From positions 1 to 51,098 of the forward strand of contig WHSV01000016.1 in assembly GCA_009379915.1 (NCBI GenBank): 51,098 bases of DNA, read 5' to 3'. Under the pieces are notes generated by a model. That model made no database searches and was not told the DNA's origin. It saw nothing but the letters and a program-made list of their open reading frames with translations. The position numbers were made by a program, and so were the translations under genes. Positions 1 through 51,098 of the stretch are shown piece by piece. Source of the stretch: Actinomycetota bacterium. GTDB lineage: Bacteria > Actinomycetota > CADDZG01 > WHSQ01. Each line of letters begins with the position of its first letter. Positions within the stretch are counted from its first letter, which is position 1.

Positions 1-20
1 AGACGACTCGTCCCAAGGAG

Positions 21-55
21 GCCGGCGGGCGCTCTTTTGCAGGCGCCCCGCCGGC
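21..55. terminator. Strong GC hairpin, probable terminator of a gene left of the window
   Basis: GCCGGCGGGCGC at 21-32 pairs with GGCGCCCCGCCGGC at 42-55 around a T-rich loop, with a one-base bulge, and is followed by ATTTATC. It stands just before the promoter of the first gene, so it most likely ends transcription coming from the left. No long T run is present, so this rests on the stem alone. Confidence 0.5.
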
Positions 56-84
56 ATTTATCACGGCGCGCGTGCTCGATGATG

Positions 85-90
85 TAGAAC
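85..90 (+). promoter_or_regulatory. -10 hexamer (TAGAAC) for the MTHFR-family gene
   Basis: TAGAAC ends six bases before the ATG at 97. The same hexamer and spacing occur before the arsA-like gene at 22291, which supports a leaderless transcript beginning at the start codon. Confidence 0.45.
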
Positions 91-96
91 CCTTGA

Positions 97-939
97 ATGG
101 GAGATCGGAAAGTGCCATCGCCCCCCGAGCCACCGCCCTCGTTCCTGCAGCGTGAGGACTTCTCGATCCTCTGCGAGATCGAGCCCTCCCGAAAGCCGAA
201 CATCGACCACGTTCGCACTCAGATAGACGTCCTCAATCCCGTAGTCAACGCGTTTCTCATTCCCGATAATCACCTTGGACGAGCGACGGTGTCGAGCGTC
301 GCAGTTGCCCACGAAGTCGCATATATGGGTGGCCACTCGATCGCCTGTATCAACGCGCGCGATCGCAACCTGCTCGGGTTTAGGCGCGATCTGCTCACCG
401 CCGCCGCCTACGGAGTCGACCACTTCCTGTTCGTGTACGGCGACGCCCCCAAAGAGGGCAGGCGAACGGACGATCTGAGCGTCCGAGGGATGATCTCGGA
501 GGTTCGCAACTTTGGAACAGGTGCTCTGTTCGAGGGATACGCGGACTTCAAGATCGGGACGGTGGCGAAGACCGGTAGACCGATCACCTGGCGAGCGGCG
601 GCCGACTTTCTCTTCGTTCAGATCACCTACGCGCCGCACCGGCTCATGGAATGGAGGAACGAGCTCAACTTCAACGGCGGCGTTTACGCGGGAGTGCTGG
701 TCCTGGCGAGCGCTCGTATGGCGCGGCGCATCAACGCGACCATCCCCGACATTCGCATCCCCCGGCGGATCATCGACAAGCTCGAATCGGATCCCGACTA
801 CGGCATTGACTTCGCGTTGGAGCAGATTGAAACCGTGCGGGACTCGGGACTCTTCGACGGTGTGCACCTCGTACCGGTCACACGCTTCCGCCAGATAGCC
901 GAGCGACTGAGATCGTTCGATCGACGACGTCCCGCATGA
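97..939 (+). CDS. Methylenetetrahydrofolate reductase family protein
   Basis: A 280-residue protein with the MTHFR-family TIM-barrel layout: a CEIEPSRKPN stretch near residue 27 (beta-1, folate side), GGHSIACINARDRN near 78, FLFVYGD near 112, FLFVQITY near 172, and GVYAGVLVLASARMARRI near 195. The family reduces methylene-THF to methyl-THF using FAD. The protein is slightly shorter than typical MetF (about 290-300), and the usual His/Asp landmarks differ, so it may be one of the MetF-like proteins that act in C1 metabolism with another partner. It is single, with a TAGAAC hexamer six bases before the ATG, and faces whiB tail to tail across a shared terminator. I did not see metE or metH nearby. 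The family is sure; the exact substrate is not. Confidence 0.8.
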   Translation: MGDRKVPSPPEPPPSFLQREDFSILCEIEPSRKPNIDHVRTQIDVLNPVVNAFLIPDNHLGRATVSSVAVAHEVAYMGGHSIACINARDRNLLGFRRDLLTAAAYGVDHFLFVYGDAPKEGRRTDDLSVRGMISEVRNFGTGALFEGYADFKIGTVAKTGRPITWRAAADFLFVQITYAPHRLMEWRNELNFNGGVYAGVLVLASARMARRINATIPDIRIPRRIIDKLESDPDYGIDFALEQIETVRDSGLFDGVHLVPVTRFRQIAERLRSFDRRRPA

Positions 940-942
940 AGA

Positions 943-968
943 AAAGGCCACCCCTTTGGGCGGCCTTT
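943..968. terminator. Bidirectional terminator between MTHFR-like gene and whiB
   Basis: AAAGGCC-A-CCC, loop CTTT, GGG-C-GGCCTTT forms a near-perfect stem flanked by A-rich sequence on the left and T-rich sequence on the right, so it can work on both strands. It sits between two convergent genes. Confidence 0.8.
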
Positions 969-986
969 CTTCGGATCGTTCGTATC

Positions 987-1262
987 CTATGACGCTCTGC
1001 GAGCGCGAGCGCGACGACGCTTCAGCGAGGCGCGCTCCTTATCCGTGAGACCGCCCCAGATGCCGTACTTCTGGTTGGTATCCATGGCGAACTCGAGGCA
1101 CGGCTCCGCGACCGGACAGCGCTGGCAGACGGCCTTGGCGCGAGCCTCTCGGGCCTGCTTCTCGAGCTCGGACTCACCCTGGTCGGGACCGAAGAACAAT
1201 GTGTTTTCGTACTCTCGACAGGCGGAATGCTCCTGCCAGTCGAGCTTCTCTACGGGATCCAT
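987..1262 (-). CDS. WhiB-family iron-sulfur transcriptional regulator
   Basis: WhiB proteins are small actinobacterial regulators with a redox-sensitive [4Fe-4S] cluster. This one shows the four cysteines (SACRE, then the CQRCPVAEPC cluster), the G(I/V)WGG turn as YGIWGGLTDKER, and a basic C-terminal tail (KRRRARARRAS) for DNA contact. I chose the ATG at 1262 (91 residues) because AGAAGGAGG lies about 14 bases upstream and the family similarity starts here (MDPVEKLDWQ); a GTG one codon earlier is equally possible, and the frame stays open to 1337. It has no cotranscribed neighbour. Subfamily (WhiB1 to WhiB7) cannot be fixed from these motifs. Confidence 0.92.
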   Translation of the reverse strand: MDPVEKLDWQEHSACREYENTLFFGPDQGESELEKQAREARAKAVCQRCPVAEPCLEFAMDTNQKYGIWGGLTDKERASLKRRRARARRAS

Positions 1263-1479
1263 CACGTGGACGGAGACCTCCTTCTGGTGCTGCAAGACGG
1301 CTGGCGGCCGTTGCTTGTTGTTGTGTCCAGCCGACAAAGAGATAAACGAGCCGGCTGGAATTTCTATTTCCTCGGAAGGTGCCGTTTACCTGCACTAACG
1401 TCGGCTCTAAATGCCCTAATGGGGCGATCCATTCCAAGATGCTCGCCCCCAAGTGTCCACCACCTTTGAGAGGGCGTCA

Positions 1480-1632
1480 ATGCCTGAAAACAGAGAAAAT
1501 TGGCTGGCAAGACCAAAGAGCCCGCCGGAAAGGTTACCGGCGACGACCGCCTCGGGGGCGGGGGCAGGACCCGGCACGGCACCGCCGAAGGGCAAAGAGG
1601 CGGTCAAAAGTGCTGTTGACAAGGCCAAGGGC
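1480..1632 (+). pseudogene. Frameshifted CsbD-family stress protein gene
   Basis: The start ATG at 1480 follows a GAGAGGG ribosome site and reads MPENRENW. The reading frame must then change to continue as LAGKTKEPAGKVTGDDRL, and change back to give KGKEAVKSAVDKAKG. Put together these pieces match a CsbD-type protein (short, Lys/Gly-rich, GK.KE..GK.TGD.RLE.EGK). At least two indels are needed, the second in or near a G-rich run around 1550-1590. CsbD proteins are general-stress proteins of unknown mechanism. The gene is either decayed or has sequencing errors; two other genes in this window show the same kind of damage. Confidence 0.6.
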
Positions 1633-2120
1633 GGGGGCGCGGGACATCAAGTCGAGGTACGAGCGCAAGGCAACCGGATGTCCAGGACACGGGTCCCCGA
1701 GGCCGGCCCTTTGCGCGTCGAGGAACAAGGAGCCCCGCCGGTCGTTGTTGCCCTACGGGATCCGGCAGGACGTGATTGGAGAGCTCAGCTGCCCGATCGC
1801 CTGCCGGGGTCGAATTCGCTCCATGACCACGTGGCCGCGCGTCGGAATCCGGCGGAGACTCGGCGCGCCTACAACGTCGGGGACAGCATTGCCGTCGACG
1901 ATGCCCCCGGCATGACGGACCCACCCACCAGGATCGAGAACCTTACGAGCTACGCGCTCGACGTCGGCATGGACATGTTCCCGACGAGCGAGGTCCTCAG
2001 TTCAGTTTCGAGCTCTTCGGGCGCGAGGTCGTCCCGCCGTAAGAGGCCGTCGCCCGCGGGCGCGCTTTACCATCGGCGGCCCGAAGGTGGACAAACCGTG
2101 TCACGACCCCCCTGTGGTGG
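1633..2120. other. About 490 bp without an assignable gene
   Basis: Long open frames exist on both strands, but none gives a protein with recognisable motifs or sensible composition (they are rich in Arg, Pro and Ser, as random GC-rich frames are). It may hold the remains of genes next to the broken csbD. I see no tRNA or clear repeat in it. Confidence 0.4.
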
Positions 2121-2126
2121 TATCCC
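2121..2126 (+). promoter_or_regulatory. -10 hexamer (TATCCC) for the AI-2E family gene
   Basis: TATCCC ends six bases before the ATG at 2133, matching the leaderless spacing seen at many other genes here. Confidence 0.45.
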
Positions 2127-2132
2127 TCATGC

Positions 2133-3248
2133 ATGGCCACACAGGAGAACCACCTCGTCCCCCTGCCACTCAAGCGAACCGGGCTGTGGAGTGCTTATTT
2201 CCTCCTGTCGGTAGCCGGGTTCCTGGCGATCCTCTACCTGGTCGTCCGATTGAAGATCATCTTCATCCCCGTTTTCGTGGCCCTTTTGATAACCACCCTG
2301 CTGGCCCCCCTAGGCTCCTACCTCCGCGCCCGAGGCTGGAGGCCGCTGCTGGCGACGTGGACGGTGATTCTCGGTTCGCTTCTGCTGGTGTCGGGCGTCG
2401 TTGCTCTTCTCATCCCGCAGTTCACCGGACAGTTCGACGAGATGAGGACCAGGGCCACAGAAGGTTTCGACGACGTCGTCTTATGGCTCGGTGAGGGTCC
2501 GCTCAGTATCAGCGAGCAAGAGCTCGACCGCTACATCGAGCAGGCGACGGAACGAATCCAGGAGAACTCCGACCAGATCACCGGAGGAATCGTGAGCAGC
2601 CTGACGCTGACCTTCGAGTTCATCGCAGGCATTCTGCTCGTCTTCGTCCTGGTCTTCTTCTTTCTCAAGGATGGTCCCGAGATCTGGGATTGGACCAAGA
2701 GGCAAGCGTCGCGCCGCAACCGAGAACACATCGACGAGATGGGACGCCGGGCGTGGTCGGCGCTGACCGGATACGTACGGGGCACGGCCGTCATCGCGCT
2801 CGTGGATGCAATTCTCATCGGCGTCGCACTGTTGCTAGTTGGGAACCCGCTGTGGATTCCACTTGCGGTTATCACGTTTTTCGGCGCGTTCTTCCCGATC
2901 GTTGGCGCGGTCGTTGCAGGCGCGATCGCCGCTCTGGTGACGCTCGTAACCAACGGCGTAGGCGATGCCCTCATCATTACGGGAGTGATCGTGCTCATTC
3001 AGCAGATCGAGGGCGACGTCCTCCAGCCGGTTGTGATGGGCAAGGCGGTTCGGTTGCACCCGATAGTGATCCTCGTCGTGCTTACCGCCGGAGCAATCCT
3101 GGGAGGCATTGCGGGGGCGTTCGTTTCGGTTCCCGCAACCGCGGTGGCCGCGACGGTGGGCAACTACATGAAAATTCAGCTTCGGTCGGAAGTGGATCTC
3201 ACCGAGGACGACCGAGAGGCGGCGGCCGCTATCGACAGGGAGAGCTAG
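2133..3248 (+). CDS. AI-2E family transporter (PerM/YdiK/TqsA-like)
   Basis: A 371-residue polytopic membrane protein. Two hydrophobic helices lie at about residues 18-65, then a third at about 75-95, a polar region with coiled helices (110-155), a helix at about 160-178, and a block of helices from about 210 to 345 containing GAFFPIVGAVVAG and the QQIEGDVLQPVVMG motif typical of the family. Members export small molecules or act in Na+/H+ antiport; the name AI-2E comes from E. coli TqsA and does not prove a signalling role. The stop codon shares four bases with the stop of the convergent beta-propeller gene. The substrate is unknown. Confidence 0.88.
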   Translation: MATQENHLVPLPLKRTGLWSAYFLLSVAGFLAILYLVVRLKIIFIPVFVALLITTLLAPLGSYLRARGWRPLLATWTVILGSLLLVSGVVALLIPQFTGQFDEMRTRATEGFDDVVLWLGEGPLSISEQELDRYIEQATERIQENSDQITGGIVSSLTLTFEFIAGILLVFVLVFFFLKDGPEIWDWTKRQASRRNREHIDEMGRRAWSALTGYVRGTAVIALVDAILIGVALLLVGNPLWIPLAVITFFGAFFPIVGAVVAGAIAALVTLVTNGVGDALIITGVIVLIQQIEGDVLQPVVMGKAVRLHPIVILVVLTAGAILGGIAGAFVSVPATAVAATVGNYMKIQLRSEVDLTEDDREAAAAIDRES

Positions 3249-4294
3249 TCGAGGCGCAGCAGGATCGCCCGGCGAAGGGGTGAGCCGACGACCTCGCACT
3301 CGGTGTCGTCCACGGAACAGAGATTCAGCTCGGTTCGATTGCCGCCTCCGACGAAGCTCAGGAATCCAAACCGGCGCGCGTCGGGACTCCACGTAACGTC
3401 GAGCATCCCCGGAAGCTCGCCCGTGATCTCCCTGACGCTGCCCTGTGGAACGTCGACGAGCAAAGCGCGGGTCTTGGTTCGCGCCTCGTTCAGCCCGCCT
3501 GCGACGATGTGCTTCGAGTCCGGCGACCATGCGCCGTCCGCAAGCGCGCTCTGATCCATCTTCACGGCGCTCTCTTCGCCGTTACCGAGATCGATCAGAG
3601 TGGCACCATTCGGATCGCTGCGAAGAAGCCAGCGACCGTTCGGGGAGGCATCCCAGAGCTCGCTGGGTTCGATGTCCAGACGCTCGACATCCTCTTGCGA
3701 CCCAAGGCTGAACGTGACCGAAAGATCGCTCTCGTTCGCCACCAGCACGCGTTGCCCCGACCATGCGAGCAGGTTGAAGCGTCCCGGCTCTGTCAGCACG
3801 GTGCTGACCTCTGAGTCGGGCTCGTAGACCACGACTTCGAACAGTCCCCGGCAGCTCTCGCCCGAGCATTGCCGCTCGACAATCGGTCGCAGATAGGCGA
3901 GCCGGGCATCGGTCGGGTGCCACATCGGATTGAACCCAGGTCCGATCTCGTTCGCTGCGCCCGTGTCCACATTTATCGTCCGCAGTACCGGCTCGGTCAG
4001 GAAGTCCTCTTCGTCCCGAGCGCCGGTTCCCGAGGCGACGTAGGCGACCCAGGGACTCACATCGCTGGCGTGCACGTCGTTGGTGGGAGCCCGTCCGATA
4101 GGACGCGTATCCCCGGACTCGAGATCGAGACGAGAAAGCATGTCGCCACTCAGATAGAGCGCGCTGGTGGGGGCCGGACGCGGAACGAGCCTCCGAGAGG
4201 GCTCCGGGTCGGAGACGCGCAACACGGCTAAAGCGGTGGCGGCGGCAAACGTCACCACCAACGCGACTCCGACGAGACGATTGGAGATTGTCAC
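3245..4294 (-). CDS. Membrane-anchored TolB-like beta-propeller protein
   Basis: A 349-residue protein starting with a GTG. Residues 5-25 form one hydrophobic helix (signal anchor), followed by a proline-rich linker and then repeated propeller blades: ASDVSPWVAYVASG, FNPMWHPTDARLAYL, ASPNGRWLLRSDPNG, GAWSPDSKHIVAGG and VTWSPDARRFGFLS. These are the WSPDG-type blades of the TolB/PD40 family. The blades probably bind a protein or peptide on the outer face of the membrane. There is no Pal, TolA or peptidase partner, so only the fold can be assigned. It lies 50 bases downstream of the exported peptidase gene on the same strand and may be cotranscribed with it. Confidence 0.75.
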   Translation of the reverse strand: MTISNRLVGVALVVTFAAATALAVLRVSDPEPSRRLVPRPAPTSALYLSGDMLSRLDLESGDTRPIGRAPTNDVHASDVSPWVAYVASGTGARDEEDFLTEPVLRTINVDTGAANEIGPGFNPMWHPTDARLAYLRPIVERQCSGESCRGLFEVVVYEPDSEVSTVLTEPGRFNLLAWSGQRVLVANESDLSVTFSLGSQEDVERLDIEPSELWDASPNGRWLLRSDPNGATLIDLGNGEESAVKMDQSALADGAWSPDSKHIVAGGLNEARTKTRALLVDVPQGSVREITGELPGMLDVTWSPDARRFGFLSFVGGGNRTELNLCSVDDTECEVVGSPLRRAILLRLD

Positions 4295-4344
4295 GTTCTC
4301 AGTGTTGTGTGTCGGATGATCAACGAGCCGTCAATACGGAAAGA

Positions 4345-5343
4345 TCAGTCCAGACCGCCGAGGTCTTCGGCCTCGCCGGAGGTCTCGAACAACTCGATCT
4401 CGCCGAGGGTCGGAACCAGAGACCCTGCACCAATGACACCGTTTCGTACGTCGTGCAGAACCGAAGGGCTCGTGGTGCGAGCGAGAGTGATTCCGGCTCC
4501 ACCGGCAGTTCCCCTGCGGGCCTTCTCTCCCCAGCAAGGACGTCCGTCATCGGCAAGCTCCCGGCCGCGACTATCCTTCCTCGGCCACCACCAGAAGTGA
4601 CCTCCCTGCAGATCCCTGTTGTGGATGCGCAGGTCGAAGTGGTTGTGGCTCAGCGAGGAATAGCAACCGATGCCGTGAACCTGACTTCGTTTGGCGATGT
4701 TTCTCTGGGTGCGGTTATCTACGCCGACCATGCGGTTGTCCGCGGCCGTACCGTAGAGGTGCTGGCTGGCTCGGGCGCCTCCGATGCAGTCGTTATAGGC
4801 GACGCTCCGAAACCCCGAGTTGATGCCGATGGGCTGGGACCCACCTTTCTTCCGCACAGCCTCCAGACGCCACATCAGCTTCTTGACGTTGCGCTTGACG
4901 CGACGCGGTGCCGACATGCCACCGCTGAAGGTGCCGGCGTAGGAGTTTGCCCTCGAGGAGCACGAAGCAGATCGGTTCTGATCGAACTCGCTGTAATCGA
5001 AGTGCTTGGTCGAACCATCGACGTCCTGAAGCTTGTTCAGGATCTGCAGGTCATGCTTGGAGGCGATCCCGTTCACGGGTCTCCCATACGCGGCCTCCAA
5101 CGCTCTCATCGCGGCCCTCGTTTGGCTGCCGTAGGACCCGTCGATGTTGAAGGTCTCCTGCCTGTTGGTCGGAAACCAGCCCGCAATGCGGACCTGAAGG
5201 GCCCTCACCTCAGACCCCTTTGCCCCGGGCTTCAGGCGTCGATCGAACTGTCTTGCTTGCGCTCCGGGAGCAGTCACCACGGTGATCGCTACGGCCGTAA
5301 TGATGGCGATCCCCACTGGGCGCCAGATCTTCTCGAAACTCAT
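4345..5343 (-). CDS. Exported peptidoglycan-binding M15-type peptidase
   Basis: A 332-residue protein. Residues 10-28 are a signal helix ending near AQARQ. Residues about 35-110 form a PG_binding_1 domain (LKPGAKGSEVRALQVRI, GSYGSQTRAAMRALEAAYG). The C-terminal part is an M15 (VanY/D-Ala-D-Ala carboxypeptidase-like) domain with the zinc-site signatures SQHLYGTAAD (His and Asp ligands) and SHNHFDLRIH (catalytic and ligand residues) and an NSGFRS substrate-side motif. Cysteine pairs suggest disulfides, fitting export. It would trim or remodel peptide crosslinks in the cell wall. The frame remains open upstream, but the signal peptide fixes the ATG at 5343. The last 60 residues have no domain that I recognise. 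Confidence 0.85.
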   Translation of the reverse strand: MSFEKIWRPVGIAIITAVAITVVTAPGAQARQFDRRLKPGAKGSEVRALQVRIAGWFPTNRQETFNIDGSYGSQTRAAMRALEAAYGRPVNGIASKHDLQILNKLQDVDGSTKHFDYSEFDQNRSASCSSRANSYAGTFSGGMSAPRRVKRNVKKLMWRLEAVRKKGGSQPIGINSGFRSVAYNDCIGGARASQHLYGTAADNRMVGVDNRTQRNIAKRSQVHGIGCYSSLSHNHFDLRIHNRDLQGGHFWWWPRKDSRGRELADDGRPCWGEKARRGTAGGAGITLARTTSPSVLHDVRNGVIGAGSLVPTLGEIELFETSGEAEDLGGLD

Positions 5344-5486
5344 ACTCTCTGTTTCGGCCGCCCTCGCACGTTGACTTAAATCACAACTTCCCCAATAGCA
5401 TCCTGTGGTTCCGGCAAATGCCCACGTTGTAATTCGTGCGATGAGCCGCGGGCGAGGAGCTTCGACACCGAGGGACGTTCGTCGCA

Positions 5487-5492
5487 TATCAT
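5487..5492 (+). promoter_or_regulatory. -10 hexamer (TATCAT) for the response regulator gene
   Basis: TATCAT ends seven bases before the ATG at 5500, so the mRNA is probably leaderless. Confidence 0.45.
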
Positions 5493-5499
5493 CCCGGCT

Positions 5500-6186
5500 A
5501 TGGGTACGGGGAAACCGACAGAGGGTAGCGAAGAGCAGGTCCGAGTGGTTCTGGTGGACGATCACGACCTGCTGCGTCGTGGCATCAAGACAATGCTCGA
5601 GAGCGAGGGCGACATCGAAGTGGTCGGCGAGGCCTCCGATGGCTCGGAAGCCATGAAGATCGTCGAGCACACCTTGCCCGACGTCGTTCTCATCGACGTG
5701 ATCATGCCGAACAAGGACGGAATCGAGACGACTCGTGAGCTCAAGGATGCGTTCCCCAAAGTGGAGGTCGTCGTCCTGTCGGGGCACGATGAGCAACAGT
5801 TCGTGTTCGATGCCGTCAAAGCGGGCGCTTCGGGTTATCTGCTCAAGACCGCCGAGCTAGAAGAGGTCGTAAAGACTGTTCGAGCCGCCTCGGAAGGCGA
5901 GCACCAACTGGATCCCGGACTCGCCGACAAGATGCTGAACGAGTTTCAGACATACCAGAGCAACGAAGTGGCGGAGGTGTTCCAACCATTGACTCCGCGC
6001 GAGAAGGAGATCCTCGGTCACATGAGCGACGGTCTGCCCAACAAAACCATCGCTTCGCGACTATCGATCAGCGAGCGAACCGTCACAACTCATGTGGCCA
6101 ACATCTACTCCAAACTGCACGTGAACAATCGGGTCAGTGCAGTGCAGGAAGCTATGCGCCGGCGCATACTCGACTACACGCCTTAG
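5500..6186 (+). CDS. NarL/FixJ-type response regulator (orphan)
   Basis: A 228-residue two-domain regulator. Receiver domain at 14-130: acidic pair DD at 20-21, phosphoacceptor Asp66 in LIDVIMPNKDG, Ser in VVLSGHDE and Lys in GYLLKTAEL. LuxR-type helix-turn-helix at about 160-225: LTPREKEILGHMSDGLPNKTIA followed by LSISERTVTTHVANIYSKL. Such proteins dimerise on phosphorylation and bind promoters. No histidine kinase is adjacent, so its partner is encoded elsewhere. selA follows after 32 bases on the same strand, though selA has its own -10-like hexamer. Confidence 0.93.
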   Translation: MGTGKPTEGSEEQVRVVLVDDHDLLRRGIKTMLESEGDIEVVGEASDGSEAMKIVEHTLPDVVLIDVIMPNKDGIETTRELKDAFPKVEVVVLSGHDEQQFVFDAVKAGASGYLLKTAELEEVVKTVRAASEGEHQLDPGLADKMLNEFQTYQSNEVAEVFQPLTPREKEILGHMSDGLPNKTIASRLSISERTVTTHVANIYSKLHVNNRVSAVQEAMRRRILDYTP

Positions 6187-6206
6187 CCGACCCGTCAACA
6201 AGCGCG

Positions 6207-6212
6207 TAGGGT
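6207..6212 (+). promoter_or_regulatory. -10 hexamer (TAGGGT) for selA
   Basis: TAGGGT ends six bases before the ATG at 6219. It suggests a leaderless selA transcript separate from the upstream regulator gene; AGGG could instead serve as a ribosome site. Confidence 0.35.
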
Positions 6213-6218
6213 TGCTTG

Positions 6219-7583
6219 ATGAGCCTCGACCTCAACGCACGCCTTCGCTCACTCCCGCCGGTCGATCGAGTTCTCGCCTCATTAGAGGGACTCGCACCGC
6301 AGGCGCTCATTGCACAAGCGGCCAGGATGGCGGTGGACCTGGCCCGCGCCGAGGTCAAACGGGGAAGCAGCGCACCCTCGCTCGAAGAGGTCGTGGATCG
6401 CGCTCGCGCATTGCTCGACGAACGAGGTAAGAAGGATCTTCAGCCGGTCATCAATGCCACCGGGGTGCTCATTCACACGAATCTCGGCCGAGTGCCTCTT
6501 GGACAACGGCAGTTGGACGCCATCTACGGTATCGCCAAGAGCTACTCCAATCTCGAGTACGACCTAACGGCCGGTCGAAGGGGATCCCGCTACAGCCACG
6601 CGAGCGATCTCATCTCCGCTCTTACGGGGGCCGAAGCAGCGCTCGTCGTGAACAACAACGCCGCGGCCGTACTGCTCACGTTGGCGGCGCTTGCCACCGA
6701 CTTAGAGGTCGTCATCAGCCGCGGAGAACTGATCGAGATAGGTGGAGAGTTCCGCATGCCCGACGTGATGTCGATGTCGGGCACTCGTCTGGTCGAAGTG
6801 GGGACCACGAACCGAACCCATCTCGCCGACTACGAACGCGCTATCACGACGAGCACCGGTGCGCTGCTGAAGGTCCACCCCTCCAACTACAAGGTGACGG
6901 GATTCACCGCCGAGGTTCCGTTACGGGAACTCGTGAAACTCGCGCGTGGACGGGGGGTTCCTCTTGTCTTCGACGCCGGTTCCGGCTACGTCGAGGTTCA
7001 GGAGGCAGCCTCGTGGGCAGCGGAGGAACCGCCCGTCGCCGAAGCTCTCGCCCAAGGAGTCGACGTCATCACCTTCTCGGGCGACAAGCTGCTCGGCGGT
7101 CCTCAGGCCGGGATCATCGCGGGTCGCTCAGACCTGCTTCGGCTCATCGCCAAGCATCCGCTCGTCCGAGCTCTCCGAGTGGACAAGATGACCCTCGCGG
7201 GTCTCGAAGCCACGCTCCGTGCCCATCTCGAGGGCAAGGTTCAGGACCTCCCGTTGTGGTCGCTCGCGCTTACTGCCGCCGACGAACTCCGGTCGCGCGC
7301 CGAGCGAGTGGCCGAACAGGTGGCGTCGGACGCATTGAAGGCCGAAGCAATACCGACGGTGTCGGTTGCGGGGGGTGGATCGCTCCCGGGCGAGGAGCTC
7401 GCCTCGTGGGGCATCGCGCTCACCCACGCCGAGAAAAGTGTCGACGAAATGCAGAAACTGCTGAGGTTTTCGACTCCACCCGTCATCGGTCGAATCGAAG
7501 ACGAACGGCTGTTACTCGACCTCCGGAGTGTCTTTGTGGAGGACCTGGACACACTGATTGCGAATGTGGGGGCCCTCGACTAG
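6219..7583 (+). CDS. selA: L-seryl-tRNA(Sec) selenium transferase
   Basis: A 454-residue PLP enzyme that converts Ser-tRNA(Sec) to Sec-tRNA(Sec) with selenophosphate. Diagnostic segments: the N-terminal LRSLPPVDRVL, INATGVLIHTNLGR (near 85), ALVVNNNAAAVLL (near 145), VFDAGSGY, and the PLP lysine in TFSGDKLLGGPQAG (near 290). The length matches bacterial SelA. It is followed by fdhD and selB, giving a selenocysteine-insertion and formate-dehydrogenase maturation group. I chose ATG 6219; a TTG one codon earlier is possible. selD and selC are not visible in the window. Confidence 0.95.
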   Translation: MSLDLNARLRSLPPVDRVLASLEGLAPQALIAQAARMAVDLARAEVKRGSSAPSLEEVVDRARALLDERGKKDLQPVINATGVLIHTNLGRVPLGQRQLDAIYGIAKSYSNLEYDLTAGRRGSRYSHASDLISALTGAEAALVVNNNAAAVLLTLAALATDLEVVISRGELIEIGGEFRMPDVMSMSGTRLVEVGTTNRTHLADYERAITTSTGALLKVHPSNYKVTGFTAEVPLRELVKLARGRGVPLVFDAGSGYVEVQEAASWAAEEPPVAEALAQGVDVITFSGDKLLGGPQAGIIAGRSDLLRLIAKHPLVRALRVDKMTLAGLEATLRAHLEGKVQDLPLWSLALTAADELRSRAERVAEQVASDALKAEAIPTVSVAGGGSLPGEELASWGIALTHAEKSVDEMQKLLRFSTPPVIGRIEDERLLLDLRSVFVEDLDTLIANVGALD

Positions 7584-8007
7584 CAGTCTCAGGCGGCTCC
7601 GGAGTCGATCGAAAGGCAAACCGGCGCCGAAGGGGAGGATCAAGAGGGGGGCATGGCGTTTGGAGGCCACTCTGAGGTGGTCGCGGTGCCGCCCAAAGGC
7701 AAAAAACGGCATCGACCGAGGGAATTTGGTGGGAGCACGGCTTTCAGGGGCCCGCTGCAGCCTATGTCGCCAACTTTGGTGATGGTGCCCCGCTGAGAGC
7801 GGGGCATAGATCTCCAGAGTGGGATCTTGCCGCTTGGGCGGGTCTCGGTGGTCTCGAAACCCGGGATCCCCCGAACTCCGCCCCCCACCCAATTCCGCCC
7901 GTGGGGCGCTGGTTTTGGGTTTTCGCGGACCCCCGAGCCCGAAAGCGGGCAGCGCTCGGCCGAACAGACACCGAGTCTCCCCCCGTAGGCGCTGGTTTTG
8001 GGTTTCC
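7584..8007. repeat. Intergenic region with two direct and two inverted copies of the 82-bp repeat family
   Basis: Between the convergent selA and fdhD genes lie four copies of a box whose core reads like GGCAAAACCGGCATCGACGGG: 7612-7637 and 7692-7722 on the plus strand, and 7905-7926 and 7985-8006 on the minus strand. Within each pair the box recurs 82-83 bases apart. The minus-strand copy nearest 7905 is followed by a GAATTGGGTGGGG run. A hairpin lies between the pairs (7786-7806). No coding gene and no tRNA(Sec) is evident. Confidence 0.65.
7786..7806. terminator. Nine-bp hairpin between selA and fdhD
   Basis: TGCCCCGCT, loop GAG, AGCGGGGCA is a perfect nine-pair stem between convergent genes. 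It has no T run, so it may be a terminator or part of the repeat element that surrounds it. Confidence 0.45.
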
Positions 8008-8907
8008 TTAGGCCCCCGCACCCTGGATGCGTTCGGCCCCCGAGTAGACGTTGAAGCGTTCGTCGCGCAGGAACCCGACCAGAGACATATTGAAGTTGGT
8101 CGCGACCTCGATGGCCAGGCTGCTCGGGGCCGAAACCGCGCACATGACGGGCACTCCCGCCACGACGCTCTTCTGCGCGAGCTCGAAGCTCGCCCGGCCG
8201 CTTACGAGAACGATGCAGTCGCTCAGTGGGAGCTTCCTCTCGAGCAGAGCCCAACCGAGCAGCTTGTCCAGCGCGTTGTGCCGGCCCACGTCTTCTCGAA
8301 GACCGAGCAGTTCTCCCGTCGAATCGAACAAGCCCGCGGCGTGCAACCCACCGGTTCGCTCGAACACTCCCTGTGCAGCCCGCAACTTTCCCGGAAGCGA
8401 GCAAACGGTCTCGGACTGCACCGTCAGTTCGGAGTCGATACGAGACGCCTTCGTTGCAAGTTGATCGAGCCCGGCTTTGCCACAAACACCGCACGCGCTG
8501 GTGGTGAAGAAATCGCGCTCTATCGAACCAAAATCTCGACGTGGGTCCGGGCGCAGGTGAACGTTGACGATGTTGTACCGCTGTTCTTCGTCGACGTCCC
8601 GGTCGACGCAGTAGGCCATCCTGGTGACATCGTCCGGCCCTCTCACGATCCCCTCGGCTAGAAGCCACCCTGTGGCTAGCTCGAAGTCGTTTCCCGGCGT
8701 TCGCATGGTCACCGAGGAGATGTAGTCATCGCCGATGTGATGGAGGCGGATCTCGAGAGGCTCCTCGGTCGCGACCGCGTCCGAGCGCCGCCTGACCTCT
8801 TCTCTCTCGTAGGTGATCACGCGGGTCCTGGTGGAAGCTCCGGGGCGATTGATGCGCTCCCGCTTGACTTCGGCGGCTTCCCATTCAGATGGTTCTTGAA
8901 TCGCCAT
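8008..8907 (-). CDS. fdhD: Formate dehydrogenase accessory sulfurtransferase FdhD
   Basis: A 299-residue FdhD. The protein passes sulfur from a cysteine desulfurase to the bis-MGD cofactor of formate dehydrogenase. Diagnostic motifs are ATEEPLEIRL near 45, RTPGNDFELATGWLLAEGI near 70, the CxxC loop TTSACGVCGKAG near 140, LREDVGRHNALDKLLGWAL near 220, and LVSGRASFELAQK near 247. The start ATG at 8907 follows a GGGGG stretch and leaves 36 bases to selB, which is transcribed away. Placed between selA and selB, it implies a selenocysteine-containing formate dehydrogenase in the genome. Confidence 0.95.
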   Translation of the reverse strand: MAIQEPSEWEAAEVKRERINRPGASTRTRVITYEREEVRRRSDAVATEEPLEIRLHHIGDDYISSVTMRTPGNDFELATGWLLAEGIVRGPDDVTRMAYCVDRDVDEEQRYNIVNVHLRPDPRRDFGSIERDFFTTSACGVCGKAGLDQLATKASRIDSELTVQSETVCSLPGKLRAAQGVFERTGGLHAAGLFDSTGELLGLREDVGRHNALDKLLGWALLERKLPLSDCIVLVSGRASFELAQKSVVAGVPVMCAVSAPSSLAIEVATNFNMSLVGFLRDERFNVYSGAERIQGAGA

Positions 8908-8931
8908 AACCCCCATCAAATCACGGCCCGC

Positions 8932-8937
8932 TATCGT
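8932..8937 (+). promoter_or_regulatory. -10 hexamer (TATCGT) for selB
   Basis: TATCGT ends six bases before the ATG at 8944, supporting that start and a leaderless mRNA. The 36-bp gap to fdhD must also hold the divergent fdhD start. Confidence 0.45.
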
Positions 8938-8943
8938 GCTGTG

Positions 8944-10773
8944 ATGCACGTCATCGGAACGGCGGGACACGTCGATCACGGGAAATCCACGCTCGTTCTG
9001 CGCCTGACCGGCATCGATCCGGATCGGTTCGAGGAGGAGAAACGGCGGGGACTCACCATCGACCTCGGATTCGCCTGGCTTCCGCTGCCCTCGGGCAACG
9101 AAATCGGCATCATCGACGTTCCAGGACACGAGCGGTTCATCAAGAACATGCTGGCGGGCGCGGGGGGCATCTCGGTGGTGCTGTTCGTGGTCGCCGCCAA
9201 CGAGGGGTGGATGCCGCAGTCGACCGAGCACCTCGCGATCCTCGACGTGCTCGGGATAACGTCCGGCGTGGTGGCCCTCACGAAGGCGGACACAGTCGAT
9301 GCTGAAACGCTCGAAATCGCGCGGCTCGAAACCGAGGAGCATCTCAAGCGCACGCGCCTCGCGAGTTCACCGGTCGTGCCGGTCTCCGCCGTGACGGGAC
9401 TCGGGCTCGAGGAGCTGGTGCTCCGACTCGACGAGGCCGTCCAGAGGGCTCCCGATCCGATAGACCGAGGTAGACCTCGTCTCTGGATCGACCGCGTGTT
9501 CAGCATCTCGGGGGCCGGGACGGTCGTCACGGGGACACTCGCTGGCGGAAGTCTCGAGATTGAACGGGAGATCGAGATCAGCCCCCAGGGTCGCCGCGCG
9601 CGCATTCGCTCGATCCAGAGTCACAAGAAGCAGTTGCAGTCCGTGGGTCCGGCAAATCGAGTTGCGCTGAATCTGGTGGGCCTCGACCGCGGCAGCTCGG
9701 AGCGCGGCGACGCCATCGTCAGTCCATCCAGCTGGAGGCCCACGAGAACCATCGACGCCGAGGTGCGAGTGCTGCCTGAATGGGCGGTGGGTTCGGATCA
9801 CGAACTCACGGAAAAGGGGTCACACCTCCTCTACATCGGCTCGGCCGAAACTCCCGTGCGAGTCAAACTGCTCGAGCCCACATCGATCCGAGCCGGAGAG
9901 AGTGGCTTCGCGCAGCTCTACCTGCGCGACCCTCTGCCCCTGGCACGCGGTGATCGATTCGTACTGCGTGATGCGGGACGCAGGTTGAGTTTCGGTGGCG
10001 GAGTGGTCCTCGATCCTCTGGCGACACGCGCTCAGCGATCCGACAGGAAACGGCTGGCATTGCTCCACCGGCTTGCCGGAGCGTCCGAAGGCGAAGGCTT
10101 AATTGCTCTGGTTGAGGCGGAGGGGCAGTTGAGCGCACACGAGGCTGCGTTGAGGACGGGGCGTTCGGGGACAGAGCCGGGCGTCACTCGGTTGGACGAC
10201 CTCCTGTTATCGGCTCAACGACTCGAAGAGCTCCAGTCGAACGTCCGTCGTCTTCTGCAGGAACACCACGCCGCGAATCCACTCGAGAGTGGGATGACGC
10301 GCGCCGCAGTGCGCGCCGAAACGAGACTCGGGCCGGGCGCCTTCGATGCGCTCGTGGACACCATCGAGGAAGTTGCAGCGGATGGCGCTCTTCTTCGACT
10401 CGAATCACACGCGGTGAGCATGTCTCCCGATCAGCAGCGGGCGCGCGACCGAGTCTTGACCGCCATCCAGTCGGGAGGGTTCACCCCTCCTCTGGCCAAG
10501 GATCTCGATGCCGATTCCGCCCTGCTGCGTGCGCTCGTCGACTCGGGCGAGCTCGTCCGCATCGGCGACTTCTATCTGACTTCGTCGCAGGCGAACGAAG
10601 CGCGCACTCGCGTCAGGATTGCTATCCAGGCCTCAGGACCTCTGACGGTGGCTCAGATCAGAGACCTACTGGGGACCTCACGAAAATACGCAGTCCCCCT
10701 GTGCGAGTGGTTGGACCAGACCGGGGCCACCCTGCGCCAGGGTGACGCCAGGATCCTCGGCCCCCGTCCCTGA
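8944..10773 (+). CDS. selB: Selenocysteine-specific elongation factor SelB
   Basis: A 609-residue translational GTPase that brings Sec-tRNA to UGA codons with a SECIS element. G1 GHVDHGKST at 8-16, the switch I region EEEKRRGLTIDLGFAWL, G3 DVPGHERFIKNMLAG, G4 TKAD. Then come EF-Tu-like beta-barrel domains (WIDRVFSISGAGTVVTGTLAGG) and, from about residue 370, the winged-helix repeats that read the SECIS. The length fits bacterial SelB. A -10-like hexamer fixes the ATG at 8944, although the frame is open upstream to 8737 (antisense to fdhD). Confidence 0.95.
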   Translation: MHVIGTAGHVDHGKSTLVLRLTGIDPDRFEEEKRRGLTIDLGFAWLPLPSGNEIGIIDVPGHERFIKNMLAGAGGISVVLFVVAANEGWMPQSTEHLAILDVLGITSGVVALTKADTVDAETLEIARLETEEHLKRTRLASSPVVPVSAVTGLGLEELVLRLDEAVQRAPDPIDRGRPRLWIDRVFSISGAGTVVTGTLAGGSLEIEREIEISPQGRRARIRSIQSHKKQLQSVGPANRVALNLVGLDRGSSERGDAIVSPSSWRPTRTIDAEVRVLPEWAVGSDHELTEKGSHLLYIGSAETPVRVKLLEPTSIRAGESGFAQLYLRDPLPLARGDRFVLRDAGRRLSFGGGVVLDPLATRAQRSDRKRLALLHRLAGASEGEGLIALVEAEGQLSAHEAALRTGRSGTEPGVTRLDDLLLSAQRLEELQSNVRRLLQEHHAANPLESGMTRAAVRAETRLGPGAFDALVDTIEEVAADGALLRLESHAVSMSPDQQRARDRVLTAIQSGGFTPPLAKDLDADSALLRALVDSGELVRIGDFYLTSSQANEARTRVRIAIQASGPLTVAQIRDLLGTSRKYAVPLCEWLDQTGATLRQGDARILGPRP

Positions 10774-10790
10774 GATGCCGGCCGCTTTCT

Positions 10791-10895
10791 GTTTCCCTCA
10801 CGCTACGACGCCCCTTCGGGGCGTCTCCTCTCCCGGCGGCGCTAGAGCGCCGCCGTCGGGTAATGCCCGCGATCGTCGAGACGATCGCTCCTTCC
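10791..10895. repeat. 105-bp structured repeat, copy A
   Basis: Starts with GTTTCCCTCACGCT, then stem 1 (10807-10825, eight pairs), stem 2 (10835-10854, nine pairs), and a part identical to copy B from about 10855 to 10889 that includes stem 3 (GCGATCGTC-GA-GACGATCGC, 10869-10888). Copy B at 45841-45945 has the same length and spacing, with paired changes in stem 1. It fills the gap between selB and the end of the convergent ybdK-type gene. I do not recognise the element. Confidence 0.75.
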
Positions 10896-12079
10896 TACTC
10901 GCCGTGAATTGGATCACCCTTGGCGGGCACTCCGCCGACCAGGTCGCCGTCGCTCAGAGGTCGAGGCTTGCCGCTCTGTAGTTCGTCGACGAGGTGATCG
11001 ACCACGCGGGAGAGGTCACCGAATTCTCTGTAGACCTCACGCTGACGCGTGGCAGACGTTCCGCGGTCGAGAATGTCGTCGATCCCCTTGAGCTCTCTCA
11101 GGCAACCGAGTCTCTCGGCGGTCGGCGCGAGCCGGTCGACGGTGTCACCGATCGAGCGGCGTAGCGACATGACGTTGCCTTCTTCATCGCGAATGATCTC
11201 GGCCTCGAGCCCGTGGCGAGCAGCGCGCCACTTGTTCTCTCTAATCGTCCAGGCCTGATGCTTGAACATGTCGAGTCCCGAGTTGTATCGCTCGGCAAGC
11301 CAGACCACGAGACATTGCGAGAACGCAGTGATCGACGCGATCTCCTCGAGCGAGCTGATCCCGTCACAGATGCGGAGTTCGATCGTCCCGAAGCCGGGGT
11401 GCGGCCGAATGTCCCACCAGACTTCTCGAATACTCCGGATCGTGCCGGCTCCGATCAGAGTGCGCATGAAGCGCTGAAACTCTCCCCAGTTCGCCATCTG
11501 ATATGGCAGGCCCGCGGTTGGCAACGACTCGAAGATCTTGCTCCTGACAGAGGACAGCCCGGAGTCGCGTCCCTGCCAGAAGGGGCTCGAGGTCGACAGC
11601 GCGAGAAAGTGAGGGATGAACGTGCCGAGGCTGTTGCCCACGGCGATCGCCTCTTCGCCGGTGCGCAGGCCGACATGGGTGTGCACACCGAAGATCAAAA
11701 GTCGACGGGCGGTCCACTGGCAGTCCTCGATTAGGCGGTGGTACCGGGGGTCAGGCGACACGGTTTGATCGACCCATGCCGAGAAGGGGTGCGTCCCTGA
11801 CGAGATGATGCGGTAGCCGTAGTTGTCGGCAACCTCGACTAGTCGCTCGAGCTTTCGTTGGAGCTCGCGGCGTGCCGCCTCCACGGTGGGGCAGACGTCG
11901 GTGATGACCTCAATGGTGCACTCGAGTAGCTCGTGCTTGAAGCCGGGTTCACCACGAAGGTCGGCGAGGATCTTGGTGGCGGCCGTGTCGGTGGCGAGCG
12001 CACCCGATTCGTCCACGACTTGGACCTCGATTTCCACTCCGAGCGTTGGTCGTTCGCTTCCGTTGAAAACGATGTCCAA
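10895..12079 (-). CDS. YbdK-type carboxylate-amine ligase (GCS2 family)
   Basis: A 394-residue member of the glutamate-cysteine ligase type 2 family. Signatures: TLGVEIEVQVVD at the N-terminus, the HELLECTIEVIT glutamate-side motif near 50, SSGTHPFSAW near 95, FGVHTHVG near 130, ELRICDG near 240, and ENKWRAARHG near 285. YbdK-like enzymes have weak gamma-glutamylcysteine synthetase activity; the true substrate is often not known. The start has a strong AGGAGGGG site. It follows the MFS gene by 66 bases on the same strand, so the two may be cotranscribed. Confidence 0.88.
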   Translation of the reverse strand: MDIVFNGSERPTLGVEIEVQVVDESGALATDTAATKILADLRGEPGFKHELLECTIEVITDVCPTVEAARRELQRKLERLVEVADNYGYRIISSGTHPFSAWVDQTVSPDPRYHRLIEDCQWTARRLLIFGVHTHVGLRTGEEAIAVGNSLGTFIPHFLALSTSSPFWQGRDSGLSSVRSKIFESLPTAGLPYQMANWGEFQRFMRTLIGAGTIRSIREVWWDIRPHPGFGTIELRICDGISSLEEIASITAFSQCLVVWLAERYNSGLDMFKHQAWTIRENKWRAARHGLEAEIIRDEEGNVMSLRRSIGDTVDRLAPTAERLGCLRELKGIDDILDRGTSATRQREVYREFGDLSRVVDHLVDELQSGKPRPLSDGDLVGGVPAKGDPIHGE

Positions 12080-12145
12080 TTTGTACCCCCCTCCTGTGCG
12101 AGAACCTCGGTCACTCGCCCTTACCCTCTTCGCCCCGCCTTGATG

Positions 12146-13414
12146 TTAGTGCTCGGGGCGAACCTGTCCACCGCCTTTCGCGGCGACCTGTCTGCGACCG
12201 AGCACGTAGACCAGGGCGATGAGATTAGCAACCACTCCCGCACCCACGACTCCGGCCCCCGCGGAGATGGCCGGACCAAGGGGGATGAGAGCACCGAAGA
12301 CCCACGCGAGTTGAAGCGCCGACTCCAGTCGAGCGAAGACCCAGCCGCGCGCGCCCTGCGGAGTCTCGCGCTGGACGATCGAGTCGAATGCGACCTTTGC
12401 GCTGCCCGATGCAATCCCAAAGACGGCCACCAGTACGCCCGCGGAGACGATGGAGAAATTTCGTCCGACGATCACGGCAACGACCCCAGCAACGACGAGC
12501 GCCAAGGCGATGATGCCTTCCTCTCGCAGCCGTCGCTTCACGACAGGGGCGAGCAGCGAACCCGCGAGAGATCCGGCGGCCGCCGCTCCCACGAGAAGTC
12601 CGAGCCCTATCGACCCGAGGTCCTCGCGGCGCATGGCGAACGCAAGGTGCAGAACGAGGAAACCGACGAGCAGGCGCATCCCCGCAGCGGCGAAGGTCGC
12701 TTGGCGAATGCTCACCGAGCGCGCGAAGGCCTGGGCTTCGAGCCGTTCCGTTACCGCTCGACGACCTTTCCGCCGGGGAAGCCTCAGCGCCGGGAACACC
12801 CCGAGGTAGTACACGACCGCGGCGAGAAGCAACTCGGCTCGTACCGAAAAGAAGTGCAGTAGCAAGAGTCCGAATGGAACGGCCACCATGCCGGCCAGCG
12901 CGCTCACCTTTGCTATCGAGGAATTCGCCTTGACCAGGGGGCGATCTCCGGGGGCCAGCTCGGGAAGCATTGCCCCCTTCACGACGAGCGAGGAACGCGA
13001 GAGCACAAGTACCGCGAAGGCTATTGGGAAGAGATAGAGACTGTCGATCCGGGTTGCGAGCAGCCAGGCAAGAGACCCCCGGCCGAGTGCCGAGATCACC
13101 ATCGCGAATCTCAAACCACCTCGATGCCTGTCGAGAAACCGCGAGAGGAACGGCGCGACAACGGCGAAGGGCGCGACCGTGAGAACGAGATAGATGGCAA
13201 CGCGGCCGCGCGCGGTTGTCTCGGGCACGGAGAAGAACAGAGAACCTGCCAGCGCTATCGCCAACAGTGCATCGCCGGCCGCGCCCGAGGCCTGAAACGT
13301 CAGGAACCTGCCGAATTCCGGAGTGGCCGCCTCCCTGCGAGCATTGCGAACGGCTCGGCGTGCTGCAATGCGCAGCAGCGGCTCTTCCTCGCGGGGGTTG
13401 CGACGGTCGACCAT
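12146..13414 (-). CDS. MFS transporter
   Basis: A 422-residue membrane protein with about 12 hydrophobic helices, starting after a basic, cytosolic stretch of about 35 residues. Helices run from GDALLAIALAGSLFF near 45 to the last at about 400 (GVVGAGVVANLIALVYVL). The loop FLSRFLDRHRGGLR between helices 2 and 3 resembles the MFS motif A. The substrate is unknown. I chose the ATG at 13414 because a TACGCT hexamer ends eight bases upstream; the frame opens to 13447. It shares its upstream region with the zinc operon promoter on the other strand. Confidence 0.82.
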   Translation of the reverse strand: MVDRRNPREEEPLLRIAARRAVRNARREAATPEFGRFLTFQASGAAGDALLAIALAGSLFFSVPETTARGRVAIYLVLTVAPFAVVAPFLSRFLDRHRGGLRFAMVISALGRGSLAWLLATRIDSLYLFPIAFAVLVLSRSSLVVKGAMLPELAPGDRPLVKANSSIAKVSALAGMVAVPFGLLLLHFFSVRAELLLAAVVYYLGVFPALRLPRRKGRRAVTERLEAQAFARSVSIRQATFAAAGMRLLVGFLVLHLAFAMRREDLGSIGLGLLVGAAAAGSLAGSLLAPVVKRRLREEGIIALALVVAGVVAVIVGRNFSIVSAGVLVAVFGIASGSAKVAFDSIVQRETPQGARGWVFARLESALQLAWVFGALIPLGPAISAGAGVVGAGVVANLIALVYVLGRRQVAAKGGGQVRPEH

Positions 13415-13422
13415 GAATTTCA

Positions 13423-13428
13423 AGCGTA
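13423..13428 (-). promoter_or_regulatory. -10 hexamer (TACGCT) for the MFS gene
   Basis: TACGCT on the minus strand ends eight bases before the ATG at 13414. The spacing is slightly longer than in the other leaderless candidates. Confidence 0.3.
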
Positions 13429-13555
13429 GGACCAGCGTCCAGCACACGGGGGTCGGGGTCGGAGCGCGGCGAAAGAAGGCCGGTGCTCTCAGGACAGACA
13501 GACTCGCTCAGCGAGTTCGGGAGTCATGAGAAGTGGGGAAGACGAGTTAACGGAT

Positions 13556-13575
13556 TTGACAATCGTTTTCAATAA
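13556..13575 (+). promoter_or_regulatory. Zur-like operator overlapping the -35 of the zinc operon
   Basis: TTGACAATCGTTTTCAATA is an imperfect palindrome close to the known actinobacterial Zur consensus (TGAAAATCATTTTCA-like). TTGACA within it also serves as the -35 box. Binding of the downstream Fur-family repressor here would block RNA polymerase when zinc is plentiful. Confidence 0.7.
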
Positions 13576-13579
13576 GTCC

Positions 13580-13585
13580 TAACCT
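13580..13585 (+). promoter_or_regulatory. -10 hexamer (TAACCT) for the zinc operon
   Basis: TAACCT lies 18 bases after TTGACA and ends six bases before the GTG start at 13592, so the mRNA should be leaderless. Confidence 0.55.
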
Positions 13586-13591
13586 GAGCCG

Positions 13592-14515
13592 GTGAAACGC
13601 TCACTGTTAGCCCTAGCCGCCCTGGTCCTGCTCGCCGCCGGTTGCGGAACCGACGGTGATGATCCCGCCGCATCGCAGGAGCCCAAGATAATCGCGGCCT
13701 TCTATCCCCTCGAGTTCGTGGCCGCCGAGATAGCCGGGGGCAACGCCGGCGTGACGAACCTCTCGCCCCCGGGGGTCGAACCGCACGATCTTGAACTCGC
13801 CCCCGACCAGATTCGCTCCCTGGCCCAAGCCGATCTCGTCCTCTACATCGGCGAGGGGTTTCAGCCTGCGGTCGAGGACGTCGTCGGCGAGCTATCAGGG
13901 ACGGCGGTGATAGACGGGCTCGAGGCCCAAGACGAGCTGATCGAGGGCGGCGACCCGCACGAGGACGAAGAGGGGCACGAGGACGAACTCGAGGAGGGCG
14001 CAACCGATCCTCATGTCTGGCTCGACCCGACGCGCGTTGCATCGTTGGGTCACGCGGTTGCCGCCGAGATGGAGCGGATCGATCCGGACAACGCGGACGT
14101 CTACGAAGACAGCGCCGTCGCGCTCACGGATGCCCTGGCCGGGCTCGACGAGGAGTACTCGGCGGCGCTCGAGAACTGCGAAGACAACGAGCTCGTAGTG
14201 AGCCACGAGGCCTTCGGTTACCTCACCGAGCGCTATGGGCTCGAGCAGGTCGGCGTCTCGGGAATCGACCCGGAGTCCGAGCCCTCACCCGGACGCATGG
14301 CAGAGGTCGCAGAGTTCGCCCGAGAGCATGAGGTAACGACGATCTTCTTCGAGGAGCAGGTCGCGCCCGACATCGCCCAGGTGATCGCCGACGAGGTCGG
14401 GGCCGGCGTCGAGGTGCTCGACCCTCTGGAGTTCCCACCCGACGGCGGCTCAGATTACTTTGACGTTATGCGAACCAACCTGGATTCGATCTCCTCCGCG
14501 CTCGGCTGCGAGTAG
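13592..14515 (+). CDS. znuA: Zinc ABC transporter substrate-binding lipoprotein
   Basis: A 307-residue cluster A-I metal-binding lipoprotein. The signal peptide ends in a lipobox (LAAGC, Cys18). Metal-site residues: His in VEPHDLELAP near 65, the acidic and His-containing loop around 125-145 (PHEDEEGHEDE), His in DPHVWLDP, His in VSHEAFGYL near 205, and Asp/Glu near DPESEPSPGRMAE. The His-rich loop, though short, favours zinc over manganese. The gene starts with GTG directly after a Zur-like promoter, and the ATPase gene begins right after its stop codon. Confidence 0.92.
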   Translation: MKRSLLALAALVLLAAGCGTDGDDPAASQEPKIIAAFYPLEFVAAEIAGGNAGVTNLSPPGVEPHDLELAPDQIRSLAQADLVLYIGEGFQPAVEDVVGELSGTAVIDGLEAQDELIEGGDPHEDEEGHEDELEEGATDPHVWLDPTRVASLGHAVAAEMERIDPDNADVYEDSAVALTDALAGLDEEYSAALENCEDNELVVSHEAFGYLTERYGLEQVGVSGIDPESEPSPGRMAEVAEFAREHEVTTIFFEEQVAPDIAQVIADEVGAGVEVLDPLEFPPDGGSDYFDVMRTNLDSISSALGCE

Positions 14516-15277
14516 ATGACACCCCATTTCCATCTCAGTGGAGGCACCGTCAATTTCGGCGCGACGGTGGCGCTCCGAAACGTGCACTTTTATCTGGAAC
14601 CCGGAGAGTTCGTGGTCCTGCTCGGAGCCAACGGCTCGGGCAAGACGACGATGGTCAAGGCGCTGTTGGGTCTCGTGCCTCTCAGCAAGGGCCGGCTCGA
14701 CGTGTTCGGAACGCCCCTGGCTAAGTTTCGCGATTGGGGTCGCATCGGCTATGTGCCACAGCGAGCGAGTGCGGCCTCGGGCGTCCCGGCGAGCGCCTTC
14801 GAGGTCGTCCTGGCGGGCCGGCTGGCCCGGTCGCGCAAGTGGGGGCTCCACACCAGGGACGACGCTCGGGCGGTAAGGGAAGCGCTCGAGCTCGTGGACA
14901 TGGCCGACAAGCACAGGGAACCCGTCGAGACCCTCTCGGGGGGCCAGCAGCAGCGCGTACTAATCGCGCGTGCTTTGGCGGGTGAGCCGGACGTTCTGGT
15001 GCTCGATGAACCCGTCTCAGGAGTAGACCTCGAGCATCAGGAGAGCTTTGCGACGACACTCGGCGAACTGAATCGCGGAGGGCGAAGCGTCCTTCTTGTG
15101 GCGCACGCCCTGGGGGTAATCGAGCCGCTGGTGTCGCGCGCCGTGGTGCTCACGCAGGGCGAGGTGACTTACGACGGGAAACCATTGCGTGAGTTGCACG
15201 ACAGCCACGTTCACCACCATCCACACTCGGCCGAGCAACCCCCTCGCTTCTCGCAACCCGCCGGAGGACCGCGCTGA
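14516..15277 (+). CDS. znuC: Zinc ABC transporter ATP-binding protein
   Basis: A 253-residue ABC ATPase. Walker A GANGSGKTT at 37-45, Q-loop in GYVPQRAS, signature LSGGQQQR, Walker B VLVLDEPVSGVD, H-loop in LLVAHALGV. The C-terminal tail is His-rich (HDSHVHHHPHS), as in many zinc-transport ATPases. It energises the permease encoded next. The start codon abuts the stop codon of the lipoprotein gene, and its own stop overlaps the permease start, showing translational coupling. Confidence 0.93.
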   Translation: MTPHFHLSGGTVNFGATVALRNVHFYLEPGEFVVLLGANGSGKTTMVKALLGLVPLSKGRLDVFGTPLAKFRDWGRIGYVPQRASAASGVPASAFEVVLAGRLARSRKWGLHTRDDARAVREALELVDMADKHREPVETLSGGQQQRVLIARALAGEPDVLVLDEPVSGVDLEHQESFATTLGELNRGGRSVLLVAHALGVIEPLVSRAVVLTQGEVTYDGKPLRELHDSHVHHHPHSAEQPPRFSQPAGGPR

Positions 15278-16131
15278 TGGACATCTTCGCGAGCGCGTGG
15301 AACGGGTTCTGGAACGCATGTCCGTTCGAGTTCTGCCGGTGGGACTTCATGCAGAAGGCCCTCGTTGCAGCCGCGCTGGTGGGAGTGACCGCCCCCGCCA
15401 TCGGCATCTTCCTCGTACAGCGGCGTTTGTCGCTCATGGGTGACGGGATCGGTCACGTCGCCTTCACGGGCGTTGCGGCCGGCTTCCTATTCGGCACGCT
15501 GCCACTGGTCACTGCAATCATGGCCGCCATCCTCGGTGCCCTTGCAATCGAACTCATGCGAGAACGAGGTCGTACGGAGGGCGACGTCGCTCTCGCGGTC
15601 GTGTTCTACGGCGGCATCGCCGGTGGGGCCCTGCTGATGGGCCTGTCGGGAACCTCGAACACCAACATCCTGACCTACCTCTTTGGAGCGCTGCTTTCCG
15701 TGAACCGACCTGACATCCTGGCCGCGTTGGGCATCTCAATCGTCGTTCTGGGGAGTGCCATGCTGCTGCGACGCGTTCTCTTCGCGGTGTCCTACGATGA
15801 GGAGGTGGCGCGGATCTCGGGGGTCTCGGTACGCGCCGCTAACCTGCTGGTCGCCGTTGCCGCCGCGATCACCGTCGGTGTAACCATGCGGGTGGTCGGA
15901 ATCCTTCTGGTATCCGGAATGCTGGTACTTCCCGTGGCGGCGGTTCAGCAACTCACTCGCAGCTTCAATGCGACGTTCGTTGGTAGCCTCGCCCTGGGGC
16001 TGCTCGTCAGCATTGCCGGGGTCGTGACCTCTTATTACCTGGACGCGCCGCCGGGTGCAACGATCGTGATGGGGGCCATCGTGGCCTTCGTTCTGGCTAG
16101 CGTGTTCGCCCGTGCTCGTGCGGTGGTGTGA
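15277..16131 (+). CDS. znuB: Zinc ABC transporter permease
   Basis: A 284-residue ABC-3 family permease with about eight membrane helices from residue 25 to the end. GDGIGHVAFTGVAAG near 55 is the family's characteristic loop, and SYDEEVARISGV near 170 marks the cytoplasmic coupling helix. Together with the ATPase and lipoprotein it forms the importer. Its stop (TGA) overlaps the ATG of the regulator gene. Confidence 0.92.
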   Translation: MDIFASAWNGFWNACPFEFCRWDFMQKALVAAALVGVTAPAIGIFLVQRRLSLMGDGIGHVAFTGVAAGFLFGTLPLVTAIMAAILGALAIELMRERGRTEGDVALAVVFYGGIAGGALLMGLSGTSNTNILTYLFGALLSVNRPDILAALGISIVVLGSAMLLRRVLFAVSYDEEVARISGVSVRAANLLVAVAAAITVGVTMRVVGILLVSGMLVLPVAAVQQLTRSFNATFVGSLALGLLVSIAGVVTSYYLDAPPGATIVMGAIVAFVLASVFARARAVV

Positions 16132-16544
16132 TGAGTGACATGAACAGGAAATCGACGGGGCCCCATCGATCGACCAAACAGAGGGCGGCCATCAAGGATG
16201 CTCTGGTCGCCGCCCGCGGGTTTCGCTCCGCGCAAGAGTTGCACGACGAGCTCAAGGCCGAAGGTCAGCGTGTCGGACTAACGACCGTGTACCGAAACCT
16301 CCAGGCGCTTGCCAGCGCGGGCGAGGTCGACGTTCTCCGTACGTCCGAAGGCGAGGCCATCTATCGGCGCTGTGGCACCGGCGAGCATCATCACCACCTG
16401 GTCTGCACCGAGTGCGGGAACTCCGTCGAGGTAGGGAGTGAGGAGATCGAGTCGTGGGCCAAGCGCGTAGCGAAGCATCACGGCTTCACTCCGGTCGATC
16501 ACACAGCCGAGGTCTTCGGAATCTGCTCGGGCTGCTCCAAGTAA
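16131..16544 (+). CDS. zur: Fur-family metal regulator, probable Zur
   Basis: A 137-residue Fur-family repressor. The N-terminal winged helix is RSTKQRAAIKDAL to VGLTTVYRNLQALASAGEVD. The metal side has HHHHLVCTECG with one CxxC pair and ICSGCSK with the second, which form the structural zinc site. Being the last gene of a zinc transport operon with a Zur-like box at its head, it most likely senses zinc rather than iron and represses its own operon. The ATG at 16131 overlaps the permease stop; a GTG one codon earlier is possible. Confidence 0.9.
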   Translation: MSDMNRKSTGPHRSTKQRAAIKDALVAARGFRSAQELHDELKAEGQRVGLTTVYRNLQALASAGEVDVLRTSEGEAIYRRCGTGEHHHHLVCTECGNSVEVGSEEIESWAKRVAKHHGFTPVDHTAEVFGICSGCSK

Positions 16545-17060
16545 CGGTCTGCTGATCGCCGCCGGTCGGATCGGGGGACGACTCTATCCGGCTATCGGGC
16601 CGGGGCCGGAACTTTCGAAGCAATGTCCCCCCCACCCCAATTCGCCCGGCACGTACTTCATCGCTTTAATGAACTGGGGATGCCAACAACGCGATGGACT
16701 CAAGCTCACGAAGGCGATGAACTATTCCGCGTGGGGTCACATACATCAAGAAGAGCATGAACCATCCCTGATATCGCGAGAATGCGATGAACCATGCGAC
16801 CTTCGCTAAATAGCGATGAAGTAGTCAGATAGCGCAGGAACGCGATGAACTATCTCGACGTACGAATTGTGTGGAGGGAACCCTATGCGGTGTCGTGGAG
16901 GGAACCCATGCCGATGTCATGGAGGGAACCCATGCCGAGACCATGCCTGCGTGGCTGAGGGACCATCATGTGGCTGAGGCCTAATGCGGGTGTCGTGAGA
17001 GGGCGCCCTGGGAGTGTCCTGCGAAAAGGACACCTGAGAAAGTCGTGGAGGGCCTCGGTC
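16545..17060. repeat. Iterated-motif tract downstream of zur
   Basis: The first 110 bases hold a copy of the GGTGGGG/CCCCACCCCAATT run also seen at 7880-7900. From 16669 to 16850 the motif GCGATGAAC or a variant recurs (ATG at 16669, 16694, 16717, 16757, 16787, 16816, 16845; steps 25, 23, 40, 30, 29, 29). From 16871 three exact-length 24-bp units follow (16871-16894, 16895-16918, 16919-16942), each containing TGGAGGGAACCC-ATG, then decaying units to about 17000. No homologous gene is recognised. Confidence 0.7.
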
Positions 17061-18406
17061 TCACAAACCGAACCGGCAGCGGATTCGGGTTCTAGGCATC
17101 ATCGCGGAACATTCGCTCCGCCCGGGACGCTTGAAGGCCGGCGCTTCGGGGCGGGGCTCGGGCTCCGTCGCCGTCTCCGGCAGTTTGTCCCGGGCAGCCT
17201 TCCTGCGAGCCCCCGATACCCTCTGCTCGTCTCGGCTCACCAGCAGCGCAGCGAGGCCCGTAGTGATCGGCACCGACGCTACGAGCCCGATGCTTCCGAC
17301 CAAGGTGCGAACTATCTCCTGGGCGACGACTTCGCTCGTCAAGGTCTGAGTGAGTGGAACGTCGGCCAGGCTGAACAAGATCAGCAGAGGCAGGGACGCG
17401 CCCGCATAGGCCAGCACCAGCGTGTTGACCGTCGACACGACGTGGTCACGCCCGATCCGCAGCGCGCTGGAGTACAACTGCCGCGCCGAGTAGCGCGGGT
17501 TCGCATAGTGGATCTCCCAAACGGCGGACGCCTGGGTCACGGTGACGTCGTCGAGCACCCCCCAGGGTGCCGATGATCACGCCTGCGAAGATCAGACCCT
17601 GCAGGTTCACCTGTGCGGCCAACACCTGAAGGAACACCGCCTTCTTCAGAACCGAACCCAGTGAAGCTCACGATGTCCAAGAAGAACGCGGCGAGAAGAC
17701 ACGTGAGCAACAGACTCACCAGAGTGCCAAGGATCGCGCTGGTCGTGCGCACGTTGACTCCGTGCGCCATGTAAAGCGCCGCAAACATGATGGCCGCGGA
17801 CCCCACAGCCGCAACCGCGATAGGGCTCTGGCCCTCGAGAATCGCAGGCAGGACGAACGCAAGCAACACTGCGAGCGAAATCACTAGTCCGACGAGCGCG
17901 GCGACCCCGCGCAGTCCGCTGAGAGCGATCACAACTGCCGCGAAGAGAATTCCGAGAGCCAGCAACGGGAGGCTGCGCTGTAGTCGAGGAAGAGTAGCGA
18001 TCCTCGTTCGGATCGTTTAAGGACCGGCCGACGAAGATCTTGTCGCCCTCGGCTATCTGCCTGGCCTGGCTCGTTTCGGCCGTCTCGAAAGAGACGTTGG
18101 TGCCGGCCTCGTCACCCTCGTCGATGCGCGCAGTAACCTCAGCGCAACGAAACGACTCCTGTCCGGGGATCGCCTGGCAATCGATCTCTTCCACGTTCGT
18201 GACCGTTGCCCCGACCCGATCGGGATTGACAAAATCTCCTTCGATGCGGCCCGGGGGGTCACCGGCCACAGAATCACGAGGCCGGCGAGCGTCAGGACGA
18301 CGAATGGAACGACGGCTATGACGAGAGCCCGTCTGACCTTGGGAGAAGCTCTGTACTCTCCTTCCTCCTCGGCGTGGACGTGCCCGTGCGAGTGGCCGTG
18401 TCTCAC
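17061..18406 (-). pseudogene. Frameshifted YibE/F-family membrane protein gene
   Basis: Reading from 18406, the protein starts MRHGHSHGHVHAEEEG with one membrane helix (ALVIAVVPFVVLTLAGLVIL), then must change frame near 18260 (in a C-run) to continue GRIEGDFVNPDRVGATVTNVEE. It changes again near 17990 (twice within about 20 bases), near 17655 and near 17560 (a run of six G where five are expected) to keep the membrane part ALGILFAAVVIALSG through VLDDVTVTQASAVWEI. The order is that of YibE/F proteins (Pfam YibE_F). At least five indels are needed. It follows slipin on the same strand. Either a pseudogene or a patch of assembly errors; the homopolymer sites fit both. Confidence 0.7.
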
Positions 18407-18411
18407 GAAGG

Positions 18412-19314
18412 TTAGTGGCGGCCAGGTTCCGTCGAAGGGGGCGGAATGTCTGCGGGAGGCACCGGCTCGTTACGGACCGGCGCGCTCGGGTCTGCGTCGA
18501 TGGGGGGAGCCTGAGGCGACTCCTCTACCGTTCGCTCGTGCATCGCGTCGGGGAACACGTCCTTGCCGAACGCGGCCTCGAACGCCTTTAGCATCTCGAT
18601 CGGAATGGGTACGACGAGGGTGGAGTTCTGCTCCGCTGCGACGTCCGTGATCGTCTGGAGATACCGCAGCTGATAGGCGATGGGGTGGCGGGCGATGACC
18701 TGAGCGGCCTGAGCGAGTCGCTCGGAGGCCTGGAACTCACCCTCGGCGTTGATGATCTTGGCCCGGCGCTCACGCTCGGCCTCGGCCTGCTTCGCCATTG
18801 CTCGCTGCATCTCGGTGGGAAGGTCGACATCCTTGATCTCCACGAGATTCACCTTGATGCCCCACGGATCGGTCAGGTCGTCGATGATGCGCTGCAGATC
18901 CTGGTTGAGCCTGTCGCGTTCGCTCAGGATGTCGTCGAGATCGACTTTCGACAACACCGCGCGCAACGTCGTCTGCGCGATCTGAGAGGTTGCGAAGAGA
19001 TAGTTCTGGACCTCGACGATGGCCTTTACCGACTGGAACACCTGGAAGTAGACGACCGCGTTGACCCGAATGGTCACGTTGTCTCGGGTGATGACGTCCT
19101 GCGGCGGCACGTCGAGGGTGACGATCTGCAGGTTGACCTTGACCATTCGGTCGACGATCGGAATGAGGAAGAAGAGCCCGGGCCCTTTGGCCCCCTCGAG
19201 CACGCGTCCCAGCCGGAAGATGACCCCTCGTTCGTACTCCTGAACGATGCGAATCGACGCGGAAAGCAGGATCAGCAGGAACACGATCACCGCTCCAGCG
19301 ATTATGAGCCCCAC
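18412..19314 (-). CDS. Slipin / band-7 (SPFH) membrane protein
   Basis: A 300-residue SPFH protein: an N-terminal membrane helix (residues 3-20), then [45 protein letters not shown]-type stomatin core, and a helical region with [21 protein letters not shown] that makes oligomers. A proline-rich tail (from about 265) is unusual but not rare. It lies 69 bases downstream of nfeD on the same strand; slipin-NfeD pairs are widespread and thought to organise membrane microdomains, NfeD cleaving the slipin tail. Confidence 0.92.
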
Positions 19315-19383
19315 GTTTGAATCGCCTCCTCAGACGTCGGTTCGACTATGGAGCGAAAGCTGTCCGCTACCCTCCCATGACTA

Positions 19384-20775
19384 TCAGCGTGTGTCCTGCG
19401 GGTCGCCGGCGTGCTCGTCCTCATGAAGAGGTTCGACGAGGAGTACCAGCCCCTCCGTGGCCTTGACCTCGACCATCGAGCCGGCCGCGATCCCCGTTTC
19501 CATGGTGCGAGCGCGCCACAATGCCCCCTTGGTCAGCACCGTGCCCTCGGGCGCGATGTCGGTCTTGGCTTCACCCACCGTCCCCACGAGGGCGTCCTCG
19601 CCTGTAATCGGCCGGCGAAGGCGCACCCTCAGGGCGGCGGTCATGACCGAGACGAAGAAGACAAGAGTCAAAACCACGGCGGTCACTATCGCCCAGGGCG
19701 ACAACGCCAGTTCATCTGGCGCTCCCGAGAACAACAGGAGCCCGCCGGCAACGAGCGCAACTACCCCCCCAACGGTCCAGATTCCGAGACCCGCGACCTG
19801 AAGATCGACGAGAAAGAAGATGACCGACAGAACGACGAGCAGAACCCCCGCCCAGTTCGTCGGCAGGACGCTCAATGCGTAGAAGCCCAGCAGCAGGCAG
19901 ACTCCGCCGAGGATGCCCGCGAGACCGATTCCGGGGTTGTAGAGCTCGAAGATGATCCCGAAGGTCCCGAACAGGAGGAGCAGATAGGCGATCTCCGGGT
20001 TCGTGACCAGATGCAGAAGCCTCTGCAGGATGTTCATCTCCTGAAAGCGGAACCTGACGGTCGCGGTGTTCGACGCGTCGTCCCATGTCTCGAGAGTCAG
20101 CTCGCTGCCGTCGCCGATGGTGACCGTCTCGCCGTCCATCTCCCGAAGCAGATCCGAGAGTGTGTCCGCACGCCCGTTCACCACCCCGCGGTCGACCGCT
20201 TCGGTCATACCGACCGACTCGGCGTCCACTACCGCGCTGCGAGCGAACTCGGGGTCTCGGTCGCGCAAGATCGCCAGGTCTTCGATGAACGCCGCGGCAT
20301 CTTCGGTCGCTTTCCGAGCGAGAGTCTCGTCGACCTCGCCGCCCCCAAGGTTGACCGGAGTCGCAGCCCCCAGGGCCGTGCCGCTCGCCATATAGGCGAG
20401 GTTCGCCGCGTAGGTGATGAAGGTCCCCGCCGACGCTGCGCGGGCCCCGCCCGGAGCAATCCAGACGATGGTCGGAACGTCGGCCCCGAGCATCTCTTGG
20501 ATCATCTCCCGCATCGAAACGTCGAGCCCGCCGGGCGTGTCGATACGAATGACCACCGCGTGGACCGCGTCGTCCTGTGATCTCGCAAGACGTCCCTTGA
20601 GGTAGTCGGCGTTGGTGGGATCGATGACCCCCTCGAGCTCTATGACGTCGACGGTCTGGTCACCGCCCTCCTGAGCGTCAAGAGGTGGGGCCGCGAGCAT
20701 GACGAAACCGGCCGCCATAGCCGCCAGCCACACAAGGCTCAGAGTCCGGCGCGCGCTCCGGAAAGGGAGGAGCAT
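19384..20775 (-). CDS. NfeD family membrane serine protease
   Basis: A 463-residue long-form NfeD protein. Signal or anchor helix at 10-30; a ClpP-like protease domain (40-230) with HAVVIRIDTPGGLDVSM, the oxyanion segment WIAPGGARAASAGTFI holding the catalytic serine, and AYMASGTALGAATPVN; a block of membrane helices at about 265-385; and a C-terminal OB-fold NfeD domain (ALVGTVGEAKTD). It works with the slipin encoded next. A preceding GAGGG and ATG at 20775 set the start. Confidence 0.92.
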   Translation of the reverse strand: MLLPFRSARRTLSLVWLAAMAAGFVMLAAPPLDAQEGGDQTVDVIELEGVIDPTNADYLKGRLARSQDDAVHAVVIRIDTPGGLDVSMREMIQEMLGADVPTIVWIAPGGARAASAGTFITYAANLAYMASGTALGAATPVNLGGGEVDETLARKATEDAAAFIEDLAILRDRDPEFARSAVVDAESVGMTEAVDRGVVNGRADTLSDLLREMDGETVTIGDGSELTLETWDDASNTATVRFRFQEMNILQRLLHLVTNPEIAYLLLLFGTFGIIFELYNPGIGLAGILGGVCLLLGFYALSVLPTNWAGVLLVVLSVIFFLVDLQVAGLGIWTVGGVVALVAGGLLLFSGAPDELALSPWAIVTAVVLTLVFFVSVMTAALRVRLRRPITGEDALVGTVGEAKTDIAPEGTVLTKGALWRARTMETGIAAGSMVEVKATEGLVLLVEPLHEDEHAGDPQDTR

Positions 20776-20860
20776 CCCTCAATTCTCCCGCAGCTCGGAG
20801 GTGAAGTCTGCGTCGGTCGGTGACATCTCAAGAGAGGCGCCGCGCCCGCCCGTCCGCAGC

Positions 20861-22153
20861 TCAGACGGGGTCGTAGCTCCGGATCGCCTGCCCAAGGATG
20901 TCCCCACCCTCCTCGGCTTCGTCCTCGGTGAGGCTCATCGGCGGCGCGATGCGGAGCACGTTTCCGTAGAGGCCCCCCTTGCCGACGAGCAGTCCATTGC
21001 GTCTCGTCTCCTCGAGCATCCAGCTCGCTGCCTCGGGACTCGGCTCGAGCCCGCCGGGACGAACGAGCTCGACACCGAGCATGAGCCCCTTTCCCCGCAC
21101 CTCGGCGACGTAGTCGCGGCCGTCGACCGCGGCCCGTATGCGACCCATCAGTTGTTCGCCTCTTTTCAGACAGTTCGCCTGCAGATCGTTGTCGAGCAGG
21201 TAGTCCAGGTTCGCGAGCGCCCCCGCGGTCGACAGCGGATTGCCTCCGAAGGTCGAAATCGAGTTCGCCTGAAGGCAATCCATGATCTCGGCGCGCGCCA
21301 CGACGCCACCGATGGACAGACCGTTGCCTAGGCCTTTGGCGAAGGTGATCATGTCGGGCCTCACTCCGTGCGCGTCGATCCCCCAGAAGTGCCCGCCGGT
21401 CCGGCCCCACCCGGTCTGGACCTCGTCGGAGATGAGCAGGATGCCGTGCTCGTCGAGCACCTTGTGCATCGCGCCGAACAACCCGTCGGGTGGAGTCGCG
21501 AAGCCCCCGACTCCCTGGATCGGCTCGGCGATCAGACAGGCGACGTCGCCCGAAGTCATGGTGTCGATGACGCTGCGCAGGTCGTACACGCATTCGCCGA
21601 TGTAGGCGGCGTCGGAGTGACCGCTCCAAGGACTGCGAAGCCGGTAGCCACCGTGAACGTAGCTCACGTTCACGGGAGTCAACGCGCTCGGCGACCAACC
21701 ACGGTTGCCGGTGATAGCGACGGTCGCAAAGGAACGGCCGTGATAGCTGTTTCGGAGAGCGAGCACCTGATTGGAACGGCGGTACGCGGCGGCCAGCAGC
21801 AGGGCCGTTTCGTTCGCCTCCGATCCCGACGAGGTGAAGAAGACCTTGCCGTCATCGACGGGCGCGAGCTCGGCGATGCGCTCGGCGAGCTCGATGGCGG
21901 GCTCGATCAGATAGAGAGTCGACGAGTGCAGCATCTTGTCCGCCTGGTTCTTGATCGTGTCCACGATCTCCGGAACCGCGTGCCCGGACATCGTCGTCAG
22001 GATGCCGGCGAAGAAGTCGAGATAGCGATTCCCCCCGGCGTCCCAGACATGCCGTCCCTCACCACGCTCGAGCGAGATGGGTTGCTCGTAGTACAGGGCC
22101 AACCAGTCGGGCAGGACGTTGCGATGACGGGCGAGAAGCTCCTCGTGGCTCAT
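20861..22153 (-). CDS. Class III aminotransferase (PLP)
   Basis: A 430-residue PLP-dependent fold-type I enzyme. Motifs: WDAGGNRYLDFFAGI near 40, FFTSSGSEANETALLLA near 107, the SYHGRS aromatic next to the cofactor near 140, LIAEPIQGVGG near 205, LLISDEVQTGWGRTG near 237, and the Schiff-base lysine in TFAKGLGNG near 270. Best fit is the alanine-glyoxylate/4-aminobutyrate group, but the substrate cannot be read from sequence. The ATG follows a TAGACT hexamer by six bases. Next gene is divergent. Confidence 0.85.
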   Translation of the reverse strand: MSHEELLARHRNVLPDWLALYYEQPISLERGEGRHVWDAGGNRYLDFFAGILTTMSGHAVPEIVDTIKNQADKMLHSSTLYLIEPAIELAERIAELAPVDDGKVFFTSSGSEANETALLLAAAYRRSNQVLALRNSYHGRSFATVAITGNRGWSPSALTPVNVSYVHGGYRLRSPWSGHSDAAYIGECVYDLRSVIDTMTSGDVACLIAEPIQGVGGFATPPDGLFGAMHKVLDEHGILLISDEVQTGWGRTGGHFWGIDAHGVRPDMITFAKGLGNGLSIGGVVARAEIMDCLQANSISTFGGNPLSTAGALANLDYLLDNDLQANCLKRGEQLMGRIRAAVDGRDYVAEVRGKGLMLGVELVRPGGLEPSPEAASWMLEETRRNGLLVGKGGLYGNVLRIAPPMSLTEDEAEEGGDILGQAIRSYDPV

Positions 22154-22159
22154 CGGACG

Positions 22160-22165
22160 AGTCTA
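22160..22165 (-). promoter_or_regulatory. -10 hexamer (TAGACT) for the aminotransferase gene
   Basis: TAGACT on the minus strand ends six bases before the ATG at 22153, implying a leaderless mRNA. Confidence 0.45.
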
Positions 22166-22278
22166 GGCGTCGGCGGAGCTTCGCTGCGCCTCGCCGAGCA
22201 AAAGGCTCGGAATCCCGCCCTCCGGGCGGGCGAGTCACTAGGGCAAGCTGTGGAGGTGCGAAAGGGCGACAGACTGGA

Positions 22279-22284
22279 TAGAAC
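22279..22284 (+). promoter_or_regulatory. -10 hexamer (TAGAAC) for the arsA-like pair
   Basis: TAGAAC ends six bases before the ATG at 22291, the same hexamer and spacing as at position 85. Confidence 0.45.
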
Positions 22285-22290
22285 ATAGCA

Positions 22291-23286
22291 ATGCACGTCG
22301 ACGAATTTCTCGATCCCAAGATCCTGATCGTCTCCGGCAAGGGAGGCGTCGGAAAGACCACGGTGGCGGCCGCGCTGGCGCTCGTCGCCGCGCGCCATGG
22401 ACGCAAGGTGTGCATGGCCGAGATCGACCGGAAGGGAACTCTGCCCAAGCTCTTCGGCGGCGGCGAGGTCACTTACGAGCCGCGCGAGCTGTCGCCCGGC
22501 GTATGGGGGCTCAACATCATTCCCGAGGATGCGCTCGCTGAATATCTGCGCGTGCAGTACCACATGAGCCGCATCTCGCGAGTGTTTCGCAGCACTCACT
22601 TCGTCGACTACATCACGACCGCCGCGCCCGGGCTCAAGGACATCCTGGTGCTGGGCAAGATCTGGTACCTCGAACAGGACAGGGACCACGGAGGTGGCGC
22701 TCACGGCTTCGACACGATCATCGTCGACGCTCCCGCCGCGGGCCACATGGCCACGTTCCTGAAGGCCCCACAAGGCCTCGCCGATGCGGTGCGGCTCGGG
22801 CCGGTCCGGCGCCAGAGCGAATGGCTCAACGACATGCTCACGGATCCGAAGAGGAGCCGCGTGCATCTCGTCTCGCTCGCTGAGGAGATACCGGCAAGCG
22901 AAACACTCGAGACCTCGGAGGCCCTCGACAAGGAGCTCGGAATCTCGCAGGGCGCGGTGTTCGCGAACGCTGTCTATAGCCGCTTGCTCATGGACGAAGA
23001 GGCCGATGAGTTCGAGAGGATTGCGGCCGACGGCAAGATCGACGAGCTCTGCGACGTCGCGAAGGCGTCCGGAATCAACCTCGACGACGACGACCTCGGA
23101 GCCTTGCACGGCTACGCGCGTTTCCTGAAGGCCCGGCGAAACATCCAGTCGCAGCACCTGAGAAAACTGAGCCGGGGTGTGACGCAACCGGTCATGGAGC
23201 TGCCGTTTCTGTTCTCGGCAGGTCTGGCACTGCCGGACATCGAGACCCTCGCGGACGTGATCGAAGAGCAGATGGAGACCCTGTGA
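22291..23286 (+). CDS. ArsA/Get3-like ATPase, first of a pair
   Basis: A 331-residue SIMIBI-class ATPase. Deviant Walker A SGKGGVGKTTVAAAL near 15, switch-like IIVDAPAAGHM near 150, and a helical insert. The TGRC-type hydrophobic groove for tail-anchored proteins is not evident and there are no paired metal cysteines of ArsA, so neither arsenite export nor tail-anchor insertion is shown. Its neighbour is a second ATPase overlapping by four bases. The arrangement recalls the mycobacterial Rv3679-Rv3680 pair, which forms a heteromeric ATPase. Confidence 0.85.
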   Translation: MHVDEFLDPKILIVSGKGGVGKTTVAAALALVAARHGRKVCMAEIDRKGTLPKLFGGGEVTYEPRELSPGVWGLNIIPEDALAEYLRVQYHMSRISRVFRSTHFVDYITTAAPGLKDILVLGKIWYLEQDRDHGGGAHGFDTIIVDAPAAGHMATFLKAPQGLADAVRLGPVRRQSEWLNDMLTDPKRSRVHLVSLAEEIPASETLETSEALDKELGISQGAVFANAVYSRLLMDEEADEFERIAADGKIDELCDVAKASGINLDDDDLGALHGYARFLKARRNIQSQHLRKLSRGVTQPVMELPFLFSAGLALPDIETLADVIEEQMETL

Positions 23287-24431
23287 GCGCCGCTCGTGCA
23301 CGGCTCAATCCCATCGGCGAGATCGTCGACCATAAAGAGATAGTCGTGTGCGCGGGATCGGGCGGCGTCGGAAAGACCACGACTGCGGCGGCCATTGCCT
23401 TGCAGGCCGCACTGGACGGCAAGAAGGTAGCGGTTCTTACGATCGATCCGGCCAAAAGGCTCGCGTCTTCTCTGGGTCTCAAAGAGCTGACGAACGAGCC
23501 ATCGAAGGTCAGCAAACGGAAGTTCACCAGCGCAGGACTCGAGATGAAGGGCGAGCTCTGGGCTCTAATGCTCGACACGAAGACCACCTTCGACGAGGTC
23601 GTCACGCGCTACGCACCAAGTCCCGAACAGGCAGAGCGCATCCTCGAGAATCGCTTCTACCGCAACATCTCGTCCACGCTTTCGGGCACTCAGGAGTACA
23701 TGGCGATGGAGAAGCTGTACGAACTCCACGCCGACGGCGCCTACGACATCATCGTGATCGACACGCCGCCGACGCGAAACGCTCTCGACTTCCTCGACGC
23801 GCCACGCCGCCTCACCGACTTCTTCGAGTCGCGCGTGCTCCGCTGGTTCCTGATGCCGTACATGAAGGCGGGCGGCGGCATCTTCCGGGTCGCGAACGTC
23901 GCGGCCACGACTTTTCTGCGGGTGGTCAAGCGCATCATCGGTGGCGACGTGCTTCAGGACACCGCGGAGTTCTTCAGCAATCTCGAAGGTATGTACGACG
24001 GCTTCAAGGAACGGGCACGGGAGGTCTCCGCTCTGCTGCAGAGCGACGCAACCTCATTCGTCATCGTTACCTCCCCCGGAGAGGACTCGGTGATGGAGGC
24101 GACGTTCTTCGCCGCTCGGCTCAACGAGGCCGGGCTCCCGTTCGGTGCGCTGATCGTCAACCGCGTGCACCCGAAGCTGGGTGATGGGGTCGACGTCAAG
24201 CCACGCCAACTCACGAAGCTCGAGAAGCAGGGCGACCAAGGGCAGCTGCTCGCGAAGCTGATCGACAACGAGGAGGCGTTCATGCGCGTGGTCCGGCTCG
24301 AGGAGAAGAACCTCAACGCTCTCGCTCGGAAGATCCCGAAGCACCGCTGGGTAAGAGTCCCCTACCTCGAGCAGGAGGCCGTCGACTTCGCGGGCCTCTC
24401 GTTGATCGCCGACAAGCTCTTCGAGGCTTGA
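23283..24431 (+). CDS. ArsA/Get3-like ATPase, second of a pair
   Basis: A 382-residue SIMIBI ATPase. Walker A AGSGGVGKTTTAAA near 28 has serine where the family usually has lysine in the first position of the deviant P-loop (KGGVGKT), so the signature lysine may be supplied by the partner in a heterodimer. IIVIDTPPTRNALDFLD near 155 is switch II. The GTG start overlaps the stop of the first ATPase by four bases, so the two are translationally coupled. No arsenic genes are near. Confidence 0.85.
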   Translation: MSAARARLNPIGEIVDHKEIVVCAGSGGVGKTTTAAAIALQAALDGKKVAVLTIDPAKRLASSLGLKELTNEPSKVSKRKFTSAGLEMKGELWALMLDTKTTFDEVVTRYAPSPEQAERILENRFYRNISSTLSGTQEYMAMEKLYELHADGAYDIIVIDTPPTRNALDFLDAPRRLTDFFESRVLRWFLMPYMKAGGGIFRVANVAATTFLRVVKRIIGGDVLQDTAEFFSNLEGMYDGFKERAREVSALLQSDATSFVIVTSPGEDSVMEATFFAARLNEAGLPFGALIVNRVHPKLGDGVDVKPRQLTKLEKQGDQGQLLAKLIDNEEAFMRVVRLEEKNLNALARKIPKHRWVRVPYLEQEAVDFAGLSLIADKLFEA

Positions 24432-24490
24432 GGGGGCGAAAACCAAGAACCAAAACCCGAAACCAAAGGCAAACCGACATCGAAGGGAAG
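24432..24490 (+). repeat. Copy of the 82-bp repeat family, downstream of the ATPase pair
   Basis: GAAACCAAAGGCAAACCGACATCGAAGGGA-like core at 24459-24489, preceded by two degenerate AAAACC boxes (24435-24458), and followed by AAGTTGG. It begins directly after the stop codon. Confidence 0.6.
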
Positions 24491-24544
24491 TTGGTCCTCG
24501 GGTGAGCTCGGTCTGTTCCTGCGGTTGGGTGTTCGGGCGAGCGC

Positions 24545-24642
24545 GGACGCTGGCTCACCTTCATGGGTGAGTGGATGTCCTCACCTCGAGCATCCGACAT
24601 TCAGCCACCGTTTCGGTGGGCTGAGGGTCGAACGGTTCGCGG
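24545..24642 (+). repeat. 98-bp repeat, copy A
   Basis: Begins GGACGCT..CTCACC and ends with CATTCAGCCACCG-TTT-CGGTGGGCTGAGGG, which forms a hairpin, then GAACG.TTCGC. A second copy lies at 48413-48510 on the same strand. It stands upstream of the MerR promoter. Confidence 0.65.
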
Positions 24643-24713
24643 AATCCACACCAGAACGGCCCTGCCAGGCCGATTCCACGAGAGTTCACCCCCCTCGATG
24701 CCCGTCTTTGGGC

Positions 24714-24744
24714 TTGCACCTCACGTCGCGTGAGGGTCTAGCTT
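24714..24744 (+). promoter_or_regulatory. MerR-type promoter with palindromic operator
   Basis: TTGCAC (24714-24719) and TAGCTT (24739-24744) are 19 bases apart, the long spacer typical of MerR-activated promoters. Between them is the perfect palindrome CCTCACG-TCG-CGTGAGG (24719-24735). TAGCTT ends six bases before the ATG. The adjacent regulator probably controls itself here. Confidence 0.75.
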
Positions 24745-24750
24745 GTCGAC

Positions 24751-25503
24751 ATGGACGTGAGCGAGCGCCGGTGGAAGATCGGCGAACTGGCCAAGGCGAC
24801 GGGCCTCACGGTTCGCACGCTGCACCACTACGACGAGATCGAGCTGCTCCGGCCCTCGGCCAGATCCGAGGCCGGGCACCGGATCTACACCGCTGCGGAC
24901 GTGCGGAGGCTGTACCGGATCATCTCGCTGAGGCAGCTCGGCTTTCCGCTGGCCGACATCACATCCATGATCGAGAGCGACGACGCCGACCCGCGCGCAG
25001 CCGTGCGCCGTCATCTCGACGCCGTCGAGGCCCAGATCGAGTTGCAGCAGGAGTTACGCGAACGACTCGGTGCGATCCTCGGCGTTCTAGACGACTCCGA
25101 GGAGCCTTCGACCGGACAGTTACTCGAGATCATGGAGGTCATGATGGAGGTCGAGAAGTACTACACGCCCGAGCAGCGGGAGCAGATCAAGAAGCGCGGC
25201 GAAGAGGCCGACTGGGACGAAATCGAGCGGCACCAGAAGGAGTGGTCGCAGATACTCGAGGATGCGGAGGCGGCCATGAAGGCCGGCACCCCTGCGACCG
25301 ACGCACAGGTGCAAGAGCTCGCCCGCCGCTACGACGAGCTCGGGAAGTGGTTCTCCGCCGGATTCACGGGGGGAGACCCCGGTCTGAAGGAGTCCCTCAA
25401 CCGGGTGTGGGCCGAGAAGGGCGACGAGCTTAACGCGGCCTACGGGAGGGGACCCGAGGTGAACGAGTACCTGAATCAGGCACTCGAAGCCTCGACCAAG
25501 TAG
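24751..25503 (+). CDS. MerR-family regulator with TipAS domain
   Basis: A 250-residue TipAL-like protein. Residues 8-75 are the MerR winged helix: WKIGELAKATGLTVRTLHHY, DEIELLRPSAR, GHRIYTAADVRRL, ISLRQLGFPLADI. A helix at 80-125 makes the dimer coiled coil. Residues about 135-250 form a TipAS domain (helical, with YYTPEQREQIKKR and WSQILEDAEAAM), which in Streptomyces binds thiopeptide antibiotics. It sits behind a MerR-type promoter and alone; no drug pump is adjacent. The true ligand is unknown. Confidence 0.9.
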   Translation: MDVSERRWKIGELAKATGLTVRTLHHYDEIELLRPSARSEAGHRIYTAADVRRLYRIISLRQLGFPLADITSMIESDDADPRAAVRRHLDAVEAQIELQQELRERLGAILGVLDDSEEPSTGQLLEIMEVMMEVEKYYTPEQREQIKKRGEEADWDEIERHQKEWSQILEDAEAAMKAGTPATDAQVQELARRYDELGKWFSAGFTGGDPGLKESLNRVWAEKGDELNAAYGRGPEVNEYLNQALEASTK

Positions 25504-25553
25504 CAACCCGCTCCGAGCCCGGGTGCAAAATCAGTCCCCGGGACTCGGCCCCC

Positions 25554-25574
25554 AGATGTTCGCGGTTAACATCT
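25554..25574. promoter_or_regulatory. Palindrome over the -10 of the sdhC-like gene
   Basis: AGATGTT-N7-AACATCT, a perfect seven-bp inverted repeat, covers the -10-like TAACAT (25567-25572), which ends seven bases before the ATG. A repressor bound here would block the promoter; as RNA it would be too near the start to be transcribed if the mRNA is leaderless. Confidence 0.5.
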
Positions 25575-25579
25575 CGCCC

Positions 25580-26062
25580 ATGCTGGCTGCAAAACTCATC
25601 GAGGGGTTCGTCGGCGTCCTGACTATCGGTTCGGGACTGATCGCTCTGTGGATCCTCGTGGATCTGTTCCGCCTCCGGAGAAACGAGCTCGGCGCCGTGT
25701 ACAAGGGTGGGATCGGGCAATGGTCGTGGGCGGCCCACCGGATCACCGGAATCCTCGTTCTCGCGTTTCTCTACGGCCACATCGTCGATACCTTCGGACT
25801 CGGCTTCGGCCCCGAGCTATACGACGAGACCATCGGCCTGTACCAGCAGTGGTGGTTCAAGCCGTTCGAGGTCGCGCTGATAGCGGCCACCCTGTACCAC
25901 GCGCTCAACGGCGTCCGGATCATCCTCTTCGACTTCTGGCCCACTCTGGCGCTCAAGCAGCGAGAGTTCGCCGTGGCACAGCTCACGCTCTTCGTGATCG
26001 GGTTTCTGCCGCCGGCGTTCTTCATGCTCCGGTCCGCCTACCAGGCCTCCCCCATCGGTTGA
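25580..26062 (+). CDS. SdhC-like cytochrome b subunit (orphan)
   Basis: A 160-residue membrane protein with three helices. The WSWAAHRITGILVLAFLYGHIVDT segment holds the heme-side histidines and the R/S motif of succinate dehydrogenase cytochrome b556, and LYHALNGVRIILFDFWP the second signature. The usual SdhD, SdhA and SdhB genes are absent on either side, which is unusual. I chose the ATG at 25580 because TAACAT ends seven bases before it; the frame opens further upstream. The unknown gene that follows starts within its stop codon. Confidence 0.8.
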   Translation: MLAAKLIEGFVGVLTIGSGLIALWILVDLFRLRRNELGAVYKGGIGQWSWAAHRITGILVLAFLYGHIVDTFGLGFGPELYDETIGLYQQWWFKPFEVALIAATLYHALNGVRIILFDFWPTLALKQREFAVAQLTLFVIGFLPPAFFMLRSAYQASPIG

Positions 26063-26943
26063 TGGCAACGACCGAGCAGGCTCTCGACTCACGACTGGCC
26101 TCCATCCTCGACGAGGTGGCGCGCGCCGTCGGACGTCACGGCATCAAGCAAGGAGAGTCTGCTGGGAGCAAGGCCGCGCTTCGAATCACACTCGAGAACG
26201 ATGTCAGGCGAGTCGTGCAGGTCTACTGGACGGCCTTCCAGGCGAACGTCCCGGGCGACTCGATCGGGCTGCACCTCGAAGTCGCCGAGCCCCGCGTTTT
26301 CTGGGCCGAGGCGTACCTGAGCCCCAGTGCCGTGAACTGGGTCTTCTGTTTCAGCGAGCGTCCCACCGACGGAGAGATCCAGCTCTCCTACTACCGCGAG
26401 TACGCGTCGACCGGCGACGCCATCGAGGGATTCTTCAATCTGGCGGGCTGGTACGTGCTCACGGCCTCGGACAAGACCTGGGACGACGTCGTCTACTCGG
26501 TCGCCGACGAGTTGGGCTGGGACGATAGTCACCTGGCCAAGGCGGGAACCACGACCTCGGCCGCGGTGCAGGAGGCGCTCAAGAAGTCGACCATCATGTG
26601 GCTGCGGTGGCAGCACGGGGGCCAGATGTTGCAGTCGCCGGTGTGGTTCGTCTTCGACAACAAGACCTCGAAGATCTACGTGCTCTCAGGTGAGCGGGAG
26701 CAGATGCTTCCCGGCGCGAAGGAGATGCGCGAGGCGGACGTAATCCTTCGCTCCAAGGGCAAGGACATACGCATCGCCGAGATCGCGGCCAACGTCAGGC
26801 TCGTCTCTCCGAGCGACGAGGACTGGGAAGCCGTCGCGCAGAAGGTGGCGGAAAAGCGCCTCAACGTGCCGGGGTTGCCGGAGGATCTCGCCAATCGGTG
26901 GCGCGACACGTGCGACCTCCTGGAGTTGACGCTCCGGACCTAG
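26062..26943 (+). CDS. Protein of unknown function coupled to the sdhC-like gene
   Basis: A 293-residue soluble protein, with no signal peptide or membrane helix. The ATG overlaps the stop codon of the sdhC-like gene, so it is translated with it. The N-terminal half is mixed helix and strand (NWVFCFSERPTDGEIQLSYY). The C-terminal half, from QSPVWFVFDNKTSKIYVLSGEREQ on, resembles the strands of FMN-binding split-barrel (PPOX-like) proteins, but I see no firm flavin-site motif. Function cannot be assigned; a role with the membrane subunit is inferred from the coupling. Confidence 0.55.
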   Translation: MATTEQALDSRLASILDEVARAVGRHGIKQGESAGSKAALRITLENDVRRVVQVYWTAFQANVPGDSIGLHLEVAEPRVFWAEAYLSPSAVNWVFCFSERPTDGEIQLSYYREYASTGDAIEGFFNLAGWYVLTASDKTWDDVVYSVADELGWDDSHLAKAGTTTSAAVQEALKKSTIMWLRWQHGGQMLQSPVWFVFDNKTSKIYVLSGEREQMLPGAKEMREADVILRSKGKDIRIAEIAANVRLVSPSDEDWEAVAQKVAEKRLNVPGLPEDLANRWRDTCDLLELTLRT

Positions 26944-27282
26944 GGTGCGGCCGGCTCGGTGATCTGGGTGGGACTCGGGCTGGGTAAGCCCGCTCCGGTT
27001 TAGGGGGGGCCGGCTCGAAAACCAGCATCTACGGGATGATTGAGGTGGGAACGGGCCTTCAGAGGGCCGCTTCGGCTGGGCAGCCAGACCTTCGACGAAA
27101 AACGACGCCGTGCGTCGGTAAATGGTCGGAAGAGTGCCGGGGCGCACGCTGCGGGGTGTCCGATCGACCGATTCAGTCGCTAGGCGTCCGAAATGGTCGA
27201 ATGAAGGCTGAAAGCCGACCTCGCAGGCCCGGCCTCTCGGAAATCCGCTCGTTGATGCCGGTTTTGCCTTTGGTTTGTCCGC
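26944..27282. repeat. Intergenic region with two copies of the 82-bp repeat family
   Basis: CTCGAAAACCAGCATCTACGGGA on the plus strand (27014-27037) and an inverted GATGCCGGTTTTGCC copy (27254-27276) that ends next to the whiB stop. GGGCTGGGTAAGCCC near 26977 is a small hairpin like those in other copies. No gene is visible. Confidence 0.6.
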
Positions 27283-27552
27283 CTAGGCGGAGTTCGCCAG
27301 GAGGGTGCGCCAGTCGCCCTGAGGTGCTCGGCGCCGGTAGCGGCGACGCTCACGCTCCGTCAGGCCCCCCCACACACCGTGGTCGACCGGGGCCTCCATC
27401 GCGTAGGACAGGCATTCGCTTCGAACCGGGCACCTTCGGCACACCGTCTTGGCCAGCTTGTGCTCGAGCGCGCCCGCCGCGAAGAACAAATCGGGGTCGT
27501 TCTGCGCACACAGCGCATGAGCCCGCCAGTCCTGATCGGTGTCCAAAACCAA
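27283..27552 (-). CDS. WhiB-family iron-sulfur regulator, second
   Basis: An 89-residue WhiB protein with a cysteine near residue 15 (ALCAQNDPDLFF), CRRCPVRSECLSYAME and the HGVWGGLTERERRR turn, and a basic tail. I chose the TTG at 27552 because GGTGGAGG ends six bases before it; the frame opens to 27606, but the extra residues show no WhiB similarity. Its neighbours are repeats and a CopC-like gene on the other strand. It is not a duplicate of the first whiB: the two differ throughout except for the motifs. Confidence 0.9.
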   Translation of the reverse strand: MVLDTDQDWRAHALCAQNDPDLFFAAGALEHKLAKTVCRRCPVRSECLSYAMEAPVDHGVWGGLTERERRRYRRRAPQGDWRTLLANSA

Positions 27553-27789
27553 GAGATGCCTCCACCCTCGTACTGATTGTGTTGCCCAAGCCAAAGCCTG
27601 TTGCAAAACCCTACAGACGGAGGGACGCTCTTTTGATAGCTAAAGCAGACCCTTTCTGGGTGCCTTAGAGAACTAGAGACGGCATAGTCCGTTTGGGCTA
27701 GCGCAGTGGTTACGGTCCCGTTTATGTAGGATCGGGGGTCCGAACAACACCGGACAGGCCCACACGACGGGCGACGGGGGAGTGACCGT

Positions 27790-28800
27790 ATGAGAGGACG
27801 AGGGCTGCGCAGAGGGAGCCTAACGGCTCTCGTGTGCGCGTTGACCCTCGTCGTAGGAGTCGGCTCCGCACTCGCGGGTTCCCGGCCCCGGGAAGTGAAG
27901 AGCGAGAGCCCCGAGAAGGGCATACTCAAACGCTGGCCCCCCTCCAAGGTCACCGTCAGGTTCTACAACGGCGAACTTGGTCCCGAGAAGGACGTCACGA
28001 TCGAGGTCCGCGACCGATGCGAACGGCTGTTGGGGAAGGGCACGCAGCCCGGGCCCGACGAAGAGGCAACGGGACCTCACGTCGTTTCCATACCGCTCGA
28101 CAAGCAAGAGAAGAACCCCAGGGGTCGCTACGCGGTGAGCGTCACGTACTGGCCAGCTCCCGAGGAGCCGGAGGAAGACGGCTCCGATCCAGGTGAGACG
28201 CCCCCCGCGGACGAAGAGGAGGAAACCGCAGAGGAGGAAAGCAAGACCACCGCAGAGGAGGAAAGCAAGACCTATGAGTATGGTTTCCGTGTCCGCCGGG
28301 GTCCGAGCTGTGACCCTCCGGGAGACGGAAACAACAACCACAAGAAGAAGACCCGCGTCTGGGGAACCACCGGCGGTTCGGGGCAGCGCGGTGATGGAAA
28401 CGAGAACATGAGAACCGCATCCCCGACGACGGATTCCACCACGGATCACACGAGCACCGACTTCGGCTCCTACACGAGCCCGACCCTCTCCGGCGACGAC
28501 TACGCAAACACCGGCTCCTCGATGACTCCGTTCGGTGAGGACGACTTCGGTGAGCCCTTCGGCGACACGACGGGCACGTCGCCGCTATCCGATCCGACCG
28601 ATCCCTCGCTCTACGACTCGGAGGTCGGGCAGGTTCCCGAAGAGGCCGAGGACCAGACGCTCAGCGCGGCCCGGGCCGACGATCTCGAACCCGAGCCCTC
28701 AACGCTCGTCGTGGCCCTAGCGACTGCCCTGTTGCTGGGGGTAGGCGGTGGTTTGTTCCTCAGGCGGACCGACCCGGCCCCCATTCGAGCCCGGAGCTAA
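27790..28800 (+). CDS. CopC-domain cell-surface protein with C-terminal anchor
   Basis: A 336-residue secreted protein. Signal peptide at about 8-32; a CopC-like beta-sandwich at about 33-125 (SPEKGILKRWPPSKVTVRFYNG), which in known members binds Cu at the surface or joins CopD; a long low-complexity acidic/Ser/Thr region with the repeat TAEEESKT twice in a row (two 24-bp units); and a C-terminal helix (STLVVALATALLLGVGGGLFL) with a short basic tail. The N-terminal histidine of classic CopC copper sites is not visible. The convergent gene encodes CopD. RBS GGGGGAG precedes the ATG. Confidence 0.75.
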   Translation: MRGRGLRRGSLTALVCALTLVVGVGSALAGSRPREVKSESPEKGILKRWPPSKVTVRFYNGELGPEKDVTIEVRDRCERLLGKGTQPGPDEEATGPHVVSIPLDKQEKNPRGRYAVSVTYWPAPEEPEEDGSDPGETPPADEEEETAEEESKTTAEEESKTYEYGFRVRRGPSCDPPGDGNNNHKKKTRVWGTTGGSGQRGDGNENMRTASPTTDSTTDHTSTDFGSYTSPTLSGDDYANTGSSMTPFGEDDFGEPFGDTTGTSPLSDPTDPSLYDSEVGQVPEEAEDQTLSAARADDLEPEPSTLVVALATALLLGVGGGLFLRRTDPAPIRARS

Positions 28801-29827
28801 CCGCCGGCGCCGACTGCGTTCCTGTCTCCCTCGTCCGATCCAGTCCGACCAGCAACCCGGTCGAGCCCATGAGCAGCAGCCCCAGCACGAGTTCCGTCGC
28901 GATCGTCTTGCGAAACAGGGCGTAGGGATCCGACGAGCTGCCGTCCTCGGTCGCGTTCCGAAGCCCTTTGCGAACGTAGAAGTGATTGACCCCGCCGAGG
29001 ACAACGATGCCCAGAAACAGCGCGATCTTGATCGTCAGGGTGATCCCATAGCCGCTGTCGATGAGGTCTCCCGGCGATTCGAGATTGAAGAACGAGTTAA
29101 GCGTGCCCGTTATCGCCAAGACGACGATCGAAATCAGCGCAACGCGTGAGAACCGGGACACGACCTCCGAGAGGATGCGCAACCGATCGGGCCGCTCCTT
29201 GTGCTGCCAGACATCGGGAAGGATCACGGCCAGAATCACGATGCCTGCGAACCACGTCGATCCGGCGGCGAGGTGAACGACGTCGTTGACCAGAGCCGCC
29301 CACACCGGGCTCGAAACCGCGGCGTGACCCGAGAACGACCATGTAGCGAGAAGAGTCAACGAGAGCAAAGCCCACAGACTCCACCACGCTGAGCCCGGTT
29401 TCCTCTCTCCCGCGGCCATGCCGGAGAGGCAGACGTCCTGCACTCGCTGATAGAGCAACACCGAGAGCGCGCCCAGGACCGGGAGGCGGATGAGATTCCA
29501 GATCCCGAAGCTCGTCGCCAGCACCGCCTCCAGCGCGTCAAGGCCCACGTCCCCTTCGTCGAGCAACGATACGAGCGACGTCTGCAAGAGCAAAGCGAGA
29601 ACCGTTGCCACCGCGCTCGCAACGAGTGAGGCCCTGATGAGCCCCTCGAGCCGTACCGCGAGGTTCCCTCGTCCGGGGCGCCAGGACTCTGCCTCGAGCG
29701 TCCTGAAGGCGGGCCTCAGTACGAACATCAGTAGTGGAACGGCTCCGAAAATCAAGGCATTCGCTGCGAACGCAGCAAAGCGAACAAGCGTGAACGAGAC
29801 CCTGACCAGATCCTGTTCGATCTCCAT
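28760..29827 (-). CDS. CopD-domain membrane protein
   Basis: A 355-residue protein with about eight membrane helices. TWSFSGHAAVSSPVW and DVVHLAAGSTWFAGIVIL are the CopD signatures, with His residues that may bind copper, and NHFYVRKGLR closes a cytosolic loop. CopD works with CopC in copper import across the membrane. Its last 40 bases overlap the end of the CopC-domain gene on the opposite strand. The start follows AGGAGACG. Confidence 0.85.
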   Translation of the reverse strand: MEIEQDLVRVSFTLVRFAAFAANALIFGAVPLLMFVLRPAFRTLEAESWRPGRGNLAVRLEGLIRASLVASAVATVLALLLQTSLVSLLDEGDVGLDALEAVLATSFGIWNLIRLPVLGALSVLLYQRVQDVCLSGMAAGERKPGSAWWSLWALLSLTLLATWSFSGHAAVSSPVWAALVNDVVHLAAGSTWFAGIVILAVILPDVWQHKERPDRLRILSEVVSRFSRVALISIVVLAITGTLNSFFNLESPGDLIDSGYGITLTIKIALFLGIVVLGGVNHFYVRKGLRNATEDGSSSDPYALFRKTIATELVLGLLLMGSTGLLVGLDRTRETGTQSAPAVSSGLEWGPGRSA

Positions 29828-29911
29828 TGCCCGCGTCTCCTGTCATGGCTTGCTCTCGGTTAGTTTGGCGCGACTTTGTCTCTTAGCTAGACATCCCGCA
29901 GGGAGTCTTTC

Positions 29912-30562
29912 ATGACGTCAGCACAATTGATCCTGGTATCGGTGTCGTCCGCGCTCATCGCGGTAATCGCAATGCTGGTGGTAGCTACCGTCCTGCGTGC
30001 CAGAGCTCGAGAGGGGGCGGGAAGCGGCTTGTCCGAGGCAACGGGGCCCCAGACGAGGGCGCAGCGCGCCGCGGCGCGCGCTCAGAGGAGAGCACAGAGG
30101 GCAACGATGAGAGCCGACAAGAAGGCCGCGAAGGCCGCGGCTTCGGTTGACAAGACCGAGAAGAAAAAGGCCGCCGCGGCAGCCCTTGCGGCCGCCAAGA
30201 CGGAACCCGCGGACGAGAAGCCGGCCACGGGGAGCGGTGCCGAAAGCCCGGAGAAGGCGCCGGACATCGAGAGCGACTCGGGAGGCAAAGACATCAAGAG
30301 CGTCCCCCAGAGCAACGACACCGAGAAGGATGCGCCCGGCGACACGCTCGAAATCCCAACGGCCGCCGGCGCAGCCGGAAACTCATCTAGTCAGGAAGGG
30401 ACCGACGAGCTCGTTGTGCCCGACAGGCGATCCGACCAGAAAGACGATGAGATCGCGACGACGGAGGCCGGCAAGAGAGCCGCGATGGGTAAGCCAAAGG
30501 CCCGCAGATCGCTGCTGGGCCGGGGCCAGTCGGCCGAGGACTCACCCGAGAAGGAGCCCTAG
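29912..30562 (+). CDS. Single-pass membrane protein with a Lys/Ala-rich tail
   Basis: A 216-residue protein: one membrane helix at about 6-28 (SVSSALIAVIAMLVVATVL), then a basic region rich in Ala, Lys and Arg (residues 45-100, AARAQRRAQRATMRADKKAAK), and an acidic Ser/Glu-rich tail. It may be a disordered or coiled-coil cytosolic tail, as in some division or cytoskeleton proteins, but no domain is recognised. RBS AGGGAG. The next gene is on the opposite strand. Confidence 0.6.
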   Translation: MTSAQLILVSVSSALIAVIAMLVVATVLRARAREGAGSGLSEATGPQTRAQRAAARAQRRAQRATMRADKKAAKAAASVDKTEKKKAAAAALAAAKTEPADEKPATGSGAESPEKAPDIESDSGGKDIKSVPQSNDTEKDAPGDTLEIPTAAGAAGNSSSQEGTDELVVPDRRSDQKDDEIATTEAGKRAAMGKPKARRSLLGRGQSAEDSPEKEP

Positions 30563-30564
30563 CC

Positions 30565-30918
30565 CTACTCCCGGAAGCCCTTGGCTGCTTCCTCGACGGT
30601 GGGGGCGATCGACACGCCCTCGCCGAAACCGGTGATCGTGAACAACTTCAGATGTTGCTCGCGCGTGCACGCGATCGCCAGATCCCCTCCGGCCTCGCGC
30701 AGTCGTCTCACGCCACCCATGAGCGCCCCCAACCCGGACGAGTCCATGAACGGAACTCCGTCCAGATCGACCACGACTCTGGGGGTGTCGTCCTCGATCA
30801 TCTTTCCGAGCGCGTCCCTGAGAGAGCCAACCGTGTAGACATCGAGGTCGCCGACCGGCACGAGGACCTTGTAGTCGCCCTTGTCCTGGATGTCGATCTC
30901 CACCTTCTGCTGTGCCAA
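30565..30918 (-). CDS. STAS-domain anti-sigma factor antagonist
   Basis: A 117-residue single STAS domain of the SpoIIAA/RsbV type: VPVGDLDVYTVGSLRDAL, PRVVVDLDGVPFMDSSGLGAL with the phosphorylatable serine pair at 60-61. In its unphosphorylated form it would bind an anti-sigma kinase and free a sigma factor. It is encoded 13 bases after the PP2C phosphatase, which could dephosphorylate it. No RsbW-like kinase or sigma factor is nearby, so the target is unknown. Confidence 0.9.
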   Translation of the reverse strand: MAQQKVEIDIQDKGDYKVLVPVGDLDVYTVGSLRDALGKMIEDDTPRVVVDLDGVPFMDSSGLGALMGGVRRLREAGGDLAIACTREQHLKLFTITGFGEGVSIAPTVEEAAKGFRE

Positions 30919-30931
30919 GCGTCTCTCCCGT

Positions 30932-32530
30932 TCAGTTCTCTGTCTTCGTCACGCGTCCCACAGGCCGGCCCTCATCGGTGGCCTCCTGTGCCAACGGCGC
31001 GCCCTGGAACTCGATCACGAGCATCGTGAGGTCATCGTCCAGCTTACCTGCGGCGAAGCGTTCCACGTCCCGCACCAGCTCCTCGCCCAGCTCGTTCGAG
31101 TCGAGCGGAGCGAGCCGGATGAGCGCCTCCGCGAAGCGATTCTCGCCGAAGATGACGCCGTCCGGCGACTTGGCTTCGAGGAACCCGTCGGTGTAGAAGA
31201 TGAGCCGGTCACCGGGCCGCAGTTGGATCGTGGTCTCGGCCATCCCCGGCTCGTCGAACCAGCCCAGAGCGCGGTTTCGGGGGCCCTCCAGGAAGTATCC
31301 CTGAGGGCGGCCGTCGCGCCTCTCGGGCCCCTCGCCCGAGGTGAGCATGAAGGGCGACGGGTGCCCCATGTTCAGCCACCCGGCCTGGCCCGTGACGAGG
31401 TCGACCGTGGCGTAGATGAGCGTCGTGAACGACTCCGGCTCCGTGGCCTCCTTGAGTGCCTCGTTCGCTCGTTCGATGATGCGTCTCGCCGATGCCCCCT
31501 GTCCTCGCTCCGCTCGCAGGACCGACAAGGCGACCGTGGCCATCAGAGCAGCCGCGATACCTTTGCCCGATGCGTCTCCCACCGCAACCGTGACGGTCGA
31601 GTGAGTGACATCGACGTCGTACCAGTCGCCACCCACCAGGTTCGCCTGACGTTGAATGGGCACCAGCTTGACGGTGGCGGTGTTCGGCAGAGTGCGCTGC
31701 AGAAGGTTGCGTTGGATGGCTCCCGCGATCTCGAGTTCGCGATCCTGCAGCGCCAGCTGCTGGAGACGTTTCAGTGCTCCCTGCATCTCCGTGAAGCGGT
31801 CGCCGAGCTCCTCGACCTCGTCTCCCGAGCGAATATCGACCTTCTGGTCGAAGTCCCCTCGCCCGATGGCCCGAGCAGCCTCGACGAGCTCGGAGAGGCC
31901 GGATGACAACCTCCGCGGCAGCAGGATGGTGAGCAGGAGTCCGACGCCCAGCGCCCCGATGATGACCGCGACGAGCGTGATCAGGGCCTGGTTGGAGCGG
32001 GTTTGGAGGTCCTGCTCGGTCCGCAGAACGACCTCGCGCTGCAGGTCTCGCAGCTCGCGCCCGAGGCGCTCGATCTCTAGAATGAGCGGCGCCCCCTGCT
32101 GGCTGAAGTGGGCCTGCGCCAGGGACCTTTGGCCCTGCTCGGCCAGGGGAACGACATCGTCTTCGACGCTGGTCTGAAACTCCTCTCCGGCCTGGGTGAG
32201 CTCGTCCAGCAGCTCGAGCTCCCGGCTCGACGTGAACTGACTCCGGCTCTCCTCCAGGACGCCCTCGACGTTCGACACCTCGGCCGCGTACTGCTCCAGG
32301 AGCGGGTCGCTTGGCAGCAGCAGGAAGCCTCGCACGGCGGCGCTCTGTGCGGTGTAGGAGCGCACGATCTCGTCGACCGCCACTACGCCGGGAACCGCGT
32401 CGTTGAAGACCCCGCGCTGCACCTCACGAAGAGACCAGAACAGCGACAGGGTCACGTAGCCGAGCAGCCCGATAAGAACGAGTAGAAGACCGAAGCCACC
32501 CACGATCTTCCATCTAAGAGACAGCCTCAC
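30932..32530 (-). CDS. PP2C-type serine phosphatase with sensor and HAMP domains
   Basis: A 532-residue membrane protein. Helix at about 10-30, an extracellular helical domain of CHASE3 type (about 35-175, REVQRGVFNDAVPGVVAVD), a second helix (VAVIIGALGVGLLLTILL), a HAMP domain (RRLSSGLSELVEAARAIGRGD), and a SpoIIE phosphatase domain from about 285 (GGDWYDVDVT, VAVGDASGKGIAAALMAT, LNMGHPSPF, FYTDGFLEAKSP). The GTG at 32530 follows a GATACT hexamer by seven bases; the frame runs on to 32587. It likely activates the STAS protein encoded next. Confidence 0.9.
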   Translation of the reverse strand: MRLSLRWKIVGGFGLLLVLIGLLGYVTLSLFWSLREVQRGVFNDAVPGVVAVDEIVRSYTAQSAAVRGFLLLPSDPLLEQYAAEVSNVEGVLEESRSQFTSSRELELLDELTQAGEEFQTSVEDDVVPLAEQGQRSLAQAHFSQQGAPLILEIERLGRELRDLQREVVLRTEQDLQTRSNQALITLVAVIIGALGVGLLLTILLPRRLSSGLSELVEAARAIGRGDFDQKVDIRSGDEVEELGDRFTEMQGALKRLQQLALQDRELEIAGAIQRNLLQRTLPNTATVKLVPIQRQANLVGGDWYDVDVTHSTVTVAVGDASGKGIAAALMATVALSVLRAERGQGASARRIIERANEALKEATEPESFTTLIYATVDLVTGQAGWLNMGHPSPFMLTSGEGPERRDGRPQGYFLEGPRNRALGWFDEPGMAETTIQLRPGDRLIFYTDGFLEAKSPDGVIFGENRFAEALIRLAPLDSNELGEELVRDVERFAAGKLDDDLTMLVIEFQGAPLAQEATDEGRPVGRVTKTEN

Positions 32531-32537
32531 GAGCACC

Positions 32538-32545
32538 AGTATCCT
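32538..32545. promoter_or_regulatory. Overlapping divergent -10 hexamers
   Basis: On the plus strand TATCCT (32540-32545) ends seven bases before the ATG at 32553. On the minus strand GATACT (32538-32543) ends seven bases before the GTG at 32530. The two boxes share four base pairs, so only one polymerase can use them at a time. Confidence 0.5.
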
Positions 32546-32552
32546 CGAACCC

Positions 32553-33449
32553 ATGGGCAGGCGCAGAAAACAGGACCGCAAAGTCACCGGAGCCCTGGGC
32601 TCAATGGTGGGAATTGGTGCCGCGCTGGGAGCCTACGCCGTGTACGAGCCCCGCCGGTACCGCCTCGTCACCCACGATCTCACCTGCCTTCCGAGCGTTC
32701 CCCCTCTGAACGTCCTCCACGTCTCCGACACCCACCTCGCAGCGAATAACCGGGCTCGCATCAGATGGCTCGCCGAGCTGCCGGATCGGCTGGGGTCGAC
32801 TCCGGACCTGGTGCTCGCCACCGGTGACTTCGTGCAGGACGACTCCGGGATCGAACCCCTCGCCGAGGTTCTCGCTTCCCTCGAGGCTCGTCTCGGCCGC
32901 TTCTTCGTCTTCGGCAGCCACGACTACTACCAGGCCAGCTTCCAGAGCTACGCCAAGTACTGGACGGGGAAACGGAAGCTAGAGTCCCCTCGCGCCGACA
33001 GCACCCGGCTGAGGGACAGCCTGGAGGATAAGGGCTGGATACAGCTCCACAATCGAAGCGAGGTCATCGAGACACCCTCCGGTCAGGTCCGCGTGGCCGG
33101 GGTGGACGATCCCTATCTCGGCCGCCACAGGACGGATCATCTCGAACGCGGCGAGCGTGACCGGCTTGCCATCGGTCTGATGCACTCGCCCGAGATCGTC
33201 AGCGAGTTCACCCTCGCCGGATTCGATCTCATCGTGGCCGGACACACGCACGCGGGCCAGGTCCGCCTACCCTTCGTCGGCGCGGTGGTGACGAACTGCT
33301 CTCTGCCCGCGTCTCTGGCCGGAGGGCCGCATCGCATCGGTCACTCGTGGCTGCACGTCAGCCCGGGCCTCGGCACGGGGAAGTTCAGTCCCATCCGATT
33401 CAACTGCAGGCCCGAGGCCACCCTGCTGAGACTGCGACCCGGGGGCTAG
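32553..33449 (+). CDS. Calcineurin-like metallophosphoesterase
   Basis: A 298-residue protein: a short basic N-terminus, a possible membrane helix (about 15-33), then the phosphoesterase signatures VSDTHLA (D and H ligands), LATGDFVQD, FFVFGSHDYY (in place of the usual GNHD), MHSPEIV and VAGHTHAGQVRLPF. Related enzymes of this YkuE/YaeI type hydrolyse phospholipids or nucleotides at the membrane. Asn is replaced by Ser in the GNHD block, so activity may differ. A leaderless start at 32553 is supported by TATCCT. Confidence 0.85.
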   Translation: MGRRRKQDRKVTGALGSMVGIGAALGAYAVYEPRRYRLVTHDLTCLPSVPPLNVLHVSDTHLAANNRARIRWLAELPDRLGSTPDLVLATGDFVQDDSGIEPLAEVLASLEARLGRFFVFGSHDYYQASFQSYAKYWTGKRKLESPRADSTRLRDSLEDKGWIQLHNRSEVIETPSGQVRVAGVDDPYLGRHRTDHLERGERDRLAIGLMHSPEIVSEFTLAGFDLIVAGHTHAGQVRLPFVGAVVTNCSLPASLAGGPHRIGHSWLHVSPGLGTGKFSPIRFNCRPEATLLRLRPGG

Positions 33450-33798
33450 GGAGACCAAGAGTCAAACCCCGAAAGGCAAACCGAAAGGCAATAACAGCAT
33501 CGAAGGGATGGATTGGTCTCGTCGGGCTTAATCTGAAGCTGAAATTGCCCTTCTGCACGAACTGAGGACATTCAACCCCCTATACGGTTGCTAGATGTCA
33601 TCAGTTCTCTCTTCGGCCCGCCTAGCAAGCCCGAGCGGGGCCCTGCCGAGCCGACCACGGGAAGATTCCCCCTTAGCTTAGATGCCGCTTTCGGGTCTTG
33701 CCTCTCCCCCACCCAACTCCACCGAACGCTTCCAAGCCGGCCACAGGCTCACTTTCTCCTTCGATGCCGCTTTTCAGGTTTTCGCCTCCAAAGGCCGC
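33450..33798. repeat. Intergenic region with three copies of the 82-bp repeat family
   Basis: A plus-strand copy (33452-33507, AAAGGCAAACC followed by AGCATCGAAGGGA) and two minus-strand copies (33681-33705 and 33758-33787) whose GATGCCGC boxes are 82 bases apart. GAGTTGGGTGGGG lies on the minus strand between the last two. It separates the convergent phosphoesterase and phoU genes. No gene is visible. Confidence 0.65.
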
Positions 33799-34503
33799 CT
33801 ACAGCTCGCGGCTGTCGGCGTCGTCGATGCCCGACTCGGGATGTGACGCGTCCTCGAACTCTCGCAGCACGCCCGTGACGAGATAGGAGACCTGCTCGCC
33901 GATGTCGACCGCGTGGTCCGCGAAACGCTCGAGGTAGCGGGATACGAGCACCAGATTGGTCGCAAGCGTGAAGCTCTCCTCGTCGTCCACATAGCCTTTG
34001 AGGTCGTCCAGCATCCCCCGGTTCAGGCGGTCGATCGCGTTGTCCTTGATCGGGAGCGTTTCGGCCGCGTCGAGATCGCGCGAAGCGAAACTCGTCAGAG
34101 CGATGTCGAGCATCTCGCCCGCCCGCACTCCCATCTCTCGGAGCCGGATCACCATCGGTGAGTCGGGAGGATACGCCTGCTCGTTGAGAACGAACTTGGC
34201 CATGTTCACGCACAGGTCGCCCATGCGCTCGAGATGGAGGTTGGAGTGCATGATTGCGCGAATGAGCCTGAGGTCGGTAGCTACGGGGGCCTGCAGCGCC
34301 AGCAGGCTCATCAGGCGTGATTCCGTTGCGATATGGGCGTCGTCGACCCTGTCGTCGTCGGCGATGACCTGCTTGGCAAGGACGGGATCGCGCCGCTCCA
34401 GCGCGTCCAGGACGGCGTGAAGCTGCCGGCGAACCTGGGTTCCCTCCGACATGAGACCGCCCTCGGCGGTCTCCAGCTCCTCGTGGAAGTTGATCCGTAC
34501 CAC
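33799..34503 (-). CDS. phoU: Phosphate signalling protein PhoU, first copy
   Basis: A 234-residue all-helical PhoU with two three-helix repeats. Metal-binding E/DxxxD motifs are visible in ADDDRVDDAHIATESRL and DNAIDRLNRG, and LHLERMGDLCVNMAKF and RYLERFADHAVDIGE are the paired signatures. PhoU links the Pst importer to the sensor kinase and shuts off the regulon when phosphate is plentiful. The start is the GTG at 34503, six bases after a GATACT hexamer. It is transcribed away from the sensor kinase gene; a second phoU lies between the regulator and pstB. Confidence 0.92.
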   Translation of the reverse strand: MVRINFHEELETAEGGLMSEGTQVRRQLHAVLDALERRDPVLAKQVIADDDRVDDAHIATESRLMSLLALQAPVATDLRLIRAIMHSNLHLERMGDLCVNMAKFVLNEQAYPPDSPMVIRLREMGVRAGEMLDIALTSFASRDLDAAETLPIKDNAIDRLNRGMLDDLKGYVDDEESFTLATNLVLVSRYLERFADHAVDIGEQVSYLVTGVLREFEDASHPESGIDDADSREL

Positions 34504-34509
34504 GCCCAC

Positions 34510-34515
34510 AGTATC
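34510..34515 (-). promoter_or_regulatory. -10 hexamer (GATACT) for phoU
   Basis: GATACT on the minus strand ends six bases before the GTG at 34503. The same hexamer precedes the PP2C gene. Confidence 0.45.
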
Positions 34516-34722
34516 CACCGCCGTCGGTGGATCGACTGTCAGGCGTGGCACACAGCGACTTACTTCCGCCCTGGCGCGCTCGTCGAGACGATCGCTGGTT
34601 GACCCGGCGCACCCCTTAACGAATCGAGAACAGGAGACGAAATCGAAGTGACTTCGTCCACCTGCGCCCGCTCACAACCCCGTCGTCAAACTATGCTCTT
34701 AACCAGGAGAAACGAACACAAC

Positions 34723-35898
34723 ATGAATGACTTCACGTGGTTGTTAACCGGTGCTGGGTTGGCGGGTGGCTTGGTGGTGCTCGCTCTGGGCGTCGTGTCC
34801 GCTCGAAGGCGTCGGAGCACCTCCCCTGGCCAGTCGAGTCGGGCGGCGAACCGCGACGACGCACTCGCTCCCTCCGGTCGAGAGTGGGCCATCATCGAGC
34901 GAATGGCCGAGGGCTTGGTCGTGCTGAGTGACCTGCTGAGACCCGTCGCTGCCAACCGGGCGGGTCGCGAGCTCCTGGGATTTCCGGAGGGATCTCTTCC
35001 GCCTCGCCTCCCCTCCGACGAGGTGAGAACGGTCGCTCGCAGGGCGCTGGACCGGTCGGGAGCGGTCGAGGAGGTCGTGAGCATCTGGTTCCCGGCGCGC
35101 AAGACCCTGCGCGTCCGCGCGGAGCCTCTTGACTCTCGCGGCGGAGTGGTCGTGGTCATCGAAGACGTCACCGAGGAGCTCGAAACCCAGAGGATCCGGC
35201 GCGAGTTCGTGGCGCACGCCAGCCACGAGCTGAAGAGCCCGGTGGCGAGCATGCAGACACTCGCCGAGGCCCTGCGACACGCGGTGAGGGAGGATCCGTC
35301 CGCCGCGCAGCGTTTCGCAGATCGCATCGAGTTCGAATCGGCGCGACTGGGTCGGCTGATCGGCGACCTTCTCGACCTCTCCCGCCTCGAGGATCCCGAC
35401 GCCGTGCCCCGGGAGGTGGTCGATCTGTCGGCGGGAGCCAAACGGGTGATGGAGGATGCAGAGCACGAGGCGGTGTCCAAGGAGATCACCCTTGACGTCG
35501 AGATCTCCGACGGGGTCTTCGTCAAGGGCGACGAAGCACAGATGGCGGTGCTCGTGAGGAACCTCGTCGAAAACGCGGTTCGGTATACCCCCGAGGGGGG
35601 CCGGGTTTCGGTCGACGTCTACCAGGAGGACGAGTCCGCGGTGGTGCGGGTGAGCGACAACGGGATCGGCATTCCGATGGAGGCTCAAGGGCGTGTTTTC
35701 GAACGCTTTTATCGGGTCGACAGAGCGCGCTCACGCGATCGAGGCGGCACGGGACTGGGCCTCGCGATCGTCAAGCACGTAGCCGAGCTGCACGGCGGGA
35801 TTGTGGAGCTGGAGAGCGAACTCGGCCGGGGCTCGATCTTCACCGCTCGGGTACCGGCGGTGCGACCGCCCCCGCAGAGAATCGCCTCCGCGGGTTGA
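34723..35898 (+). CDS. SenX3/PhoR-like sensor histidine kinase
   Basis: A 391-residue kinase: one membrane helix (about 5-25), a PAS-like domain (60-170, IIERMAEGLVVLSDLLRPVAAN), the HisKA dimer helix with the phosphoacceptor His in FVAHASHELKSPVASMQ, then the ATPase boxes: N (LVRNLVENAVRY), G1 (VSDNGIGIP), F (FERFYRVDRARSR) and G2 (GGTGLGLAIVK). A TATGCT -10 (34691-34696) and AGGAG precede the ATG at 34723. The stop is 17 bases before the regulator's start. With phoU and pst genes around it, phosphate sensing is the probable task. Confidence 0.93.
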   Translation: MNDFTWLLTGAGLAGGLVVLALGVVSARRRRSTSPGQSSRAANRDDALAPSGREWAIIERMAEGLVVLSDLLRPVAANRAGRELLGFPEGSLPPRLPSDEVRTVARRALDRSGAVEEVVSIWFPARKTLRVRAEPLDSRGGVVVVIEDVTEELETQRIRREFVAHASHELKSPVASMQTLAEALRHAVREDPSAAQRFADRIEFESARLGRLIGDLLDLSRLEDPDAVPREVVDLSAGAKRVMEDAEHEAVSKEITLDVEISDGVFVKGDEAQMAVLVRNLVENAVRYTPEGGRVSVDVYQEDESAVVRVSDNGIGIPMEAQGRVFERFYRVDRARSRDRGGTGLGLAIVKHVAELHGGIVELESELGRGSIFTARVPAVRPPPQRIASAG

Positions 35899-35917
35899 AC
35901 AAGGAGGACGTATAGAC

Positions 35918-36598
35918 GTGCCGCAGATTCTGCTGATCGAGGACGAAGAGGGTTTCGGAGAGGCGCTCGAGTACCAGTTGCAGCGGGAGGGGTTCGAGGT
36001 CAACCGCTACACCGACGGCTCGGTTGGACTCGAGCGCTTCAAGACGGCGGGGGCCGACCTCGTGCTACTCGATTTGATGCTGCCCGGAATGGGTGGCGAG
36101 GACATCTGCAAGGAGATCCGGCGCGCGTCCTCAGTTCCGATCATCATGCTGACCGCGCGAGATACCGAGATCGACAAGGTGCTCGGACTCGAGCTCGGAG
36201 CCGACGACTACGTGACGAAGCCGTTCAGCTCGCGCGAGCTCCTGGCGCGCATCAAGGCGGTTCTGCGGAGGAGCTCGACCGACGCGACGGGCGCCGACGG
36301 AATCCTCGAAGGTGGAGGGGTGAGGCTCGATCCCGACCGCTTCGAGGTAACGGTGCGAGGGGACCTGGTGCACCTTCCCCGCAAGGAGTTCGAGTTGCTG
36401 GAGCTCCTCATGGAGAACTCGGGCCGCGTCCTAACACGCGAGACGCTCATCGATCGCATCTGGGGGCCCGACTACTTCGGCGACACGAGGACGCTCGACG
36501 TGCACATAAAGCGACTGCGAGCCAAGTGCGAGGAGGATCCCCACACTCCCACGCATCTGGTGACCATCAGGGGGCTGGGCTACAAGTTCGTTCCCTGA
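35918..36598 (+). CDS. RegX3/PhoB-like response regulator
   Basis: A 226-residue OmpR-type regulator. Receiver domain: LLIEDEEGF, phosphoacceptor Asp in LVLLDLMLPGMGG near 52, IIMLTARD, and Lys in VTKPFSSREL. C-terminal winged helix: LPRKEFELLELLMENSGRV, RTLDVHIKRLRAKCEE and VTIRGLGYKF. The start is a GTG at 35918, nine bases after AAGGAGGA. It is coded right after the sensor kinase and in front of phoU and pst, so it should activate the pst promoter. Confidence 0.94.
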   Translation: MPQILLIEDEEGFGEALEYQLQREGFEVNRYTDGSVGLERFKTAGADLVLLDLMLPGMGGEDICKEIRRASSVPIIMLTARDTEIDKVLGLELGADDYVTKPFSSRELLARIKAVLRRSSTDATGADGILEGGGVRLDPDRFEVTVRGDLVHLPRKEFELLELLMENSGRVLTRETLIDRIWGPDYFGDTRTLDVHIKRLRAKCEEDPHTPTHLVTIRGLGYKFVP

Positions 36599-36611
36599 AC
36601 GGGGGCGCTGC

Positions 36612-37277
36612 TCAGTAGCCTTGAGACGCGGTGTCCCCGTCGCGGCGATTCGGCCTGATCTCGGCCGACAGGGATTCCGAGTCGCCGGTGAGCATGTAGG
36701 TGAGACGTTCGCCGATCATGACCGAGTGGTCGGCAATACGTTCGAGCGCACGGCCGGCCAGAAGGGACTTGACGGCCATGGGCACCGCGTTCGGCCCGTC
36801 CATCGCCATGATTCCCTCCATAAGGGCCCGATTGTGCGAGTCCATGGCGTCGTCCCGCTCCTCGAGCGTTTTGGCGAGTCTCAGGTCGCGGGTCGACCAC
36901 GCCCTTATGGCGGTGCGAAAGAGCTCTTGCGCTTCGAGCGCCATCTCTCGGAGGATTCCGTAGGTCTCGAGGTTTCCCCGAATGAGCTCGTGATCGGGGG
37001 CTAACTTCACGATTCGCAGACAGAGATCGCCGGTGCGTTCGAGGTCGCCCAGGATGCGGATCACGGATACGACGAGGCGAAGATCCGACGCTACCGGGTT
37101 CTGCCGTCCCAGCAGGTCGTAGCACCGCTCGGTGAGAGACACGAGCATGTCGTCGATGTCGTCGTCCCCCTCGATGACCTTCTGAGCGAGGTCAATGTCG
37201 CCCGTAAGAAGGACCGTGGTCGATCGTTCCAGCGCTTCGTCTACACGCAGCGCCATGACCTCGATCTGAAGCCGCAA
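36612..37277 (-). CDS. phoU: Phosphate signalling protein PhoU, second copy
   Basis: A 221-residue PhoU. Signatures: DDDIDDMLVSLTERC, LERTGDLCLRIVKLAP and ALERIADHSVMIGERLTYM. It follows pstB on the same strand and would end the pst operon. The start is doubtful: family similarity reaches about 11 residues upstream of the TTG at 37277 (AAFAFELEQL), but no standard start codon lies at the expected place. A GGAG precedes the TTG. Two PhoU proteins in one locus may have separate jobs or make heteromers. Confidence 0.88.
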   Translation of the reverse strand: MRLQIEVMALRVDEALERSTTVLLTGDIDLAQKVIEGDDDIDDMLVSLTERCYDLLGRQNPVASDLRLVVSVIRILGDLERTGDLCLRIVKLAPDHELIRGNLETYGILREMALEAQELFRTAIRAWSTRDLRLAKTLEERDDAMDSHNRALMEGIMAMDGPNAVPMAVKSLLAGRALERIADHSVMIGERLTYMLTGDSESLSAEIRPNRRDGDTASQGY

Positions 37278-37335
37278 CTGCTCCAGCTCGAAGGCGAACG
37301 CCGCTCTTAGAGGTCTGGGGTCTTGCTGATTCGGC

Positions 37336-38202
37336 TCAGCCGAACCGCCCGGTAACGTAATTCTCGGTCCTCTCGTCGGTCGGAGTCTGAAAGATGTTCT
37401 CGGTCTTGTCGTACTCGACGAGCACGCCGGTGCGCCGATCTTGTTGCTCGTTGACCTCCGCGGTGAAGAACGCTGTCATGTCGCTGACGCGCGCCGCCTG
37501 CTGCATGTTGTGAGTCACGATGACGATCGAGTACTCCTCCTTGAGGTCTTGCATGAGGTCTTCGATGCGTCCAGTTGCGATGGGGTCCAGAGCTGAGCAC
37601 GGCTCGTCCATGAGGATGACGTCCGGCTGGACCGCGACACAGCGAGCTATGCAGAGACGCTGTTGCTGCCCGCCGGACAAACCCATCGCCGACTCCTTGA
37701 GGCGGTCCTTGACCTCGTCCCACAGCGCGGCCTTCTGAAGTGACTGCTCGACCAGTTCGTCCATGTTGCCCTTGAAGCCGGAGATCTTGGGGCCGAACGC
37801 GACGTTGTCGTAGATCGACTTGGGGAACGGATTCGGCTTCTGGAAGACCATACCGATTCGGCGACGGACCTCGACGGCATCGACCTTCTTGTCGTAGAGG
37901 TTCACGCCGTGGTACTTGATCTCACCCTCGACACGGGCGGTCTCGATCAGGTCGTTCATTCGGTTGAGACAACGGATGAAGGTGGTCTTGCCGCATCCCG
38001 AGGGGCCGATGAGGGCCGTGATCGCGCTCTTGCCGATATCCAAGGTGATATCCCTGACGGCTTTGAACGGGCCGTAGAAGACGCTCAGGTCCTTGATCTC
38101 GAAAACGAGCTCTCTGCTGGCGAAACCTTCATGGCGAGAGACGTCGACGTGTATCTCAGGTTGCGTCACCTGGTTTCCTTCTGTCGTTGTTCGAGTATTC
38201 AT
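37336..38202 (-). CDS. pstB: Phosphate ABC transporter ATP-binding protein
   Basis: A 288-residue ABC ATPase specific for phosphate: [15 protein letters not shown], Walker [26 protein letters not shown], signature [13 protein letters not shown], Walker [14 protein letters not shown] and [14 protein letters not shown]. An internal GTG at 38169 has the better ribosome site (AGAAGGA, six bases), giving 277 residues; the ATG at 38202 has only GGAAG. The last of the four transporter genes, it starts four bases after pstA. Confidence 0.95.
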
Positions 38203-38205
38203 CTC

Positions 38206-39141
38206 TTACCACTTCCTGTCGTAGCGGTTACGGAGCAGAATAGCGATTGCGTTGGCGCTGAGTGTTAGCACGAGCAGCACCACGATCGCTGCGGGTACCA
38301 AATCTTGGCGAAATCCTGGGTCTGGCTGCCGAGACCAGTTGTAAACAAGCACCGGAAGCGCCGTGAACTGGCTCTGCAGCCGGTCGATTAAACCTTCGGC
38401 GTTCACCGCGAAGAAACCGCTGACGGCTCCGACCATAAGCAGCGGAGCAGTCTCTCCGATCGCCCTGGAGAGCGACAGCACGGTTCCGGTGAGGATACCG
38501 GGAGCGGCATTTGGCAGAACGTGGCTCCTGATGACCTCCCATTTGGTCGCCCCGACGCCGTAGCCTGCCTCTCGAATGCTATTGGGGACGGCCCGCAGCG
38601 CCTCGGCGGACGTAATGATCACGATCGGGAGAACCAGGATTGCCATGGTGATGCCGGCACTCATGACCGAGCGTCCGCCCGTAAAGCTGCCGAACAGCTT
38701 TACGAAGAGCGCCAACCCAAGTAGCCCGTAGACCACCGAGGGCACACCCGCGAGATTGCGGACGTTTGTGTTGATGAACCGATTCAACCTTGTGTCCGCG
38801 GCGTACTCCTCGAGGTAGATGGCGGCACCGACTCCCAAGGGGAAAGCGATGACCACGACAAAGGCCACCAGAAACAGCGAACCGCTGATGCCCTGGGATA
38901 CTCCGGCTCGTTCCGGGAGCGAGGACACGGTTCCTGTAACGACGTCGGCTCCGCGCTCTTGAAAGGTAGGGATCGCCTTGCTGACAATGTCGAACAGCAA
39001 CACGACGAGAAACAGCAATGAGATGAGCAGTGCCAACAACAAGAGAACCTGGAAGATCTGTCCGGCCAGATCGATTCGCTTCCGACGCAGCGCTCGCTGA
39101 ACGATTTCGGAGGTCGTTAGCTCAGCAGCCCTGGTTGCCAT
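38206..39141 (-). CDS. pstA: Phosphate ABC transporter permease PstA
   Basis: A 311-residue permease with about six helices. The coupling-loop motif EAGYGVGATKWEVIRSHVLPN and GTVLSLSRAIGETAPL are typical of PstA, as is the loop YLEEYAADTRLNRFINTNV. It starts directly after the pstC stop. The long Arg-rich N-terminus ahead of the first helix is cytosolic. Confidence 0.94.
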   Translation of the reverse strand: MATRAAELTTSEIVQRALRRKRIDLAGQIFQVLLLLALLISLLFLVVLLFDIVSKAIPTFQERGADVVTGTVSSLPERAGVSQGISGSLFLVAFVVVIAFPLGVGAAIYLEEYAADTRLNRFINTNVRNLAGVPSVVYGLLGLALFVKLFGSFTGGRSVMSAGITMAILVLPIVIITSAEALRAVPNSIREAGYGVGATKWEVIRSHVLPNAAPGILTGTVLSLSRAIGETAPLLMVGAVSGFFAVNAEGLIDRLQSQFTALPVLVYNWSRQPDPGFRQDLVPAAIVVLLVLTLSANAIAILLRNRYDRKW

Positions 39142-40083
39142 CTAGTACCGCAGCCTGACCCGGCGCACGAACCGTTCACTTAGGAGGTTCAGAGCGAGCG
39201 TCATGAAGAAGAGAACGAGTCCCACGAAGAAGAGACTCTCGAACGTGCCCTCCTGCCCCCGCACCTGATCGCTCCCGATTGCAAGCGAGGTCATGGCGGC
39301 CGTCATGGTCTGCCCCGGCCCGCAGGTGTCGACCGTGAACAGGGATCCTCCGGTCGCTCCGGCGGCGATGGCAACCACCATCGTCTCGCCGATCGCGCGC
39401 GAGAAGCCGAGTATCAGGGAGGCCACCACTCCAGAAACGGCGGCCGGGAACACGATGCTGGTAACCGTGCTGCGCTTGCGGGCCCCCATTCCGTAGGACG
39501 CCTCCCGCAGTGCCATGGGCACCGACCTGAACGAGTCCTCGGCCACGGACGCGACCAACGGAGTTATTAGAATTCCGACCGCGATGCCTGCCGCGCCGAG
39601 GCTGAAGGACGTCGGCTGGCTGCACAGAGCTTGCATGATGTTCGGACTGAGCCACGCTAGAGCGAAGTAACCGAGAACGACGCTGGGGATGCTTGCGAGA
39701 ACCTCCAGGATGGGCTTCAGAGCACGCCGAACGCGCGGCCTCGCGTACTCGGAGAGATACAGCGCAGCTCCCAGTCCGAGTGGAGCGGCAACAACCATTG
39801 CGATGAGCGACACCAGCACTGTTCCCGTGATGATCGTGATTACGTCGAACCGTCCACGACGAGGGAACCAACCTCCCTCTACATCGATCAACGCCGACAG
39901 GTCGACGTTCCGCAGAAACGTCAACGCTTCCCCGAATAGAGAGAACACGATCGCCGCACTGATAACGATCGAAAAAAAAGCCGCCCCGAAGAAGAGACCC
40001 CTGAACGCACGTTCACGTCTGATGCGTTTCGGACTTCCCTGAAGATCCTGGAGGCTTACTTCTCTGGGTGAGGCCTGTGACAT
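39142..40083 (-). CDS. pstC: Phosphate ABC transporter permease PstC
   Basis: A 313-residue permease: first helix at about 30-55, then ALYLSEYARPRVRRALKP and EASYGMGARKRSTVTSIVFP, followed by ILGFSRAIGETMVVAIA. It pairs with PstA to form the channel. It lies 92 bases after pstS, with a strong hairpin in that gap. Confidence 0.94.
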   Translation of the reverse strand: MSQASPREVSLQDLQGSPKRIRRERAFRGLFFGAAFFSIVISAAIVFSLFGEALTFLRNVDLSALIDVEGGWFPRRGRFDVITIITGTVLVSLIAMVVAAPLGLGAALYLSEYARPRVRRALKPILEVLASIPSVVLGYFALAWLSPNIMQALCSQPTSFSLGAAGIAVGILITPLVASVAEDSFRSVPMALREASYGMGARKRSTVTSIVFPAAVSGVVASLILGFSRAIGETMVVAIAAGATGGSLFTVDTCGPGQTMTAAMTSLAIGSDQVRGQEGTFESLFFVGLVLFFMTLALNLLSERFVRRVRLRY

Positions 40084-40128
40084 ATCGCTCCGACCACTAG
40101 CTCTCGCGCATCAATGCTCGCAAGACGA

Positions 40129-40155
40129 GAGGGAACGGGACGTGCCCGCTCCCTC
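40129..40155 (-). terminator. Hairpin between pstS and pstC
   Basis: GAGGGAACGGG and CCCGCTCCCTC pair around a five-base loop, with one mismatch, in the 92-bp gap. There is no T run. It probably stabilises the pstS end of the mRNA or causes partial termination, so that more binding protein than permease is made. Confidence 0.5.
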
Positions 40156-40175
40156 ACCATCCGAACTGACAAACC

Positions 40176-41228
40176 TTACTCCTGACTGATGACGGGGCCG
40201 AGTTCCCCGGCTTCCCAGTTATCGACAGTGATCTGCTTGTCCTCCTCGGCAAGGTCCACGTAGCCAACCTCGTTGACCGAGGTGAAACCCTCTTCCCCAA
40301 GGTAGAAGTCAACGAATGCCTCGACCTCCGGCTTGTTCTCGAAACTTTCTTCTTTGATGTAGATCCACAGATCACGAGCGATCGGATACTCGCCAGAGGA
40401 GATGGTCTCGTCGTTTGCCTCGGTACAGTCGACCCCCTCTGCCTCGTTGGAGATCTGAAGAGCCTTGACAACATCTGAGTTGTTCACGAAGAAGGCGTAG
40501 CCCACCCATCCGAGCGAGGAGGGCGAGCCCGAAATGCCCTCGATGATCACGTTGTCGTTGGCCGACGCGGTGTAGTCGGGTCTGGTGGCGATGTCGTCCT
40601 CGGGCACTTCACGCTCCTCGGCGAGCCCCTCGAGCACGATCTCGATGAACGAGTCGTAGGTCCCGGATTCTTCCCCCGGGGCGGTGACCTCAAGCGGTAC
40701 ATCAGGATAAGGAGTGTTCGGAGCTCCCATCTCGCCCGCGAGATCATTCGCGTCACTCCAGTTCCCGAAGCCCTCGGACTCTGGACCTAACAAGGCGTAG
40801 AGATCGAGGAAATCAAGGCATTCAACATCCCCGTTCTCAGGAGAAGTCAGTACCGTAATTCCGTCGATACCGACTTTCAGCTCAACGAATTCGATCCCGT
40901 TATCTGCACAAATCTCGACTTCCTCTTCAGCGATCGGGCGAGACGCGTCTGAGATATCGGTCTCCCCGTTGCAGAAGAGCTCGAAACCGTCCGAGCTTCC
41001 TGGGCCGTCGACCGAGATCGAGACTCCAGAATTCTCACTCTGAAACTTCTCCGCATTGAGCGAACTGATCGGCTCGACTGTGGACGAGCCGGATATCAGG
41101 ATCTCGCCGGACAACTCTTCGCCACCCTCGTCTCCGTTGTCGTCGTCGCCCCCGCAGGCGGCTGCAACCAGCACCAACACAAGACCGAGTAGCAGGAGCC
41201 GCAATGGCTTCCCCGTCACTCTCGTCAT
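40176..41228 (-). CDS. pstS: Phosphate-binding lipoprotein
   Basis: A 350-residue periplasmic-type binding protein. Lipobox VAAACG (Cys25), then an acidic linker. ISGSSTVEPISS is the phosphate-loop motif near 46, SDASRPI and GEESGTYDSF are the other ligand loops. RBS AAGGAGGA. It heads the pst operon; a PHO-box-like repeat lies upstream. Confidence 0.95.
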   Translation of the reverse strand: MTRVTGKPLRLLLLGLVLVLVAAACGGDDDNGDEGGEELSGEILISGSSTVEPISSLNAEKFQSENSGVSISVDGPGSSDGFELFCNGETDISDASRPIAEEEVEICADNGIEFVELKVGIDGITVLTSPENGDVECLDFLDLYALLGPESEGFGNWSDANDLAGEMGAPNTPYPDVPLEVTAPGEESGTYDSFIEIVLEGLAEEREVPEDDIATRPDYTASANDNVIIEGISGSPSSLGWVGYAFFVNNSDVVKALQISNEAEGVDCTEANDETISSGEYPIARDLWIYIKEESFENKPEVEAFVDFYLGEEGFTSVNEVGYVDLAEEDKQITVDNWEAGELGPVISQE

Positions 41229-41347
41229 ATGGGCATATCCTCCTTATACGAGCCGCCGATGGGCGGTTCCGCGAGTCGGCCTTCCCCTCCAGGGCGGCCT
41301 TCCATCTGCGCGCAAGCTAACAACGGGCGTATTGCCGACCGGCATCC

Positions 41348-41369
41348 TGTTCATGAACACAATGTGAAG
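41348..41369 (-). promoter_or_regulatory. PHO-box-like direct repeat upstream of pstS
   Basis: On the minus strand two 11-base units follow each other: CTTCACATTGT and GTTCATGAACA, each starting with (C/G)TTCA. This fits the 11-bp GTTCA-type repeats bound by actinobacterial PhoP/RegX3 regulators. It is about 120 bases before the pstS start. Confidence 0.6.
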
Positions 41370-41465
41370 GGATTTCTCGGGATTTGCTCGCCACGCTGAG
41401 TCGCATCCAGGCGAGCGGATATGCGAGACTGACTGCCCGGCGGTCCGCCCACGGCCGTCGCAAAA

Positions 41466-41542
41466 CGGGAAGTGGCGCAGCTTGGCAGCGCGCAGCGTTC
41501 GGGACGCTGAGGTCGCGGGTTCAAATCCCGCCTTCCCGACCA
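41466..41542 (+). tRNA. tRNA-Pro(CGG)
   Basis: Acceptor CGGGAAG pairs with CTTCCCG; anticodon loop TTCGGGA gives anticodon CGG; T loop GGTTCAAATCC; discriminator A at 41539 and an encoded CCA (41540-41542). The other four tRNAs in the window do not encode CCA. Confidence 0.95.
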
Positions 41543-41743
41543 CGAAAACCTGTTATGGGCGATTCTTTTCATTCCCCCGATACGTCAATTCGGTCGCGGG
41601 CCGCGGTGGGGCCGCGGCAGCTCGGCAGCGCGGGCCGGGCGTGGGTTTCTGCGCTGGAGAGCCCCCGCAGCACCAAGCGATGGGTTCTTGGGGGGAGACA
41701 AGGGTCTATACGGCATCCAACAGGATCGAAGGAGGGAAGCATC

Positions 41744-42324
41744 ATGGTCAAGGTCAGTTCCGACATCTCGATGTCGCTGGATGGTTTTTCATCACCGGAC
41801 CAAACGAGGGCATTGAAACCCGCTCGGCGATGACGGGGACCGGCTCCACGGTTAGATGTTCGACGCCAAGACCGATGCTGACGCTCAGGTCCTCGACGAG
41901 GTCTACGCGACAACGGGAGCGGTCTGATGGGGAAACGAATGTTCGATGTCGGAGTGGAGCCGTGGGGAGACCCTCCGCCCTTCCGGATGCCGGTATTCGT
42001 GCTGACCCACGAGTCACGAGAGGCCCTGCCAAGGCAGGGTGGCACGACCTACACCTGTGACGAGAGGACCCGAAGCCGGCCTAGAGCAGGCGCGCGCTGC
42101 CGCCGGTGACAAGAACGTCGGCATCTGGGGGGGCGCGAACATCATGAGGCAGTACCTGAAGGCCGGACTGATGGGACGAGATGCAAATTCACCTGGTCGC
42201 AGTACTACTCGGCGAAGGCGTCCGCCTGTTCGACGATCTGGGTTCCGAGCCAATCGAGCTTCGGAGAACAAGGTTGATTGAGACCACGAGCGCGACGCAT
42301 CTCCGGTTCGAAGTCGTGAAGTGA
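41744..42324 (+). pseudogene. Decayed dihydrofolate reductase / RibD C-terminal family gene
   Basis: GGAGGG and ATG at 41744 begin MVKVSSDISMSLDGF. The rest must be stitched from all three frames: ITGPNEGIET, then RLHG-stop-MFDAKTDADAQVLDEVYATTGAV, then MGKRMFDVGVEPWGD to LTHESREALPRQGGTTYT, then GPEAGLEQARAAAGDKNVGIWGGANIMRQYL, then DEMQIHLVAVLLGEGVRLFDDLG to HLRFEVVK and the stop at 42324. This is a whole DHFR-like reductase with at least four frameshifts and one nonsense codon (TAG where Trp is expected). The order is complete, so decay is recent, or the sequence has errors. Confidence 0.75.
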
Positions 42325-42384
42325 TACCGCTCAGTCACGGTCACTGCAGTTTGCTACGAGAGAGCTGGGCCGGCCCAGGGAGCT

Positions 42385-43410
42385 CTACAGAAGGAGTTCC
42401 GCAATCTGCACGGCGTTGAGTGCGGCACCCTTTCGCAGGTTGTCCCCGACGGAGAAAAACTCGAGTGCTCGGTCGTCGAAGAGGTCCTTGCGAATGCGCC
42501 CGACGAAGCAGGGGTCCTGATTGGCGGCGTCCAACGGAGTGGGATAGACATCGTTGTCGACGTCGTCCGCCAGCTCGACACCCGGGGATGCGGCAAGAAT
42601 CTCTCGTGCTCGATCAACGGACACGTCGGAGTCAAACTCCGCATGCGCCGACACCCCGTGACCGGTCACGACCGGGACGCGCACGCACGTCGCCGTAGCT
42701 TTGAGGTCGGGAATCCCCAAGATCTTGCGTGTCTCGTGGCAAAGCTTTAGCTCCTCGCTCGTATAACCGTCTTCCCTCACCGAACCGCACTTCGGCAAGA
42801 CGTTAAGGGCCAACGGGTGGACGAAGGTGCCGCCGCCCTTGATGACGTCTCCAGCGCGGCCCTCGCGCACGGCCTCTGGCTCCTTTGCGGCGAGTTGAGT
42901 CTGCTCCCATAACTCGTCCGTTCCCGGCTGGCCCGAACCGGAAGCCGCCTGATAGGTGGCGACTACCAGACGATTGACCGTCCACTCGCGGTGGAGGGGT
43001 GCAAGCGGCATCACCATGGCGGTCGTCGTGCAGTTCGGCGTGGCGATTATTCCTTTCGGGCGATTGCGCACCTGGTCGGCGTTGATCTCGGGCACGACGA
43101 GGGGGACCTCGTCATCCATGCGAAACGCGGAGGACTTGTCGATCACAACCGCTCCGCGCTCCGCCGCCACGGGGGCCCACTCGGAGCTGAGATCTTCGGA
43201 CACGTCGAAGATCGCGATGTCGGCGCCGTCGAACACCTCGGGTCGGAGGCCGGCGACCTCGACCTCGGCACCCCCGAACTCGAGTTTTCGCCCGATCGAA
43301 CGGGGCGACGCGACGGGAACCAGCTCGTCGACCGGAAAGTTCCGTTCCTCGAGGATGCGAAGAACTTCGGTGCCCACGGCACCGGTAGCGCCGACTACAA
43401 CCACCCTCAC
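42385..43410 (-). CDS. asd: Aspartate-semialdehyde dehydrogenase
   Basis: A 341-residue Asd. NADP loop VVVVGATGAVGTEVLRILEER, SSAFRMDDEVPLVVPEIN, the catalytic Cys in ATPNCTTTAMV near 128, SGSGQPGTDEL and the substrate motif HPLALNVLPK. The C-terminal RVPVVTGHGVSAH carries the active-site His. It reduces aspartyl phosphate for lysine, threonine and methionine. The GTG at 43410 follows GAGGGA by six bases; the frame is open further but only as antisense of lysC. It lies 80 bases downstream of lysC. Confidence 0.95.
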   Translation of the reverse strand: MRVVVVGATGAVGTEVLRILEERNFPVDELVPVASPRSIGRKLEFGGAEVEVAGLRPEVFDGADIAIFDVSEDLSSEWAPVAAERGAVVIDKSSAFRMDDEVPLVVPEINADQVRNRPKGIIATPNCTTTAMVMPLAPLHREWTVNRLVVATYQAASGSGQPGTDELWEQTQLAAKEPEAVREGRAGDVIKGGGTFVHPLALNVLPKCGSVREDGYTSEELKLCHETRKILGIPDLKATATCVRVPVVTGHGVSAHAEFDSDVSVDRAREILAASPGVELADDVDNDVYPTPLDAANQDPCFVGRIRKDLFDDRALEFFSVGDNLRKGAALNAVQIAELLL

Positions 43411-43490
43411 CAGACTTCCCTCTTTTCCTCGGCGATCGCCGAGACGATCGCGACGTCTGCGCCAGCAGCGCCTACTTGGACGACTCGCAT

Positions 43491-44777
43491 CTAGGTCTCT
43501 CTCGCATTTATGGCGCGCAGTTGACCTGTTGCGGTCGCGGGATGTTGCTCGCGAATGATCGATTCTTCGGTCAACTTGAATCTGTCGTGAATCGCCTTGA
43601 CTGCTCGTTCCACCTCGAAAGCTCGTATCACGCACGACACGCGAATCGACGAGGTCGAGATGATCTCGATGTTGATCCCGGCGTCGCTCAGCGCGTCGAA
43701 CATGTCCGCGGCAACTCCGGGATGAGTCTTCATGCCCGCACCGACGAGAGAGATCTTTGCGATGTCCGGATCCCTGGCCACACCCTCGGCCCCCACGGAT
43801 GCCGCAATCTCGTCGAGTACCGGCTTGGCGCGCCTTAGATCGTCCGTCGGCATCGTGAAGGAGATGTCCGTTCGGCCCTCGGCGGACACGTTCTGCACGA
43901 TCATGTCGATGTTGAATCCCTCGTCTGCGAGTGGACGAAAGACGCGCGCTGCGATACCAGGTGTGTCGGGCACGTTCTGAATGACGACCTTCGCCTCGGA
44001 AATGTCGTGTGCTACTCCCGAGATGATCGCTCGTTCCATGCGTTCGTCCTCCTCCTTGATCCACGTTCCGTCCTCGTAGCCGAACGAGGAGCGCACATGG
44101 AGCACCACTCCATGATTTCTCGCGTACTCCACCGACCGCAACATCAGGACACCCGCTCCGCTCGCAGCCATCTCGAGCATCTCCTCGTAGGAGACCGCGT
44201 GGAGTTTGCGCGCGCTGGGAACGATCCGGGGGTCGGCGGTGTAGACGCCGTCGACATCCGTATAGATCTCACACCTGTCCGCACCCAGCGCAGCGGCCAG
44301 TGCCACCGCGGTCGTGTCCGAGCCCCCGCGGCCAAGGGTCGTCACGTCGTACGCGGTCGACACGCCCTGGAAACCGGCAACGATCGCGATCTTGTTCGCC
44401 GCGAGAGCTTGGCGGACCCGGTCGCCCTTGACCTCGAGGATGCGGGCCTTCCCGTGAGTCGTATCGGTCACGATGCCTGCCTGCGAGCCGGTCAGGCTGA
44501 TCGCCTCGTATCCGAGATCCGAGATGACCATCGAGAGCAGAGCCATCGAGATGCGCTCGCCGGAGGTGAGCAGCATGTCCAGTTCGCGGGGATTTGGCTC
44601 TTCGGATACCTGGGCGGCGAGGCTCACCAGCTCGTCCGTGCTGTGGCCCATGGCCGAGACGACCACACACACCTGATCGCCGGCTCGCACGGCAGCAACG
44701 ATGCGTTCGGCGACTCTCTTGATCCGTTCGGCGTCGCCCACGGAGGTCCCGCCGTACTTCTGGACGATCAAAGCCAT
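43491..44777 (-). CDS. lysC: Aspartokinase
   Basis: A 428-residue kinase of the LysC/Ask type: VQKYGGTSVGD at the start, VVSAMGHSTDELVSL, TLGRGGSDTTAVALAAALGA, and two C-terminal ACT domains (PDTPGIAARVFRPLADEGFNID and AGINIEIIST). The ACT part probably binds lysine and threonine as inhibitors. In many actinobacteria an internal start gives a separate beta subunit; a candidate start would lie near residue 260, but I cannot confirm it. A TACCTT hexamer ends six bases before the ATG. Confidence 0.95.
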   Translation of the reverse strand: MALIVQKYGGTSVGDAERIKRVAERIVAAVRAGDQVCVVVSAMGHSTDELVSLAAQVSEEPNPRELDMLLTSGERISMALLSMVISDLGYEAISLTGSQAGIVTDTTHGKARILEVKGDRVRQALAANKIAIVAGFQGVSTAYDVTTLGRGGSDTTAVALAAALGADRCEIYTDVDGVYTADPRIVPSARKLHAVSYEEMLEMAASGAGVLMLRSVEYARNHGVVLHVRSSFGYEDGTWIKEEDERMERAIISGVAHDISEAKVVIQNVPDTPGIAARVFRPLADEGFNIDMIVQNVSAEGRTDISFTMPTDDLRRAKPVLDEIAASVGAEGVARDPDIAKISLVGAGMKTHPGVAADMFDALSDAGINIEIISTSSIRVSCVIRAFEVERAVKAIHDRFKLTEESIIREQHPATATGQLRAINARET

Positions 44778-44783
44778 GTTTAC

Positions 44784-44789
44784 AAGGTA
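44784..44789 (-). promoter_or_regulatory. -10 hexamer (TACCTT) for lysC
   Basis: TACCTT on the minus strand ends six bases before the ATG at 44777, so lysC-asd has its own leaderless promoter downstream of recR. Confidence 0.45.
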
Positions 44790-44868
44790 GCAAGCAATCT
44801 GAGGGAGGTGCCCGCGCCTCTTGACGGTCAGGGGTGCGCTGGACGATACGTGAGGGTTCGAACGTGAC

Positions 44869-45483
44869 CTAAGGGCTCATGCGGCGGCGGCCCCCCAGCG
44901 CTCTGCCGAGCGTCACCTCGTCTGCGTACTCGAGGTCCCCGCCGACCGGCAGGCCGCTCGCAAGGCGGGTCACGCGCAGTCCAAGTGGCGACAACAGGCG
45001 GTCGAGGTACATCGCGGTTGCGTCACCCTCGGTGTTCGGATTGGTGGCCACGATCACCTCGATAACCGGCTCGTTGCCTTCGGCCGGCCGGTGGATCCGG
45101 GCAAGCAGCTCCTTGATGCGCAGGTCGTCGGGACCGACTCCCTCGATCGGGCTGATGGCTCCCTGGAGCACGTGATAGAGACCTCGGTACTCACGAGTCC
45201 TTTCGATGGCGATGATGTCCGGAGGCTCCTGGACGACGCAGATCACCGTCGAGTCCCGCCGGGAATCGCGGCAGAACTCGCAGAGCTCGGTGTCGGCGAC
45301 ATTGAAGCACCGCTCGCAGAGCCGCACCCTGTCCTTGACTTCGACAATGGCCTCGGTGAGTGAGCGCGCCTCGGCCCCCGAGATCTTGAGGATGTAAAAG
45401 GCGACGCGCTGAGCACTCTTCGGCCCGATTCCGGGGAGCTTGGAGAGTTCGTCTACGAGCCGCTGAAGGGGACCGGCGAACAA
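44869..45483 (-). CDS. recR: Recombination protein RecR
   Basis: A 204-residue Rec[16 protein letters not shown] helix-hairpin-helix, the zinc finger C-x2-C...C-x2-C in [16 protein letters not shown], and a Toprim domain ([29 protein letters not shown]). It starts with TTG at the usual place for the family. With RecFO it loads RecA at gaps. The gene is eight bases after ybaB. Confidence 0.95.
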
Positions 45484-45491
45484 CTTGGGGC

Positions 45492-45824
45492 CTACATGCC
45501 CGGGAGGCCGAGCCCCCCGAGTCCTCCGGCGAGCGGCCCCATTGCCTGAGCTTGTGCCTCGCGCGCCTTGTCCAACGCGTCGTTCACCGCCGCGGTGACC
45601 GTATCGCCGAGCATCTCGAGGTCGTCTGAATCCGGCTCGCCGTCGAATGTGTCGGGGCTGATGGTGACGGAAACGATCTGCTGGTCGCCCGTCGCAACCA
45701 CCTTCACTGCTCCACCGCCGGCGCTGCCCTCGATCTCGATCTCGGCAAGAGCGTCCTGTGCCTTCTGCATGTCGGCGGCCATCTTCTGCGCCTGCTTCAT
45801 CATCTTCTGCATGTCTTTGCTCAT
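45492..45824 (-). CDS. YbaB/EbfC family nucleoid-associated protein
   Basis: A 110-residue protein with an N-terminal coiled helix ([19 protein letters not shown]) and [20 protein letters not shown]. The tail is Gly- and Met-rich ([13 protein letters not shown]). Dimers bind DNA. I chose the ATG at 45824, seven bases after AAAGGA; the frame opens to 45884 through a repeat element, so the longer form is unlikely. Confidence 0.92.
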
Positions 45825-45840
45825 CTGGATGTCCTTTTCC

Positions 45841-45945
45841 GTTTCCCTCACGCTCCGAGGCCTCGTCGAGGCCTCTCCACTCACGCCTGCGACGAAGCGC
45901 AGCCGTCGGGTAATGCCCGCGATCGTCGAGACGATCGCTTCCTTT
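45841..45945. repeat. 105-bp structured repeat, copy B
   Basis: Same length and start (GTTTCCCTCACGCT) as copy A at 10791-10895. Stem 1 is GAGGCCTC-GTC-GAGGCCTC (45857-45875), with different bases but eight intact pairs. Stem 2 (45885-45904) keeps most pairs with one mismatch. Stem 3 and the GTCGGGTAATGCCCGCG segment are identical. It fills the gap between dnaX and ybaB. Confidence 0.75.
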
Positions 45946-45957
45946 TCCGTTTCCCGA

Positions 45958-47724
45958 TCAATTCTCCTCGACCTCTCTCACGACCTCCGCGTCGAGGCCC
46001 TTCTTGACTAGCTCGACTGGATCGTGGTCCACGTCTATCGCCTCCGCCGCGTCTGCGTATGAGCCTCCACCCTCGGACTTGGAACCGGTTGATGGATCCC
46101 CGCCCGGCTGTGATCCCGTCTCACTATCGAGCGGCTGGGCTCCGCGCTCGGCAAAGCGCAAGAACGGCTTGAGCCCGAGCGCCGCGTAGAGCGCGTCGGA
46201 CAGGATCAGCGAATTGGGCTCCTTGGCCATCTGGCCCGCATGAAACGTGGACTGCACCTCGACGACCAGGCCGTCCGAGTCGTAAGCGACCGGCTGTGAT
46301 GGCTTGAGGAACGCCGCCACGCGTTTGCTGCGCTGAGCGACCTCCTTCATCGCCGAGGGCCAAGCGTCCTTGATGTGACCGAGCCCGAGGTGATCCACAC
46401 CCGCCGCGGGTTGCTCGACCGTCGCCGGCTCAGGTGCCTGTCCAGATTCGGCGACCTCGGGAGGAGTCACATCCGTTTGCTCGCTCGGAGGCGCGGTGGG
46501 CTCGCCCACGCGCGGTCGATCGTCCTTCGAGCGAGTCTGCGGCGGCACCTGCGGCGGGACGTTGACTGATTCTCCTTCGAGACCGATGCGGCGCTCGAGT
46601 CGCTCGATGCGACCGATGAGCCCTTCGGCAGTCAGGTCCGTCTCGGGAGAAGTGCTGCGCGTGAGCGCAACCTCGAGGAACAGCCGGTGGTTCGGCGCGT
46701 TCCGCATTTCGGTGATCGCCTTACCTACGAGCTCGAGCAACCGGACGAGCCCCCCGATACGGAATCTCCCTGCTTGGTCGGCGAGCCGCTGCCGATCCTC
46801 GGCGTGAACGTCGAGCAGATCCCCGGCCTGAGGCGCGGTCTTGAGCAGCATCAGCGCTCGTGCGTGATTCAGAGTTCCGAGCGCAAGCTGTCGCACGTCG
46901 GCACCCTGGGCGATCATCGCATCGAGAGTCGTGAAGACCGTACCGATGTCGGCGTCCGCGATCGCGTCGAACATCTGTACGAACGCGTCCTCGCCACGCT
47001 CGCCCAGCAGCCGCTCGGCGGCCTCGACTGTGATGTGACCCTCGAGACTACGGAGCTGATCCAACGCCGACTGTGCATCTCGGGCGCTTCCCTCGGCGTG
47101 ACGGGCGACGACCTCGAGCGCCTCGGGATCGATGTCGATGCCCTCTCGCTTGGCGTTATCCGAGAGAAGATCGATGAGCGTATTCAAGGGCATCCGGCGA
47201 AAGTCGAAGCGCTGGGTCCGAGACACGATCGTTGGAAGCACCTTGTGCGCCTCGGTGGTCGCGAGCACGAAAATGACGTGGTCCGGTGGCTCCTCGAGTG
47301 TCTTCAGAAGCGCGTTGAAGGACTGCGTCGTCAGCATATGGACCTCGTCGATGACGTAAACCTTCTTGCGGCCCCCGGCGGAGGCGAGTGGAACACCCGA
47401 GAGAATCTCGCGCGTCTCGTCGACCCCCGAGTGACTCGCCGCATCCATCTCGAAGACATCCATAGACGAGCCGCGCGCGATGGCAACGCACGACTCGCAT
47501 TTCCCGCACGGGTTCGGAGTTGGGCCCTGCTCGCAGTTCAGCGCCTTGGCGAGGATCCGCGCGGTCGAGGTCTTGCCGGTTCCCCGGGGCCCGGTGAAGA
47601 GGTACGCGTGCGCCACGCGATCCTCGGTTATGGCGTTCGCGAGGGTGGTCGAAACATGCTCCTGACCCAGGATCTCCGAGAAGGTCTGGGGCCGATACTT
47701 GCGATAGAGGGAGACGTACGCCAT
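45958..47724 (-). CDS. dnaX: DNA polymerase III tau/gamma subunit
   Basis: A 588-residue clamp-loader ATPase: SLYRKYRPQTFSEILGQEH, Walker A GPRGTGKTSTARILA, the zinc module CGKCESCVAI, Walker B VYVIDEVHML, sensor 1 LATTEAHKV. Domain III ends near 365; the tail (Pro/Glu/Thr-rich) links to the tau-like C-terminus. It has no obvious slippery A-run for making gamma. The ATG at 47724 follows a TACTAT hexamer by seven bases; an in-frame ATG at 47733 lies within that hexamer. Next upstream is the SRP RNA. Confidence 0.95.
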   Translation of the reverse strand: MAYVSLYRKYRPQTFSEILGQEHVSTTLANAITEDRVAHAYLFTGPRGTGKTSTARILAKALNCEQGPTPNPCGKCESCVAIARGSSMDVFEMDAASHSGVDETREILSGVPLASAGGRKKVYVIDEVHMLTTQSFNALLKTLEEPPDHVIFVLATTEAHKVLPTIVSRTQRFDFRRMPLNTLIDLLSDNAKREGIDIDPEALEVVARHAEGSARDAQSALDQLRSLEGHITVEAAERLLGERGEDAFVQMFDAIADADIGTVFTTLDAMIAQGADVRQLALGTLNHARALMLLKTAPQAGDLLDVHAEDRQRLADQAGRFRIGGLVRLLELVGKAITEMRNAPNHRLFLEVALTRSTSPETDLTAEGLIGRIERLERRIGLEGESVNVPPQVPPQTRSKDDRPRVGEPTAPPSEQTDVTPPEVAESGQAPEPATVEQPAAGVDHLGLGHIKDAWPSAMKEVAQRSKRVAAFLKPSQPVAYDSDGLVVEVQSTFHAGQMAKEPNSLILSDALYAALGLKPFLRFAERGAQPLDSETGSQPGGDPSTGSKSEGGGSYADAAEAIDVDHDPVELVKKGLDAEVVREVEEN

Positions 47725-47731
47725 GCGGGCC

Positions 47732-47737
47732 ATAGTA
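47732..47737 (-). promoter_or_regulatory. -10 hexamer (TACTAT) for dnaX
   Basis: TACTAT on the minus strand ends seven bases before the ATG at 47724. Confidence 0.45.
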
Positions 47738-47895
47738 GCGACAGATGCTATTTCGCTCCCCCTCGGGGGTATTGGGTCTGACAACCGCCCACCGGTACTC
47801 AGGCCACAAAACGTGTCGCTAGGACGCGAAGAAGGCCGTGCGGTTCGTCTTGGACCACTGAATGGCCGGCGCTGGCCCGGCAGCTGGCTCCGGGC

Positions 47896-47993
47896 GGGCG
47901 ACCCTGACGGCACACTCGGGGACACCGCTTAAGGCTGCTCCCTTCCGGGCCTGACCTGGTTCGCGGCTCCGAGTCGCGTAGGACCCGACCATC
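47896..47993 (-). ncRNA. ffs: Signal recognition particle RNA (4.5S type)
   Basis: The minus strand holds CCAGGTCAGGCCCGGAAGGG followed by AGCAGCCTTAAG, the conserved Ffh-binding loop and asymmetric internal loop of bacterial SRP RNA, with arms ACTCGG and CCGAGT further out. No Alu domain is visible. The ends are estimated from the pairing. It lies between dnaX and tRNA-Ser, the usual place. Confidence 0.88.
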
Positions 47994-48165
47994 AACACTG
48001 CTTACCGGGGGCTGCCCGGTCCTTCAGAGGCCGCAGACGAACCTTCAACCCGGCGTATCGAGGGATTTCCGGTACAGGGGACCCCGAGCCCCCCGTCTAG
48101 CACGGCCGCGCGTAGCTTACGGCTCCTGGGACCCCAAGCGTTTCGCCGCCGGGGACGCGACAAAG

Positions 48166-48250
48166 CGGAGGCGGAGGGATTTGAACCCTCGGATGCTTGC
48201 ACATCACACGATTTCCAGTCGTGCCGATTCGGCCGCTCTCGCACGCCTCC
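48166..48250 (-). tRNA. tRNA-Ser(GGA)
   Basis: Acceptor GGAGGCG pairs with CGCCTCC; anticodon loop CTGGAAA gives GGA; long variable arm typical of serine; T loop GGTTCAAATCC. CCA is not encoded. Confidence 0.95.
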
Positions 48251-48540
48251 GTGCGGGAGTCTAGCCGGGGGCAAGTTGGGAAGTGGGTGGCTGGATCTGC
48301 CCGGCCCAGGTGGGTCGGAGGCCGGGGAAAGGCGAAACCGGCGTCTACGGGGGTGACTTGGTGTCTGCGGGGCTGGATCTGCCCGCCGCGGCTTGGGTAA
48401 TCGGGCAGGCATGGACGCTCACTCACCCCAGGGGGTAAGCAGACGTCCCTATAACGGAACTCTCGACATTCAGCCACCGTTTTGGTGGGCTGAGGGACGA
48501 ACGTTCGCAGACTTCCCCGGGTCGGTCTTGCCCCCTGAGG
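48251..48540. repeat. Intergenic region with an 82-bp repeat pair
   Basis: GGCTGGATCTGCCCG occurs exactly at 48289 and 48371, 82 bases apart, with the box GAAAGGCGAAACCGGCGTC (48327-48352) between. The second unit runs into the 98-bp repeat copy B (48413-48510). No gene is visible. Confidence 0.65.
48413..48510 (+). repeat. 98-bp repeat, copy B
   Basis: Second copy of the element at 24545-24642, same strand. The last 45 bases (CGACATTCAGCCACCG, TTT, GGTGGGCTGAGGG, GAACG.TTCGC) differ from copy A at only about five positions. It lies downstream of sodC. Confidence 0.65.
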
Positions 48541-49152
48541 TTAGCCGCCCTCGACCACTCCGCAGGCGTACCTCGCTCCTGCGTCCCCGGTGGCGAGTGT
48601 GGCTTCGTCCGGGCCGGGCTGACCCGAAGTGGTCGACACGTAGCGCTCGGGGATGTTCGCGAAGTTGTCGCGACCTACGTGGATCATGACGGCGCTCCCA
48701 TCGTCATCCCGCAGATCTCTCACCCCGAAACGGTCGGTCACGAACTCCAGGCTGGCCGTTCCGTTGGCCAGCACCAGGAGAGAGGGAAGGTCTCCGGCGT
48801 GGTCGCCGTGAGCCTGGCCCTCGGGGGCGAAGTGGCCGCCCGCAGTCGTGAAGGGACCGTCGGGGGCGTCCGGGTCGCACTCGCCGATCGCGTGTATGTG
48901 AAACCCGTGGAATCCGGGCGCGGCCTCGGTGATCCTGGCCTGAACCCTTGTCCCCCCACCACCGGCGGGCTTCAGTTTGGCGCGCCCGACCTCGTCACCC
49001 TCGGCGTTGTAGAGGGTCACCTGGGCCGCGCCCTTGGCGGTTTCGGACCGACCCTCCGCGGGCTGCTGCGAAGCGCTTGCCGCCAGTAGCAGGGTCGCGG
49101 CAACCGTTCCCACAACCCCGATCACCCAGCGATTCGTCGTGCTAGACGTCAT
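48541..49152 (-). CDS. sodC: Copper-zinc superoxide dismutase
   Basis: A 203-residue exported SodC. Signal helix at about 8-27; metal-site motif GFHIHAIGECDPD (His ligands), HFAPEGQAHGDHAGDLPSL with bridging and zinc-site His, and a C-terminal Cys that can pair with the GEC cysteine (ARYACGVV). It removes superoxide outside the membrane. GGGAGGCGATC and ATG set the start. Confidence 0.93.
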   Translation of the reverse strand: MTSSTTNRWVIGVVGTVAATLLLAASASQQPAEGRSETAKGAAQVTLYNAEGDEVGRAKLKPAGGGGTRVQARITEAAPGFHGFHIHAIGECDPDAPDGPFTTAGGHFAPEGQAHGDHAGDLPSLLVLANGTASLEFVTDRFGVRDLRDDDGSAVMIHVGRDNFANIPERYVSTTSGQPGPDEATLATGDAGARYACGVVEGG

Positions 49153-49378
49153 GATCGCCTCCCTGACTTGACTTCTTGCCTCTGGCTTGCCCTACCAACA
49201 ATTCAGGAAACCGCCCCGCACTCGATTCGACGGGAGATAGTTAGAAGATGTCCATGTGAGCGACGTAAGGCCCGCGACCCCGCAGACAGTGGCACGACGT
49301 GCGCTGGTGACAGAAGAGGCTCGAAGAAGATCCCGACGAGCCGCGATCCGACCGGACGACGGGGCCCGGTCGAGGTAG

Positions 49379-49466
49379 CGGTGGGGGTGGGATTTGAACC
49401 CACGGTGGGCGTGAACCCACAATCGCTTTCGAGGCGATCCCGTTATGGCCGCTTCGGTACCCCACC
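49379..49466 (-). tRNA. tRNA-Ser(CGA)
   Basis: Acceptor GGTGGGG pairs with CCCCACC; anticodon loop CTCGAAA gives CGA; long variable arm; T loop GGTTCAAATCC. CCA is not encoded. Confidence 0.95.
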
Positions 49467-49513
49467 AGGAACTCTCGCGGCCGCCGAGCCGCCCCGAGAA
49501 TCTGGACTGACGA

Positions 49514-49987
49514 TTATAGGTGTCGGCGTCCCTCGAAGAAGCCTGTGAGCAGCGCCGCCCCCTCGTCTTCGAGCACTCCCGGTACGACCTCCAGTTGGTG
49601 ATTCAGCCTGGGATCCTGGGTGATGTTGTAGAGCGACAGAGCAGCGCCGGCGCGAGCGTCTTGCGGCCCGTAGACGAGCCGGTCGACGCGCGCCAGGACG
49701 AGCGCACCCGCGCACATGGAGCAGGGCTCGAGGGTGACATACGCGGTCGTCCCCTCGAGCCGCCAGTCGCCGGCCCGCTCGGTCGCCCGTCTAAGAGCCA
49801 GGGTCTCGGCGTGAGCGGTCGGGTCGCCTCGAAGCTCCCTTTCGTTGTGCGCCGAGCTCAGGACGTCACCATCCTTCACGACCACCGCGCCTATCGGCAC
49901 ATCGTCGTGGTTCAGGGCGAGCTTGGCCTCGTCGAGTGCGAGGCGCATGAATCGCTCATCGGCCGGCGTCGTGTGCTCGTCGATCAC
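49514..49987 (-). CDS. tadA: tRNA-specific adenosine deaminase
   Basis: A 157-residue zinc deaminase: HAETLALR (His ligand and proton-shuttle Glu) and PCSMCAGALV (two Cys ligands), plus DVPIGAVVVKDG near 30. It changes A34 to inosine in tRNA-Arg(ACG), which lies 0.9 kb away in the same direction. It starts with GTG (49987). The gene lies between two tRNA genes. Confidence 0.93.
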   Translation of the reverse strand: MIDEHTTPADERFMRLALDEAKLALNHDDVPIGAVVVKDGDVLSSAHNERELRGDPTAHAETLALRRATERAGDWRLEGTTAYVTLEPCSMCAGALVLARVDRLVYGPQDARAGAALSLYNITQDPRLNHQLEVVPGVLEDEGAALLTGFFEGRRHL

Positions 49988-50011
49988 GTTCTCGAACGGA
50001 GACCGTTCTAA

Positions 50012-50716
50012 CTAACGTCCGGGCTGAGATCGAGCGGCGCGCCGTTTTCGAATCTCGGCCTTCGCCTTGGCGTATTGCTTGCGAGTCCACATGAGCCCGT
50101 CTTTGGCCCAGTCGTACTCGCTCGCCAGGATAGCGAGCCCGAGAAGCTGGATCGGAAATGACCAGGGACCCGGCAGTGGAATGATGAGGGTTCCGACGAC
50201 GAAGATGGTCACTCCGATGACGGTCACGAGGATTCTGCGGGCCATCTCGAGAGGGGTCCGCGGCACGATCTTGACTTCGACCTCGCCGTCGCTGCGCCAG
50301 TCCGACTTACGCGTCTTGCGCGCATTGCTGGGGTGTTCATCGGACTTAGGAGCATGGCGAGCCCAACGCCTGAAGAAGTCCGAAACGCGCTCGGCGGTGG
50401 CATGGGTGTCCGTGGGGAGCTTGATGCTCACCTCTAAACCCTCGCCTTCGACCGCAAGGTGGGGGCCGTGGTCGGCGTTGATGTCCACCGCCCAGGACCG
50501 AACCTGCTGCCACAGGAAAGAGACGTCCTCGGCTGGGCGCCCGTTCCAGTGAACTATGACGCGCCGGGGCGTGACGAAGGCAAAGCCCTCGCGCCGGGAG
50601 GAAGTATCGGCGATGCGTACCCACTGCACGACGTCTTCATCGTGATCGAGCAAGTGGTAGGCGTTGCCGAGAATGAGCTTCTCGCGCTGTTCGTGAATCC
50701 AGTGACCCAGTCCCAC
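50012..50716 (-). CDS. PGPGW/TIGR02611-like membrane protein
   Basis: A 234-residue protein: an N-terminal soluble part (WIHEQREKLILGNAYHLLDH, with strands), and a C-terminal membrane part with two helices joined by IPLPGPWSFPIQLLGLAIL, then SEYDWAKDGLMWTRKQYAKAKAEI and a basic end. The family has no known function. I chose the GTG at 50716 because TTTACT ends six bases before it; the frame is open to 50830. Confidence 0.6.
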   Translation of the reverse strand: MGLGHWIHEQREKLILGNAYHLLDHDEDVVQWVRIADTSSRREGFAFVTPRRVIVHWNGRPAEDVSFLWQQVRSWAVDINADHGPHLAVEGEGLEVSIKLPTDTHATAERVSDFFRRWARHAPKSDEHPSNARKTRKSDWRSDGEVEVKIVPRTPLEMARRILVTVIGVTIFVVGTLIIPLPGPWSFPIQLLGLAILASEYDWAKDGLMWTRKQYAKAKAEIRKRRAARSQPGR

Positions 50717-50837
50717 CGGCCCAGTAAACCCTGCCTGCGGAACAATGACGAGCAAGGTCACGCGAATTGAGTGCGAAAAAGTGGGAGCCGCGCCCCCACA
50801 GAGTCCTGTGGACGAAGGGACAATCCGCACGAAAAGG

Positions 50838-50863
50838 GTACGCCCGGAGGGTACGCCCGGAGG
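50838..50863. repeat. 13-bp tandem duplication at the 3' end of tRNA-Arg
   Basis: GTACGCCCGGAGG occurs twice in a row (50838-50850 and 50851-50863). The second unit is part of the tRNA-Arg acceptor and T arm; the first lies just beyond its 3' end. Confidence 0.7.
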
Positions 50864-50925
50864 GATTCGAACCCCCGACCTTCCGGTCCGTAGCCGGACG
50901 CTCTAATCCACTGAGCTACGGGCGC
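50852..50925 (-). tRNA. tRNA-Arg(ACG)
   Basis: Acceptor GCGCCCG pairs with CGGGCGT (one G-T); anticodon loop CTACGGA gives ACG; T loop GGTTCGAATCC; discriminator A. CCA is not encoded (ACCC follows). The A34 should be changed to inosine by TadA. Confidence 0.95.
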
Positions 50926-50991
50926 ATAGAGATGCCATCAGACTCTAACCGACCGTCGTTGTTGGTCATTCTGACGAGTGAGCGCAGGGAG

Positions 50992-51078
50992 CGGAGGCGC
51001 GGGGATTTGAACCCCGGAACCGGTTGCCCGGTTAACGCATTAGCAGTGCGCTCCCTTCGGCCGCTCGGGCACGCCTCC
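50992..51078 (-). tRNA. tRNA-Ser(GCT)
   Basis: Acceptor GGAGGCG pairs with CGCCTCC; anticodon loop CTGCTAA gives GCT; long variable arm; T loop GGTTCAAATCC. CCA is not encoded. Confidence 0.95.
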
Positions 51079-51098
51079 GCCGGGCATCATAGCCTCAG

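Follow-up and report, generated by a model that had tools for sequence, protein, structure and literature searches.

A dispersed, probably mobile intercistronic repeat with a CUCG-loop hairpin in an actinobacterial genome

The window of this study, a stretch of 51,098 nucleotides, makes up one of the 158 contigs in the 3.39-Mb draft genome of an Actinomycetota bacterium (labelled G000). The first-pass annotation had described here a 105-bp structured element in two copies, and both were found in place with the sequences as described (Table 1): GTTTCCCTCACGCT opens both, CCGTCGGGTAATGCCCGCGATCGTCGAGACGATCGCT is present in both, and the first of the two described stems (P4 in this report), GACGCCCC/GGGGCGTC in copy 1 and GAGGCCTC/GAGGCCTC in copy 2, keeps 8 of 8 pairs in each copy with two covarying pairs. 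Copy 2 was recovered by BLAST as a match of copy 1 (E=3e-26), a level that is not reached by chance. The bounds were corrected, the conserved unit as defined by a covariance model covering the two intervals listed in Table 1 instead of the full 105 bp. The proposed location next to a gene's 3' end applies to copy 1, which lies between the converging 3' ends of the selB and GCS2 genes and has no start codon after it, whereas copy 2 lies between the dnaX 3' end and the ybaB start. The minus strand was taken as the sense strand of the element, because flanking genes start after it on that strand. A search of the window for the palindrome within the element gave 9 matches against 0.08 expected. 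The selB-like gene suggests selenoprotein synthesis, and tRNA-Sec was not found within the window; a large bacterial SRP RNA (RF01854) lies at 47836-48105, and a tRNA-Ser/Arg gene cluster at the right end of the window.

Table 1. Repeat copies, their parts and the neighbouring genes in the window
Feature	Position	Strand	Basis
Full-length copy 1, order P1 - GGGCATTACCCG - P3 - P4 - GTGAGGGAAAC	10791-10889	- (sense)	Covariance-model match, E 2.8e-19; BLAST
P1 hairpin of copy 1, GCGATCGT-CUCG-ACGATCGC (20-bp palindrome)	10869-10888	-	42 exact genome copies
P3 stem-loop of copy 1	10834-10855	-	Sequence, covariation
P4 stem-loop of copy 1 (GACGCCCC/GGGGCGTC)	10807-10825	-	Sequence, covariation
Conserved 3' end of copy 1, GTGAGGGAAAC, Shine-Dalgarno-like; no gene after it here	10791-10801	-	
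Full-length copy 2, in the dnaX stop / ybaB start interval	45841-45939	-	Covariance-model match, E 6.8e-19
P1 hairpin of copy 2	45919-45938	-	Sequence, palindrome match
P3 stem-loop of copy 2 (bounds approximate)	45883-45905	-	Sequence, covariation
P4 stem-loop of copy 2 (GAGGCCTC/GAGGCCTC)	45857-45875	-	Sequence, covariation
16-bp direct repeat flanking copy 2, GGGAAACGGAAAAGGA	45832-45847 + 45941-45956	-	Coordinates read from sequence
Palindrome-only copy GCGATCGTCTCGACGAGCGC, upstream of a phoU-like minus-strand gene	34576-34595	-	
Palindrome-only copy GCGATCGTCTCGGCGATCGC, 27 nt before an asd-like minus-strand start codon	43432-43451	-	
selB-like gene, converging on copy 1	8737-10773	+	Pfam
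GCS2 (glutamate-cysteine ligase family) gene, stop codon 6 nt upstream (sense) of copy 1	10895-12079	-	Pfam
dnaX, upstream neighbour of copy 2	45958-47925	-	Pfam
ybaB-like gene, downstream neighbour of copy 2	45492-45824	-	Start codon read from sequence

The element is not confined to these two copies and belongs to a dispersed family of repeats, many of which are partial. With copy 1 as the BLAST query, 45 matches were obtained in its own genome, i.e. copy 2 and 43 further places. A covariance model built from 24 full copies identified a total of 26 full-length copies in the same 3.39-Mb genome (E <= 1.6e-11), together with many palindrome-only matches. The palindrome GCGATCGTCTCGACGATCGC is present in 42 exact and about 18-20 near (one-mismatch) copies, and its reversed control pattern gave no match in this genome; among the sites at contig ends, C86 start/C48 end and C68 end/C107 end may each be one locus counted twice. 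When perfect hairpins with 8-bp stems and 4-nt loops were collected from 0.73 Mb of G000, 25 carried the CUCG loop, of which 24 were intergenic, and the other listed loops were found at most 3 times each. Further copies and an excess of covariation, on which the first-pass annotation had made its claim depend, were both looked for and both found.

Written in the direction of the neighbouring genes, a full copy reads A - P1 (8 bp, loop CUCG) - NNGCAUURCCCG - P3 - GA - P4 - GNGAGGGRAAC, with P4 enclosed by a GC pair and a GNA/GNA internal loop. The CUCG loop agrees with the YNMG tetraloop class. Full copies are of two subtypes, UUACCC...GUGAGGGAAAC and UUGCCC...GGGAGGGGAAC. Partial copies lack P3 and P4 (L026, L027 and L029/L030) or are reduced to P1. 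A composite repeat of about 180 bp, in which the element is joined to a GC-rich hairpin on its 5' side (GGCGGAGCTCCGCTGCGCCTCGCCGAGCGAAAGGC) and a terminator-like one on its 3' side (CCCGCCCTTCGGGCGGGC), was observed at L011, L013, L014, L016, L029 and L030, at the last two without P3 and P4.

The proposal that structure is kept under changed sequence was borne out by the 24 full copies. In their alignment (A1), 93% of the cells are paired and 11 pairs show double changes; the covariation score is 0.181 versus 0.080 in shuffles, none of the 500 shuffles reached any of the measures, and all slid controls stayed far lower. The variation is concentrated in P3 and P4; P1 and the CCC:GGG pairing hardly vary within the genome, so that covariation neither supports nor refutes these two. 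The CCC:GGG pairing, which would close a three-way junction, was proposed by RNAalifold, and its mean probability in single-sequence folding (partition function) is 0.08. Masking of the ribosome-binding site by this pairing was rejected on the partition functions, and regulation by such masking is for this reason not claimed.

The placement of the copies relative to genes was analyzed with gene calls from a home-made codon-usage script, the genome surveys covering 0.73 Mb in addition to the searches. As many as 59 of the 63 palindrome sites lie outside called genes (p~1e-47), even though coding sequence makes up 87% of the 0.73 Mb. The nearest downstream gene is co-directional with the hairpin in 51 of 58 cases (p=2e-9) and the upstream gene in 42 of 52 (p=9e-6). 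Among the 13 full copies that have a co-directional start codon within 30 nt, 12 carry the conserved GRGGGRAAC end 3-12 nt before it; this end is Shine-Dalgarno-like and may bind ribosomes. The neighbouring genes include rplF, rpsQ, rplN, secA, miaB, trpE, ftsH, coaBC, a korB-like gene, enoyl-CoA hydratases and phoU, their functions being read from the sequences and not all profile-confirmed (Pfam for four genes of the window). These neighbours are unrelated housekeeping genes and not a regulon of one function.

This placement bears on the possibility that the element is a cis-regulatory RNA, a riboswitch or protein-binding leader of a regulon, in which a trans factor would bind the CUCG hairpin and the element would gate the ribosome-binding site. 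The sense orientation ahead of start codons, the covarying stems around a fixed loop and the Shine-Dalgarno-like end within the element all agree with such a role. So do two gene junctions shared with relatives: at the rpoZ-coaBC junction a CUCG hairpin lies at the upstream stop codon in both G000 (L051, C58) and G014 (L307, C44), with two compensatory stem changes, and at the junction of a MaoC-type pair a hairpin is present in both G000 and G009. However, these are the only two junctions shared between genera, a number near chance by rough estimate, and the downstream genes have no function in common, on which ground a riboswitch-type regulon was rejected. No gene follows copy 1 of the window or a few of the other copies, masking of the GGG is not predicted, and tandem and truncated copies are common; we consider this role unlikely. 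A look-alike of the TPP riboswitch on the plus strand (GGGTAATGCCCGCGA) was also dropped, having no Rfam match and lying opposite to the strand of the genes.

Traces compatible with movement were recognized at several copies. C57 carries two tandem copies with a 137-bp period. AGTCGCTATAGCAAGTGGGA stands before each of them and also forms the reading frame immediately behind the new start codon; this direct repeat of 20 bp lies inside the reading frame, and the sequence preceding the first copy (ATGACGCGCAGTCGC...) looks like a former start of the same gene. The 16-bp repeat that flanks copy 2 overlaps the element's own GGGAAAC end, ATGA or TTGA is present on both sides at L018, L023, L024 and L077, and in C133 (L074) a diverged 26-nt copy of the gene start precedes the hairpin. 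Most copies lack clear flanking direct repeats, and where these occur their length ranges from 8 to 26 bp; they could therefore have arisen by local duplication and not by duplication of a target site. Several copies lie at ATGA stop/start overlaps. In 6 of 13 copies, an ORF begins immediately ahead of P1 and its end overlaps the next start codon by 4 or 1 nt, as compared with 18% of controls in which left and right halves were re-paired (permutation p=0.011).

Intercistronic hairpins that process or stabilize mRNA, in a role like that of REP/BIME with mobility long over, would also be stable hairpins between co-directional genes, ribosomal-protein operons included, as is the case here. Such a role by itself leaves the flanking duplications, the tandem copies and the coupled ORFs unexplained, and we regard this reading as very unlikely.

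Relatives of the repeat were then sought in other genomes, all those compared being from other genera than the source genome. The full-element pattern gave no match in the remaining GTDB representatives and the viral contigs that were searched, and the full model, in a scan of 396 genomes of the phylum, identified one further genome, G008 (genus g9, same family; E 6e-6). The G008 copy consists of GCGATCCT-CUCG-AGGATCGC followed by GAGCATTG, a new P3 (CACCGACC-GCAA-GGTCGGTG) and a new P4, all three stems being altered yet still paired. A hairpin-only model (8 bp, CUCG, variable stems) gave at E <= 1 a total of 104 matches in G000, 40 in G010, 36 in G014, 35 in G009, 34 in G007 and 18 in G012, counts that are enriched for these genomes because the model was trained on their hairpins, for which the noise level of the outgroups, 1-6 matches in the other two families of the class, serves as the control. 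At E <= 0.002, more than 3 matches were found among 296 actinobacterial genomes only in members of this family. Exact palindromes in other bacteria are mostly single and inside genes, and are therefore regarded as chance matches; the exception is MAG MGR_bin171, with the same coordinates as G009. The stems vary between and within genera (CCGGTCGT, CGGATCGT, CGGGTCGT, GCGATCCT, GCGGTCGC and others), the loop stays CUCG, and the flanks AGAAG/AGGAA and CAGAAC/GGGAAAC are constant across the stem variants; this comparison is descriptive, since loop and pairing were the criteria by which the hairpins had been chosen.

For the earlier suggestion of selection on RNA or cruciform DNA, a structural constraint is thus supported, and orientation to genes bears on the choice between RNA and DNA. 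The strong sense orientation in G000 favours a constraint at the transcript level, whereas in genus g8 (G007/G014) the hairpin and the downstream gene gave an orientation ratio of 22:12 (p=0.12), no significant sense bias, so that a DNA form may also apply and the evidence for a transcript constraint does not extend to the whole family. A site acting at the DNA level, where the palindrome would bind a dimeric protein or extrude as a cruciform or single-stranded hairpin in chromosome organisation or as a transposase substrate, gains from this result in g8, from the near symmetry of the palindrome and from the existence of hairpin-recognising transposases for REPs (PMC3733652). A dimer site would not, however, hold its off-centre TC in sense 51 of 58 times, and stems that change across subfamilies around a constant loop are unlike a sequence-specific dimer operator; this explanation is hardly probable.

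With respect to known families, the absence of a fitting one noted in the first-pass annotation holds for Rfam, the covariance models of which gave, at the gathering cut-off and at E<=10, chance matches only and none at the locus; REP and MIRU repeats are nevertheless close functional analogues. REPs are intergenic palindromes of 20-40 bp with stem subfamilies, and untagged REP-like families have been noted in M. tuberculosis and others (PMC3733652). The GTAG-REPs among them require a GTAG tag and are linked to RAYT transposases. The present element shares with REP/BIME the palindromic core of 20-40 bp, the intergenic location, high copy number, clusters and stem subfamilies with alternative complementary residues, and shows the general REP-like features of high copy, intergenic position and stem-loop. 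It differs from REP/BIME of the RAYT/TnpA-REP type in that its clusters are head-to-tail direct repeats and not head-to-head dimers. No unpaired GTAG tag was found at the end of the palindrome, which is flanked by AGGAA/AGAAG on the 5' side and GGGAAAC/CAGAAC on the 3' side. The Y1 transposase (IS200-like, RAYT; PF01797) was detected in none of the 16 family genomes, G000 included, all of which are drafts, and RAYT/IS200 was rejected as the mover on this absence; reverse transcriptase was rejected as well, because the presence of RVT_1 does not track the number of hairpins.

The CGTC-REPs (PMC3733652) are alike in stems of 8-9 bp, loops of 4-5 nt and the lack of a dedicated transposase, and some copies here also have CCA beside the stem; in contrast, CGTC lies here within the stem-loop and not as an unpaired end tag, the stem GCGATCGT does not start with AT pairs, and the clusters are direct repeats instead of head-to-head dimers. 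Correia/NEMIS, ERIC and other transcribed MITEs are likewise folding, transcribed intergenic repeats, but the core is much shorter here, and terminal inverted repeats enclosing the whole unit were not observed. MIRUs insert at start codons and are coupled at a spacing of -4, i.e. by an ATGA overlap (PMC12548453). The element resembles them as a short repeat (here about 100 bp) inside operons of an actinobacterial host, with tandem copies and co-directional with its flanking genes (51/58 downstream, 42/52 upstream). Start-codon insertion with an internal ORF coupled by ATGA overlap may be a further point in common, such an ORF being present in 6 of 13 testable copies and absent from the others. 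Unlike MIRU, the element has as its basis a CUCG hairpin whose stems covary, and the two were compared by behaviour. As the GTAG tag, RAYT and the CGTC tag are all lacking, the element was filed as a REP/MIRU-like repeat outside the named families.

Taken together, the findings are best explained by a dispersed and probably mobile intercistronic repeat, comparable in kind to REPs and MIRUs, of which the element is one copy. The copies look like a new clade-specific repeat family, in which the hairpin loop is kept and the stem drifts by paired changes. Copy number, placement, orientation, covariation, the distance of the 3' end from start codons and, at some copies, flanking duplications were observed; we infer mobility, ribosome binding, translational coupling and a hairpin recogniser, as follows. 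The mobile core would be the short hairpin of 8 bp with its CUCG loop, flanked by purine-rich sequence; about 26 copies in this lineage have in addition a second module of P3 and P4 ending in GRGGGRAAC. Copies would land at stop/start junctions mainly in the sense orientation, the core being recognized or conserved through its shape and loop. Insertions would be tolerated because the 3' end supplies a normally spaced ribosome-binding site. In several copies a further reason would be that the former start codon now opens a short ORF, which terminates on the following start codon (ATGA) and so keeps translation coupled; sense insertions between co-directional genes may survive as the next gene is still translated. 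The stems would be kept by selection on a folded single strand, most likely mRNA, the alternative being a single-stranded DNA form seen by the mobiliser. In a more specific version, an undescribed enzyme would spread the repeats by reading hairpin shape and the CUCG loop and not stem sequence, so that stems would evolve genus by genus through paired changes, and it would place copies at stop/start junctions, to which they bring their own ribosome-binding site; this is put forward as a tentative and still doubtful proposal.

This family adds a clade-specific and structurally constrained member to the few bacterial repeats that live in operons without breaking them. The constant CUCG loop and the stems re-paired across genera amount to a natural covariation experiment on recognition by a mobiliser or RNA-binding factor, and the absence of a Y1 transposase makes the family relevant to how such palindromes spread.

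Some additional observations were made in the course of this survey. In G003, a draft genome of the same taxonomic family, eight RVT_1 matches were found, far above its relatives. A second hairpin subfamily, GCGGTCGC-CUCG-GCGACCGC with the flanks ATCTGTC...GGGNAACCTGTAGCAGA, was identified at L245 (G000:C39:14793-15056), C48:1748, C141:1238 and C157:4942, the C39 hairpins forming four tandem copies with an 81-bp period. The 16S rRNA gene of the source genome (L082, G000:C46:25500-28546) carries two group I introns at 1183-1590 and 2288-2610 (Rfam RF00028, 51 and 72 bits), which are rare in bacteria, and the first of them holds a copy of the palindrome (L082:1506-1525) within a longer hairpin, CCAATTGGTCTCC...GGGGAGAATTGG.
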